A stretch of 64,000 nucleotides of DNA, from the NCBI GenBank assembly GCA_021029095.1, contig JAJOHG010000049.1:1-64000 (forward strand), written 5' to 3'. This DNA is from Phellopilus nigrolimitatus (taxonomy: Eukaryota > Basidiomycota > Agaricomycetes > Hymenochaetales > Hymenochaetaceae). The position numbers and the translations under genes are program-made. Positions 1 to 64,000 of this stretch are shown here, piece by piece (the first letter of the stretch is position 1; every line of letters begins with the position of its first letter). Below the pieces are notes generated by a model that was not told the DNA's origin, ran no database searches, and worked only from the letters and a program-made list of their open reading frames with translations.

Positions 1-901
1 TCGCTGCGAGCCTTGCTCACCATTTCGTTCGCCAGCGCTAGCCAGATCTGGTGCTGGAGGCTGTCCGTACTGCTGGGTGAGTCGCAGCGCTGTCGAGGAA
101 CCGGCAATACCTTCTAGTGTTGTAACCGCAAGGGTATGGCCGTCCCCAAGCTCTGCATCCTTGAACTTGCAACTAAACAAGATGCCTCGCGTCGAATACA
201 GTTGGCTGCAATTGCAACCCACTGCTCAAAGTCCGAGAACAATTCTAAAGAAGACGTCGTGCAGTTTGCAGACATCATACCAGGGAGCACAAGGAGCGAC
301 CTGCGAACGACAAATTTTACATAAGCCATGCGCAGCTCTGTTGTCTGCAGTACACAGACTTGGCTTCGATTTCACTTTTTTTTCCGTTCGCATCGAGCAC
401 TCGCTAACGCAAATCAAACATCTAAAATAAATCATGAAGCAAATTTCGAACGGCCATCCGAACTCGCTCGATTGCGCTCGATCCCCCACGATACGGCTCG
501 ATCTCGCACGAGTCACTTTTCACTGGGCTTGAAGTCTTGAACAGAGAATCATCGGCAAAGCATCGAGCAGTGTCGATCGCACCAGTGCTTTCTCGCATAT
601 GTAGTACATGTACATGTACCTCTGTGGCTTTCATCGATTCAGGCACATACACTCTCCTTACTCCCATACACCCCATGTCACTTATCGCTAAAGTAGTTTC
701 GCTGAAAGCCTGCAGCTTTACTACGCCTTCGATCTCAAAGATCCTGCCTGCTGCAACTTGAAAATTTCGATGTAAAAAGCTACCGTATCATTTTGCAAAT
801 GTACTTTTACATAATGAAAGTGATGGGATATAATCTGCGAGTGGCTTATATGTGGGTACGAGCGTAAAATCAAGCGACGTATGAGAAGATGCCTGGAGAC
901 A
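1..901. other. intergenic, no gene seen
   Basis: I see no credible coding region, RNA gene or repeat array here. Short open frames exist on both strands but overlap each other and resemble nothing I know. The only local oddity is an alternating stretch at about 601-618 (TAGTACATGTACATGTAC). The right edge is the 3' side of the P450 gene that ends at 902. Confidence 0.5.
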
Positions 902-2689
902 CTAGTACGTCGCGGGGAACGGCGCGGGCTGTTTCTCCCAGCGGAGTCCCTCGAGTGCCTCCGAGTCGCCCTTTTCGAACGGGTGGTCGAACGAGATACT
1001 GTGGATTAGTGCCTCTGCCCTTTCGGAGAGTGGTTTGAGTACGGCGGCGTAGTCGACGGGTTTGCTGATGAGCCCAGGTACGTACGCTCCGCTCTGCTCG
1101 ATCGGGTTCCCATTAGCGTCAAGCGGAGCTGATATTTTGAACACGGCGAGCGCCATCGCGATTGTGAGAAAAAGAGTGTGATCCGCAAGCTCTTTACCAG
1201 GACAAATGCGCCGCCCGAAACCGAAACTGATGGCGTGTGTATCTTGCTCGGGGGCGCGCCCATCGACCCCGAGGAAACGCTCAGGGCGGAACGCGTGCGG
1301 TTCATGGAAAGTACTCTCGTCGTGGTTGAATTGCCAGATATTTGCCATGATGATCGCGCCTTTGGGGATGAAGTGACCCGCGAAGACGCCATCCGCAGTG
1401 CCAACGTGCGGAAGGCCCATCGGCACGACGGGAGAGCAGCGCAGCACCTCCTTAAGGAGCGCGTCGACGTATGGCAGGCGCTCGCGGTCCGCGAACGTCG
1501 GGAGGCGGTCGTGCCCTATGACATCGTCGATTTCTTCTTGTGCTTTGCGCTGCGCCTCGGGGTGCTGCAGCATCATGAGAAAGAAGCCGTATGTCGCACT
1601 GACCGTCGTATCCGCACCACCACCATAGATCGCAGCAGCGGACCACTTGATGATGTATTCCTCCGCGGGCGTGGGTTTGTTTTTGTGCGAGTCAAGTAGT
1701 TCTTGGGTCAGCGAGGGTCGTGCATTGCCCATGGCCATCTGCTGCTTTGTGAATGCGTGTGGCTTCTCGATGAGCTCGTCTGCCCTATGTGCCCACTTCG
1801 CCGCGATGCGCTTGAATGCCATACCCGGGAACCAGTTTGGGAGAAAGCGAACTGAAGGTTTTTTATTTATTTATTTATGGAAACGTGAACTGAACGAGGT
1901 ACATACGAGAAGGGAGGATATCGACAAGCCAAGATCCGGGCTGGGCGGCGAGAGAAAACTCGGCGAGCGCATCCTCTCCTAGTTGAACCATCGGGTCCTT
2001 CTTCTCCTGCTCGATCTGGTATCCATGAGATATGGATAAGATGAGCGCACCGGTGAGGCTGTAGAGGTTATTAGCTTGGTTTCTAACCAGCTCACAGATT
2101 GTTGACTAACTTTCGAACGTGCTCGGATAGCTCCTCTGGCTTCAAAAGCACCTTGAGTAGGAAGCGGCGCACCTCGCGCTCCTCGATATCGTAGTACTTA
2201 CGCATCGCAAAATTCGAGCCGATCGTATGATGCAGAGTCTTGCGAATCATGCGGAAGCGCTCGCCGTAGCGCAACAAGGGCAGCGCATTCTCCCAGCCGA
2301 CCATGATGCCGCCGAAAACAAGCACGGGGCGGTCGGAGTAGACCGCAGACATTTTATCGAGCAACTCATTCGCAAGCTCGAGCTCATTGAGGATGATGAT
2401 CGTCTGGCCCATGACCGTAACGGAGCTGATAGGTCCTGCTCTACGGCATTAAGAGTTCATTTCTCCTTGTCTGAAACCTTTGCTACTCACCATAGAGCTC
2501 CTTGTGCTTTGCCCAATGCAGCCATTCATAGGTTCCGGGCGGGGGCAAATCGAGTAGATTGCCAACGATCGGCTTTGGCTTTGGACCAGGCGGGAGGGGC
2601 GGGTGGTCTGCGCCTGAAGCGAGATAGCGCTTGAGGACATAGGCGCCCACGCAACCAAGGAGGACGTCGAAATAAATGAGGTTGCCCAT
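902..2689 (-). CDS. cytochrome P450, OrdA-like (E-class group I)
   Basis: Heme-thiolate monooxygenase, probably ER-anchored, oxidising an unknown substrate. Four exons fit splice consensus and frame: 2689-2491, 2435-2111, 2058-1907 and 1851-902, giving 541 residues, a normal P450 length. Visible in order: an N-terminal hydrophobic anchor, the proline-rich hinge PPLPPGPKPKP, the I-helix GGADTT, the K-helix KEVLR (ExxR), the PERF region and the heme-binding loop FGFGRRICPGKE with its cysteine. The start at 2689 places the anchor directly before the hinge. The first intron splits the glycine codon of LYG/GPIS, as in the second P450 gene at 13485-15778, so the two are probably paralogues. Nearest upstream gene: the disrupted DUF6534 gene. 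The substrate cannot be read from sequence. Confidence 0.95.
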
Positions 2690-3406
2690 GATAGAATCAG
2701 TCGAGGAGAAAATGAAATCGGTATGAACGACGAAGGGATAAAATAGACCCGCATAACGTCGCTAAGCCGAGACGGCAGCGTCCGGCACTATAGCAGCCGC
2801 AGTCTGAAGGTATGCGGAGCTGAGATTACTTCACTAAGCGAGAAGGTTAGGTTCTGCTAGGCTTGGGGATCGTATGCCGATTTTCGGTTCCCAAGAAATC
2901 GGTCTCGAAGGTCGGCTGCCAATCAACCGTCACTGATTTCTCAGGTCAGTTTCTCGGAAGCATTTCGTCACTCAACATAAGTATCTCGGATTTTGAAAGG
3001 AGAGTTCGAATACAAGAGAGCAAAGGCTCAGCATCTTCTAGCATCATGTCATAATGTGGGGAAAGCAAAACTCGAACAAGCGATATGAATAGCAGGGATG
3101 GCAAACATATATTTTTGGAAATTACGTCACCTCTTACCTTGCATAGCAATTTGCACACGCGTATGTCTTCCATTTCTGGATCATCAGGACCATTTGGGAT
3201 CTTTTAATACGAGATCCGGGGTATACTTTTTGGTTCCGAAAATCTTGCTATTTCTAATTGTTAACCTTGTCTACATGTAGTATATATACATTGCATTTCT
3301 GTGGCACACCCCGCTTCCAAAACGCACCACATGATAAACCAGTAGAGCCCACTCTTACTTGAATAGAACGACCTTCGTCCCTCTCTCTTGCCCAGAAAAA
3401 AAAAAA
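2690..3406. other. intergenic, no gene seen
   Basis: This lies between the 5' end of the first P450 gene and the 3' end of the DUF6534 gene, both on the minus strand. It should hold the P450 promoter and the neighbour's 3' UTR. I saw no conserved motif or repeat. Confidence 0.4.
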
Positions 3407-4128
3407 TCAAATAGCGCCTGATTTGTCCATGCGCGAATACGAGGCTTCGAGATCGATTTCGGACGGTGTGCGGCCTTCGTCGACCTGCAATGCCCGCGCG
3501 ATTAGCCTTCAGAACCCTTTGTGTACGCTGCAGTCGGCAAAGACAGCTGACCGTGCAATGATTGTGACTTACTTCATCTATTTCCCGCGTTGTCTCAGTA
3601 TCTATCTTGATTGACATTTTTTGCCTCTACGATTTTGTTGAAGTGTTTATCCGAAGTCAGCAAAACAATCGTGGGGAGTGAACAAATGAGGGAAACACTG
3701 ACATTGTTGTACGATGATGCGTCGGTATCAAGCTGCTGCGCACGGAATTGACCCAGCGAGATGTCAGCCGGACCGGTCGACTCGGCGCTGTCACCCAGCC
3801 CGCCGCGGCGAATGCTCTTGCGTGTGTTTAATGTCGCAAGAAGCGAGTTCATGTATACTATACAACGCAGGGCACACCGTTAGCGACACTTTTAGGAAAG
3901 AAAAGGGACAAACCACGCACAGCGACTCGTCATAAGGTAGAAAAGAATGTATAGGAACGTCGTCGGGAACACCAAGTTCATCACCAGACATACGATTGCC
4001 GTCAGGCCCGTGATGAGACCCGTGTTTACCGTGAAGAGAATGAGGCGGTTGAGAATCGTCTCGCTCTGGCGGAAGCCTGTGCGTGATTTGCGGAGTAGGA
4101 AGACTAGCGAGGCCGCAATCGCAGCGTC

Positions 4129-4697
4129 TGTAGCTTGGTGAGACAAGTCCGCGCAACGGCCTTACAGTAGTACACCTAGTACAGAGTAAGCTCAGTCGTT
4201 TGCGCGGTAATGCGAACGTCTAGTTATATCGCAAACTAACCTAGTACAGAGTAAGCTAGTTTAATGTAGTAATAAGTAAAAGTAGAATAGTTCGTTATAA
4301 TGTCAGAAAGCTCACCTCAGTCGTTTGCGCGGTAATGCGAACGTCTGAGGTGGCCAGAAGAATAAAAGGGGGTTTTTATACTACTGGTTTTCGGGCTGCG
4401 GAAAGCCGGTTTTACGCTACGAAAGAAAGGGGGAACGATAAAGGGAGATAAAGACACATAAATGATGAGTAAATAACTATCTATCTCGGCACTGTAAAAC
4501 GAGGGGGCTCGGACAGCGAGCGGGGGTGGTGTGCGAGTGGCGCGCGGGTGAACCGAGATCGCGGGCCAGCCAATCGCGGTCCAGTGAGCCTCGGGCTCGC
4601 TGAGCCGAGACGATGCGCTCGTGACCTCGCCGCCCGAGCACGCAACCAGTGCGCACTCGCTCTCGGCCTCGCGGCTCCGCCAACTTGGATTCCAACA
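4129..4697 (-). repeat. 3' LTR of copia element
   Basis: 569 bp, beginning TGTAGC and ending CCAACA as written on the plus strand. It contains two copies of a GTTTGCGCGGTAATGCGAAC block; the second is flanked by CCTCAG and CTGAGG, so that RNA could fold as a hairpin. The sequence TATAAAAA lies on the minus strand at 4373-4380. Confidence 0.96.
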
Positions 4698-7600
4698 CTC
4701 CCCCTCAAGTCGAGAGGAGCCCGAGCGCGGCCGCGAAATGCTTCACCTTGAATGAAGGGAGTGGCTTCGTGAGCGCGTCGGCAACCATATCGGCGGTCGG
4801 GCAGTATGTGAGCTTGATCGACCCGTTTTCGCAGACCCAGCGCAGGAAGTGATACCGGATGTCGATATGCTTCGTGCGCGCATGGTACTGATATTGCGCG
4901 CCGGTCCTCCTGCATGCTCCCATCCGCGTCCGCGTAACCCTTCATTCCACCATCCGCCGCGTCTCCGATTCCTCCGTACGTGAGCCGGAGCTTGCGCGAA
5001 CCCTTCAGGTAGCGAAAGACCCGCTTCACGGCCTCCCAATGCGCGGGTCCGGGGTCGTTTGAGAAACGCGACAGCAGCGTCACGGCGAACGCGATGTCCG
5101 GCCGTGTCGCCATCGCCGCGTACATCAGGGATCCGAGCGCTTCGCGATACGGCACGCCGCGCATCTGGGCGTGGTCCTGCGCGGTCTTCGGGCCCTGCGT
5201 GCTGTGGAGATGGAGGTTCGGGTCCATCGGCGACGATGCGGGCTTGAGTTCTTCAAAATTGAACCGGCCGAGAATGGAGTCGATGTAGGCCGTTTGCGAC
5301 AGCGAGAGCGTCTTCGCGTCGCGGTTTCGTTGGACCTCGATCCCCAGTAGCCAGTGCAGTGAGCCGAGGTCAGTCACCTCGACATAGCGAGACAGTCCGG
5401 ACTTGAGTGCAGACACGAGCGAGGCAGTGGTAGCAGCGATCGTGCAGTCGTCGACATGTACGACGACGATCGTCACGTCACGCCCATCGTGACGGAAAAA
5501 GACCGCTTGGTCCACGTCACAACGTGTCAGTCCAAGCTCGTCGACAAAGATCCATGTCAGTTTCTGGTACCACCTCCGTCCACTCTGCTTCAACCCGTAC
5601 AACGTTTTGCGCAACCTCAAGACTTTCGTGCCCGTGTCGCGTGGTGCATATCCGGGAGGGTGACGCATGTAGATGACCTCTCCGGGCTCTAACTCACCGT
5701 TGAGGTAAGCCCCCTTGATGTCAACCTGCTCAAGCTCCAGGTCCAATCGCGCGGCCATCGCAAGTGTCGCGCGGATGGATGCGAGCTTCGCGACGGGCGC
5801 GAAGGTGTCAAAATAATCGATTCCCGGCACTTGGCTAAATCCCTGTGCGACAAGACGAGCTTTGCGGCGGACAACGTTTCCGGCCGCATCCTTTTTGATC
5901 TTGAAGACCCACTTGGACCCAACAACGTTGGCACCCGCCGGAGGCTCTTCCAGCACCCACGTACCGGCCGAGCGCAGCGTCTCCAACTCCTCGTGGATCG
6001 CACGCTCCCACTCCGACCATTCCGGCAGGCGCTTCGCCTCTGCAAGCGATCGCGGCTCGAGTCCCTCGGCCTCCTCCATCGCGGCCGAAAACTCGTATTC
6101 GGCATCGTAATCGTCTTCCTCCACCACCAGGTTCGTGGCCTCCTCATCCCGATCAACAAACTCGCGCAAGGTGCGCATTCCTCGCGGAACGGCACCATCG
6201 CGGCGCCAATGCGTCGGCGCTCCCTCGCCAGAATCCAGGCGACGAAGATAAGCCGATGGCGCGCGAACTCGCCGTTCGCGCGGCTCTGGTGCTTGCGCCG
6301 GAAGATGAGACGCTGCTGGTCTCTCCGGGGCAGGCTGTGGCTGTCCCGCTGGTGGATCGCTCGCTGGTTCGGCGGGATCGGCGGGTCCTTGGGGATTTTC
6401 GGCGGGTGGTGGCTGCGTCGGCGGATTAGCGGCGGGCGGTGTCGCTGTCGGCGGTGAGTTTTTCGATGTTGTTTCGTTTTCTACTCCACCGTCTAGTTCC
6501 TCCCCCTCGAGACGACTCGAAATCTCTCCGGGTTCGAAATACACGTTACGCTCAACGCTAATTGTTTTCTTTTCCGGCCAAAAAATCCGCTGCCCATTCG
6601 AGGTCTTGTCGAAACCCATCCACCGTCCTTCACGCGCGCGCGGGGCGAGCTTAGAGCTCGTGTCGTCGTGCACCCAGCACTTGGATCCCCAGACGCGCAG
6701 TCCGCGAAGATCGGGTTTCCGCCCGGTCATCGCTTCGTGCGGCGTCTTGTCTTTCAGCGCGCGGGTCGGGGTTCGGTTCTTCAACCAAACGGCGTGTCCA
6801 GCCGCCTCCGCCCACAAAAACTTCGGCATCCGGCTCGCGTGCAACATCGCGCGGACCTTCTCAAGTATCGTCCGGTTTAGCCGCTCCGCGACGCCATTGT
6901 GTTGCGGAGTGTCGTGAACGGTAAGTTTCTGCTTCGTACCTTTACTATTCAAATACATGACAAATTCCTTGCCAGTGTACTCCCCGCCGCGGTCTGAATG
7001 AAGGACCTGAACCTTTGCGTTCATCTGGGTTTCGGCCCAGGCTTCAAAATGACGGTAAGAACGAAAAACGTCGCTCTTTTTCTTCAGCAGGTATAACTTC
7101 GTCACGCGCGTCGCATCGTCCGTGAATGAGACATAGTAGTGTCGCCCGCCAAGCGAACGAGTCGGCGATGGTCCCCATACATCGCTATGGACCTCGCCTC
7201 CGAATTGCGCAGCGCGCTCTCCGTCTCGTTCACGCGCGATCATGCGGCGCGTCGCTTTGCCGTATACGCAGGACTCGCAGAGTGTCGGCGTCGGTCCAGA
7301 CGTGTCGAGGCGCAACCCCGTAACCCACCCATTGCGTACTAATCTTTCCGCAACCTTAGGCGAAATATGGCCCATGCGAGCGTGGAGCTCCATGAGGCTC
7401 AACGTCTCCTCGGCCGCATTCGCTGCGTCGCGCAGCGTCGGGTCGGCCGACTCGTGAGCAAAACGATACAGGCCTTTACTGGAGCGCGAAACCTCGCCAA
7501 TGCAACTCCCGGCCGCGTCGCGGAGAACACACTTGTTCCCGCCGAAAACTGCGAAATAGGCCGCGCGATCGAGTGCGCCGACAGACACCAGCGTGAATCC

Positions 7601-9004
7601 GACTTCGGGAGAATAAAGAACTTCGGTAAGCGTTAAATTCGTCGGTGTCTCGCCATTCGGGAGTTGAATAGCTAAATCTCCCTCTCCCATAGCGTGAAAC
7701 GTCTGCTTGTTTGCGGCGTGCAAACTCTTTGGCGGCGTCTCAACGAAGTTCGTGAAATCTTCGCGGTACGGCGAGATATGGCGCGTAGAGCCCGAATCGA
7801 GGATCGCGCGACGCGCATCGTCGCTTTCGCGAAGGTGAATAACCTGCGCAATCTCCTCCTCATCGCTATCCTCTTCGCTGACGTCGCTTTCGGGGTACGA
7901 GCTCGAAACCTCGTCATCCTCGCTGTCCTCGTCGTCGGACCAAAAATCAGCCGGCTCGCTGGCTTCGCTATCGGACATGTCAATGAGGCCGGGCATCGAG
8001 CCCGTCTCATCGTCTTCGTCATTCTCGTCATCCGACGAGTCCCAGGCTGCGTTACAGCAGTCCCAAACACCATCCGAGTCCGAGTCGACAGCCGCATTCG
8101 CGCTGTCCTTCGGCCTCTCCTTGGCCGACGGTTTTCTCGGCTTCGGGCACTTCGCGCGAAGGTGCCCGGTCTCGCCGCAGTTCCAGCAAGCTCCGCGCGG
8201 CTTCGCGTCGTTTTTCGGCTTGCCCTTTGGTGTAGTACTGACATAAAGCGCTTCGTCCTTCTCTTTAGGTCCACGCGCGGGTTCCTTCCGCTTCGCGAGT
8301 CGTTCGCGCTTCTGGCGGTCGGCCTCATCCGATATAATATGGATCAAGACTTCGGGATCGACTTCGCGGAGCGAGGCGGCCTGCGCATCGGTGAGCGGCT
8401 GGGCCGTAATCGACGCGACATTTCGCGCCGCGATCTCCGCCGAGGTTAGCTGCGCGGACGCGAAGGTCGCCAGTCGGTTCGGGATGGCGGTAATAATTGT
8501 CGAACGGAAATCCTTGTCGGATATCTCAACACCCGACTGCGCCAGCGTCTCGCGGCGCATACGCAAGTCGCTCAGGAACTCGCGGATGTCGGCATCCCCG
8601 GGGCATCGTGTCTCGAGGAATTCGGTGCGTAGCGAAGTCTGTGCGAAGGCCGACTTCTGCGTAAACTCACGTACCACTGCGTTCCAGCGTGCGGTACAGT
8701 TCGGGAGGTTCCCGACTTGGATAAGGGTCGAGTCGGCAAGACGTTGCGACAACAAATACATCGCGATGTCCTCATCTTTGTCCCAGGCCTCGCGGCGGTC
8801 CTGGAGATCAGCATTCGGGTCGGGCTGCGCTGCAGCAGCAGGACCAGCAACCGGTTCGGGGCGAGTCGACGATCCATCGAAATGCCCCCATTTCCCTTTC
8901 GCCTTCACGGCGGCCTGGAAACGCATCCGGTAAATCACCCAGTTCGCACCGCTCGTCGCGAGCTTCGGAACTGAAGTAGGGAGGGTGTCGTGCGAGCTAG
9001 ACAT
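4481..9004 (-). CDS. copia gag-pol polyprotein with RNase H deletion and frameshift
   Basis: One long frame of 1507 residues starting at 9004. In order: gag; a zinc knuckle CWNCGETGHLRAKC at about residue 270; protease motif DSGSTRH at about 400; the HHCC integrase finger; the integrase core with D in SDVWGP, D in SDRGGEY and E in VAERLN; a reverse transcriptase with QGFSQVPGIDY and VHVDD (HVDD where YVDD is usual). The frame then reaches the first RNase H motif GYADADGS and about ten residues later shifts, running on into the LTR. The correct RNase H tail (YHARTKHIDIRYHF, TKPLPSF) is in another frame ending at 4705. About 80 family-typical residues, with two acidic catalytic positions, are missing at about 4890. 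Protease, integrase and RT look intact. Confidence 0.93.
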   Translation of the reverse strand: MSSSHDTLPTSVPKLATSGANWVIYRMRFQAAVKAKGKWGHFDGSSTRPEPVAGPAAAAQPDPNADLQDRREAWDKDEDIAMYLLSQRLADSTLIQVGNLPNCTARWNAVVREFTQKSAFAQTSLRTEFLETRCPGDADIREFLSDLRMRRETLAQSGVEISDKDFRSTIITAIPNRLATFASAQLTSAEIAARNVASITAQPLTDAQAASLREVDPEVLIHIISDEADRQKRERLAKRKEPARGPKEKDEALYVSTTPKGKPKNDAKPRGACWNCGETGHLRAKCPKPRKPSAKERPKDSANAAVDSDSDGVWDCCNAAWDSSDDENDEDDETGSMPGLIDMSDSEASEPADFWSDDEDSEDDEVSSSYPESDVSEEDSDEEEIAQVIHLRESDDARRAILDSGSTRHISPYREDFTNFVETPPKSLHAANKQTFHAMGEGDLAIQLPNGETPTNLTLTEVLYSPEVGFTLVSVGALDRAAYFAVFGGNKCVLRDAAGSCIGEVSRSSKGLYRFAHESADPTLRDAANAAEETLSLMELHARMGHISPKVAERLVRNGWVTGLRLDTSGPTPTLCESCVYGKATRRMIARERDGERAAQFGGEVHSDVWGPSPTRSLGGRHYYVSFTDDATRVTKLYLLKKKSDVFRSYRHFEAWAETQMNAKVQVLHSDRGGEYTGKEFVMYLNSKGTKQKLTVHDTPQHNGVAERLNRTILEKVRAMLHASRMPKFLWAEAAGHAVWLKNRTPTRALKDKTPHEAMTGRKPDLRGLRVWGSKCWVHDDTSSKLAPRAREGRWMGFDKTSNGQRIFWPEKKTISVERNVYFEPGEISSRLEGEELDGGVENETTSKNSPPTATPPAANPPTQPPPAENPQGPADPAEPASDPPAGQPQPAPERPAASHLPAQAPEPRERRVRAPSAYLRRLDSGEGAPTHWRRDGAVPRGMRTLREFVDRDEEATNLVVEEDDYDAEYEFSAAMEEAEGLEPRSLAEAKRLPEWSEWERAIHEELETLRSAGTWVLEEPPAGANVVGSKWVFKIKKDAAGNVVRRKARLVAQGFSQVPGIDYFDTFAPVAKLASIRATLAMAARLDLELEQVDIKGAYLNGELEPGEVIYMRHPPGYAPRDTGTKVLRLRKTLYGLKQSGRRWYQKLTWIFVDELGLTRCDVDQAVFFRHDGRDVTIVVVHVDDCTIAATTASLVSALKSGLSRYVEVTDLGSLHWLLGIEVQRNRDAKTLSLSQTAYIDSILGRFNFEELKPASSPMDPNLHLHSTQGPKTAQDHAQMRGVPYREALGSLMYAAMATRPDIAFAVTLLSRFSNDPGPAHWEAVKRVFRYLKGSRKLRLTYGGIGDAADGGMKGYADADGSMQEDRRAISVPCAHEAYRHPVSLPALGLRKRVDQAHILPDRRYGCRRAHEATPFIQGEAFRGRARAPLDLRGSVGIQVGGAARPRASAHWLRARAARSRAHRLGSASPRLTGPRLAGPRSRFTRAPLAHHPRSLSEPPRFTVPR
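4698..4709 (-). other. polypurine tract
   Basis: CTTGAGGGGGAG on the element strand, immediately before the 3' LTR. This is the usual plus-strand primer position and composition of copia elements. Confidence 0.85.
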
Positions 9005-9066
9005 GAGTGGCGAAAATTGTGTATGTCGTACAAAATAAAATTTCGGCTTCGCTCAGTGGCTAGCAA

Positions 9067-9077
9067 GGCTCATAACC
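9067..9077 (-). other. primer-binding site, complementary to initiator tRNA-Met anticodon arm
   Basis: Directly inside the 5' LTR the element strand reads GGTTATGAGCC; the plus strand is GGCTCATAACC, which is the anticodon stem-loop sequence of eukaryotic initiator tRNA-Met (anticodon CAU). Drosophila copia and yeast Ty5 prime from this internal tRNA site instead of the 3' CCA end. I infer the same half-tRNA priming here. Confidence 0.8.
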
Positions 9078-9646
9078 TGTAGCTTGGTGAGACAAGTCCG
9101 CGCAACGGCCTTACAGTAGTACACCTAGTACAGAGTAAGCTCAGTCGTTTGCGCGGTAATGCGAACGTCTAGTTATATCGCAAACTAACCTAGTACAGAG
9201 TAAGCTAGTTTAATGTAGTAATAAGTAAAAGTAGAATAGTTCGTTATAATGTCAGAAAGCTCACCTCAGTCGTTTGCGCGGTAATGCGAACGTCTGAGGT
9301 GGCCAGAAGAATAAAAGGGGGTTTTTATACTACTGGTTTTCGGGCTGCGGAAAGCCGGTTTTACGCTACGAAAGAAAGGGGGAACGATAAAGGGAGATAA
9401 AGACACATAAATGATGAGTAAATAACTATCTATCTCGGCACTGTAAAACGAGGGGGCTCGGACAGCGAGCGGGGGTGGTGTGCGAGTGGCGCGCGGGTGA
9501 ACCGAGATCGCGGGCCAGCCAATCGCGGTCCAGTGAGCCTCGGGCTCGCTGAGCCGAGACGATGCGCTCGTGACCTCGCCGCCCGAGCACGCAACCAGTG
9601 CGCACTCGCTCTCGGCCTCGCGGCTCCGCCGACTTGGATTCCAACA
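9078..9646 (-). repeat. 5' LTR of copia element
   Basis: 569 bp and identical by eye to the other LTR except G at 9631 in place of A at 4682. On the minus strand this is the promoter-bearing copy. It abuts the host duplication GCGTC at 9647-9651. Confidence 0.96.
9322..9329 (-). promoter_or_regulatory. candidate TATA box in the 5' LTR
   Basis: TATAAAAA on the minus strand, about 320 bases before the gag-pol start codon and inside the LTR, where copia elements start transcription. Position and consensus are the only evidence. Confidence 0.5.
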
Positions 9647-11554
9647 GCGTCTGCGATCGCATTTACGACGTTTATGGACCGCGTAAGATTCTTGATTGCG
9701 AGCAACTCAGCGAATAGCTTGAAATGAATCGCGGTGCCAAAGTACACTGTTACAACCGCGTCAGAATGCGTGGTCAGTATTGAACTGAGGGACGCACCAA
9801 GCGTGGAGACGAGCTGCGTGAGCACGAAAATATAGACGGCCCCGGTAAGATAAACACTCTTATGGCTTACTGAATGGCACAGACGCGTCGTCAGCGATCT
9901 GAGCAGTTGTGCAAGGATATAGCAAACTAGCAAACGTATACGTACATCTCCAGATACGCATCGTGAAGAACGTTTGCACGATGAAGCAGATACATGCGGT
10001 GAAGAACACCATAATCATTAATGTCCTGTATATGAATCAGTCTCCTGCCCGTTCCAACTCATTCTAGTCCAGAATATAAGCTTACTTCTCAAGGGTTGCG
10101 AGGAACAATGGATTCCCGTACTCCGTAATGAGGTAGATATAGCAGCTATGCGTGATGAGCCCCTGGTGCACCGTGTCGAAGATCCAAACGGAGAACACGA
10201 CCATCTTGATCCATAGTTCGTCCTTCCCATATGTCTGTGGGTACGTTTAAACGGAACATCGAACGAAAAGGAATAAAAGGCGGACATCATAGTAATAGTA
10301 CATCTGCACGGTTCCTGCGCCCCACAGCCTGGAAGGACAAAACATCAGTTTTATTATTCTTGCTTTTGAGGAGGTCATTACCCCATAGCAAAGCTAGAAA
10401 AAAAGTTAGATGTTCTATTTGATACGATAAATAAATGAGCGAGCTTACATGACGCCGAGGAACAGCGCGCCCATCTGCAGGGAACAAAAGCGACATTGAG
10501 ACATTGATATGTCAGTAGCGAGCCAGAGGAGCTCCTACCGTGTTGTCCAATGCCGGAAGACCAGTACCAGAGCTCATCTTGGGTGGGCAAGGGAGCTACA
10601 CGTTCGATGTCGGCGCCTAGTGATGTACTCTCGATGAAGTGAACGCGAAAGACAATGATGAGAAGGAGGGGCGCAGATAATATTCATGATATACATTTCT
10701 TGACCGCCCGGCCCTGAGAAGAACTCAAGACGTCGACCTCCGTTATGAAGGATTGTAGATGATCATACGCGAACCTTCATATAATTGAATCGTAGATTGT
10801 AAGAAGTGAAAGCGGGGAAATGGTCATCAGATCCGCGCATGAATTTCAAACACGAGGTCTATCTGTGACTAGGGTCTATTATATAAGAGCAAAAAATGCC
10901 TTATTGGGCTGACCGCCGTGGGACACCGACCTTCGTCGCCGACAATTTCCACCTCGCCGTCGCCGACTAGTGCAACGAGAATCGCATGCTGATTTTTTTT
11001 TTCCGTCAAGAAAACTAGCTTCATTTTGCTACACAAACGGCCACCATTTGCGCCGCGCACTTGGTCAGTCATCACTTATTGGAGGTGGGTCTAAAGTGAT
11101 GGTGACTGTTGCGCACACTTCTACGTAGTACGACAGAACAAGAAGCGGCTAAATAAGGGTTCCAAGGATGTTTGGCCCAGGGGTGACTACGCGTTCGTAC
11201 GTAACTCACCAGCGATTCCTGACGGAATCTACATAAAAGCACGACTTACTAATTCCGTTGCCGAGTGTGCCTAGTCCGAAAACTTAGGAATGCTTCAAAC
11301 AAAGATATTATCGACGCTTGAGGTGCTAGAGCTTTCAATAACTTCTATCATACGGCGCAAGACGCTTTATACTTTGCCATGGGTAGTAAATCTCCTGCAT
11401 TAATCATGCCGAATTTAATATTTACTTGATTTTCTCAGGCCAGATGCCGATCGCTTCGTGGCATAGCTGAAGGGAAGCCTGCTTTGTACCCGATAGTCCA
11501 TCAGACCTCGGGTGCTACGCTTGAAGAAACACTAGCTTTCAGCCAACTGCGGAC

Positions 11555-11820
11555 TCAGACGTTCATGTCTTTTGAATTGGACCACCCATTTCTGATCGAC
11601 AACAGAGGATTTTCATCGGCATTGTCGAAACGAGCCGAGATGAGATAAGCCTTGGAGCAAGTGAACAGTCTCAACGAAGGTTCAGAACTGAAACTCACTG
11701 GCATGGGAATAGCGCCCTTCACAATGGTACCATTCTGAGCCTAGTTATGCTTGAAGACGCCGCTCCGGTTAGCAGAAGATGGCGTGAACAGGCCAGGGCC
11801 GTAAGCTTCATCAAAGTGTT
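11555..11820 (-). pseudogene. coding-like fragment with in-frame stop, unidentified
   Basis: On the minus strand a protein-like stretch beginning FDEAYGPGLFTPSS reads through one TAG after VFKHN, continues NGTIVKGAIPMPVS and FSSEPSLRLFTCS, and ends SNSKDMNV before a stop at 11555. Just upstream (about 11880-11945) another frame gives RILRLVSKAFQQFGPPGTG, which could be a preceding exon. I do not recognise the family. The balanced composition and the single stop suggest a recently broken gene, or an intron over the stop that I did not place. Confidence 0.35.
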
Positions 11821-11974
11821 AGTCTGTGACTGATGGATTAAAATATCTAGTAAAGATTCAATGATATGTAACTCAGTTCAGTCCAAAGCCAGTTCCTGGA
11901 GGCCCAAATTGCTGGAAGGCCTTCGAGACCAGTCGAAGAATTCGAGGGTCGAAAATACATAGTTCTGTTAAACG

Positions 11975-12090
11975 AGCCAACCCCCGGTTTGAGACCGGAC
12001 CAAACCAGGGGTTTAATCTCGGTTGGGCACCGCGCATTCGGTTCGCAAAATACTCAACCTGTCCAAGAACCGGGTTCAGAACGCGAAATG
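11975..12090. repeat. GGTTTGG/CCAAACC-rich dispersed repeat, copy 1
   Basis: Contains GGTTTGAGACCGGACCAAAC and a GCGCATTCGGTTCG block that match the copy at the right end of the window (63815-63985) in the same order. Its edges are not sharp and I saw no target duplication. Confidence 0.55.
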
Positions 12091-13004
12091 GTAAGAAATC
12101 GAAATTTTGTGTTCTGAATGCCGGTCGTCTGTATAATTCAATCCTCGACCTCGTCTACGACGTCCTCCGCCTTGCTGGCGTTGCACAGCAATAGGTAAGT
12201 ACCTTTTCTTTTGAGCTTTCAGATTCAAACATGCCACCAGTTTCCCAAACGGCCATGTCGTCTAATCCGTATTTTCGTCGTCCTCCCGGATGTCACCACA
12301 TGCCTCGAGCGGCCCATCACCACATGCTTACAATACAGTTTCTGCGGTTGTTCAGATCAGTCTCGGCGGGTTCTCGGCGGGATAAAGGGGCGGTTCACAC
12401 ATAGGACGGAGGACTTCCGTGCGGAATCAGTGCACAGCCTCCTTCTCGCGGCCGGTCACCAAGGGCTGCGAGTGCCTTTCTGTCAACGATCTTCCCTTTT
12501 GCTGCCAGTTCATGAGCTCCGGAGTGCCTTGAAACCGCAAGCAGATGCACGAACGACAATATCGCGGCATGGATCCTTTCCACATGTATTGCGCGTGCAG
12601 CCGCTCCACGTCATCCGCATCGCGCCCGCTCAACTATCGTCTTCGCACGGCCGACCGCTCGTCCTCTCGGATAGACATCTTAGGTGCGAAGATACGCCGC
12701 TGTATTGCGCAGATATGTCGCAGCCACGCAGGTACGCTGTGTTCCACCTTCTCTTGCGTAAGGATATCTCACGCTGTCGCTGCTGCTCGTATGGGTGCCC
12801 TCCCGCTTGCACGGGTCTCTCGTGCATTGCTACCCTTCCCTCGCATGGATGCGGGCATGCACGTTGTTTAGTGGTTTATAAATCATTTATTATTTGAGCT
12901 GTCGAATTTGATGATTCTGTTACCATAGATATTAAAGTAACAATTGTTAGGAAAACACGTCTATTTAGTTTTGGGTGCAAAATATCTATGCTACAATGTT
13001 TGGT

Positions 13005-13110
13005 CCGATAAAACCGACCCAAACGACTTGAGTCGATTCCGGTTGGGTCTGGGCCAAAATTTGCGAATGAACCGGACGTGTGGGTGAAAGCTGGACCGAA
13101 CCAAACTTCG
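13005..13110. repeat. GGTTTGG/CCAAACC-rich dispersed repeat, copy 2 (diverged)
   Basis: Contains CCGATAAAACCGACCCAAAC, GGGCCAAAATTTGCGAA and GGACCGAACCAAAC, related to the copies at about 12.0 kb and 63.9 kb. The shared GGCCAAAATTTGCGAA block links it most closely to the 63.9-kb copy. Confidence 0.5.
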
Positions 13111-13484
13111 GCAACGTAGACACGGGAAATTGTCCGATATTCCAGCAGAATAGAAGATCACAGATGGAACCGCGAGATCGCGCAACAGATTCGATAGCGA
13201 AATAGACATTTACTGAGCACTTTAACGCGTTCCGCAGAAGCCGGGATGATTGGGGCCCAATCTCCTGGCCTTTGGGGAGGGGTTCCATGATTCACCATAT
13301 GCAAACCTCAAAGTGGTGTGTGGCTATAGCTATATATACTCAGCAGGCTGCAGTCTTCGTATGAAATAAAGACAGACTGTGTCCTACACAGCGCCCTGGA
13401 ACTCCGCAACCTCTTTATGTCGCTTACGGTCGAGAACCGCCCACCACTAAGACATCGCGAAACAGCCTTCATCTAGTAAGTAAA

Positions 13485-15778
13485 TCAAATCGAGAGGCTC
13501 CTCAGTATTTCCGCGTCGCCTTTCTCGAACGGGTGATCCTCCAGTACCGCTCGGATGAGCGCCACGGAATTCTCGTCCCGTGGCTCAATTGTGAACCCAA
13601 AAGGACTCGGATGGCTGAAGCTCAATAATCAGGAATGGCAGCGTGAAAAACACTGGACTGTGAAAACAAACCTGATTATTCCAGGAGAGTACTCATAAAC
13701 TGGCACGATCTCGCGCCCTGATGCGTCTTTGGCGCGAGAAATGTTGAATACCGCAACAGTCATAGCGATCGAGAGGAATAGTGAAACATCAGCAAGCTCT
13801 TTTCCCGGGCAGACCCTAATCGATTGTAAAACCATTGATTATTGGGTTCTGTAGCTGCTGACAAAAGAATCTCATACCTCCTTCCAAACCCGAAAACAAG
13901 AGTCCGCGAGTCCATCTCGGGAGCTTCTCCCAGGAAGCGCTCCGGCTTGAACTCAAATGGGTCTTTGTAGGTACAGGGGTCGTGAGTCATCTGCCTTTGC
14001 GAGAATCAGTAGATATCCCGAAAGAACAGGAATGGCTAAAATGTGTGCATGTTTACCAGATATTCGACAGCACGATAGTGCCTTTAGGAATACGATAGTC
14101 CATGTATGTGTCCTCTTCTGTCACAACGTGCGGGATGCCTACGATTGTAATGAAAATGAGCAAACTACCACGAGAGTATCTAGATGAGAAAAGAGTGGCA
14201 CACACCCATCGGAACAACGTTATTCCACCTCAATACCTCCTTTTCAAGCGCCTCGATATAAGGAAGACGCTCCCTGTCTGCGAGCGTAGGAAGGCGCGTG
14301 TGCCCTACAACACGGTCCACTTCCTCCTTTGCTTTCTTGAACGCATCTGGAAATAGTAACATTGCGAGGAAGAACGTCGTCACTGCCGAAACGGTCTGTT
14401 TCTCGCTGAGTATACGAAGGTACAGCAGAAAACATGATACCGAGAACTCGCCACAAAATCTACTCACCGTGTCTGCTCCCCCACCATAGAGCGTCGTTGC
14501 AATCCATTTCATGTCTTTTTCATCCGACACTTGCTTCTCAATGAGGTCGCTCGCGAACGAAGGTATAGCATGACCATTTTTCTAAGGACATATATGTATC
14601 AAGCCTTTTCAAAAAATAAAGACACACTGACTATCTGAGCCTTGACGAATGCAAACGGCCTGTCGACGAAGTCCATCGTCAGCGAGCGCCAATCGCGCGC
14701 AGTCCTTTTAAATTTCATCCCGGGGAGCCACGCTGGCAGGTGTTGCACTGTCAGTCATTCCTCACATACGTTTATTTTGTGCAGAATGTCAAATGCGAGT
14801 GCCGGTAATTTAATATATACAAAGATGTTATGGTAAGTAATTGATGAGGAGCTAATGGAGAATTGACGCACGGAATGGCAAGATGTCGACAATCCAGGTT
14901 CCCGCCCGACATGATTTGGAGAATGCTTCGAGCGCCGCGTCTGCGAGATCAACAAACGGGTCCGGACCATGAGGCTCGATCGTGTATCCGTGGGAGATAC
15001 TCAAAATAATTGCCCCGGCGGTACTAATTAGAAGATGCAGTTACCAACACATGTTGATGTCATATTTAGGTTCCCTTCTCACAGATAAAGTATTCAATTG
15101 CTCACGTCCGAATGTGCTTGGTGAGATCTTTGGGCTGTTCAAAGAGGCGGAAAAGAAAGCGGCGCGTTTCAATCTCTTCAAGTTCAACGAAGCGCGCCAT
15201 CACAGCGCGTGTACCGATGCATGCGTGCATCTCCTTGCGATGAGCTCTAAACTGAGCCCCGTACGGGAGAAGAGTCGTCGTGCCCGAGAATCCCACCCTG
15301 AATTGGAGAAAGAAACAATATACGGTGAGCGATAGAACATACTTGGAAATCAAGAGAGCGTATGCTGGAGGGAAAAGGGTAGGAAGCATACATTTGACCG
15401 CCGAAGGGGAAAGCCGGCCGGCTTGAGTAGATGCGCGAACGTTTCTCCAAGAGATCGAATGTAACCTGCGTGTCGTTCAAGATAACGATTGTCGTACCGA
15501 ATGCGGAGACAGAGCTGATGGGGCCTGACGATGATAAACTTAGGCGTGATACATAGTTTTTCCGACTGACACGCACCATACAAATCCTTGTGCTTTGCCC
15601 AGTGAGGGCCTTCCAACCCCTCTGGCAAATCCAATAAGTTTTGTATGACGGGAAGTGGTGGGGGCCCCGGAGGCAGGGGCAGTTTGTTTCGGTCTTTCTT
15701 AGTGCGTACTAAGCGAATGAGGAGAACAACTGTGAGGAGACCGAGAGCGATGTCGAGAACCTTTAGAGGATTGATCAT
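13485..15778 (-). CDS. cytochrome P450, OrdA-like (E-class group I)
   Basis: Second P450 of the window, with more introns than the first. In order: an N-terminal anchor, the hinge [20 protein letters not shown] split by the first intron, the I-helix GGGADT/T also split by an intron, the K-helix EKEVLR, KPERF, and [15 protein letters not shown] with an intron inside the heme loop. The last exon ends [20 protein letters not shown] before a TGA at 13485. Splice-compatible exons cover every landmark, and I saw no stop or frameshift, so the gene looks functional. The start at 15778 gives a short hydrophobic anchor before the hinge. Same strand and family as the gene at 902-2689, and probably once its close neighbour before the copia insertion enlarged the gap. 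Substrate unknown. Confidence 0.94.
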
Positions 15779-16309
15779 GGCGGGTGTGGGGAATACTGAA
15801 CGAGGAACGCAAACGAGCCCTCTTTATTTGTAGCCAGAAATCTGAGGGTCCACGTTGGCAGTGTCCATACCTATTCTGAGAACTGTATCGAAGCTATCTA
15901 GAAAAAAAAAATTTTGATACAGACTTCCATACTGTACGGAGAGGTCCTCGATGAATCGTGAGTATTTGTCCATTCAAGCGGAATACCGTTTTGACAAAAC
16001 CCCGACGTATAGCCCAGCTCAAACTGAACGTCCATAGCCTTTTTAAAAACATGATCCCGAAGAGAAGCTGGTCATAGCCAAGACGTTTTGCGGAGTGCGG
16101 GAGCACGTGTTACAGGCGTTTTTATAACGGCCCCACCGAAAAGATGACGTAGACGATAGGATCGTGCGAATGTGGTTGTCACCCAGTCGGCGGCAAGATG
16201 GCGCGAGATTTTTGTATTCCGTATTTCTATGAAAACGGCTGTAAGGTTTTTTTGCGTCAAATTCGCGACAATGCGAATAGAACCATTGTCAAGAGTTGAC
16301 TTTTTTCAA

Positions 16310-16895
16310 CCCTCCAACTACGTGATTCCGTTGCGTACGGCTTGAGAATATCTTTAGACCAGGTTCCATTAAGCAAGGTACTGTAGGAACAGGTACGCGG
16401 ATACCACTTTTGCGGAAAACTCGAAGAACGTATGCGGAGGAACAGCTACACGAAGTGCAGCTCTAAAGTCGTGTTAAAATTCGGAACCTTAGTTTCTGAC
16501 TATCGCGCGGAGGAAGCGGTCTATGATCTGATGAAAGGAGATAGTGTTGAAATACTGAGAGGGGGTCGCTGGTAGTCGCGCACAGAGTCCGTTTGTCAAG
16601 ACACGAGTCGGCTCCTTTCAATACTCCGACTACGCGATTCCGTTGCATACAGCTTGAGAGTATTTTTAGGCCAGGTTCCATTAAACAAGGTATCGTAGGA
16701 ACAGGTTCGCAGATGCCACTTTTGTGGAAGACTCGAAGAGCATATGCGGAAGCACGGCTGCACGGTGTGCAGTTCCAAGGTTGTGTTAATTTCGGAACCT
16801 TAGTTTATGACTATCGCGTGGAGGAAGCGGTCGATGATCTTAGGAGAGGAGATAGTGTCGCTGGTAGTCGCGCACAAAGTCCGTTTGACCCGTTG
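16310..16895. repeat. tandem duplication, about 312-bp unit, two diverged copies
   Basis: The blocks GATTCCGTTGC, CAGGTTCCATTAA, TTCGGAACCTTAGTTT, GAGGAAGCGGTC and CGCTGGTAGTCGCGCACA recur in the same order about 290-312 bases apart, first from 16310 and then from 16623. The copies differ at many positions, so the duplication is old. No open frame is shared by both copies. Confidence 0.8.
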
Positions 16896-16999
16896 GCAGT
16901 GGGGCGAGATACAAATCATTGAGTAAGATGTGGACCGGCTTTAAGTTGAAGCTTCCGCTTAGTGCTGCTGGGACTAGCGAGCTACCTCGAGGCCACCAC

Positions 17000-17490
17000 G
17001 CGTCGTCTGGAAGCAGATAACAATGCAAGATCTCTGGCGACGGATAAAACCGTGATGGGACCAAAACACAATGCCTTGGGCAATCTTGATTCTTTAGGAT
17101 TTACCTTCCGCTGCATTCTGACGCTAAGAAGTGGGACTTCTAGTTTCGTTCGCAGACGTTCGACCAAAAATTTCGTTCTAAACTCTCCAGTCAACCCCCT
17201 ATCACGTGCATACGACGTCACGCGTGACCACCTGCGACTATCGTCCTGCAGCACTATTTTCGCTATTGGTGGCGCGGGTCTGAATCTGTGTCTCGCGTCG
17301 TTACCTTGCGCTTTTCAGACAATTTCTTATAGCTGCCGGAACGTGTGCTGAGGTGATCATCTTGACGACCTCACCTTGAAGTCCCTCAAGGTAAATTTAC
17401 ATGAGTTCTCGAAGCATTGCATTTTGATCTCATCACGGAATTGTCCGTCGCCAGAGATCTTGCATTGCTATCTGGTTGCTACGAAGCGAC
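17000..17490. repeat. interrupted, diverged inverted repeat
   Basis: CAAGATCTCTGGCGACGGA near 17027 is matched inverted by TCCGTCGCCAGAGATCTTG near 17445. Weaker similarity continues outward on both sides. The loop is about 400 bp. This may be the remains of a small inverted-repeat transposon, but no target duplication is evident. Confidence 0.6.
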
Positions 17491-18334
17491 ACGACCGCGG
17501 TACTAGCTATCGAGCTAAGGTGTTTTCTATCTCAAGTCACCTCACCTTCCGGCTGCAACTAGAATTTCTGTCCTGATTTCGTCTCAACTCGTGTAACCTA
17601 CCGACCATCCTTTTATAGCTAAATGAGAACTCGTTTAGGGACGCAAGTTAGCTACATGTACTGGCCGGTATCTATCCCAGTTCAGACAGCTAGCCGCATG
17701 ATAGCGTTCTGCAGACGAGACGCCGACACGCGTTGACATGAATTAATGTCCGAACCGAGTCATCTCCACGCCTACAAATATTCATTCAGCTGTTCGGCAT
17801 ATGCTTCGAATGTCCCGGTCATTCATTATGTAAGAATAAGTTACTTTTTGACCCTGCCGAAGAAGTTAACATGTGCTATATGCGCCCTTCTTGCATCAAC
17901 TAGATCTGCAAGGCCGGTGTTTCCTGCAATTCCTCCTTTTTCTAATCAGCGATCGATTGAACGCGGCTGTCTCCTTGACTTTGGACGTAATTCTTTGTAC
18001 ACAGCGCTGCATTGTTGTAGTGGTCTGCGACACGAGGGCAACGGAAGAAACGGATGTGGTTAGCATGTGGCCACCATGGAGCAGACGGCTAGCCTAAATC
18101 GCAAGAGTTTCCGTCGTACGAACATCACATCTCCTTCCAGAAGCGCTTTCGAAGCGAAGTCCGATTAACCCTGGTACCCCAGATTCGGCGCAGCTGTTCT
18201 GTTGACATGAGTTGCCGATTGTACTAGCGCCATATGTTCTCCTGATAAGCACCACCAAACGCACTCGAGAAGTCTTTTCACATCCACCTTGAGGGTGCTC
18301 GGTCCTGCTCAGAGTACGACGCAACGTCTTAGCC

Positions 18335-20248
18335 ATGAGCACGACACCCGCATTACCTGCGCTGGACAACACGGTATGGAAACTCGCGTTCTATGAAAAT
18401 ACGCTCGTTGATCCCTCTCTGCATTTAGCTCGGCGCGTTGTACATCGGAGTCGTGTAAGTTGTCCAGCACAATTTTTTTTGAACCGAGATGGTTCGTTTC
18501 TGACGCGAGCATACCACAGATTCTGCATGGCGTGAGTCTCCCTGAAGCTCTGTATCTAATCTCTCGCTCTAACCATACGTCTTCAAGCCTGTGGGCAGCA
18601 GGGACGGTGCAGGTGTATTACTATTATAACGTGCGTTTACCTGCTTCATCTTCAGTACAAATCCAATGCTTACGCTCAGACTTCGGACGAGTAGATGTAC
18701 CCGAACGATAATTGGTGGTTTAAATCCCTTGTACGCTCTTTTATGCATCCCTTCATGAAATAATGCGCCCGCGCTGATGAATTGGTCTGCAGGTTGCCGG
18801 AGTCTGGATACTGGACACCATCCACCAGGGACTGATCACGCATGCGTGCTATATTTATCTGGTCACCCAATATGCGAACGTGCCATTTCTCTCTCTTCTC
18901 GAGCCGTCTCTTAATGTACGTTGCATAAGTTGTTCTTTTTTCAAACGTGATCTGATTTTGCAACCTTTGAAGTACATGGTCCTCGTCAGCGTAAGGGGAC
19001 TGCTTTTAACTCGCTAGTGCTTATCCTAATTTCTGCTTCCAGGCTTTTACTTGTCTGCCGGTCCAGTGTTATCTCGTGTACCGTATCTGGAAGCGTGCGT
19101 ACTTATTCTTTTATTTGGTTTAAATGTGCTCTTGGTCTCACGAGAAACAGTCAGCTGCGGAAACGTATTCGTAGTGTCTGCCATCATGACTACGGTCATC
19201 GCCGAGTTTGTCGCGGTCTTAGGTGCGTCGTATTTGTAATATTGGGTACGGTTCGTGCCTCTGAGATTTTTGTTTGCGTAGCGTTCTTCGGACGAGGGTA
19301 TGTTCAGCATGCTCATGTATGAACTCATATTCTAAACCCAACCCTTTCAAACAGGGTCCAATATACGACCTACAAGGAGGTCCTGACGATCTGGTGGCTT
19401 TCGGTCACCGTCAACTCTTTGACTGCGGCCTCCGACGTTGCCGTCGCAGCGGCACTCATTTTCTACCTCAATCGCGCGCGCACGGGCTTCCAGCGCTCTG
19501 AATCAGCCATAAACCGTCTAATCTTCTTCTCAATCAACACGGGTCTCGTGACGAGCGTTTCAGCAATCATATCGGTTATTTTCGTGCGTTTTCATCATTT
19601 ATAGGTGGCATCTGGGCCAGAGTCGGCTGATCTCAGAAACTATCTTAGCTCTGTGTCTTTCCAAGTACGCTCATATACATTGCGTTCTATATGGCTGTCA
19701 GCAAGCGTACGTCTGCATTTATTATTTGCCCCTGTGCAATCTAGAAACCGCTCTAACACTCGAACACACCACTCATCTTCGCCCTGGTTCACGAAGTATA
19801 TGCAAACTCCCTTTTCACGACGTACGTTTCTCCTCTTCCTGCCATTTTGCTTCCTATATTCGACGAAAAACAAAAGCTCACTCGCATATTTACAGCCTGA
19901 ATTCACGGAATAGCACGCGCGAGAACCTGAATGGCGAGAATTCTACTAGCGGCTCTAACCAGTTTCGGCTTTCTGCTCTGCGGCCTACCAGAAATGGCAC
20001 AAAAGGACGCTTCGTCGGCACTCCCGATAGCCAGATGGGCCTGAACAGGCTCGCAATCAAGGTTGATACGGTGACGATGGACGATACCACTGAGGCGAAG
20101 GTGAGCTCACTGGCTAGTCCTGACCTAATGTTTCATTTGTTGATTTGCTCCGCCGATAAAACGTGTAAAGACTCACTTCGACAACGAGGACAGGTCCGGG
20201 GGCCACGCGTATGAGGACAAAGGGAGCCTCTCGGATAGTCAGGTATAG
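18335..20248 (+). CDS. DUF6534 multi-pass membrane protein
   Basis: Intact relative of the copia-split gene. Exon 1 encodes MSTTPALPALDNT. Further short exons give LGALYIGVV, LWAAGTVQVYYYYN, YPNDNWWFK, the family block VWILDTIHQGLITHACYIY, a segment ending CYLVYRIWK, then FYLNRARTGFQRSESAINRL and the loop SINTGLVTSVSAI. A tail rich in Ser/Asn/Arg follows and ends GSLSDSQV before a TAG at 20246-20248. About six or seven hydrophobic spans are expected. The family is basidiomycete-specific and of unknown function; receptor-like roles have been suggested from topology only. The start matches the MSS-GLPALDNT start of its paralogue. Exon edges in the 19000-19330 section are uncertain. Confidence 0.88.
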
Positions 20249-21364
20249 GATGCACACGGAGGGAAATATTTTCCGTCACAGCATCAGCGAACATATGTTG
20301 CAACATTTTGATTATTACCTTTTATCGACTGGTTCACAGCTATGTATGTAAGGACAACCTGTAGTTTGTCCACGGAGTATCGTAGCAACAAGTGTATGTA
20401 TCAGAATGTCATCATATGATACGGCTTGTACCCAAGGCAGCAGCCGTCTTCTCACGCGGTCCAACCTGTTCAGACTTATAGTGGACATCCGCTTTCAATT
20501 TTCAGGTTGGCTTATTGTCGACTTCGCTTGAAGGCTCATGCTTCGACGACACTCAATCCGACGGCATATAAAACCCAAGTAAAAATTATGTGTATGTTCG
20601 TATTCACGCTCACGTACGACATACAAGGCGCGGTAATAACTACAGGCCAGTATAACGTCTGACATGAATCGCGCCTATATCCACAATCATTTCTAACATC
20701 AGTCCACCTTGCTGGCAAGGACTTCCTTTCAAAAAAAAAAATGCAATCCCAAAATCCAAAAAACAGAAGACAGATTCGCGCCATCTCCGCGTGTCATGCT
20801 TCACAGGGTTTTCCAAGATAGGTGCAGTCTCGATAGCATCGGCGCTCGATGTTGACGCGGAGAGTGTGGACCACAACGTCGGACATCCTTTGCGACATGG
20901 GTCAGCAAGTGATGGTATTGCATGAAGAAGGGGCTTTTAATGAGCTGATCTAGACTCCATCCTAGAGTGCTGTCAGAGTGGGACTCTGAGGCAGTCACGC
21001 CGCACCCTACGGGTGCATTTAAGCACCGCCGAGAATTGGCAGTGCAACACCGTTCCTTGCTAGAAGCAATGATCTTGATACATGTCATGATAGACGCTGA
21101 GGAGACGCCTCAAGAATCGAGAAAGAAGTCGTGCTGACTCCCTACTATCGTGCATTCCGAATCTGGCGTTGCGTTCGTTCAAGTCTCAGCATTGGCCAAA
21201 TGATGGCTTTTCTTCATTCTTCAATGCATAACAAAACCTGCCGAAGGATAAAATGATAACCATTCAGCGAGCAAAGTATACTTCAGTAATCATCAGTCAG
21301 TTACTTAGGCGCTTGACAACTTTGATCCTCCTCAAACCAATCCGCTTTAGCCCGCCGCAGTATA
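20249..21364. other. intergenic, no gene seen
   Basis: Downstream of the DUF6534 gene and downstream of the disrupted membrane-protein gene, which converge here. There is an 11-base A run at about 20731-20741. I found no coding region, repeat array or RNA gene. Confidence 0.4.
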
Positions 21365-21975
21365 TCATATCAAGTGTGAGCGAACTGCGATTAAAAGACC
21401 CACAGTGCTTAGTAGAACCGCAGAGTACAGGAATGAGACTGTCGCCACAATGGCCACAGCGAGCGACTGCTCTGCCCACACAAACACCAGCAAAGCTATC
21501 AAAAACGACTCCGTCGCAAACAACAGTGTGCTTGTAGTCACTTCAGGTACCCCTCCTGGGGTACCCCTCTTAGGGTTAACCCCTGGGTTTGGGAATCTGC
21601 CCTAAGAGGCCCCAAAAGTGTGGTCCTTTCCCAAATCGACTTGGGAGGTCCAAAATAGGCATGGGAGACCATGGGACACCCCAATGGGTGGCCCAAATGA
21701 ACATGTCCCAGCCCAACCTGAGTACACTTTTTTCTGTGCTCTATGTAGTTTCCTATACTGTTTGCCTGGTGAACTGTATATATAGGAAAGTGTATGGTGA
21801 TCACCCATTGAGGTGATAACTGAGTATTTGACATAGAAGTACACAACAATACCAAAGTAACAGCAGCAAGCCATTTTAATATATAGCATACAGGACACCC
21901 TTAGAAACACAGCTACTGTATGCCCTTATAGTCTGCTATCCAGCTGATCTTGAATTGAGAGCTTATGTGGCAAGT

Positions 21976-22137
21976 GGAATTTATTTGGGGCAACCCATGG
22001 GCAGTCTGGGTCACCCAAGACTACTTTTGGGCCACCCAAATATTTTTGGGACATCCCAAATGATTTGGGTGGCCCACATCGATTTGGGCCATTTAAATGA
22101 ATGCTTGGGTGGCCCAAGGCATTTTGGGTGACCCAAG
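21976..22137. repeat. subterminal GGG-CCC palindrome array, left arm
   Basis: A run of short palindromic sites such as GGGTGGCCCA, GGGACATCCCAAA and GGGTCACCCAA at about 18-25-bp spacing, mirrored at 24535-24696 in the right arm. Repeated subterminal sites in DNA transposons are commonly transposase-binding sites; that role is inferred here. Confidence 0.75.
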
Positions 22138-22339
22138 AGCTTATCTTAATCTATAGAAGGAATTCAAAAGCTTCTCTTGATAATAGAAGCCCCAAAGCTT
22201 ATCCTTATCAGGTGAAGTTCCAAAGCTTATCCTGAGATAAGGATAAGCTTCAAAGCTTATCTTAATCACATGAAGCAGCCGCTTTTGTTACTTTCTGCTT
22301 TATACACTTCCTTACTTTGTACACTTCTGACCTCACGCA

Positions 22340-22697
22340 CTTTTGTTACTTTTGTACACTTTCACCAGTACTTTTTGTACACTTTTTGGCCGCTTTTTGT
22401 ACACTTTTCAACAACTTTTTGTACACTTTTTGTACACTTTTTGTACACTTTTTGACCGCTTTTTGTACACTTTTCAACAACTTTTCAACAACTTTTTGTA
22501 CACTTTTTGTACACTTTTCAACAATTTTTCAACAACTTTTTGTACACTTTTTGTACACTTTTTGTACACTTTTTGACCGCTTTTTTTACACTTTTTGTAC
22601 ACTTTTCAACAACTTTTTGTACACTTTTTCAACAACTTCTTGTACACTTTTTGTACACTTTTTTAACAACTTTTTGTACACTTTTTTGTACACCTTT
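22340..22697. repeat. TTTTTGTACAC minisatellite, left arm
   Basis: An 11-bp unit TTTTTGTACAC repeated many times with interspersed TTCAACAAC and TTGACCGC variants. The mirror copy lies at 23975-24332. Translating it gives a long pseudo-protein of HFLYTF-type repeats, which I regard as an artefact of the repeat. Confidence 0.9.
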
Positions 22698-23483
22698 TTT
22701 CTGTAAAGCAGGGCATACAGTGAGTCAATCTGCAGGTTTTAGTGTCTTGCTAATAGCATAGCAAGTTCTGCTCCAATTGCAATGCCCTTATACTCGAAAT
22801 GTACGCGCTGATAAGGTCTACACTATGCAAAAACACGCACCCAGATTGGTGCAGTATTGGTAGTGTGAGAGGCAAACAGATCCTAAAAGCCCATAGAGGT
22901 GAACTTATATGACCTGTTTCCCTCTTGCTCTACCAATATTACATCTATCTGGGTGTGTGTTTTGCATACTATAGAGCATAACAGTGCACACATTTCAAAT
23001 ATTTTATCATTGCAATTGAAGTAGAACTTATTATGCTATCAGCAAATCAACTGAAACCTGCAGATCAACTTGTGGTATGCACTATTTCGGTGCACTTTGA
23101 TGCTCTTACCTGATACTCTTTCACATATGCAGCAGAGTTACTGTACACTCCACAGGCTTTGACAATGTCGTAGAGTTAATGGGAGCACTGAGATTCCAGA
23201 TTCTGGTATAGAGCTCAAAGCTACCCTTCCATTCAGTTCTGGATGTAATCATAAGATAGTACTTGTGTAAACACAGTAACTTAGATTTCTTAGCAATTAC
23301 TTTTATGATTGAATCTTGATCCTTCATGACTTCATAATCTGACAAGACTCAGTTATTGAAACCCATTCTACGTGTGTCTCTAAAGTCAAATAGTAGTTAC
23401 TGCTAGAAAACAAACACTAAGTCTCATGTTGTATCATTCTAGCATGATCTAACACTATCAGTGCACACAGCCAACTTCATTCT

Positions 23484-25133
23484 GTGCTCCCATTAACTCT
23501 ACGACATTGTCAAAGCCTGTGGAGTGTACAGTAACTCTGCTGCATATGTGAAAGAGTATCAGGTAAGAGCATCAAAGTGCACCGAAATAGTGCATACCAC
23601 AAGTTGATCTGCAGGTTTCAGTTGATTTGCTGATAGCATAATAAGTTCTACTTCAATTGCAATGATAAAATATTTGAAATGTGTGCACTGTTATGCTCTA
23701 TAGTATGCAAAACACACACCCAGATAGATGTAATATTGGTAGAGCAAGAGGGAAACAGGTCATATAAGTTCACCTCTATGGGCTTTTAGGATCTGTTTGC
23801 CTCTCACACTACCAATACTGCACCAATCTGGGTGCGTGTTTTTGCATAGTGTAGACCTTATCAGCGCGTACATTTCGAGTATAAGGGCATTGCAATTGGA
23901 GCAGAACTTGCTATGCTATTAGCAAGACACTAAAACCTGCAGATTGACTCACTGTATGCCCTGCTTTACAGAAAAAAGGTGTACAAAAAAGTGTACAAAA
24001 AGTTGTTAAAAAAGTGTACAAAAAGTGTACAAGAAGTTGTTGAAAAAGTGTACAAAAAGTTGTTGAAAAGTGTACAAAAAGTGTAAAAAAAGCGGTCAAA
24101 AAGTGTACAAAAAGTGTACAAAAAGTGTACAAAAAGTTGTTGAAAAATTGTTGAAAAGTGTACAAAAAGTGTACAAAAAGTTGTTGAAAAGTTGTTGAAA
24201 AGTGTACAAAAAGCGGTCAAAAAGTGTACAAAAAGTGTACAAAAAGTGTACAAAAAGTTGTTGAAAAGTGTACAAAAAGCGGCCAAAAAGTGTACAAAAA
24301 GTACTGGTGAAAGTGTACAAAAGTAACAAAAGTGCGTGAGGTCAGAAGTGTACAAAGTAAGGAAGTGTATAAAGCAGAAAGTAACAAAAGCGGCTGCTTC
24401 ATGTGATTAAGATAAGCTTTGAAGCTTATCCTTATCTCAGGATAAGCTTTGGAACTTCACCTGATAAGGATAAGCTTTGGGGCTTCTATTATCAAGAGAA
24501 GCTTTTGAATTCCTTCTATAGATTAAGATAAGCTCTTGGGTCACCCAAAATGCCTTGGGCCACCCAAGCATTCATTTAAATGGCCCAAATCGATGTGGGC
24601 CACCCAAATCATTTGGGATGTCCCAAAAATATTTGGGTGGCCCAAAAGTAGTCTTGGGTGACCCAGACTGCCCATGGGTTGCCCCAAATAAATTCCACTT
24701 GCCACATAAGCTCTCAATTCAAGATCAGCTGGATAGCAGACTATAAGGGCATACAGTAGCTGTGTTTCTAAGGGTGTCCTGTATGCTATATATTAAAATG
24801 GCTTGCTGCTGTTACTTTGGTATTGTTGTGTACTTCTATGTCAAATACTCAGTTATCACCTCAATGGGTGATCACCATACACTTTCCTATATATACAGTT
24901 CACCAGGCAAACAGTATAGGAAACTACATAGAGCACAGAAAAAAGTGTACTCAGGTTGGGCTGGGACATGTTCATTTGGGCCACCCATTGGGGTGTCCCA
25001 TGGTCTCCCATGCCTATTTTGGACCTCCCAAGTCGATTTGGGAAAGGACCACACTTTTGGGGCCTCTTAGGGCAGATTCCCAAACCCAGGGGTTAACCCT
25101 AAGAGGGGTACCCCAGGAGGGGTACCTGAAGTG
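23484..25133 (-). repeat. right arm of giant palindrome
   Basis: Mirror copy of the left arm, in perfect register to the last base CCTGAAGTG. Identity between arms implies either very recent formation or continuing gene conversion. Confidence 0.92.
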
Positions 25134-26707
25134 CTTGTAGTGACGAATACGATCAGAAACGAGGCACTCGTATTCATCATATTCGTCCTATACTGACTCC
25201 ATCCATCGGCCGATCCTTTCCCATCTACAGAAGAGCTCCCGTCGCGTACGTCCCTATGTGCACTAGCCGACGCAGATTCAGGAGCAGCAGAGAGACTGTC
25301 TGTAGACCGATTTGCTCGACTCCCTGATTCAAGGGATGAAAGATCTGAGTTGTCGTCGGCGTCGACCTGTTCTTTAAAAACCGGGCTGAGGCCTAGCAAG
25401 CCAAGGACAACCGTATCGATAAGAGAAAATATCGTTGTTGTGTAGCAGAGCGCAATAATGACTCTGTCGCTCATCTTGCCTGGCGAACCTGCGTCGCGGT
25501 CGCTGATCGTGTCATTCACCAAAGACAAAAACGCGACGGCTACGGAAGCGAGGAAGACAGCCTATAGGCCCGAAATATTCTTGTCAAATTTGAGTTTTAT
25601 ATGATTATATAAGAAACACACTCACGACAACCGCAAGAGCGGAGAAAGCCTGAGCCCTATAGTTGGCTTTTGTGCTTTTCTTCGCTTCGCGTTCGTCTTG
25701 TTCTCGCGTTGATGCAAACGCACTGAGATGCCCGGCGATCTCCCGAAGACACGCAAGCTCGGCTGCAGCAATAGGTAAATAATAATTTTTTGTATGTTTG
25801 AAACTTTACGTTCTTACTTTTGGTTTCGGGTTCAATGGGTGCTGCGTCAACATGCTGTCGCTCTCGGAGCTGCCGATCTAGAAGCGATGATTTCGAGCCT
25901 GAGTGCGACAAGGGCAGCGCAGTAATGACTGCGGGCTGCGCATGTGGGCTTGTTTTGAGGTTATCCAACTCGTGAAACTCCCCATATTGCTCAGCGTCCA
26001 TTATAGTTGAGTACGATCTACTTGGATCGTAAAGCTCAGAAATTGAGTTGGTCGTTATAATAGGATCGAGGAGAGAAAGAAGTAGCGTACCGTCTCTTGA
26101 AGGCTGCAAGGGCTGGCCAAAGCCGTGGAAGAAGAATGAGTGGGTCGCCATGTTCTGTATTGTTGATGCGAAATCACCATATTGACGCGCATCAATAAGC
26201 GACATTGCCAAAACGGATGTTGACAAACAAAGGAAAGGATTGATAGACGAGAGCTCATCCTGAAAAGCTATACGCGGTTGTGTCGGGTTCTATGCCGATG
26301 ACAGAAAGATCAGAATGATACAGGGATTGCAGCATCGTCCCAAATCCAGTCGCTAAGGTATAGCCACCAAGACAGGGTACTGAAGATTCACTCGTTCGCA
26401 ACGAAGTATATGATGTTTAGGGCACCATGCAAGGCCAAATCCTTTCGCGTCCTGCAGATCTGATTACAATTGTTTGCTCCTTATTTACTAAAGATTATTG
26501 TTGCCTTGCCAGCGACAGTTCAGGGAAGAACTTAAGTACTTACGATCGATACATGGAAGTGATACTTTGCCAGTAAGCTCAAAATTCAGTCTACGGAGTA
26601 AATTCATGTAATTGGATTGAGTGAAAATAATGATGATACAAAAGGTACATGGCCTTGGCGCATTGCTGACGAGTATACAAGTCCAATACCGAATGACGAA
26701 TTTCTCA

Positions 26708-27119
26708 TCAATGTGACCTTCAAATCAAGTGAAAGATCAGCATCAATCTCAGTATCGGAAAGGTGAAATCAGGTAAATGCGGGAGATTGAGATGGATGCC
26801 ATAGTGTGAGACGAGAGTAAAGATGAAACGAGCTACGTACAGTTTATACCTCACGACAGCATACGGCAGTCCGAACAACGCTGTGCCAGTGAACGTCCAC
26901 CATCCGACCGCGAACGTGCGCTTCTTCGAATAGCTGAATGGGAAGTTCTGAAGATAAGTAGGTGAAACTCCAGTCAGACACTTTCTGAAGACGATCAAAG
27001 CATGAGAGACAGCGCACGTTGTATACGGTGTTCTCTACGTGCAGCCCACGGGTCTGCTGGCGCGCGGCGGGCCCGGCGCGGGGAAAGACACGGCCGGACA
27101 CGACTCGTAGGAGGGACAT
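26708..27119 (-). CDS. cytochrome c oxidase subunit, COX7c/yeast Cox8 type
   Basis: Small nuclear-encoded subunit of respiratory complex IV in the mitochondrial inner membrane. Exon 1 (27119-27018) encodes a cleavable-looking presequence, MSLLRVVSGRVFPRAG and on to TRGLHVENTVYN. Exon 2 (26947-26841) gives NFPFSYSKKRTFAVGWWTF and a single membrane span ending LPYAVVRYK. A proposed 10-nt third exon (26717-26708) finishes with Leu-Ser-His. The three exons total 219 nt, 72 residues, a normal size. The family pattern (VEN, NxPFSxxxK, one span, VVRxxL) is clear. The tiny last exon rests only on splice sites and frame; without it translation would run on about 35 residues into intron-like sequence. 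A probable paralogue with the same intron positions lies at 62663-62917. Confidence 0.85.
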
Positions 27120-29686
27120 GGCGGATGAGACGTTGAAGTCAGCGGGTAGGTACAATGTGTGCAGAAGGGAAGGGTGGTCACTGCGGTCGTGATGTAAGCG
27201 GGACCTTATATCTCTAGTAGCTGACTCTCATATGAAAGTGCGTGTGACGGAGAACGCGCACTTGTTCATTCGCATCACTTCGCAGTTCCAATGTGGCCGC
27301 CGATTGTATTAGAGAAGCTCCAGCAAATTATTTGGGTGTTCTGGTCTCCAGTCACAGGGTTTCCAAGTTTAGAGATGATATCACGGAATCTGCGGCCAGC
27401 TGACTCCTTTCTTCCTGTTCTTCCGCTCTTCGCGACTGTAGAAGCGAAGCCCACGGGTTCGTGTTGTCGCACTGATTGAGATAACATGAGACTGGCAGAT
27501 CACCTAGAAATTCATGATCTAACGAGACGAGCAAGTCGCGCCATTGCAGAGTCCAGGTAATTCTGCGTCAAGTTGTCAGTGAAATCCAGAGAAGTGCTAA
27601 CGTGAACCGTACTCATTTGAGTTTACCGCAGATCACGATGCTCTTGCCAAATATGTGCAAACACAAGCGCCACAGCAAAGTAGACTTTCAGACAGATACA
27701 TGTACAATTATATTCTCCCTGTATGTTTAGGTTATTCACCCATTAATTAACCTACTCTCAGGAACGCTATGATCCCTAAAACAATAACTTTATCATTCTT
27801 GATTCCTTACTTAGAACATGTCTTGAACCTCCCGGGGTAATCTTCTCGCAGTCCGCTTCAAGTTCAAAATTCATTTTCATCTCCACATATGCCGACACAG
27901 ACATTATTTTGATGCTTTTGATGAATTGTCTCACAAGGAAATGAGTCCGGTACTCGTGAGGATGGTGCTGCAAGATTCGTCCAGTTTGACTCTGCAATTC
28001 ATTTTGCTGAGCATTAACCCCCTCCCCCCCTCCCCCGGCGGAGAGAGCAGATGGTGAAAGTTAGCTTAAAAATGAACAGCAGCAGAAGCACAAGCATTGT
28101 TCTTGTCAATAGCATTGGCATTGGCATGAGCGTGATTAGCCAAAAAACAAGGAACGTAGACCACGTTTGAAATGGCAAAAGTGACTTACTTCCCTTGACA
28201 ATTATCCACTCTAGCGTTGATCGACTTTCGACAACTAGATCTGAATTTTATATTAGTGAGGCGCTGAATCTCGCATGCCCCAGGCCTACTTATATTTCTT
28301 TTGGGGGATACAGGCGACTGACTTGAGCAGATTGCCTTTGGAAATCCTTACCTATATGACTACGCACTAAAAAGGCCAAGTTCAAATAAGAATGACTGTA
28401 GACTGTTATATTCAGTCGCGCATCTTACTGAAAGGGACCAGGGAGAATCGTGAATGCCAATGTCGCCCAGCAAAACCGCACGAACAAGGCAAGTTTGTCT
28501 TTACTCAGCGAAGAAAATCCAGGTATCATAGAGCAAAACGGGATTGACTCCGTCTTGGGAAATAAATGCTGAGTTCGACTTCGCAAATCAGAATAGCGTC
28601 GACTCACGGATTCCGCACACGTATAAGACAGGCATTCTGGTATATAGTGACGCTGTCTTCAAATTCAAAGAAACTCTACACCTCACGACGCTCTTCCGGC
28701 TCCTGCTCCGAAACCTGCAGAAGACGACGCCGACATCGCGTCACTGACAAACACGGAATAGGCAAAGCACCAGTTCACCCAGAAGGTTGTAGTGTCAGAG
28801 ACTTTCTGTCTTGAAGAGGATAGGCATTTCGGGTACTAGCCAAACGGGATAAATCATGTTCTGTCAGCTTCCACGGACCGAAATAAAAAAAGCAAGGAAT
28901 ACGGTTGAGTATAAATGTAGGTCACTCCACCATCTACAAGTCTACCCAGCCGCATTATTCCTTTCTTTCTTTCTTTCGGGCTGTGGAAGCTGGCAAAAGG
29001 CGACGAATGTCACGTGATATTATTGTCTGACCTCGGAAAAATATGCATGATGTCGCCGGCGATAAACAGAGATAGAATGAGAAGCCATAGTACATCAGAA
29101 CAGTACTTTGACGATTCCCTTTTTCTTTATTTTACTCCGTGATATGCTCCGGAACGACAGGACGAATCGAAGGGGTTGTGCGGCGAGGAGTTGCCAGAAG
29201 TTCTCAAATCCGAAAGAGTAAGCCCCATATTCACATTACGACGGAAAGAAAGCTAGCAGGTATAAAGAGGAGTATCTCTGTGATGTAAAGGATAAGAACG
29301 AGACTGACGAGGAGGTCCGAACAAAGAAAGTTGAGTTGGACACGCGAGTGGCGGCAAGGTCTATAGCCGAGACGCGTTTCCAATCTCCGACCGGACTCAG
29401 CCGGTTTCATGCATACGTTTTTCTCGGCTAATCGGGCCGTGGCGGCCATTTGGAGCTGCCAGCTCATACTGTTCAGCGTCGACGCCGGTGCGGCATGGAG
29501 TGAGCAACGTGCGCGACATATACGACGTATACCTCGGAATGCGGCCGAGTCTAGGCACACGCAGAAGGCGTCTGCACATGCTAAGCCTCCGCATCTGGCA
29601 CGGAGATACGGATCTCGAGCTCGTCTTCTCCCTTATAGCCCATGCGGCTTTTGCTCGATGTCTAGTTTTTTCTGTCCCGGACCACG
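27120..29686. other. intergenic, no gene identified
   Basis: About 2.6 kb. A minus-strand stretch around 28440-28700 has protein-like hydrophobic pieces (KLALFVRFCWATLAF), but I could not assemble a credible gene. A short C-rich run lies at about 28020-28037 and a (TTTC)n run at about 28958-28977. The right end holds the promoter of the deacetylase gene. Confidence 0.4.
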
Positions 29687-32117
29687 ATGTCGCTGGCTAC
29701 CTCTGATTCCGACAGGGAGAACGTCGACGACTCGGCCAGTGGCAACGGGCTTGTATGCTTCACAAACTGCTTGCTCGTTCAGGAGGACGGATCCTTGGTT
29801 GAGAAGGATCTCTGGATCGACGAACGGCGCGGCGTTGTTCTTGACTCGCAGGTGAGGTTCCTTACTTTGCGATCTTTTGTAAATTCTCTGCTCCCTAAAC
29901 CAGCGATTTGGATGCTGGTTTGACACCGTCGTGGAAGTTTGAAATCATTTCTAGTCTGGAGGCTACGAAAGAACTAGTTCTTGGAACTAATAGCTGTGTC
30001 AACTCAAGCGCGGCGCTCCATCGAACCGCGAAACGACAACGATACATTATGTTTCGCAAGTCTTGTTCTTGCTTTATTGGTTGATTGAGCGACCATGGAA
30101 GGCTTTCACTCGACGATTTCTGCATTTGTTTATTTTTTGAATCCTTCTGCAAGCTGGCAAAAAACAAAAAATACTGAACATCATGATTTCTTTCTGCCAC
30201 CCCTGCTCTTGGATAATCCAGCGCACATTCTTCCTGCGTAGGGAGCGCCCAGATACTGTTATAGATCTTGGCGGGAACATTCTAAGGTGAGGAGCCTGCT
30301 TTTCCGTTCTATTCTCACATTTAGAGTGCTTACCTCTGGCGAACTTCTATAGTCCCGGTCTCCTCGACATCCAGATCAATGGCGCGTATAACTTCGACTT
30401 TTCAGTTTACGACGGAGACGACGAACAATATCACGCTGGGATGGACATGATAGCTCGCCGGATCGTCGAGACGGGCGTCACTGCGTACGTGCGCTCCGTT
30501 GATACTTTAGCCTCAGAATTGCACTGATATCAATGGCATTTAGGTTCGTTCCTACAATAATTGTAAAAATTCTTTAGTAATTTCTGAAGAAACTATGATC
30601 TAAAATTTTATTGCAGACGCAAGAGAAGTCTTTCTATCCCCATCTCTTGGAACTTCTTCGCCCCCGCACTCCTCCGCCTACTCCAGAGTACCCGCGTGGC
30701 GGTGCCACGCTCCTCGGCTGGCACGCCGAGGGGCCCTTCCTGCAGGGCGTCAAACGCGGCGCGCACGCTCAATCCTTCCTGCAATCCGCGCCCAACGGGC
30801 TCCCGGACATCGAAAGCGTCTACGGTGCGGCCCACCTCGCCGTGCACGAGGACTGGGCGATGCACAACGCGACCGCGGGGATCCGCATGCTCACGCTCGC
30901 GCCAGAGGTCGACGGCGTGCTGCCGTCCATCGAGGCGCTGCGCGCGCGCGGCGTCGTCGTGAGCATCGGGCACAGCGTCGCGGGCGCGGACACGGCTGCG
31001 CGCGCGGTGCGCCGCGGCGCGCGCATGGTGACGCACCTCTTCAACGCGATGCCGCAGCTGCACCACCGCGACCCCGGCATCATCGGCCTGCTCGGCGCGA
31101 GCCCCGCGAGCCTCGTCGCGAAGGGCGCGGCGTCCGCGGCGATGACGCCGGTTTCGGGCGGCGTGCGGCAGGTGCACGGCGCGGTGAGCTTCTCGGGTGC
31201 GGCGTCGCCCGCGCCGGCGATTAAGGGCCATGCGGTATCGAGCGAGGGCGCGGAGGCGCTTGACGAGCACGATACTCCGCCGCATACACCTGTATTCGCG
31301 GCGAGCGCGAGAGCGGTCGACGTAGGCGCTCTGAAGCTCGAGGTAGACGACTCGAAACCGATTGACGCAGAGCGCCCATTCTATGGGCTGATTGTCGACG
31401 GGGTGCACTCGCATCCGAACTCTGTAAGGGTGCGTATTGAGCGACTACGGCATTTTCGCGACGGACATTATTATTGATCCTCTCATAATGTATAGTTGGC
31501 ATACACGGCGCACAAAGACGGGTGTATCCTGGTCACCGATGGTATTATCTATTTTCTTTCTTTTCCTGTTTTAGTAATTCACGAAATTCGATGGGTTTTG
31601 CAGCGATGAAGATCCTGGATCCGAATATGCCTGATGGCGTGTACGACTGGCGCGACGAGCGGCGCGTCGTGAAGGAGGGCGTACGGCTGTATATCGAAGG
31701 CACTGATACTCTCGCTGGAAGGTTCGTCCAGCTCTCCCATGATTATTCATTACATCACTGAATATCTCCTTCCTTTCAGCGTCGTGACGCTTGACACGTG
31801 TGTGCGCAACTTCGCTCGCTTTACAGGCTGCACGCTCGGAGAGGCGCTCAAGTGCGCTACGTACAACCCCGCGAAGTGCGTTTTCACATTCTACGTACCC
31901 TATTTCTTCTACACGATCCTCGATAATCCAATACACTCGTCCACTTATTTCATGAGCAACGTTCTGACTATGGCGTCTCTCGCACAGGTGCCTAAACATC
32001 GAGAACAAGAAGGGGACGCTGCGCGCAGGCGCCGACGCGGACCTCGTCGTGCTCGACCGAGAGGGCGGTGTGCGTAGCACGTGGGTGCACGGCAGGATGG
32101 TGTGGCAACGCTCCTAG
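29687..32117 (+). CDS. nagA: N-acetylglucosamine-6-phosphate deacetylase
   Basis: Removes acetate from GlcNAc-6-phosphate to give glucosamine-6-phosphate in the cytosol, the second step of GlcNAc (chitin-derived) catabolism. An amidohydrolase-fold metalloenzyme. Exons read in order: start MSLATSDSDRENV; TVIDLGGNILSPGLLDIQIN (the conserved strand and loop); VPTI; HAEGPF with the metal-binding Glu; VSIGHSVAGADTAARA and VTHLFNAMPQLHHRDPG with two metal-binding His; LVTD/AM with the catalytic Asp; then TGCTLGEALKCATYNPAK and the end DLVVLDREGG to HGRMVWQRS, TAG at 32115-32117. Key residues are present and no break is seen. The first intron (about 29852-30223) is much longer than the others, and the central exon (about 30690-31210) is very GC-rich. 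Confidence 0.93.
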
Positions 32118-32932
32118 AAGGCGTAGAAGAATCAGAGAAACTGCGTGCAGATAGCATCGTGTCGCTTCTGTGTACTTAATTTATGTGTAAGCTCATCTCC
32201 TGGTGTAAAATCAATATTCTTCCATTTTACCTGAGTGAAGGTGGAGTAGGTTGGTTCCGCGGATCGCTTGCTTTACCTGCTGTTGATTCATGCGGCTTCT
32301 GTGATCGATGCTTACTACGTTCTTTTTCTTTAGGTGAACGATGCTCGATAGAACGATTGCCCATGCTTTGAAGAGAAAGAAAGGCTTTTCTTCAACTCGT
32401 GAGGTTGAGTAGACATCATGCTTGAGTTTGAGGCAATGCTAGCACGCTGGAGAACGTTACGTGTTCTAAAAGTAGCAGCCTGGAGGCAACTTGAAATTAT
32501 GAGGTCCGTGATTGCATGTATAAGTTGTCGACTGAATTTGAGGAATTCATCTCTTGTAAGAATTTGCCTGTCTTCGTTGCGAGAGCATGCCAAAGGGAGC
32601 TTGCTCAGAAAATCTTGAGCTGACGTAATCTTCCGGCTAAGTTATGGCGGATTGCCGGCATCCGTGAGGCGCGTTCTACCTTCTCGACTCTTGTTTTCTC
32701 GCTCAATCTAAGTCGTCTCTAAGACTAGCTGATGTACAATTCATACTCTTTGATTTTTCCGAGATCTCCCTGATGCCATCATAATTTAAGCACAACGTTT
32801 TTCATAAACAATCTCACGATTTCTGTGTATCTTCTCTTCTCTTTCACGAATAGGGGTTACTCGACGACCTTTCACGATTGCCCCCAATTTCCACGTTACG
32901 CACAGGCCTTCATCATTTAGACATTGTATACA
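32118..32932. other. intergenic, no gene seen
   Basis: Lies between the deacetylase stop and the proposed start of the TMEM184-like gene. No recognisable coding or repeat content. Confidence 0.4.
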
Positions 32933-35900
32933 ATGACGAGCAACGCGACTTGCCATGAAAAGACCGCATCTCAAGACTCTCCTCCTCTTATCCAGAATGG
33001 GCATATCGTTATCCAAGGTGGGTCGTTTCACATCTACCAACCCCTGATAAGAAACTGACAACACTTCTCCGGTGTAGCTCACCATGTTAGATTTATTCTT
33101 CGCTGAATGAGCCTAAGGCTTATACAAGCCCATAGATAGGATGGATTATAACGGGCTTTTTCACGCTCGCCGCGACGATCACGTCCTTTTGGCTCGTCAA
33201 CAAACACCTGCAGTGGTACACAAATGTTGGTTCGCTTCTGCTTCTCAAATTCCGATTGAGCTATTCTGACTTTTCGTTAAGAAACGGGAGCAGCGATGTA
33301 TACAAATTATATCTGCTTATTGCTTACCTGTCTACTGACATCGGTGCAGATATCGTTCGAATTCTCTTCATGGTTCCAATCTATGCCATCGTCAGTTTCG
33401 CATCGTATCTCTTCTGGGTAAGCAAGGTGCACTCTAATATTGAATAAGATAATAGTATTGACTATCTTACCAGAATCACTCGACTCCTCTGCTACTCCTT
33501 CGGGATTGTTACGAGTCGACAGTCCTGACATCCTTTTTCTACCTACTCCTCACCTATCTCTCACCGAATGCGGACGAGCAACGTGCCATTTTTCGCAAGG
33601 TACAACAGAAACAGACTCATAAAGACATTACATCTTGTAGGCTAACACCACGATACTTACAGGTCGGTCTTAGTAAAGAGAATGACCACGAAGCCGTTAG
33701 AAGAGGGGAGCCAGTCAAAAAATGGATGTATCCTTTACATTTCGTCAAGTCAAAACCTGGAGTACATTTCTTTTTGCTTGCTCAGAAGACTCAATGCTGA
33801 AGCTTTGCATGAAGGACGGTTTATACTTTTTGCAGATCATGAAATGGGGTGTGCTTCAATATTGCGTTATCCGACCTATGTGCGTCCCTATCAGTTCGTT
33901 ACGATTTAAAAATGCTTATTCTCTTCAAAGTACGACTCTCGCTGCTGTAATCCTCGACTGTATTGGCCTTTACTGCGACGACTCGTGGTCGCCTGGATGG
34001 GGACATGTATACGTGTGTTACCCTTCCATTGCCATTGTACAATCTGAGTGGATCTAACATCCGTGCGCAGATCACGGTGATCGTGTCAATCTCGGTCTCG
34101 ATCGCTATGTATTGTCTTATCCAGCTGTATATCCCGATATCCTCGCGGCTTGCACCGCAAAAGCCGCTACTTAAGTTATTTGCGATCAAAGCTGTCGGTG
34201 AGTACAATCCTTGACGAACACAGGAACACGCTAAAGTAAACCTTTCCGATTAGTGTTTCTGACGTTCTGGCAGGCAACGCTCCTGTCTGTCCTGAGCACG
34301 TTTGGCGTGGTCAAGGATGTAAGTTCGATTTAAACACCAATAGATAGATTGCTGACAGACTCACGCTTTAGACACAATACATGTATGTCTTGCAAGTCAT
34401 CCTTGTATCCAAGACTAGCTGATACACCTACAGGACCGCTGATGACATTAATATTGGCATTGGTGCCATCCTGGAGACTGTCGAGATGACGTAAGTACTC
34501 CGCACCGCTTCTTGATTAGGGTCTGATACAGCTCGATCAACCTCCAGGATTTTCGCGTTCCTTCACATCAAGGCTTTCTCATACAAACCATATTGTGCAA
34601 AGGAAGGCAGGTCTTCGCATGTTTATGGGCTCTATCGCACACCGCGTCTGCGTGCCCTCGGACACGCTTTCGACTTCCGCGAGACGTTCCGTGAACTGTG
34701 GACGAGCTGCGTGTTTATCGTGCTTCGTTGGCGTGGCATTGAAACGGACAGCCGAGCACGACGACTCGCAGTCAGGGAGGAGTTATTCAGCATTCCTGAT
34801 GGGTTAGGAACGAAGTCTCGAAACGACGCTCAGGACGGAGAAAAAGGGCGCCTTCCGTGGGAGTACATTTACGACGACGACTGCGCGGCAAACGATAAGC
34901 AAGGCGGTATGCGCGTCGCGGTGGATGTTGAAAAGGAGTTCCATGTTGACAAGGAGCGTCAGTGGCTTGGGACTGGCAATGACTACATTTACGGACTCGG
35001 CTACGCACGGCGGGAGCGCAGCGCCGGACTCGCAGAGCAGATCGACGATGAACTAGAGCGCAGAGGCTTATCGACGTTGGGTAAATACCACAACGCCGAC
35101 TTGAATGGTTTGGTGGATAGCGAATTGAGGCGAAACGAGCGGAGACAACGTTCGTGGTGGCGCGCTGTCTACGACAGACTGTCGCGCGCTAGTCGAGGCG
35201 AGGAAACAGATCAACATGAACAGAGGAATTGCAACATAGCGTCGACTACTCCGGAACAAATCCGACGAAGAAGCGACCGGCCAGCTGCTCGGATAGGCGT
35301 GGACGTTAAATATAATCCCATTCCCGTCAATGAAGACGTATATGATGACCCACCCCCATCATCGTCTTTACAGAAACATAGAATCTCAAGGACCTCTCAC
35401 ATTCGCTGCGGAGCGGATTCTACTCCCGCATCTAGCGCACTCCTGCCTCATGCAGTATACCCTCCTGCTAATCAAAGGAGTCGGATACAATCCGGCCGCG
35501 GAGACCATGACGTCGTCCTCTCACGCATCTTTCCTCACGCACCTCCAAATGGCAGATCAGAAACTAGCGGGCCTTCATCCACCACGCACCCATCTTCGCG
35601 CGGAAATCATGTGCGATTGACAGCGCCGGCACCAGCAGTGCCGACGCGCGATTGGCGTGCGCCTGTGAAGGCGCCTGTTTTTGTGGATGTCACGGATTTA
35701 GGACAGAGCGTGGAGGCTGTCGCGGTGCTCTCTTCTGGTCAGGAAGGCCGGACGAAAGAGACGAGAACAGCGAAGGTGGGGCAGCAAGACACGAGAGGTC
35801 GCTTTATAACTACGCAACGCGCTTTCACCGATGACGGAGTCGCTTCAAGAAATTTGGTCAGAGATGATGATTCTATGGATCGGAGTCAACATAGGCATAG

Positions 35901-36081
35901 GCGAGAACGTGCGCGACATGACTCTGTCTCCAACTCCATCAGTCCACCTCCGACGTTGAAGAAATTTCGGCCTCCGGATCGGTCTATGACCGATGTCTTA
36001 AATCCTCATACGCCATACCGGTCTCCTACAGAGCGGGATACCGCGATTTATGGGTCTAGTGATGAACGCAGGCCTCGTTGA
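32933..36081 (+). CDS. TMEM184 / organic solute transporter alpha (DUF300) family protein
   Basis: Seven-span membrane protein. The fission yeast relative Hfl1 acts at the vacuole, where it binds Atg8; OST-alpha members move organic solutes. Exon 1 (32933-33018) begins MTSNATCHEKTASQ and ends VIQ. The next exon gives GWIITGFFTLAATITSFW, then HLQWYTN/KREQR, RILFMVPIYAIVSFASYLFW, NHSTPLLLLRDCYES, FYLLLTYLSPNADEQRAIFR, IMKWGVLQYCVIRP, ILDCIGLYCDDSWSPGWG, MYCLIQLYIPI, LKLFAIKAV, FLTFWQATLLSVLSTFGVVK and IGIGAILETVEM. These are all family landmarks in the right order. A single long last exon adds a hydrophilic tail of more than 400 residues rich in Arg/Asp/Ser/Pro, far longer than in yeast and probably disordered. 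Exon joins were placed by eye. Confidence 0.9.
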
Positions 36082-37418
36082 TCGCGTTTCTCCCGGATAG
36101 ACCTTCTGGATCCCCTTGTTTCAGCAAATGGCTCATGCCCTCCTGTGCAACATGACAATCCATTGTATCCCCTCTTTCAAGCCCAACCCACTCCACTTTT
36201 TTTACGCAGTCCACAACAGTCGATGAGAACCTACTCAGACTTTCAACTTAGCGCCGTAAGGATTCTGTACCATCTCATTCTACGACAACCACCCACGTTG
36301 GGGTCTACACTTCTCTCAACACCAGCGCGCACCTAGGAGCCTTGTCCCACGATAAAACGCCCCAGTATACCACGCGTTCCAAAGCAGCCCTTCGTGAACT
36401 CGTTTGACCCATCCCCGAACCGCCCCATCTCTCGGTTCTGTAATTCCGCAGGCAGGATTCGCAAATCAAGTCTACGTGCAAGCAGACTCCATGCCTCCTT
36501 TCACACCTACCTCCCTCCACATACGACCGAAGAACGACAAGAACATGCACATTCTAAACTCTGGCTACAAGGCTCGTCCTCGTCCGCAGCCTGGTCCGGC
36601 CATAAGCTTCCCGGGGCACAGTGTACGCGAGCAAGCAATTTTTGGAGGAGAAAGATTCAAGCGTATCTGGTTTTAAGGATACAAGATCGAAGCAGTAAGG
36701 ATACGAAGAATCTACGGGTATCGAAGAATCACTTCAACATTTTTATGTCTGCTCCATTGACGATTTCCATGGCTTTTGCTCACGGATTTATTATGGAATC
36801 TTTCACGAATCCCTCACGATCTGGCATCTTGTACATGATGTTAAATACTGATGTAATTGTTTCTCTTCCTATTTCTCTTGCATTCAGTTCTGCATGTGAC
36901 AGTGCTATTGCGTTATCACTCTTGTTCATCAGTTTATAGTTACCGGTCCGTTTAACTAATGTTACGATTTTGTAGTGCCAGCTTCTGTTATAACCTATTT
37001 AAAGTGGTGATGTTGTTTTTTCACTCATTTTATTCCTACTCATTTTGTCCGCTTCACATCTTACAGCGAGTTCTCTTAGTGTTCTGAAGCGAGGCTAGCA
37101 TATACGTCATCATGAAGACCGCCACGGGCGGCCCGGGCCGGCTACCTCAAATCGATTTTTAACTTTGTGGTTTCGTTTTTGCCAGCTGGTCATACCGCTT
37201 TCGTCTACCCTCGTAAGGCTTGTTGATGAGAGTATGCGTAACCGAAGACCGAGACTCATAACTTCAACGTGTTTAGAAGAGTTACATCCAGTTCATCAAT
37301 CAATCACAGGTTCATAGCACTGCTATGCTCTAGCGCTCTAGACACGCATTTGCCTTGCACTCCCATCTTTTTCTTTGCCCCCGTTGCAGGACTCTACAGC
37401 TCTTGCGCTTTTTTACTC
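36082..37418. other. intergenic, no gene identified
   Basis: Follows the TMEM184-like stop codon and precedes the kinase start. Open frames at 36394-36939 (plus) overlap in two frames and are more likely 3' UTR than genes. An extra downstream exon of the TMEM184-like gene cannot be excluded. Confidence 0.4.
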
Positions 37419-39745
37419 ATGGGCAACCTGATCGATGACATCAAGACCGCAGATATCGGTTTTGACGAGAGCAAAATAGATCAAGAATGGATCGAGATCA
37501 TCCAGGACCCAAGCAGTTCACTCGAGTCCTGGAAGAGCTCTGTTTTCAAGCTTCTTGATCACTGGCTCGAGCACATTACAGGAGGAGAAAGTCTGGAGGA
37601 CTGTATTCTACTTGATTTCACGCCAAATACCTCTGTACGTCTTCCAAATTGAATGTCGGAAATTGCTTTGGTTTTATCGCGCCTAGTTTTCTGCCTTTTT
37701 TGGAAATAGGTTGAAAATACGTTTCGCATCTACCGCCTCCCAATTATGCGACATCTTCTCTCGCGAATTTTGCCCTCGGTTTCCCACTGTAAAATTTGCC
37801 TTCGAGACACCAATCGCTGCCTTGAAACGTCTCGCTCGGTGTGAATATGAAAAATCAACGATCGATTTATTCTTCAAAAAAGCAAAGCAGATCTCTGACC
37901 TAGCGTAAGAAGCCATTTTCGCTGGACAGAACTCGCGCGAAATCATGAATTGGGATTTTGATATTTCAGTGCTTTCATGAGACACGCGCAACTAGCGGAC
38001 AAATATCACAGTGTTCGGCAGCTTGAGAGCTTTGTCAATGCCAATACACGATCAGATCTTCCTCTTTCATACGATCTCCGCAGAATCGTCGAAGAAGCAC
38101 AGCGGGTTAGTTAACAAAATGCACAGCATCTAATTAACTGAAAATTTCTCCAAGGTCCTCGACTTGGACGAAACCGTCTTAGCGCAAGAACACCGATCCT
38201 TACTTCTTAAGCTTCTTACAAAAACAGCAAAACATCATGGTTATCTGCCTTTACAGCTATACATAAAGGATGTAACTCGATCAGGGAATTATCCAGTAAA
38301 TGGTGGTGGGTTTGCAGACATATGGAGGGGAGAATCGAATGGCAGTCCCGTTGCGCTCAAAGTTTTGCGCGTTTTCGGAGAACCGGACGACCCGAGCTGG
38401 AAAAACGTACATCGGGTATGCATGCTAATGTTGAAATATTACCAGGTATCCTGACAGTACTATTGTAGGAATTGTGCAAAGAGGCTATTCTGTGGAGAAA
38501 CCTAAAACACAAAAATATTTTGCCATTTCTAGGTCTTTGTGCGAATGAATTTGCTCCTCGGATAGCCATGGTTTCTCTATGGATGAAGAACGGTGATTTG
38601 CGAAGCTATTTGGCTACAAACCCCGCCGAAGATCGAATTCAGATCGTGAGCCCCGTTTTCCTCGATGTTAACATAATAATATTACCGATACTTATTTCTC
38701 AATGTGAATTTTCGTAGTTGAAGGGAGTCATCTGTGGTCTTGATTACTTGCACGGGCAGACGCCGCCAATAGTACATGGCGATTTGCGCGGCGTAAGTGC
38801 AACACAGTATCAAGGTCGACATTCTTTGTTCTCTTATCCAAACATTGCAGGCAAACATTCTTTTCGATGATGAAGGCAATTCTCTCATTTCTGATTTCGG
38901 CCTGGCGAGAGTGGCAGAAGTGCACGCATCCGCGTCAGGGACGTCATCGGGGCATGCCAAAGGAAGTGTCCGCTGGATGGCCCCTGAGCTCCTTCTCCCT
39001 TCCCTTGTCGAAGGACATGACGGACGCCATACATTGAAAAGCGACATGTATGCGTTCGCAATGGTTTGTATTGAGGCAAGTCCCGGCTAACAGACGCGAG
39101 GCTATGACTAGCTCATTTACCCTGCACCATTTCCAGGTTTTTACGGGAGCTCCTCCATTTGAAGGGCTGAGCGACGCGGAGGTCGTCTCGACAGTTATAA
39201 ATCAGAACGGACGGCCAATGCGAGCTATGGGGGACGCTTTCCAGCGCGGCCTCAGAATGCACATGTGGGACATAATTAGGAGATGTTGGACGAAGGACCC
39301 GTCTATCCGCCCGAGATCAAAAGATATCTCCGTAATACTAGGGGCCATTGGTCCTTCAGGAGCGGGAACGCGACCAGTCAGCTGGTTTATGGAGCAATTC
39401 TTCAAGATAGACGGCATAACGTTTCATAGCGCAGTGGAGAAGCCTCGCCCGGATTTGCTCCTTTCACGTCAACGTAATCGCATGACGGATGGGCTCGAGA
39501 AGCGCTCAGACACACTCTCGTCTGCTCCGGAGGGCATCGCGCCACCTGGATTGCCAGGAAGCGGTCTTCCGCCTGAAAAGCAGCACTCTTCCGGAAAGCC
39601 GTTCACTAAAGATACGAACGGACCTTTACCTGCAAATTCTGAAGTGTTAGAGAACTTTTTTCGTTCCCTTTTATCCAAAACACGCTCGGAATCCGTCCCG
39701 ATTGTGCGGGAGGAGACAGTAGAGATTCATGGCACTCTGCCATAG
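37419..39745 (+). CDS. TKL-like protein kinase of the expanded basidiomycete type
   Basis: Starts MGNLIDDIKTADIG and has several introns. The N-terminal 250 residues are helical with no named domain. Kinase landmarks follow: glycine loop NGGGFADIWRG, VALKVL with the ATP-binding Lys, the hinge LWMKNGDLRSYL, the catalytic loop VHGDLRGANIL (HGD where HRD is usual, catalytic Asp kept), ISDFGLAR (DFG), the activation segment ending GSVRWMAPELL, SDMYAFAMVCIEVFTG and RCWTKDPSIRPR. These match the tyrosine-kinase-like group that is greatly expanded in Agaricomycetes and often called Tyr/Ser/Thr kinase there. A Pro/Ser-rich tail of about 120 residues ends VEIHGTLP. All catalytic residues are present, so an active kinase is likely. 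Substrate unknown. Confidence 0.9.
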
Positions 39746-41405
39746 CAATCATCTGGCTGTTGGCCATAAACTTACGCGTAAACCTATCAAGTGTGTGGGC
39801 CGTACGTCCTCGCACTCCCCGTCTCCGTCTTTGTAAAATAGTACTTGAGTGTTGTCCATTTCTCAGATGAACATTATGGCCAATTAAGTTCCATTATTTG
39901 AAGAAGCTATGAGATTCAGCACTCGTGCTGGAAGTCCGAAAGACCGAAGCTTTGGCTAATGGTGCGACACACTACTACAACGGTACTCGCTTTCCTTCAT
40001 TGATACCACTCGGTTTTCACTGTCCGATGCGAATGATATCGCTGCATATAAGTCTTGATTTACTTTTAATGACAGTATGTGCGGCGAACCGACATTGGGT
40101 CTGGCCCGCCATCTTTAGCGTTAGAATAAGTTACGAGAGAATGGCGGACGAGTCTTCAGGTAGAAATGCATTTCCGTCCGACGTACCGTCGGGTTTTGTT
40201 TCTAACTCAAACGGCGAAAAATACGATGCTCCCACGGGACTATGCTGGGAGTGGAAGTAGGTATAAATGATTATAAGTGATGCATCGCGGGATTGGTTTT
40301 CTCGGCGCTCTCAGAAGAACGACGAAGAAAATGAAAGATTGAGACAGTTATCATTTTGATCTGCAAGTCCAATGGTGACTCAACCTGTCTGCTGCGACGA
40401 CTTTGCAGCAGAGTCAAAGATTCGCAGGATGATTTCTGCAGGCAGTCAACTAAAAATGAGAAGTTCCGGTACTCGAGTTCCACTGTTACAGGTCAACAAG
40501 CTGCAACGGTGATCAGAGTGAAGAAGTCGGAGTCCTGAGGCTTGTTTGCTGATGTTTGGCAAGAGCTTCGACCTCCCCCCGGTGACTCCGATTGCGCTTC
40601 CTGGGTGCAAAATTTGCAAGTATTACATACTCATCCGAGTCGTCCACTTGAGATCATTGCAGGATAAAGACACAATCTCTTCTTCAGAGATCGGTCGTGT
40701 GGTTGCTACGACGTAATGGTAAACATTTGAATCCACATTTTTCTGACGTTCAGTGACAGTCCGGAGCTAGGGTTGCCATCATCCGATGCCAAAGCTTTTC
40801 TTCTGACAGCGCGTCTCGTCTTTCCGACTCTTCAAGGTCTAATAGCACAAGAAGCGAAACCCTCAAAGTCAGAATAGCGACAAATTTCTCAGCGCTGTTC
40901 TATGAAATCCTGACGTGTCGTAAAAATCTGCCCTCGACTAAGCCTCGACGTCGAAACCTTCAGATCAAGACGCAACCGCTGTACGAGTCGCTTGATGCAT
41001 TTATTTCGGATAAAACTTGATCTCTTCGATCTTCGATCTTAAGCTGCTCCAGATGGACAGTGTCTTCTGCGCCGAAACCTCGTTCTCTTCGGATGCTTGA
41101 TCTTTTGGCCTGCTCGTCGTCACGTACTCGATGCTGGAGTGGATGTGACCGTGCGCCTGAGACCCAACTGCCTTGGACCGACGTACGCGGGGCTTCTTAT
41201 AATCTGTGAGTTATTGTGACGAGAATATACTTTGCATTCATTTCTCTGTGTCCTTCCTTCATTCATCTCCCTCTTCCTACTTTTTTTTTTTTCTGGGCGA
41301 TTCTTTTTGTCTTTGATTATCATGAATACAGAATGGAAGATTTACACTTTCAAAAATGCCGGATGTCAGAAAAAAATTTCAGACGTGCGTCACTGAAGGA
41401 TCCTG
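39746..41405. other. intergenic, contains a dispersed duplicated segment
   Basis: No gene recognised. About 40455-40870 is duplicated near the right end of the window (listed separately). A T run with neighbouring pyrimidines sits at about 41281-41293, and the sequence then meets the 8-bp duplication of the giant transposon at 41406. Confidence 0.5.
40455..40870 (+). repeat. dispersed repeat, copy A (partner at 63305-63660)
   Basis: Long stretches match the partner copy in the same order and orientation, for example AACAAGCTGCAACGGTGATC, TGACTCCGATTGCG, GTGCAAAATTTGCAAGTATT, CAGAGATCGGTCGTGTGGTT and GCCATCATCCGATGCCAAAG. Several indels distinguish the copies; this one is longer by about 60 bases. 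I cannot define ends or a target duplication. Confidence 0.85.
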
Positions 41406-41413
41406 ATTTTGAT

Positions 41414-41634
41414 CACTTCAGGCACCCCCCTACAGAGGGCCTATTAGATATAACTCCCCCCAAGTGGGTTTGCCCTATTAGGTCCCCTTTTTCAGTGGTG
41501 TTCCCAAGGGGTGCGGGTCTTCCCAGAGGCCTGGATTTTCCCACTTGCAGGGATTTCCCAGACGTGTTTCAGGGTCTTTGGGAATATCCAGACATGGGTA
41601 ATCCCACAACTTGTCACAGGCTGTCAGGGGTCCT
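41414..41634 (+). repeat. left terminal inverted repeat of giant element
   Basis: 221 bp beginning CACTTCAGGCACCCCCCTAC and matching the right end inverted, with one difference (CACAGGC here, CACGGGC there). Homology stops after GGGGTCCT. Confidence 0.95.
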
Positions 41635-42060
41635 TGAGACAGGTATTTCCCAGTATAATAGGCCTAGGGTTGTGCCTGAAATACTACCTTTTCATGCCCA
41701 ATTGTCAATGAATGAGTCATCTATAATGTGCATAGTACTTCTTAAAGGGTTAAAATTCTAATGAAGTGAATGACCCTATGTCACTCAAACAGTTTAGAAC
41801 CAATTTCAATTCAATGTTGACCTGTATTGACTCATAAATCTATAAAATTTATACAATCAGCATTGATGTATATATATTGTACTGCAAAGCTCACAGCAGA
41901 GCAAATCTGAAATTCTTCCAATGTACACAGCTATTTTGTTCAGCATTTAAAGCTCTTTTGATTCACTTATAGCACATTATATGGTGGCATGACTGGAGCC
42001 CATAATGAGTTATACCTTGTAGTCTTCCATATAGAAAGCTTTCTGTATCTTATAGCGGTT

Positions 42061-42377
42061 TGAGAAATTGTAGGCGGATTGCATTTTCTCTCTACAGTAG
42101 GTTACTTAGAAACACAATATAGTTTTTTACTCCGAGACTGGTATCACTTCCTAACTTAGGTGTGAGCTAACCCATGCTTTGTGACTTGTGTACGACACAT
42201 TTTGGTTGTCGGTTTTGCATCTGCCTGGCAACAAGACTGACATGCATCACGCAAGTCACGCATAGGCCAGTTTTTTATCCAGATCAGGAAGTAATGTTAG
42301 CTTTAGAATAATAAACTATATTGTGTTTCTAAGCAACCTACTGTAGAGAGAAAATGCAATCTGCCTACAATTTCTCA
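42061..42377. mobile_element. hairpin MITE-like element inside the giant transposon
   Basis: Outer arms 42061-42124 and 42314-42377 (64 bp) are near-perfect inverted repeats, starting TGAGAAATTG and including GCATTTTCTCTCTACAGTAG. A weaker inner pairing (CATGC..GTGACTTG) lies in the loop. No coding capacity and no clear target duplication. Confidence 0.75.
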
Positions 42378-42424
42378 ACGTGCTGTAAAGGAGAATTTAT
42401 ATTATTGCCACACTCATGTCAGAT

Positions 42425-42665
42425 TTGTCATATTCCATGACTCAGGATATTCCCAAATGGGTATTCCCAAGATTTGGATATTCCCATCGTGGGTATTCCC
42501 AGACGTGGGACATCCCAACATGGGTATTCCCAAGATTTGGATATTCCCATCGTGGGTATTCCCAGACGTGGGACATCCCATGATGGATATTCCCAGACGT
42601 GGGTATTCCCAGACGTGGGTATTCCCAGACGTGGGTATTCCCAGACGTGGGTATTCCCAGACAAT
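42425..42665. repeat. left subterminal array of GGGTATTCCCA-type sites
   Basis: Repeats of the core TGGGTATTCCCA, spaced by AGACG, AAGATTTGGATATTCCCATCG or CATCCCA variants. Five near-identical GACGTGGGTATTCCCA units end the array. These short palindromes recall the GGG-CCC sites of the foldback element and are candidate transposase-binding sites. Confidence 0.88.
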
Positions 42666-42795
42666 GCCGAAGCAAAGTGGTGATCATTGATGTGCTTTTC
42701 TGTTTCCTTCTGCCACCCGGGTGACATCAGGAAACAGTCTTGACTTCAAAACATTCTTTTTCAATGACTGTCTTTATATATGAAAACCATAGTAG

Positions 42796-45700
42796 TTACA
42801 CATCACTACCTAAAGAATAGACTACATCACCAATGCGAACTCTCTTTGTCGGAGAAGATGAACCACGGAATGGATCATCTGTATCAGCATTGGCAAGTGG
42901 AAGAGATGCTTCATCAGCATAGTTTTGATGACCGAGTACATCAAAGGGGATTGTGCACGCATTATCAGATTCAATAGCCTCTGCAAGTTCCAAAAACTCG
43001 CCATTGTCTTCACTAGATTCATCATCGGATTCGGAATCTGTCAATAATGTTTGAGGAGGAAAGAAACGAGCTGCAGACTCAGAATTATGAAAGCATGCTA
43101 GCTCTTGGGTGGTCGGTCCCCATGATTCGGGGAGTAGCGCATTTGTAGACGGGATGGACTGAGTCCTACGGCGCCATTCATCATGGAGGGCAAGAAGCTC
43201 TTGCCTTCGCTTGTCAAGGGCGTACCGCAAACCAGATGTCGGCACTTAAATAATGAAAGTGGCTTAGTACAACTCTACAAGCGCAGACATTTTGATAGTA
43301 GACCTACGACAAGAACGGAATGCTAGCGCAGTCTGCGACCAAGTGTCCGCAAACCAATCTTGCATCGCAAATCTCTCTCTCTGCAATCGATGCAGCTCCT
43401 CACGACAGCGCGTAATCTCTAGAAAACTCTTTATACCTCTCCTGACGTTCTCGTCGCCCAGCCACCGCGGGACATCGCTGTCATCCTCATCATAAAGCCC
43501 GACATCCTGCCAAATAACATCATCGACATCCAAATCAAAGAGACCTTTGATGACGAGAGGTTCCGGACACCTCACACCCGGTGGCGCCTTTCCTTCTCTG
43601 GCCAGTCTACGCATAGTATCGCAAAGCCCGTTGTATTTCTTCGACAACTGGACAATGCCTGGGTCGCGGCGTTTCACCTGTGTCTCTATAAGATCTGCTT
43701 TCTTATGATCTAGCAGATGAATTAGCATAACGCACATGACGCAAAAAAAGAGAACTAACCGCTGGAGGTCGACTTTTGAGTACGATAAGGCCGCTCGTTG
43801 CTTTGAAGCTCAAATTTGCGGTTTTGAAGCTTGGATCGCAATCGAGATTTGACCGCACGAGCATTCATACGGATATTGATAAAGGTACTACTTCGGAATG
43901 ATGCGAGCTTTGCCTTGTCTCCTGTGCCGAGAGCGCGCTCTTTCGCGGTCACTTCCCTGATAAGGCGTGTGTACGCGGACTCCAGTTCCTTGATGGTTTT
44001 TTGAGTTTCGTCAGAGTCACCATCTTCATTCGCTATGTTCCGTTGAAGGGTGCGAAGGCGCTGACGGACAGCGTCGCTCCGAGAACGTAATGCGTAAATT
44101 TCTTCTACAGCATTACAAGCTGCAGACTTCGACTGTCCTGCACAGAAAAATCACTAAGTGTCACTACCAATGGTAAAGGAATGACTTACGTGGCAAAGCT
44201 TTAGTTTGTTCGTCAACTTGTTTCTCCCATTCCAAAGCGAGCTCACTTTCTGAAATAGCGCACTTCGCCCTTTCTTGTTCTGCACCATGAAGACGTCGGT
44301 AACATTGGCGAGTGCGATTAGATAACCATGCTCCGAGCTTGAAAAGATTACTGTTACTGAGGAACTGTACTTGCGTGTCGATCAAATGGAGTCGTTGGTA
44401 GAACTACCATGAACTTATGTCAGATTGATAACGGGTATTTGAATAAGATGCTACGCACGCCACTTATCCGAAGGGTAGGAATCAATTGTTTGATTGAGCT
44501 CCAGAAGCGTTCACAACCCTCGCCATCTGTAAGACCAAAACCCACGCATTTCCGAGGGTGATATACAAGTTGACAAGCCCACTGATGACCAAACGCGTGA
44601 AAGACAGCGAGCGCAAAAACCATCCTTTCTGCGAATTCCGGAAGGAAGTTCCATTTGACAATGCTTCGGTGCAGCTGGCAGCCTACATCGTAAAGCACCC
44701 CGACGACCGCGTCTGCTGGTAAGTTATTAGAGAGAGCTCGCAGCAGTGCGAGAGCATAATATTGTTTTTCGCCCGCCGACTGCATGTTCGCTAGCCAAAG
44801 CACGCGATCGTGGCGGCAAAGAAGTGCCATGAGACCCGTATCAGAGAAAAACCTTGTACTTGCTTTTTGCCGACGTTCATCTGCAGCTTTGAAAGATGCT
44901 TCGCATTCGTCCAGAATCTCATTTGAAAGCTTCAGCGACTTAAAGCTCGCATCCGTGACATTAGTCGGACCAGCATTACGAGCACGTTTGTTGCGCGCGG
45001 GCCTGAGCGCCTCAACCTCTCTCTCCATTGATCTTATTAACTCCTCATCCAGAAAAACCGTGTTCGGGTGTCGGCGGACCGGACCGCTATCAGTTTGTCC
45101 GCGCTTCTGCTGGAAGCAGGCGTCGAGACAGACTGCGACATCAAATCTACATGAATCAAAGCATCATGTTAATTGTTAGTGAATCAGTAAAACAAAAACG
45201 TCAAACGCACGTCGAACTGGGGTCATGCGCCCATGCGTTTCCCCCAAAACAAAGTGGACATCGGTTTTGAAGATACGAAGAGGGCCGATTCAGGTCTTCA
45301 AGAGCGGGATCGGTCCTTGAAGATTCGCCGTTTATATCTGCGTCCGTGTTCGCGGGTATGCCTGCGCAATAAGGTGCTTGAGTGACAATATTACGGATAC
45401 ATGTAGATGGCTTATACTTCTAGGTACGCCGTCTGCTGTGTTACGACTCGACGACAATCGGACAAACTCATCAATATAACGTTGCGAGGCGTCTCGCAAA
45501 GCACCAAACCACTGTAAACTCTTGCTGAATCGCTTTCGCAGAGAATCCTGAAGCGCAAAAGAAGATTTTTTTAGCAAGTATTGATTTATCCAGACACAAG
45601 TACGCACCGACGATTCGATCGTGTAACCGCGAGTCTTCAAAAAAACTTCTAGGGTGTTGCAAAATGCAGTTTGATTTGGCGGAGAGCGCAGAAAAAGTTC

Positions 45701-46428
45701 CGTACAGAACTCCAGCAAGTTCAAATCAACCGCAAGGGTGGGTAGGCATGGAGCACACCCAAACAAACCGCGATCAAGAAGTTGGTGAGGAGCGCTGCGG
45801 CAAGAGCAAATCTCAATAGAAATACTGCTGATATCTAGAGATATATCCATCAGTATACTGGCGAATGTACGAAGAAACCCCCACAAAGAATTAGCTCACT
45901 CTGAAAGTAGATGCAGACAATATGAATGATTTTCTTCTCACTATCGCAAGTACAGCTTGATGGCTCCGCGGGTGGAACGAGGTTGCGAAGAGACTTGGAT
46001 CGACGAAGAACGTCCAGGAAAGGTTCGATGAGAGATGGAAGGAGCTCTTTCCACCTCTCGCATTGTCTTATCCTTTTCCGTCTGTGTCTTGAAATCGCAG
46101 GGTCGAGGGGGATGCGATTTGCCGATACGAAAAGCGGGGTGTTACCCGTAATGGCTTGCTCACGTTCAATGTCATCCGCGGCGGCAAACAAATCATCCTT
46201 CGCCGCTGCCACCTCAGCAAAATTGGTATCGGCTCGTCCGACGTGTGCTCCAGGTGTTTGCACGAGGGTCCTATTCCCGGGAAGAAAAACCAAAGGTGGC
46301 GGAAATGGCTTCTCTGGGGAGGAGCTAGCGATATATTGAGAGGTCGACGGCCCCTCGACAAGGCCGCTAGATTTGTTCTTTGCAGCCTCGCTGTGTATTC
46401 TTTTAAGCGTCTTTTGACAAATTCTCAT
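42796..46428 (-). CDS. KDZ-family transposase with CxC cysteine cluster
   Basis: Multi-exon gene that looks intact. Exon 1 (46428 to about 45900) ends in CTCDSEKKIIH; after an intron, exon 2 begins at 45834 and continues ICSCRSAPHQLLDRGLFGCA, PTLAVDLNLLEF, FLKTRGYTIESS and DSLRKRFSKSLQWF. This is the cysteine-cluster (CxC) region that accompanies KDZ transposases. Next come RCPLCFGGNAWAHDPSS and VAVCLDACF, whose Asp is probably the first catalytic acid, then LMALLCRHDRVLW, VLYDVGCQLHRS and AVFHAFGHQWACQLVYHPRK, and FGLTDGEGCERFWSSIKQL: the conserved transposase core. The C-terminal part is helical and charged and ends GDVVYSLGSDV before a TAA at 42796-42798. It lies divergently from the Spt5-like gene across a repetitive spacer. 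Role: excision and insertion of this element. Confidence 0.92.
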
Positions 46429-48800
46429 GCTTGTAAAGTTTGATTAGCCGACAAGGGGATTTGAATAGGAGGACGAATCAACACACTTTAACTCGTCGGT
46501 CCCAAAGTTGTTGGCAGCGTGCTATTTTCGCGCTGGGATAAGTAATAAGAATTACATAAATCTGTTGATAAGGTTGCGAGATGTTCGCGCTCGCCACACG
46601 CCGATCTCCCGCCATCACTCCCTTGTGACTTCCGCATCATTGTGAATAAGCAACCGACGTTACATCACACTTTTGAGGTCTTTGCAGCATGCTCATTGCA
46701 GGCGCAGTTCAAACATACCTACCTAAAGACCATGCAGCTTTTCTTACGTGCCTTTTTTGCTGGCAATGTTCTGCAATCACTCATGTATTCAATTTATTGT
46801 ACAGACTTTAGAAAGATGTCTCATAAATGAGCGGCGATCCCAGTAACGAGTTGGTCGGTCATCATGGTCCTATGTACACAAGCTCCCAGACCCGACTTGC
46901 AAGACATTCAGTATCTGCGATCCATGTGTATCAAGTAACGCTGCGTACCAGCTCCCTGAGAAAGAAACTCGTTCCGAACTCAGGCTCCGTCGCCGATCAA
47001 GGAGAGGAGGGACGGCGCGGGCGTTGAGATGGCAAGCGCATGGAGGGAGGACGGCGAGCGCGTAGAGGAGACGGCGAGCAAGTTGAGAAAACGATCGGGC
47101 GCGGGGGCGTCGAGGAGACGGCGAGCACGCTCGGAAGAGAGGATGGACAAGGGGGCGTCGAGGAGACGGCGAGCACGCTCGGAAGAGAGGGCGGCCGAGG
47201 GGTCGTTGAGGAGACGGCGAGCCAGAAGGGAAGAGAGGGCGGGCGCGAGGGTAGGCGCGGGGTCGTTGAGGAGACGGCGAGCCAGTAGGGAAGAGAGGGC
47301 GGAGCGTGAGCGTTGAGGAGAGGGCGAGGGGCCATTGAGACGGCGAGCGCGTAGAAGGGTGACGGCGAGCGCATAGAGGGGGGACGGCGAGCGCGTAGTG
47401 GAAGAAGGCGAGCGCGTAGTGGAAGACGGCGAGCGCGTAGTGGAAGATGGCGAGCGCGTAGTGGAAGACCGCGAGCGCGTAGTGGGGGGGCGGCGAGCGC
47501 GAGAAGGAAGACGGTGATCGTGGCGAGTGCGCGAAGAAGACGGCGAGGGCATTGAAGAAATGGTGAGCTCGCTGTGGAAGACGACGAGGGCGGTGAGGAA
47601 GACGGTGAGGGCGGTGTAAAGAAGAGAAGGAGATGGTAGTGGTTGGAGGAAGAGATGGAAAGGTTGTCCAAAAGCGGAATCGGACCTTGATGACTAGCAA
47701 TCCTGATTCGGAAGGATCAGCTGACTTCCCGAGCGCAAGGTCTGTTTATTCCCACACGTGACCGGGAAGTCAGCTAATCCTTCCGAATCAGGATTGCTAG
47801 TCATCAAGGTCCGATTCCGCTTTTGGACAACCTTTCCATCTCTTCCTCCAACCACTACCATCTCCTTCTCTTCTTTACACCGCCCTCACCGTCTTCCTCA
47901 TCGCCCTCGTCGTCTTCCTCATCGCCTCATCGTCTTCCTGATCGCCCTCACTGTCTTCCTGATCGCCCTCACCGTCGCCCTCCTCGCCGCCGCTACTCCC
48001 TGGTCGCCGCCGCCGCCTTCTACTCCCTCGCCGACCTCGTTGTCTCCCTTCTCACCGCCGCCGCCGCCATCCTCCTCACCGCCGCCGCCGCCATCCTCCT
48101 TGCCGCCGCCGCCTCCGCCTCCTCCCTGGTCGCCTTTGCTGTTGCTGCTGCTGCTGCCGCTGCCGCCGCCGCCGCCTACTCCCTCATCGCCCTCGCCGCG
48201 CCCTCGGTTTCCATCACCGCGTCCCCTGGCTCGCTGCCCCCTTCAGCGCCCTCGCCACGCTTGCCGCCTCCATTGCCACGCTCTTCCTTGCCTCCCTCAC
48301 CGTGCCCTTTGCCCTCGGTCTCCATCACCGTACCCCCTTGTCTCCCTCGCCGCCTCCTTCCTCGACTCTCCCTTTTTTTTCATTCTGTATCATCCACGGG
48401 CACTGTTATTTTTTGGGTTTCGTCATTGCTGTTGAGGATTTTGCTTGTCGTATTGCTTTTATCTTGTTTTCGTATTGTTTTCGTATTGCTTTCGTAGTGC
48501 TTTCGTATTGCTTTCGTATTGCTTTCGTTTTCCCTTTACTGTTTTCGTCTTGTTGTCATCCTGCTATCCTTACCTCGCTATCGTATACACACTGCTTTGT
48601 TAGCCTAGGTCGTTAGATAAGTAGCACCGCACCAACTCGCAAAAAAAAAAGTTATTCAGAAAGGGAAAGGAAAAAAAAGTAAAGAGGACTTTCTGTAGAT
48701 TAGCAGAAAGAAAGAAAGGGAAAAAAATAACGAGGTAAGCGCTTCGAAGACGAGAGGGGCAGGTAATATGAGATAGGTTGCTTGCTAACAATAAATATAG
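46429..48800. other. divergent spacer with strand-asymmetric repeats and a palindrome
   Basis: Separates the transposase gene (minus) from the Spt5-like gene (plus). About 47029-47600 is purine-rich on the plus strand (GACGGCGAGCGCGTAG-type units). About 47870-48350 is pyrimidine-rich (GCCGCCGCC and CTCACCGTCTTCC units). An inverted repeat joins them. Long open frames here are low-complexity Ser/Pro/Arg artefacts. The spacer probably contains both promoters. Confidence 0.7.
47577..47917. repeat. palindrome, 154-bp arms with 33-bp loop
   Basis: Arms 47577-47730 and 47764-47917 pair as inverted repeats (paired positions sum to 95494) with only a few mismatches. The inner ends are CTGACTTCCC and GGGAAGTCAG; the arms contain GGTTGTCCAAAAGCGGAATC and its complement. 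Confidence 0.88.
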
Positions 48801-51255
48801 ATGTCGAAACGATTGCGAGTTATTGGCGTCGAGGCACTGTTGGACGTTGAAGCCACTGTTGCGGACGTCGACGAAGAGGATTCGGAAGACGAAGAAGACG
48901 AAGGTAATAATTTGGTTCTTAGGCTAAAACGCAGAAAGTTAATTGGAACTATCTAGTGAATAACTTCATCGACGATGATGACGGAGAGGAGACCTCTTCG
49001 CGCATCTACGCTTCGTCTACGCTGGGCACGGACACTCGTTCGGTCGGAGACTTTGACGAGGAGACTTCGGCAAGGAGAATCGAAGAGCGCAGCAGAAGAG
49101 AGAGGGAAGTGGAAAGGAGTCGGGTTTCAACTAAATTGCATATGTGGATGATCCGCGTTCCGGTACGTTGTGGCTCAAAGATTGGGCAGAGTACTTACAC
49201 ATCTTTCATAGGAAAGACAAGAGTCGCCAAATGCGGATCGTCTCAATAAACGTCTGTTGGAACCCTCTCACGCATTTTCCGTCCCATCTCTATGCTCGCG
49301 GATTTATGTCTTAGCGCCGAACTCAGCAATCATTCGCGCTGCGTGTCAGAATCTCGCTGGGCTGGAGCGGGCACCATTCCTTTCAGTTCCGATTGAGGAG
49401 CACCATGTAGTACGCAAACTTCGAGATGAGGTCGACGCGTTGCCAGCTTTTGAGGTCGGCGACTGGGTTTCTCTTCGACGAGGCACTTATAAAGGTGACC
49501 TCGCGAGAGTTCGTGCCGTCTCGGGTACGAGCGACTCACTCATTGTGGCCGTGGTGCCTCGCATTGGAAAGAAAGATAAGAAACAAACGTCTCGCCCGGT
49601 ACCTTCGCTTTTTAATTTTGACAGAATTTCTGAACTATGTGAGGGCGAAACCATTAAGAAAGTCACCGATACCGAGTTCCGTTTCAGACGGCGGTTGTTT
49701 AGAAATGGACTATGCGAGTTCAAAGTCCCGGGTATCCACTTTGTAAAAAAGGCTCGACCTACGCTTTGTGATCTAGGTGCATTTGCACTGCGAGAAAGTA
49801 ATCTCGCCTCGCTAGAGATAGGAGAACCTTTCTTGCGTTGCGGAGATACAGTCCGCATGATTTCCGGACCTCAGATCACTCTGAGCGGCGTCGTAGGTAG
49901 TATCGAGGACGAACAAGTTCTCGTTCATGACATCCTCGACTGGACAGGAACGCTGAAATATAGCGGACTGTGGGTCCCTCGCCATGAAGTGCGACGTATT
50001 CTGAAGCCCGGAGACCACGTCAGAACGAGAGTCATCGAGCCACCAATCGAAGGAATGATAATAACGGTCGACGATGACGAACTTACCCTCTGCGAGGCGG
50101 ACTTTAGTCGTCCGGTTTGTCTGAATTTTAAAACTTCTCATTTCTGTTCTAACTACTATCATTCAGGTAACTTTTCGTACCAGGTGGGTCGAGACGTATG
50201 ACCCCGACTTTAGGATGAAAAATCTTCAACCATCCGCGCCGATAGAGGGTCCTCCTCGACACCACGACCACTACAGCGGTTTGCGCATCTACGTCAGACA
50301 AGATAAATATCTAAAAGGCACTTACGGTTACGTTCTGTATACTCACCCGACGAAGAGAATCGCTCACATTTCGCGCGACGGCATAATCGGATCCTCCGTG
50401 TTCGTCGTCGAATTGAAGAACTTGATCGCAGTGTAAGTTCTATTTATTACTGCGTATCGAACACTTTCTTACTTGAATTACAGGAAGGCGGTCTCGTGTC
50501 TGGACGGTAAGTTTCCTCTTACCGAAACCGAGCGAGAGCGGTACATCGAGAAATTTCGTGTGGTACCCGGACCCTCGCTACCCGGACCCTCCGGCGCTAC
50601 GCGTTCAACGACCCCGCCGCCTGGGAGCAGCGAGCTCCCTGTTGACGGGGAAGCGGCAGCGTGGGTGGTTGGCGAGTTGGACGGGACAGAAGCTCGTGAT
50701 TCGGCGGCCGATGGCGCGATAACGGTTCTCCCACCTCCTTCAGGTACGCATCATCTGGCAACGGCGAACGTGTTCCATTTTATTCATGATTCTTCTCTTT
50801 TTCTCCAAGATTTTTCTGGCCGTGGCATGTGGCTCTTCGCGCCCTCTATCCAGGCGCGCTTTCCCGGGCACAAGGTGCACTTTACTCGCCTATCGTCGCC
50901 CTCGCGCCCTACTTTTTTGGAAGAGGGGACTAAGGACAGCTTCGATCATACGCGATGCGTCGTTGAGCACAACCGATGCCGTGTACGCGTCGTCTTGCAG
51001 ACACCCGCGTCGACGGTCCGATCTGAAGATGTAGATGTTCACGATTTAGGCCCGAAGCTCCCCAAAAAAGGGGGCACGGCATTGGTGATCAAGGGGAATG
51101 CGGAAAATGTCGGGAAAATCGTCAGGGTGACTGGCTTCGTGAAAGCCGACAATGCCCTTAAGTCTGTTTGGCTCGTGGATCTGGATGGCACGCACTGGAA
51201 CGTGCCGGAGCCGGTAGGGAGCATAACGCGCATTGAAGCAACGGCAGAGTCATAG
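48801..51255 (+). CDS. Spt5-like NGN/KOW protein carried by the transposon
   Basis: Resembles the transcription elongation factor Spt5, which binds RNA polymerase II. Starts MSKRLRVIGVEALLDV, followed by the acidic stretch DVDEEDSEDEEDE. An NGN-like domain begins at MWMIRVP and continues SRIYVLAPNSAIIRAACQNL to LSVPIEEHHVVRKL. A first KOW follows, FEVGDWVSLRRGTYKGDLAR, then VVPRIGKKDKK and LFNFDRI, both Spt5-like. More KOW-type segments are CGDTVRMISGPQITLSGVVG, LKPGDHVRTRV and, at the C-terminus, GGTALVIKGNAENVGKIVRV. The stop TAG is at 51253-51255. It is diverged from the cellular protein and lies 2.4 kb from the transposase gene on the opposite strand. I infer a cargo gene that may recruit polymerase or protect transposon transcription; no host copy is in the window. 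Confidence 0.82.
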
Positions 51256-51651
51256 TCGTGTACATAGTGTAATACGATGTGAATACATGCTGCTTTCTGC
51301 GTGTCGGAATCGGTGAGTCTATTTACCGGCGTCAAGATCCATCAAGCGAACTTGTTTCATCACGGAAAAAAAGGCGCGTATGCAATTTAACGCGAACTTA
51401 ATATACTGACTATTTCTCATTTAGGTTGCAACTCGCATGTAGTACGTTCTTTGAGAAAAGTATCGCTTATGTCTCGCTTATTTCGGCTGACTTTGGACCG
51501 TCGCATTGGCTCCCGTCTGAATTCGGTCCGCAAGTAAGTTTCCCAGCCACATATCGCTTTGAAATCGTCAGAGTCTAACTTCAGTGTTTCTTCCCTTCAC
51601 TGTTTTATTTGCTTTGAGAACATTGTCGTTTGGATCGTTACGAAAATAAAC
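51256..51651. other. spacer between the two plus-strand transposon genes
   Basis: About 400 bp downstream of the Spt5-like stop and upstream of the proposed start of the next gene. No recognisable motif. An upstream non-coding exon of the next gene is possible. Confidence 0.4.
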
Positions 51652-54600
51652 ATGAGTGACTCGAATGCAACGCCAGGTATGTCTGTAAAACCTCTTCGCA
51701 TTTCGATTATGCATTGACTTGAAATTCCTCACAGTTGTGCTGGCTGATGAGCAAGCTAATACGAGAAAGAAGGGCAAACAGGCTGTTCAAGTAAGTTTCT
51801 TCACAAATTGTATACGAAGCTATGCTCACTGAGCCCGACAAGGAAACCAACGATACGGTTTACCAAGGCCTCACCACGAGATCCAAGAGCGGAAATGCTA
51901 CAGAGAGAAGGATATACGTTGTGTGTGATGTTCTTATGTCTGCGTCAGTAAGATACAATTTGCTAATTTTTCGTTTTCTCTAGGAGAAGAAACGCCGGGC
52001 ACCAGCGGCCTCTGCCAAGAAAGCTGAGCAGAGCGTACTCGAGAAGGCCGCGCGCGCTGAAGAGGCTAAGGCCGCGCGCGTTGAAAAGGCTAAGGCCACG
52101 CGCGCTGAAAAGGCCGCGCGCGCTGAAGAGGCTAAGGCCGCGCGCGCTGAGAAAGCTAAGGCCACGCGCACTGAGAAGGCCGCGCGTGAAGAGGCCGAAC
52201 GCGCTGAGCAAGTTGCACGCGAGAAGGCAGCGTGCGCTGAGCAAGCCGCGCTCGAGAAGGCCGCACGCGATGGCTTGGCTGCGCGCAAGAAGGCCCTCGA
52301 CGATGATTTGGCATTGCGCAAAGAGGCCTCCGCTCGTGAACAAGCTGCTCGCGATGCGGCCAACAAACCACATGATAGACCAAGTGTAAATCAATTCTCA
52401 ATGTCCTCCAACTAAGCTAATCCACGTTTATTGCTAGGTTCGACAGAGCACACTCGATCTTGAGCAGGATCCATTCAACTTACGACACCGCAGACAGTAC
52501 TATCGACTGTCTAGCGGCAAAACGCCGAAGACTCCCCCTCTGCCTGCTCGCATGCAAGCGGTCGTCAAGTCAGGTGTTGTGACAAGGACGACCCCTCCAC
52601 ATGTGCCAGCTCGTGTACCGACGGCGACGAGGCCCTCCACTTCTGCTGTTCAAACATCTGTTGCACCGTCTGGGCGGAAGTCACCACCTGCTCTTGATGT
52701 ACCGTCTTCAGCGAATAGCGAGGAAGCATCGAGCACTGTACTGTCCAGCGCGCTTCAAGCTAGGCTAGAAACTGCGTTTGCGGCTGATCCAGACGCAATA
52801 TTGTCTCTACTTCGCAATCACGGATTCGATCTTCACGTTCACAACTCGCAGTCCGATGGTAAGTGACTTTCGCTATCTATTGTACAAGAACTTCAATAAT
52901 GAACCTTGACTCTCAAGGACATGCTCGTCTCGACGCTGATTCAAGCAATGGAGGCGATGATTATGCAGATGACCAGACTACTCCCATCCCCGCTCGCACC
53001 CGTTCCCTAGCTCCCAAAGACGTAGGCGCTGACTCTCCCGAAGGTGCTGTCGAGATACCCGAGGGACGTCATTCGTCCGGACACATTAGCGCCGAGGATG
53101 AGGATGAGGATGAAGGTGGTAATGCGTCATCCGATGACTATGCGACTACTGCAGATAAGAGGCAGATGGTCTCGCAGGAGGAAATGGACGAAGAGCACGA
53201 TCTTGAGACTTGGAGTGATGCTGTCAATAGTAGTGACGACGACGTGCCCGTCAAGAAGAAGCCTACGCGCAAGTCTGGCAGAGTACCAAAGCCCAAGGCC
53301 GTCGTGACAACAACTGCCTCTGGTGAGGCAGCAGCAGACTCCGAGGATCTCGAGGACGGGATGAATGCGAAACGGGGTCCGTTGTCGGCTGATGCGAAGA
53401 CCGACTGCGACAAAGCATACCGTGATTTCCACGCAGCACTCCGTAAGATCGGCATCAAGAACGACAAGAAAGTTGACTCGCTTTTGAAGCATCTTGGCTT
53501 CGTATCAAAGGAGACGCGCGATTCGAACCCATACAACGTTTGGCAAAGCTGGTACTACGTCCACCACCCGAGGCCCGAAGACAGTGAGTGAATCCTGTTT
53601 TATTAGCTATTTCTGCAAGGCTGACATCTTCGCATTCAAGTGAGTCCCGCATCGTACAAAATGGAGGTTACAGCGGCCTATCGAAAGATCCACCCAGAGG
53701 ACGACGATCGCAGCCCGGAGCAAGTAAAAGAGCTCTTTCGCGAGCAGTATGAATGGCGCAAGTCTATTGAGCAGTCGCACGTTGCGACAACCAGCAATCT
53801 CAAGGACGTACTCCGTCCTGGGCAGGCAGAGTTCAAACGTTTTGTATGTCTGTCGCGCTGTGATTGTTCCTGCATGATTCTCATGTCATCTCCTTTAGGC
53901 TCAGCGCCAGTATATGGAGTCGCAGACGGTTTATGTCGCACTTGCGGTCAACCTTTCGAACAATCCGCAAGCTAAACTTGTCTCTGGTTTCCTTGCTGGG
54001 TCCGAGGTCGCTGAATTGGCGTTCAAGAACGACAATATATTCTGGTCTAAGATGAGCGACGACCTAGAGACCGCGATCAGGTGGGTGTGACGTCTCGCGC
54101 TGGCATTTAAAGCTCTAACTCCCTTCATAGGTTTGCTGATTTGCGCATGCGCGGTATTACAAGGGACGAAGACGTACCCCTGTTGAAGAAGTTGTTTTCG
54201 AAGGGCAAGACAGGGGGGAAGGGCGAGGATCGTGACCATCGACGTGCCCTATTCTCTGAGAACCTTAACGCATCGGCTGGTACGCATTTCAGCACTAGTC
54301 TGATGTTATATTTTCTCAATATTTTTACAATAGCGTGTGTATTTGATGCAAGGGAAAAGGCAGATCCGTCGGGGAAGAAATTACCAAAGTCCCAGCGTAC
54401 CGTCAGTTTCACGAAGTTCTATGACTGGCTGATTGAGCAGCAGCTTGGTCTCGTCGGTGTACCAGATGTTGAATTTGCATGGGGTGATCTTGATCCGACT
54501 ATCAGAAATATCACGGGGCCACTTTTGAAGGCAACTACGGACGTACTCTTAAGGGAACAGTGGACTTTACGAAGTGGGGGGGATATTTCGGAGCTTAAAG

Positions 54601-55475
54601 GGAAAGTGATGAGATTTTGGGATATGAGTTCACGTACGTGTTTGTTCTCGGTATCGAGAACACTTGTTGATTGAACAATTTTAGTTTATAAGAACTACGA
54701 CGTCAACGCAATTGGAGGCGTTGCCATTGTAAAGTCTGTCAGCGGCCGACCCCTGCTCACTTTGAGTCGCTGCGACGCATATCAGAAGTTGCTGGCCGGC
54801 CCAAGTGACACACACAACAATGTCACGATGCCTTGCAACTCTTCTAACTTGGTTTCTGCAGAAAGTCAAGTGATACCCGCCGCTCGCGCTATTCAGCCTA
54901 GTGCCGCTCCGTCGACCACTGACCCGGTGCATGTCTACCGGCCTTCTGCTGCCTCAACTGGCCAAGAGATAGGGCCACTTCTGCATCACGCATCTGCACA
55001 GCGTGCTGTCTCGGTTGCTCCACCTATACAGACCTCGCCGCCGCTGCCACTTCCACTTTCTACTATACCAACCTTCGTGCCTCATGTCGCAGCACCAGGT
55101 GCTAGTCAGCGCACTCGTCACTTCGAGGATGATGGAGAAGGGCCACCTGTTAAGAGGCCGCGCGTCGGGGAACCCTCTGAACCCCAGTTTGATGTGCAAG
55201 ATGGCATGATCCGGTACGAGTGGGTGTATCCGGATGGGTATGGTTTTTATTCTATCCCGGGGCCGCCGCCGCATCGCGGCGAACGTAGACGTACTGATGA
55301 TCATTGGCGGATTGTTGACCCGGTGACAAAGGACATGGTTCCTATCCCTCCTGGCTACACAGCATCTAGCGTTCACATCTGGGGAGAGGGCTCGCTCTCA
55401 AATGATCCGGATATTAATGATGGGCAGTCCTTTAACCCTGCTATTGAGCACAGATACGTGTACGGATATGATTAA
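51652..55475 (+). CDS. large unrecognised transposon-borne protein, coiled-coil N-terminus
   Basis: Proposed start MSDSNATP, then VVLADEQANTRKKGKQ after an intron. A long Ala/Lys/Glu repeat (AEKAARAEEAKAARAEKA-like, from about 51990 to 52370) should form a coiled coil. Next are a Ser/Thr/Pro-rich linker, an acidic stretch with EDEDEDEGGNASSDD, and a basic patch KKKPTRKSGRVPKPK. A conserved-looking helical core follows: DKAYRDFHAALRKIGIKND, SNPYNVWQSWYYVHHP, MEVTAAYRKIHPEDDD, SKMSDDLETAIRFADLRMRG, VSFTKFYDWLIEQQLGLVG. A Pro-rich tail ends EHRYVYGYD, TAA at 55473-55475. The core vaguely resembles a helical DNA-binding domain, but I cannot assign a family. Lying inside the giant element on the same strand as the Spt5-like gene suggests a role with the element. 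No stop or frameshift seen. Confidence 0.75.
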
Positions 55476-56280
55476 TTAGTTTAGTGTCAACCGTCTCCGT
55501 AGTCAGTTGCTAGTGTTCGGGTTTTGGTGAATGCGCAGAAAATGTCCGGGCTTACAGACGTACTGGGTGGATTAGTAAGCAACTTGCATACAGGCTGGTC
55601 TTTTTGTACTTTGCTATCTACTGCATTTGTCTATGGGCCACGGGATAAACAGGCTCTCTGTATGTGATTGCAGGCGACTAAGATCTTTCTATTTCTAACA
55701 ACTAGTATCATTACAACTCTGCGTACATACAGGCGCCAAAAAGTGTTTGCGCACCCCCCAAAAAGGAAAGCGATTCGCATCCGCCATCCTGGGCACTCTT
55801 TCTCCTTAGTTCCTTTGTATATACAACATGTTTTCTTGCTATATGCATAACACAACTTTTCCGGCATCAAGTGTTTTCTGTGGATGTATTTAGCGTGTGT
55901 AACTGGACGCGACAGCCAAGCGACAGCGTGACGCACGCGTCTCGCAGGCAGATGAGAATCACCTTCCCTTTTTGGGGGTGCGCAAACACTTTTTGGCGCC
56001 ACCTGTACAGAAAAGACTTTGTCCCCCACAAAAAAGGAAGTTAGTTCCCGCCTGCATAGCAAACAATGCCACGTCATTAGTGTGTTTTCAAAGCTAACGG
56101 AAAATGGTATTTCTGTTAGCCTGAGTAACGAGCACCGGGCTTGTCTGCTGCCGAGCTGAGGAAGGCTGGTTAACACGTGAACTTAACTAATGTCAACATC
56201 CATTCTTGCAAATGATTCTTTAGCTAGTATGTATTATGATTTGTTATTTAAATAATTTGAAGACATATATCATATTGGAA
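55476..56280. other. 3' flank of the large gene, contains a small MITE
   Basis: No gene recognised. It holds the TA-flanked element at 55730-56005. From about 56160 the sequence becomes AT-rich and CpG-poor up to the SINE copies. Confidence 0.5.
55730..56005. mobile_element. Tc1/mariner-type MITE, 276 bp
   Basis: Ends CAGGCGCCAAAAAGTGTTTG and its inverted partner CAAACACTTTTTGGCGCCAC, ending CCTG, flanked by TA on each side (55728-55729 and 56006-56007). The inverted repeats run about 37 bp through GCGCACCCCC. TA duplication and small size fit a mariner-derived MITE. It encodes no transposase. Confidence 0.85.
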
Positions 56281-56301
56281 TTCTCCACTTCACTGGCTTC
56301 C

Positions 56302-56500
56302 ATGGTTCAGTGGCTAATCCGGCTTACTAACTCTTGTACAAGGAGTTGTGCAAGAGGTCTTAAGTTCGATTCTCGTCTGAACCCTGTAAATCAGTTGACC
56401 TTTTTGTAAATGTTTGGTTTTTTTATATTATTTTTTTATAAAGTGGGCTGGGTTATTGGAGCCCGAGCTGAAAGTGATTGATCTTACAGCCATTTATTAA
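56302..56500 (+). mobile_element. tRNA-derived SINE, copy 1
   Basis: The 5' part is tRNA-like: GGTTCAG and CTGAACC could pair as a 7-bp acceptor stem, TGGTTCAGTGG fits an A box and AGTTCGATTC fits a B box. The anticodon and T stems are too poor for a functional tRNA. A tRNA-unrelated tail with AGTGGGCTGGGTTATTGGAG and GCCCGAGCTGAAAG follows and is shared with copy 2. Confidence 0.72.
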
Positions 56501-56651
56501 CTGAAGGAGTTATGCCAGAACAAAATAGCCTGAATATGACACCTGACGCTAAATTGTTGAGCCATGTACACATGCCAACTAACATATTTTCACATTCTTA
56601 TAAGACAGATTGTGAGTGATGTGTAGTTGATGTATTGCTTGCAACTGGTTT

Positions 56652-56805
56652 TGTGTGGTTTAGTGGCAAATCAGGCTTGCAAACTTTTGTACAGTCCAAA
56701 GGAGTTCTAAGTTTGGTTTGTTCCTTTGCCCCTTATCCTTTTTGTAAACATTGTTTTTTTTAGAAAGTGGGCTGAATTGTTCGAGCCCAAGTTGAAAGAG
56801 TTTGA
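56652..56805 (+). mobile_element. tRNA-derived SINE, copy 2 (decayed)
   Basis: Matches copy 1 in order: GGTTTAGTGGCAAATCAGGC for GGTTCAGTGGCTAATCCGGC, then ACTTTTGTACA, then the tail AGTGGGCTGAATTGTTCGAG and GCCCAAGTTGAAAG. Many changes are C to T or G to A, and the B box is lost. Confidence 0.65.
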
Positions 56806-56826
56806 ACCCATTGATTTGTGAAGCTT

Positions 56827-57243
56827 GGGAGATCCCAAATGTGGGAGATCCCAACTACGGAAGATCCCACAGGTGGGAGATCCCAACTACGGAAGATCCC
56901 AACTACGGAAGATCCCACAGGTGGGAGATCCCAACTACGGAAGATCCCAAATGTGGGAGATCCCACAGGTGGGAGATCCCAACTACGGAAGATCCCACAG
57001 GTGGGAGATCCCAACTACGGAAGATCCCACAGGTGGGAGATCCCAACTACGGAAGATCCCACAGGTGGGAGATCCCAACTACGGAAGATCCCAAATGTGG
57101 GAGATCCCACAGGTGGGAGATCCCAACTACGGAAGATCCCAAATGTGGGAGATCCCACAGGTGGGAGATCCCAAATGTGGGAGATCCCACAGGTGGGAGA
57201 TCCCAAAGGTGGGAGATCCCAAATGTGTGAGATCCCAAATGCC
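56827..57243. repeat. right subterminal array of GGGAGATCCCA-type sites
   Basis: About 18-bp alternating units TGGGAGATCCCAACTACG, GAAGATCCCACAGG and GGGAGATCCCAAATG over 417 bp. The palindromic core GGGAGATCCC parallels GGGTATTCCC at the left end of the element and GGGACATCCC in the foldback element. Confidence 0.9.
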
Positions 57244-57294
57244 TACCTGACAATTGGAAGTTCCATTCTCTAAGTGAAGGCCTAGAACTGTGCC

Positions 57295-57590
57295 ACACAG
57301 CTAATTCATAGTAAGCTCAGTCAACGTGCAGTGTAGCAAATGTCTGTCAGTTGCCTAATAATCTAATACAAAGTAAGCTGTTATAATGAATGGGTGATTG
57401 TAAAATAAGTTTGGCCAATTGTTGGAGAGCTCACCTCAGTCATTGCATGGTGTAGCAAACATTTGAGGTAGGTAAAATATTAAAAGATGTCTTTATACAA
57501 GGCATTTTCAGGCTCTTGGCAGGCTGTTTTCGTACTAAAGGGTTGAAGAACACAATAAAGATCATAAGTCTGATTAACATCAATATTTAA
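57295..57590 (-). repeat. CpG-decayed LTR fragment related to the copia LTR
   Basis: Colinear with the inner part of the copia LTRs (4187-4460): AGTAAGCTCAGTC, AATACAAAGTAAGCT, GAGAGCTCACCTCAGTC, TTTGAGGTAGG, TATACAAGGCATTTTCAGGC and ACAATAAAGA all have counterparts. Where the intact LTR has GCGCGGTAATGCGAACG, this copy has GCATGGTGTAGCAAACA, mostly CpG to TpG or CpA changes. No internal copia sequence is attached, so it is a solo LTR or fragment. Confidence 0.75.
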
Positions 57591-57930
57591 AGTAAACTGG
57601 GATTGCAGGGTGGGGCAAGGGTGAAATGAGTACCTACTGAGTGGCTAATAGTGATGTAAGTAGCCTTTGGCTTCTCAAGCTAAGGTGCTGCAAGCACTCA
57701 GCCCAAGATATGAACACTCAGTGTCAAGCTACTTTCTGGTCTGCAAGTACACATACCAACACCCTATGTCTAGTTTAGAGAAAGCACCCTGTACTTAAAC
57801 AAAAAAGTGGCATATACAACATATGTATGAATATATATATGGTGATCCAAAATGATCAGAGGTATCATATCCTGGCTGCATCTGACAATATTCATACAAT
57901 TAGGTCCAAATATCATGGAATTTCTGTATC

Positions 57931-58151
57931 AGGACCCCTGACAGCCCGTGACAAGTTGTGGGATTACCCATGTCTGGATATTCCCAAAGACCCTGAAACA
58001 CGTCTGGGAAATCCCTGCAAGTGGGAAAATCCAGGCCTCTGGGAAGACCCGCACCCCTTGGGAACACCACTGAAAAAGGGGACCTAATAGGGCAAACCCA
58101 CTTGGGGGGAGTTATATCTAATAGGCCCTCTGTAGGGGGGTGCCTGAAGTG
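57931..58151 (-). repeat. right terminal inverted repeat of giant element
   Basis: 221 bp, the inverted partner of the left end, finishing in CCTGAAGTG directly before the ATTTTGAT duplication at 58152-58159. Confidence 0.95.
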
Positions 58152-58159
58152 ATTTTGAT

Positions 58160-58541
58160 TGTCCTGATTTCAGTTGTAAGCTCACAGAGAACCAGCAAAA
58201 CGTCTTGTGTAGACAGATCTGGATGCGTGATTCATTGATCGACATATCAAATGTCAATCTGATACTCGACCGATGTTCTATTTTCATTACAACAGATCCT
58301 CAGGCAAGTCAACTTCAGATGGTTGGAGGGAACGCCTTTCGATGGGCTCCTAAAAGCGAAGTTCATCAGCACGGCCATAGCACCGGTGTTGCGGAACACA
58401 ACGTTCACGTTGCGAGATCCTCATCGAACGTCGTCGATTCGTTTCATATCTTGATCATAAAAGCCCGCTAGCTAGTGCATACTGAGCTTTCTAAAAAATT
58501 TCAGTCGCTCCCTCTTGAGCATCTACCGAGGCGTCCAGATA
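58160..58541. other. right flank of the giant element
   Basis: Between the target duplication and the DUF6533 start. Open on the plus strand for about 89 codons (58205-58471), but with no family resemblance. It is probably promoter or 5' UTR of the next gene. Confidence 0.4.
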
Positions 58542-60177
58542 ATGCTTTCGAGTCGTTCTGCTATTCAACCTATCGATCCAAATGATGTCCCGTTTTTTGT
58601 TTCTGAAATCGACCTCGCCATATATTGCCAAACAGCTGTTGTAACCGTCCTAGTCTATGACACCAGTTGAGCAGACAATGTGTCCACTTATTCGGAAAGA
58701 ACTCATTGTATTTCGCAGTCATCACTATGGACAAAGAGGTTCAGATTTCCATCCTAACATAACACGTCTCTTGCTGACTAGAGTGCGGCTCAGGTCAAAT
58801 ATTTCTGGGTAAGTCCAATACACAATGCGCTCACGGCATCATATATGCTCATTATTTTTATGTCTGTAATTATAGAGATCTTCCCGAAATTGTGTCAACC
58901 TGATCTACTTTCTGGTAATTAATTTTCCACTTCTACAAGCATACTTGACTACCTGATATGAAGAAAATTGCTTTCAGAACCGTTATATTGGGCTTTTCAG
59001 TGCCTTTGTGTATCTACGGTGTAAGTCAGATGCACTGGAAGGCCGGCGTATCTTATGATTCAATCTAGATCTTACCTACAATGCAACGAGTCATTGTAAG
59101 TTATCTCTACATCCGAGTTTATTGCTTTAACTTCATAACTGTCTAGATGTAATACAGTTTGATGTTCTTGGTTTATTTTTGTGCTAACAGATTGAGGCAG
59201 GCAATTTTACCTTTTGGGCATCTGAGCTTGCCGGTGTGTTTCAATAAACTTTCACAAAACAGATACATTTCTGACCATTATTTTTAGATTGGATGACTAT
59301 CCAATTCATTACCTGTATGTGCTACTATTAACAGTATACCTGTCAAGTGTTCTTCAAACCATGACACATTATGATCTTACCAGACATCCTTTATACAAGG
59401 GTCATGGCTCTTTTTTCATATGGTAAAGTCTTCATTCACATGGTAGAACATGTTTTAACCACTCAACAGACAAGAAACTAGCTATCTGTCTTCGCTCCAT
59501 GTTTGATATGGAAGCAGCTTTTACTCTGGGCATCACTGTACACAGTACATTACTTGGAAAGAGTAAATATCATATTCACTACCTTTTTGTGGAATTCCTT
59601 ACTTAAATGATTTTAGTGTTTGTTGGTGGTCTTGCTAATGGAGTCGATATATGTGTCGGCGACCCAACTCCAGTGGTATGGGAAGCTTTATTATGGTCAG
59701 TGTACAACAAGGAATTGTGGTAGATGACTTCTGACAGCTGATGGATTTCAAGGCCATCAGTAGTAGTCTTTGAATTTATCTTGATGGTTCTGGCACTCTA
59801 TAGAGCTGCTGATTATTGGAGGACATCAGCTGGCTTACGAGGCTGTATCCTTGTTAAGGTTGTTGTTCAAGACCAGGCACTTTACTTCATTTTGTGAGCA
59901 GAACTGAAGTGATTTATTTACTTGTGTAGACCTAATTTTTCCTGGATTTGACAGGGTTATGATTTGCACTATTGCAAAAATTACTGAATTTGTGATTTTC
60001 AGCTCCACGGCATTTACTATCTTCTCAGAAACAATTGGAAGTGCCACTCTTCTCTGTGTCCTTGGAAGTCGAATGATGTTTCGCTTGAAAGAGGTTGCCA
60101 ATGATGGCACGAGTTGCAAAACCATGAGTAACATGGTGTTTGCTTCGTTTCCTTCAAGTCACGTAGTTTCAGAGTGA
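58542..60177 (+). CDS. DUF6533 multi-pass membrane protein
   Basis: Many very short exons. Exon 1 (from 58542) encodes MLSSRSAIQPIDPNDV and EIDLAIYCQTAVVTVLVYDT. The following exons give VITMDKE, SAAQVKYFW, RSSRNCVNLIYFL and NRYIGLFSAFVYLR, the DUF6533 signature of short exons (YD..DKE..VKYFW..LIYFLNRY). Later parts include ILPTMQRV, LALYRAADYWRTSAG, VVQDQALYFI and EFVIFSSTAFTIFSET; the end is SFPSSHVVSE before a TGA at 60175-60177. DUF6533 proteins are abundant in basidiomycetes, with about seven membrane spans and unknown function. The giant transposon ends only about 390 bp upstream, so it may have altered this gene's promoter. Middle exon edges (59050-59700) are approximate. Confidence 0.82.
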
Positions 60178-60529
60178 CTGTATCTGTCATATCCTGCTGT
60201 TATTTATGCTGATACGGACTAGTAAGCTCCAGACGCCTCGGACTCATGTATACCTCGGAGGCACGTTGTGCGTAATGTCTATACAACAAGCCCTTGACTT
60301 TTTCCTCATTTTTAACTCCCCCTTCCACTACTTGTTTTGTGTACATACATGTATAACGGGAAACATTGGTTTTCTGCCTTTCCCTCTCGTAGTGTATGCA
60401 GGAAAGAGATAGTAGAAAATCCCGCCTAGATTGTGTGCTGGGAATATTATCCGCGAGCGGAGGAAGCTCCGTTCGTCTCCTGGCTCTGACGTCCTGAGGG
60501 CTCCGATCCCTGGACAGTTTTTTGCTGAT

Positions 60530-61845
60530 TTTGCTTTCCCTCGTCTGCGCGACAGCGCGGGCGCGCCAGACGCATAAGACGCGGGCTCTGCCGTAAGATG
60601 CGAGCGACCGTGTTTGTGTCGTAGTTAGGATTAGTAATTGTCGGTGCCCATACGTGATGCTCTGCGAGACTTGAGCTCCGGTCATCTTGCGGAACGATGT
60701 GTACGGGTCCGGTTTCTGTGTGTCGGCCGGCCATGGAAGCGTGGGCCTGCTAAGGAAAGCGCACGCGGCGGCGCGGCTGGCACGAAGAGCCCCGGGACGC
60801 AAGGCCGGCTGGGGCGCCACGGTGGGAACGGGCGGCGCGCGGCCGGGCTCGTCGTAGAGTGTGCAATTTTGCCCTCCGGGGGTGCGCGCTCATTCTGAAG
60901 TCTGTCCGCGGTGCGTGCCACGGCGCGGGGGCGCCAGACGCGTTCCGGACCGGGCTCTGCCTTAGGATGCGAGTGTGTCGTAGTTAAGGTCGACGATGGC
61001 CAGTATCCAGAGGTCCATAGGCGATCCACCGCGAGGCTTGGTATGCGCGCGGGATAGCGGGCCTCCTGGTGCCGCCCGCCGTGGTCTGCAAGCCCGGGGA
61101 CGGCGCGGAGACTTTCCAGGCGGGGCCGTGGGAGACGACAGCGCGGCGCGGCACGGCACGGCGCCGTCCGTACCGCGCGCGCAGACGAGCGACCAGAATG
61201 CCGGCGAGACACACGCGCTTCAGGACCTTTTGCAGGGGAGCGAGAGGTTCGCGGGGATAACGTCCGGGAGGCGGGCGGGCTGGAGACGAAAAGTCCGGAT
61301 TTGTTTTTTTTTTTTTTTTTTTTTTTTTTCGTGGGTTCGGAGGAGGTCACGGCGCGCAGAGAGGGCGGGGAAGGTGTGGTGGTGCGGGCAGCTGGAAGCT
61401 CTGGTGCGTGTGTTCGTCTTTGGTTGCTCAGACGGGGTTTTTTCTTTCGATCCTGGTCTGGCATCGTGCGTGTCACGCGCTGCGCCGGCTCACAAGGCTC
61501 GTAGCTCCTTGCAGCGCAGAGGCGCAGCGCAGGGAGGGGAGCGGCAGCCGATCCACCCCCAGGAAACGACCGCGTTTCTCGGGAGGCGGAGGTGCGCGGG
61601 GCTGGCGGGGAAAGCGCGCAGCTGTGACGAAGCGCCCCGGAACGCAAGGCCGGCTGGGGCGGCGGGGCTCGTCGTAGAGTCTGCGAATCCGCCCTCCGGG
61701 GGGTGCGCGCGCGCTCTGGCGTTTGTCCGCGGTATGGGGCACGAGCGCGCCAGACGGTCAGGACCGGGCTCTGCCGTAGGGTGCGGGTGTGTCGTAGTTA
61801 GGGTCGACGACGGCGCGTATTCACAGGCCCATAGGTGATGCATAT
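60530..61845. repeat. dispersed direct repeats in GC-rich region, two to three copies
   Basis: The block GGGCTCTGCC(G/T)TA, then GATGCGAG and GTGTCGTAGTTA, occurs at about 60577, 60952 and 61767. A second block, CGCAAGGCCGGCTGGGGC, followed by GTCGTAGAGT and GCCCTCCGGGGG, occurs at about 60799 and 61643. The order is kept, with about 820-845 bp between the larger copies. Confidence 0.8.
61304..61329 (+). repeat. T26 homopolymer
   Basis: A run of 26 T in otherwise GC-rich DNA. It could be a retroposed poly-A tail read from the other strand, or a promoter element. I saw no flanking duplication. Confidence 0.9.
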
Positions 61846-62662
61846 GCGCGGCGCGCTTGGGCGGACGGCGGGGTAGCGCAGCCGGTGGGCGTTGGGACCT
61901 GTAAGCCGGGGGGCCGCGCGGAGAGTTTTGAGGCGGCGGCGCGGCGACGCGTCTGGGACGCGGAAGAGACACGCACGCACGTACGCTGGAGGGAGCTTTG
62001 CGCGTAGAGCCGGGGATGAGCACGCGGGGCGGGGGCGGGGGCGAGGGCGAGGCGGGGGCGGCTGGAGATGTGTAGAGAAGGGACGGAGGTGAGCGGGTTT
62101 GTGAGCCCGCGGGGCGCGGCAAGTAGGGAGGGCGGGGGCGGGCGGGGAAGGTGTGGGGAGTGGGGAGTGGGGAGTGGGGAGCTGGAGGATTTGGTACGGC
62201 GCAGTTTCGGACCGGGGATGGCACTGGGTTGCTTTCGTCGTAAGCAGGCCAGGACTTGAGGTGTGCGCGCGGCTGATTGAGGATTCGGGCGATCACGCAA
62301 AGTGCCTCTCCCCCCTCTCCTCCGAGATGTGCATACGTCGCAGCACGGGCGCTTCTCCGGCAGCGCGTGTCTCTGCGGCGTCTTTCTCTTCTCTCTCTCG
62401 GGTTCTGCAAGGTTCGAGAGAGCATGCGCGGAGAGGAGGGGACCCGAGGTCGGCCGAGGGCACGCGCGTGCGCTTGGCGACGCGGAAATGACATGGAGTC
62501 CGGGACGGAAGCCGGCCGGAAATGCGAGGAGGTGGCGATGGCGATGCTGGCTTCCAGGGCCCGGACGGCGACGAGGAGTTGCGCCTATAAACACAGCGTC
62601 CGCGCTGGGACGCGCGCGATCCAAGTCACAGTTGCACAAACAGACACTGCTAACTGCATACC

Positions 62663-62917
62663 ATGTCCGCCCTCCTGCACGTCCGCCCTATACCAGTGCG
62701 CGCGCTCCGGCCGTCGAGCGTGGCCCGGCTCTCCGCGAGCACGGCAAGCAACGTACGCGTTTAGAGCCGTCCTCCATGCATGCCGATGACTAACGAAGAC
62801 CGTGCAGAACACGCCGCCTGTGAGGCGCGAGCCGGACAAGCGCGCGTTCGCGCTGGCGTTCTGGACGGCGCTCGGCGCGCTGCTGTCGACGCCTGTCTTT
62901 GCTGTGCGGTACCACCT
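62663..62917 (+). CDS. COX7c/COX8-like small mitochondrial protein (3' end unresolved)
   Basis: Exon 1 (62663-62752) encodes a mitochondrial-looking presequence, MSALLHVRPIPVRALRPSSV and on to STASN. Exon 2 (62808-62917) gives NTPPVRREPDKRAFALAFWT and one hydrophobic span ending PVFAVRYHL. It aligns with the cytochrome oxidase subunit at 26708-27119: KRAF against KRTF, a tryptophan-containing span, then VRYHL against VRYKL. Both introns are in the same positions and phases (phase 0 after Asn, phase 2 inside the final Leu codon). The last exon after 62917 should be short but I could not choose an acceptor. It may be a diverged paralogue or a different small complex IV subunit. Promoter region extremely GC-rich. 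Confidence 0.6.
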
Positions 62918-63304
62918 GTGCGTTTCGTTCGTTCGTTCGTTTGTCGTTTGTGGGCGCGTGCGTTTCGGGCTTACTGATTGATTGGTACGGCGTGGAGAGA
63001 AGTCGCGCGCGGCTCGGGTGATGTCGCGCTTCCCCTGCCAGCGCGAAGGCGCAAAGGCGCAGGCTCGTACGCACGCATTGGATTCGATGTTTCAAGCTCT
63101 TCGCTACTTCCTTGACAATATCAATTATTTTATTTTATTGTAAACGTGGACTAGCGTCCGTACCTGGACTTTTTGTAATGTTTTCTGGAGTTATCTGTAT
63201 TTTTTGTAGGCTGATGTCGTCAAAGTATTTTGAGAATTACGCGTGGCAGGCTTGTGCCATGGGGACAGATTCCCGAATGGCCCCGGTCTGTCATTCTTTG
63301 TGCG

Positions 63305-63660
63305 TGCAGTGAGAAGTTCCGGTATCCGAACAAGCTGCAACGGTGATCAGAGTCCTGAGGCTTATTTGCTGTTGTTTGGCAAGAACTTCGACCTCCCCCA
63401 GTGACTCCGATTGCGTTTCCTGAGTGCAAAATTTGCAAGTATTACATACTCGCCCGAGTCGTCCGAGTCCTCACTTGAGATCATCGCAGGATAAAGATAC
63501 AATCTCTTTTTCAGAGATCGGTCGTGTGGTTACATTTTTCTGACGTTCAGGCCGGAACTACGGTTGCCATCATCCGATGCCAAAGCTTTTCTTTTGACAG
63601 GGCGTCTCGTCTTTCCGAGTCTTCAAGGTCTAATAGCACAAGACACGAAACTTCCAAGAA
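63305..63660 (+). repeat. dispersed repeat, copy B (partner at 40455-40870)
   Basis: Colinear with copy A from GAGAAGTTCCGGTA through AGTCTTCAAGGTCTAATAGC. It lacks about 60 bases present in copy A. Confidence 0.85.
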
Positions 63661-63814
63661 AGCCCGACGCCAGCGGAAATCTCCCATTTTTATCAATGCA
63701 GACTGCTCTAGTAACTCTACGTGTTTCAAGATCGTCTGAAAACGAGAAGACTAAGAGCCCGTTCGGTTGCAAAACCGCGCGCGATTGTGATCTGCCGTTG
63801 CTAGTGTTGCCGTA

Positions 63815-63985
63815 GTTTGGTCCCAAACCGATCCAAACCTGGTTTGAGACCGAACCAAACTGGGGGTTTCGGTTTGGTTTGGCCAAAATTTGCGAACCGA
63901 ACCGCGCGTTCGGTTTGCGGTTTGAGCTTTTTGATTTTTTGCAAACCGCTTGAGAACCGAGTTTAAACCGCAAACCGGCCAATTT
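63815..63985. repeat. GGTTTGG/CCAAACC-rich dispersed repeat, copy 3
   Basis: The best-preserved copy: dense alternation of AACCGAACC, GGTTTGG and CAAACCG, with GGTTTGAGACCGAACCAAAC shared with the 12.0-kb copy. Much of it can self-pair. Confidence 0.6.
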
Positions 63986-64000
63986 ATTTTGAGCTGCACC

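Follow-up and report, generated by a model that had tools for sequence, protein, structure and literature searches.

A 16.7-kb KDZ transposon carrying an Spt5 paralogue in Phellopilus nigrolimitatus

Main finding

We analysed a window of 64,000 nucleotides of Phellopilus nigrolimitatus (contig JAJOHG010000049.1, positions 1 to 64,000). The segment 41414–58151 of this window is almost certainly a KDZ cargo transposon with a paralogue of Spt5, the protein that normally accompanies RNA polymerase II. When identity and role are taken together, we lean slightly towards a recently active KDZ transposon that carries this paralogue and a third gene, and whose Spt5-like protein serves the element. The coordinates of all features are given in Table 1.

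Table 1. Features of the element and its flanks (positions in the window; ".", no strand).
Feature	Position	Strand	Basis
Target site duplication, left copy, ATTTTGAT	41406..41413	.	direct comparison; empty-site paralogues
Left terminal inverted repeat, 221 bp, starts CACTTCAGGCAC	41414..41634	+	repeat finding; genome matches
Left subterminal array with TGGGTATTCCCA / TGGGACATCCCA palindromes	42451..42662	.	array finding; motif scan
KDZ transposase gene coding for 1,032 aa in 9 exons, with a KDZ domain and a CxC1-type cysteine cluster	42796..46428	-	hand-spliced model; Pfam
Palindrome, 162-bp arms (98%), 31-nt spacer	47570..47924	.	lies between two divergent genes, the transposase and the Spt5-like gene
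Spt5-like gene, 727 aa, exons 48801-48903, 48957-49162, 49212-50114, 50167-50432, 50484-50743, 50810-51255	48801..51255	+	spliced model; Pfam; protein searches
Third gene, orphan, 1,090 aa (NCBI), for which a long helix and a helical middle part are predicted; exons 51652-51676, 51735-51790, 51843-51920, 51984-52385, 52438-52858, 52918-53583, 53641-53843, 53899-54080, 54131-54279, 54334-54633, 54685-55475	51652..55475	+	NCBI model P0017; end of exon 3 from the NCBI protein
Right subterminal array with TGGGAGATCCCA palindromes	56826..57241	.	array finding; motif scan
Right terminal inverted repeat, 221 bp	57931..58151	-	repeat finding
Target site duplication, right copy, ATTTTGAT	58152..58159	.	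exact match to the left copy

Boundaries and copies of the element in the genome

The element is 16.7 kb long and flanked by an exact 8-bp target site duplication (TSD). Its terminal inverted repeats (TIRs) differ only at repeat position 205. Both the 221-bp repeats with one mismatch and the perfect 8-bp direct repeat on either side had been described in a first-pass annotation made from the sequence alone, and both were recovered here. That annotation had also suggested looking for empty sites; two were found in the same genome, each with a single target copy (ATTTCGAT) and with breaks exactly at 41413/58152, although these loci are paralogues and not alleles. TIRs together with a TSD of about 7–8 bp are those of the KDZ superfamily. 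The TIR had zero matches in a plasmid collection.

We then searched for other copies. Across the 56.4-Mb genome, the 221-bp repeat has at least 40 matches (40 of 45 candidates were scored). Both ends were paired for 16 elements, and 15 of these have a perfect TSD of mixed length (8 bp in 3, 7 bp in 12); only C578 had none. The other full copy with the same ends that the first-pass annotation had called for exists: C567 is near-identical and lies on another contig with a different 8-bp TSD, and an assembly chimera is therefore rejected. This copy and the paralogous empty sites are indirect evidence of mobility. Two unrelated nested insertions are rejected in view of the ends, the TSD, the empty sites and the common set of three genes, which favour one element.

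The main exon of the Spt5-like gene has seven matches in the genome (eight candidates scored), of which one is the host SPT5 gene and six are in elements of this KDZ family. For five of the six, both ends could be paired and a TSD is present; for C13 the right end alone was found. The order and orientation of the transposase, the Spt5-like gene and the third gene are constant in all six Spt5-bearing elements found, the whole set being present in C567 and in four diverged elements, as had been anticipated for true copies. The initial view of a single KDZ cargo transposon with an Spt5-like gene is thus upheld by the shared ends, the exact empty sites, the second copy and the four diverged relatives, and it is refined in that the cargo goes beyond a KOW-like protein, being a nearly whole relative of Spt5, and is not a one-off acquisition.

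The relative C90 (68 kb) is heavily interrupted and retains parts of the transposase and of the third gene; the main-exon genome search, with about 30 of its 68 kb read, gave no Spt5-like match in it, and the Spt5-like gene may therefore be dispensable. In the relative C168, a stop codon (TGA) lies inside the transposase match. TSDs also flank elements with related ends in which neither a transposase nor an Spt5-like match was found; since they have TSDs, these elements moved, presumably in trans.

Transposase, subterminal arrays and central palindrome

The transposase gene, spliced by hand, has eight introns, all GT-AG, and no stop over 1,032 aa. The catalytic domain matches Pfam KDZ (PF18758; 204.6 bits, cut-off 26.6; E = 2.1e-60), in line with the unbroken KDZ transposase gene first reported, while the cysteine cluster is barely over the CxC1 cut-off (27.5 bits vs. 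26.9). Separately from this domain match, motifs that we take to be the catalytic ones of a KDZ transposase were recognised in the gene. The element is probably autonomous, i.e. moved by its own transposase.

Palindromes of the form TGGGN2-4CCCA are concentrated near the ends of the element, and the same crowding was seen in both of the two smaller elements scanned, neither of which has a transposase match. The subterminal arrays are probably transposase-binding regions. The palindrome between the two divergent genes has a counterpart in C567 (162-bp arms) and in C13 (69-bp arms), and we consider it a possible bidirectional promoter.

Identity of the Spt5-like gene

The two further genes noticed in the first pass correspond to the Spt5-like gene and the third gene. 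In the C168 relative, the NCBI model P0001 backs the splicing of the Spt5-like gene, whose product has the layout of an Spt5, with a probable acidic N-terminus, a divergent NGN domain and KOW domains. A PDB search recovered 17 distinct sequences at E = 0.1 or better, each of them by name an Spt5/NusG or an RdDM Spt5-like protein (best match E = 3.9e-15, residues 110–408). In a profile-profile comparison, four cargo proteins aligned with 11 plant and algal Spt5 proteins over residues 12–398 (probability 99.5, E = 3.3e-22). For the structure model of a relative, which had a mean pLDDT of 55.8, an input alignment that included ordinary Spt5 and whole-chain TM-scores of about 0.2, the top Foldseek match was chain W of an RNA polymerase II elongation complex with Spt4/5 (E = 2.8e-19), and the KOW2-KOW3 crystal structure gave a TM-score of 0.70 by target length. 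Matches listed in a viral-structure search with the Spt5-like model had a TM-score to the query of at most 0.17; apart from a small number of RfaH/NusG and KOW entries from phages, most were unnamed or uncharacterised proteins, and the comparison was uninformative.

The individual domains are unequally recognised. KOW (PF00467) reaches 26.3 bits for a cut-off of 22.3, whereas KOW1 (20.1 bits, cut-off 22) and KOW2_Spt5 are both under their Pfam cut-offs; KOW1 is listed for three relatives. The NGN domain, at 13.3 bits under the Pfam cut-off of 22.4, is identified by the continuous profile-profile alignment and by an NGN intron common with the host gene; a genome-wide NGN search recovered the host gene alone and no element copy. 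The putative acidic N-terminus (Spt5_N, 15.4 bits, under the cut-off of 24.2) is aligned in the profile comparison. A fortuitous KOW motif is rejected in view of the continuous Spt5 alignment and the common introns. At the C-terminus, no tandem array was detected in 48801-51255 at the threshold of the finder, while TPNPY/TPAWN repeats are present in the host SPT5 region. Since P0001 has a short PSLPG repeat in its C-terminal region, a degenerate remnant of the C-terminal repeat is possible. Protein searches for relatives of the Spt5-like and third-gene proteins scored about 8,000 candidates with most words common to the query, and a relative of the Spt5-like protein (EW145_g8108, encoded on a contig of 3.6 kb) is present in another genus, Phellinidium.

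Capture, selection and the third gene

Three introns of the Spt5-like gene are common, in position and phase, with those of the host SPT5, which indicates that the gene was taken up as DNA. We compared the three genes with those of C13 and C555, after removal of codons with stops or alignment gaps, and all pairwise dN/dS were below 1. The values were 0.15–0.16 for the transposase (822 codons for C13 and 1,018 for C555 out of 1,033), 0.36–0.40 for the third gene (1,084 and 1,063 out of 1,100, with an exon 3 nine residues longer than that of NCBI) and 0.46–0.47 for the Spt5-like gene (727 and 651 out of 728; 0/1,000 bootstraps at 1 or above in each comparison). The Spt5-like gene is thus under weaker constraint than the transposase (about 0.46 vs. 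0.15). These ratios indicate that the related elements kept their Spt5 copy under selection.

In the lifted alignments, the Spt5-like gene has zero in-frame stops against both relatives, the transposase has two against C555 and none against C13, and the third gene has two against each. The first Spt5-like intron and the third transposase intron lifted to C13, as well as several introns of the third gene, are not GT-AG. Misplaced exon ends can produce such stops and splice sites in lifted models. For exon 3 of the third gene, our own model reached 51947 and the NCBI protein placed the end at 51920. The protein of the third gene had no match in the PDB up to E = 5, and its single-sequence structure model has a mean pLDDT of 42.4.

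Proposed role and alternatives

That the Spt5-like protein has a self-serving role in elongation or against silencing seems to us a little short of an even bet. The full scenario is more tentative still: a transposon lineage would have a dedicated Spt5 whose gene was acquired in the form of genomic DNA from a fungal SPT5, lost the C-terminal repeat and shares a palindromic divergent promoter with the transposase. This Spt5 would be used to transcribe the element in spite of host silencing and would be the eukaryotic counterpart of RfaH/ActX. The transposase would bind the subterminal palindromes and the TIRs, also in smaller elements that have no transposase match, and cut at CACTTC/GAAGTG. 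Made from the common divergent promoter together with the transposase, the Spt5-like protein would associate with RNA polymerase II at the element, with the host Spt4 as its probable partner, and sustain elongation across long, intron-rich genes prone to host silencing. Without the C-terminal repeat, it would evade factors that work via this repeat, namely kinases and those of silencing or processing. Such a system would parallel bacterial NusG paralogues, e.g. RfaH and the plasmid-borne ActX.

A decoy or saboteur, competing with the host Spt5 for Spt4 or RNA polymerase II, or titrating silencing partners, and so weakening co-transcriptional transposon silencing in general, is unlikely but the most serious of the alternatives. 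The very divergent NGN, the C-terminal repeat array that was searched for and not found, and a length of 727 aa for about 1,030 aa in ordinary Spt5 proteins of plants would all fit it, as would the extra Spt5 proteins of Paramecium, which act in small-RNA pathways (PMC8934623). However, the NGN-to-KOW layout and the C-terminal part are retained, beyond the needs of a minimal decoy. It is rather improbable that the gene is a trapped host gene of no service to the element: the place and orientation are the same in six elements, diverged families included, dN/dS is below 1 in all bootstraps of both comparisons and a relative occurs in Phellinidium, even though C90 is without a detectable Spt5-like gene and the dN/dS exceeds that of the transposase.

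We regard two further explanations as very improbable, and equally so. Fungal elements with host-useful genes are known, and the gene could give the fungus an advantage and be spread by the transposon in the manner of a Starship, but the sole genome match found for it beyond the element family is the housekeeping SPT5, and it is not obvious what niche benefit an elongation factor would bring. The protein could also tether the transposase to transcribing polymerase and steer insertion, as the divergent arrangement around a common palindrome might suggest; against this, elements without a transposase or Spt5-like match have TSDs and so moved, presumably in trans.

It is unusual for a eukaryote to have several SPT4 or SPT5 genes (PMC8934623). 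A transposon family keeping an Spt5 under selection suggests that transposons and host silencing are in conflict over transcription elongation too, and not over methylation alone, as with TET/JBP cargo. The element may supply its own transcription helper. It also offers a testable setting (a single defined protein in a single host, with near-identical copies and with relatives that have or lack the gene), widens the known range of KDZ cargo and provides a concrete set of ends and subterminal motifs with which further such elements can be sought.

Comparison with known systems

Starships are large fungal cargo elements with a tyrosine recombinase captain. The Phellopilus element instead uses a KDZ transposase, TIRs and TSDs, and no Pfam match to such a captain was found in its three gene products. 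No transposon-borne Spt5 was found in the published literature searched. KDZ1-KDZ3 of Cryptococcus neoformans are mobile elements of about 9–11 kb with TIRs of 139–241 bp, a KDZ and CxC1 transposase, and TSDs of 8 bp (KDZ1) or 4–8 bp (KDZ2/3) (PMC12810828). They resemble the Phellopilus element in their basidiomycete host, long TIRs, TSDs and KDZ plus CxC1, but the latter is longer (16.7 kb) and has two extra genes; the word Spt5 is absent from the main text of that paper (PMC12810828).

Kyakuja and Zisupton elements of Agaricomycetes carry TET/JBP, and Kyakuja is reported to have 7-bp TSDs and no TIRs (Kojima 2025, PMC12730594). These are also KDZ transposons, and there the captured chromatin gene is thought to counter silencing. 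The cargo in Phellopilus is Spt5-like, and its family, unlike Kyakuja as there described, has 221-bp TIRs and 7- or 8-bp TSDs. No Pfam match to a TET/JBP domain was found in the three gene products up to E = 0.5.

Plants have an Spt5 paralogue, SPT5L/KTF1. Paramecium has an extra Spt5, Spt5m, and both Paramecium variants are without the C-terminal repeat (PMC8934623). Those are host genes of genome-defence or rearrangement pathways, whereas the Phellopilus copy is transposon-encoded. In bacteria, RfaH, ActX and TraB are dedicated NusG paralogues, ActX and TraB being plasmid-borne, and RfaH counteracts the silencing of long acquired operons (PMC6391919). The Phellopilus protein would likewise be a dedicated paralogue of the universal NusG/Spt5 factor, but it is a eukaryotic-type Spt5 with several KOWs, encoded inside a TIR transposon and with a predicted function.

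Results

Copies of the element and its mobility

As the first-pass annotation had described, the element in the window is bounded by terminal inverted repeats of 221 bp with a single mismatch (A in the left repeat, G in the right one once reverse complemented; the copy on contig C567 has G at this position), and the same target site duplication, ATTTTGAT, is found on either side. We used the terminal repeat to query the genome of P. nigrolimitatus (56.4 Mb, 635 contigs), and it has at least 40 matching places there (45 candidates, 40 scored). The annotation had called for another full copy with the same ends and for empty sites, and the genome contains both. The C567 copy, flanked by CTAATTGA, differs from the window element by 33 mismatches over 16,737 aligned bases, 20 of them inside one tandem array. 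In length, the two differ at three places: by 189 bases in a subterminal array, by a single base that lies outside the modelled exons, and by 66 bases, a length divisible by three, in the coiled-coil repeat of the third gene. A locally repeated segment includes the flanks of the window element, and its paralogues lie on C623 and on the contig of the window itself (C434, at about 65.5 kb). Both paralogues run uninterrupted across the site with exact breakpoints; with 210 of 238 bases identical, they carry a single ATTTCGAT where the window has two ATTTTGAT. These empty sites are paralogous, not allelic.

Both ends could be paired for 16 elements. In 15 of them the duplication is perfect: it is 7 bp long in 12 cases and 8 bp long in the window element, C567 and C137. 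Another 8 of the 40 matches to the repeat correspond to isolated ends or fragments. The C578 element (L017) has no duplication: its left flank is the partner of the right flank of C283 (L022; ATACATAG), and its right flank recurs as the right flank at C566 (L021), so that flanks would have been exchanged between copies or assemblies. Two ends on C179 (L018 and L023) have a common 16-base left flank. This suggests recombination between copies, or assembly effects, behind the swapped or duplicated flanks of some elements.

Three larger relatives carry an Spt5-like gene between paired ends, and C13 has the same gene set, its right end being the only one found. In all six Spt5-bearing elements found (C434, C567, C13, C168, C312 and C555), the transposase gene occupies one end and is transcribed away from the Spt5-like gene and the third gene, which are consecutive. 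The C90 element (L043, L044, L049-L051) has the same kind of ends, a transposase gene and the end of the third gene. About 30 of its 68 kb were read, and a second KDZ gene and an open reading frame that looks gag-like were also seen there. On C625, a fragment joins part of the transposase gene to the end of the third gene and a right repeat. Finally, ten small elements (7.0-8.7 kb; L012-L018, L024-L026) have ends 71-89% identical to those of the window element, and no transposase or Spt5-like match was found in them. On C137, C168 and C122, their reading frames include a stretch that we take to resemble a bZIP basic region, as though part of a gene had been captured.

Location of the element, its relatives and nested repeats
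Feature	Location	Length	Details
Window element	window 41414-58151		start CACTTCAGGCAC; end GTGCCTGAAGTG
Second full copy	C567:81942-98933		
Large relative with Spt5-like gene	C168:366907-399569	32.7 kb	
Large relative with Spt5-like gene	C555:304757-334694	29.9 kb	
Large relative with Spt5-like gene	C312:218486-246480	28.0 kb	
C90 element	C90:37567-105467	67.9 kb	perfect 7-bp duplication CCTGCTC
Inverted repeat just inside left end	window 42050-42388		103-nt arms, 84% complementary; possibly another small nested insertion
Short element-like insertion downstream of third gene	window 55732-56000		54-nt inverted repeats starting GGCGCCAAAAAGTG; no clear target duplication seen

Transposase and putative control sequences

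Splicing the nine exons of the transposase gene by hand, across GT-AG introns, gives an uninterrupted reading frame of 1,032 aa. The protein has both a KDZ and a CxC1 domain. Its dN/dS is 0.15 against C13 and 0.16 against C555, at a dS of about 1, near saturation for the simple method used. A TGA lies inside the transposase match of the C168 relative.

The window element contains 28 copies of the palindrome TGGGN2-4CCCA, always within its first 2 kb or last 1.7 kb and never between; the remaining 47.2 kb of the window contain 18. C555 has the motif 27 times in its left 3 kb and 31 times in its right 2.2 kb, and not once in the 10.2 kb of its interior that were read. C13 has it 23 times in its right 3 kb, the other 17.5 kb being free of it. 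In the two small elements scanned out of ten (C137 and C122), the counts are 14 and 16 per end, and the interior lacks the motif. This distribution suggests putative transposase-binding arrays, which would explain how elements without a transposase match could move. A further palindrome, with arms of 162 bp (69 bp in C13), separates the starts of the transposase and Spt5-like genes; through it, the two genes would share their upstream sequence, and it is a candidate promoter.

Identity and origin of the Spt5-like gene

The Spt5-like gene has six exons encoding 727 aa. The NCBI model of the C168 relative (P0001, 708 aa) backs this splicing, last intron included, and is short of about 25 residues present in another relative, P0002. 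Pfam matches are weak (KOW above the cut-off; NGN, Spt5_N and KOW1 below). A PDB sequence search retrieved 17 distinct sequences up to E 0.1, agreeing on Spt5 (best E 3.9e-15), and profile-profile comparison aligned residues 12-398 to Spt5 (E 3.3e-22). With the structure model of P0002, which is poor (pLDDT 55.8, whole-chain TM about 0.2) and has ordinary Spt5 proteins in its alignment, the best Foldseek match in the PDB was a chain from an Spt4/5-containing elongation complex (E 2.8e-19).

An NGN search of the genome matched solely the host SPT5 gene on C101, which is separate from the element. The two proteins are about 28-31% identical. The host gene has TPNPY/TPAWN repeats; no tandem array was found in the Spt5-like gene at the finder's threshold. 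Compared with the host gene alone, whose splice sites were read by hand, three introns agree in phase and place: a phase-1 intron in the acidic stretch, where the alignment is of low complexity and the two positions match to within one residue; a phase-0 intron in NGN (host WQVRVR|PGKERD, element WMIRVP|ERQES); and a second phase-0 intron in the KOW region (host SMQE|VSVF, element FSRP|VTFR). Because these introns coincide, the capture of an intron-bearing SPT5 took place at the DNA level, not via mRNA. Another hymenochaetoid genus has an Spt5-like relative with 41-42% identity (P0003, Phellinidium pouzarii, on a 3.6-kb contig).

The Spt5-like gene of C13 is open, with GT-AG at four of the five lifted introns and AC-AG at the first in the alignment. 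For the Spt5-like gene of the window element, dN/dS is 0.47 against C13 and 0.46 against C555, none of 1,000 bootstraps reaching 1.

Third gene

The third gene encodes 1,090 aa in the NCBI model; our own model disagrees at a single splice site, with a difference of nine residues. Each of the eight elements in this KDZ clade has the gene (C90 and C625 only partially), and its dN/dS is 0.40 and 0.36 against C13 and C555. Searches with its protein gave no match in Pfam up to E 0.5 or in the PDB up to E 5, and among the 7,992 candidates scored no other such protein was found. The structure model, of low confidence (mean pLDDT 42.4), has one long helix (65-179) and further helices in the middle part.

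Discussion

Comparison of element families gave a dS of only 0.21-0.23 for the Spt5-like gene (0.30 over exons one to four), whereas the transposase has about 1.0 and the third gene 0.74. Along the window, positions 50481-51480 are 91-99% identical to C555, against 78-88% in neighbouring parts; identity is highest, at 0.94-0.99, from 50.7 to 51.5 kb, over the 3' part of the Spt5-like gene and its last intron and beyond the stop codon. Either the Spt5-like segment was swapped between families after their divergence, or its synonymous sites are constrained, as in a DNA or RNA element. Exchange of a module worth keeping would fit a self-serving role, without being proof of it.

As the best reading, the element would bring its own elongation factor, made together with the transposase, and this factor would let transcription of the element proceed along long genes that would be silenced by the host. 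The main rival is that the Spt5-like protein acts as a decoy against host silencing.

Active KDZ elements with long terminal inverted repeats and 4-8-bp duplications are described in Cryptococcus (PMC12810828), and KDZ elements are known to carry TET/JBP cargo (PMC12730594). In the titles and abstract openings of the open-licence papers listed, we found no transposon-borne Spt5, and none of the KDZ/Zisupton papers among them names Spt5 there; no open-licence paper matched KDZ transposon and Spt5 as joint terms. The absence of an earlier report is not thereby proven. The role proposed here for the element's elongation factor would have a bacterial parallel in NusG paralogues: RfaH acts for silenced acquired operons, and ActX and TraB are plasmid-borne (PMC6391919).
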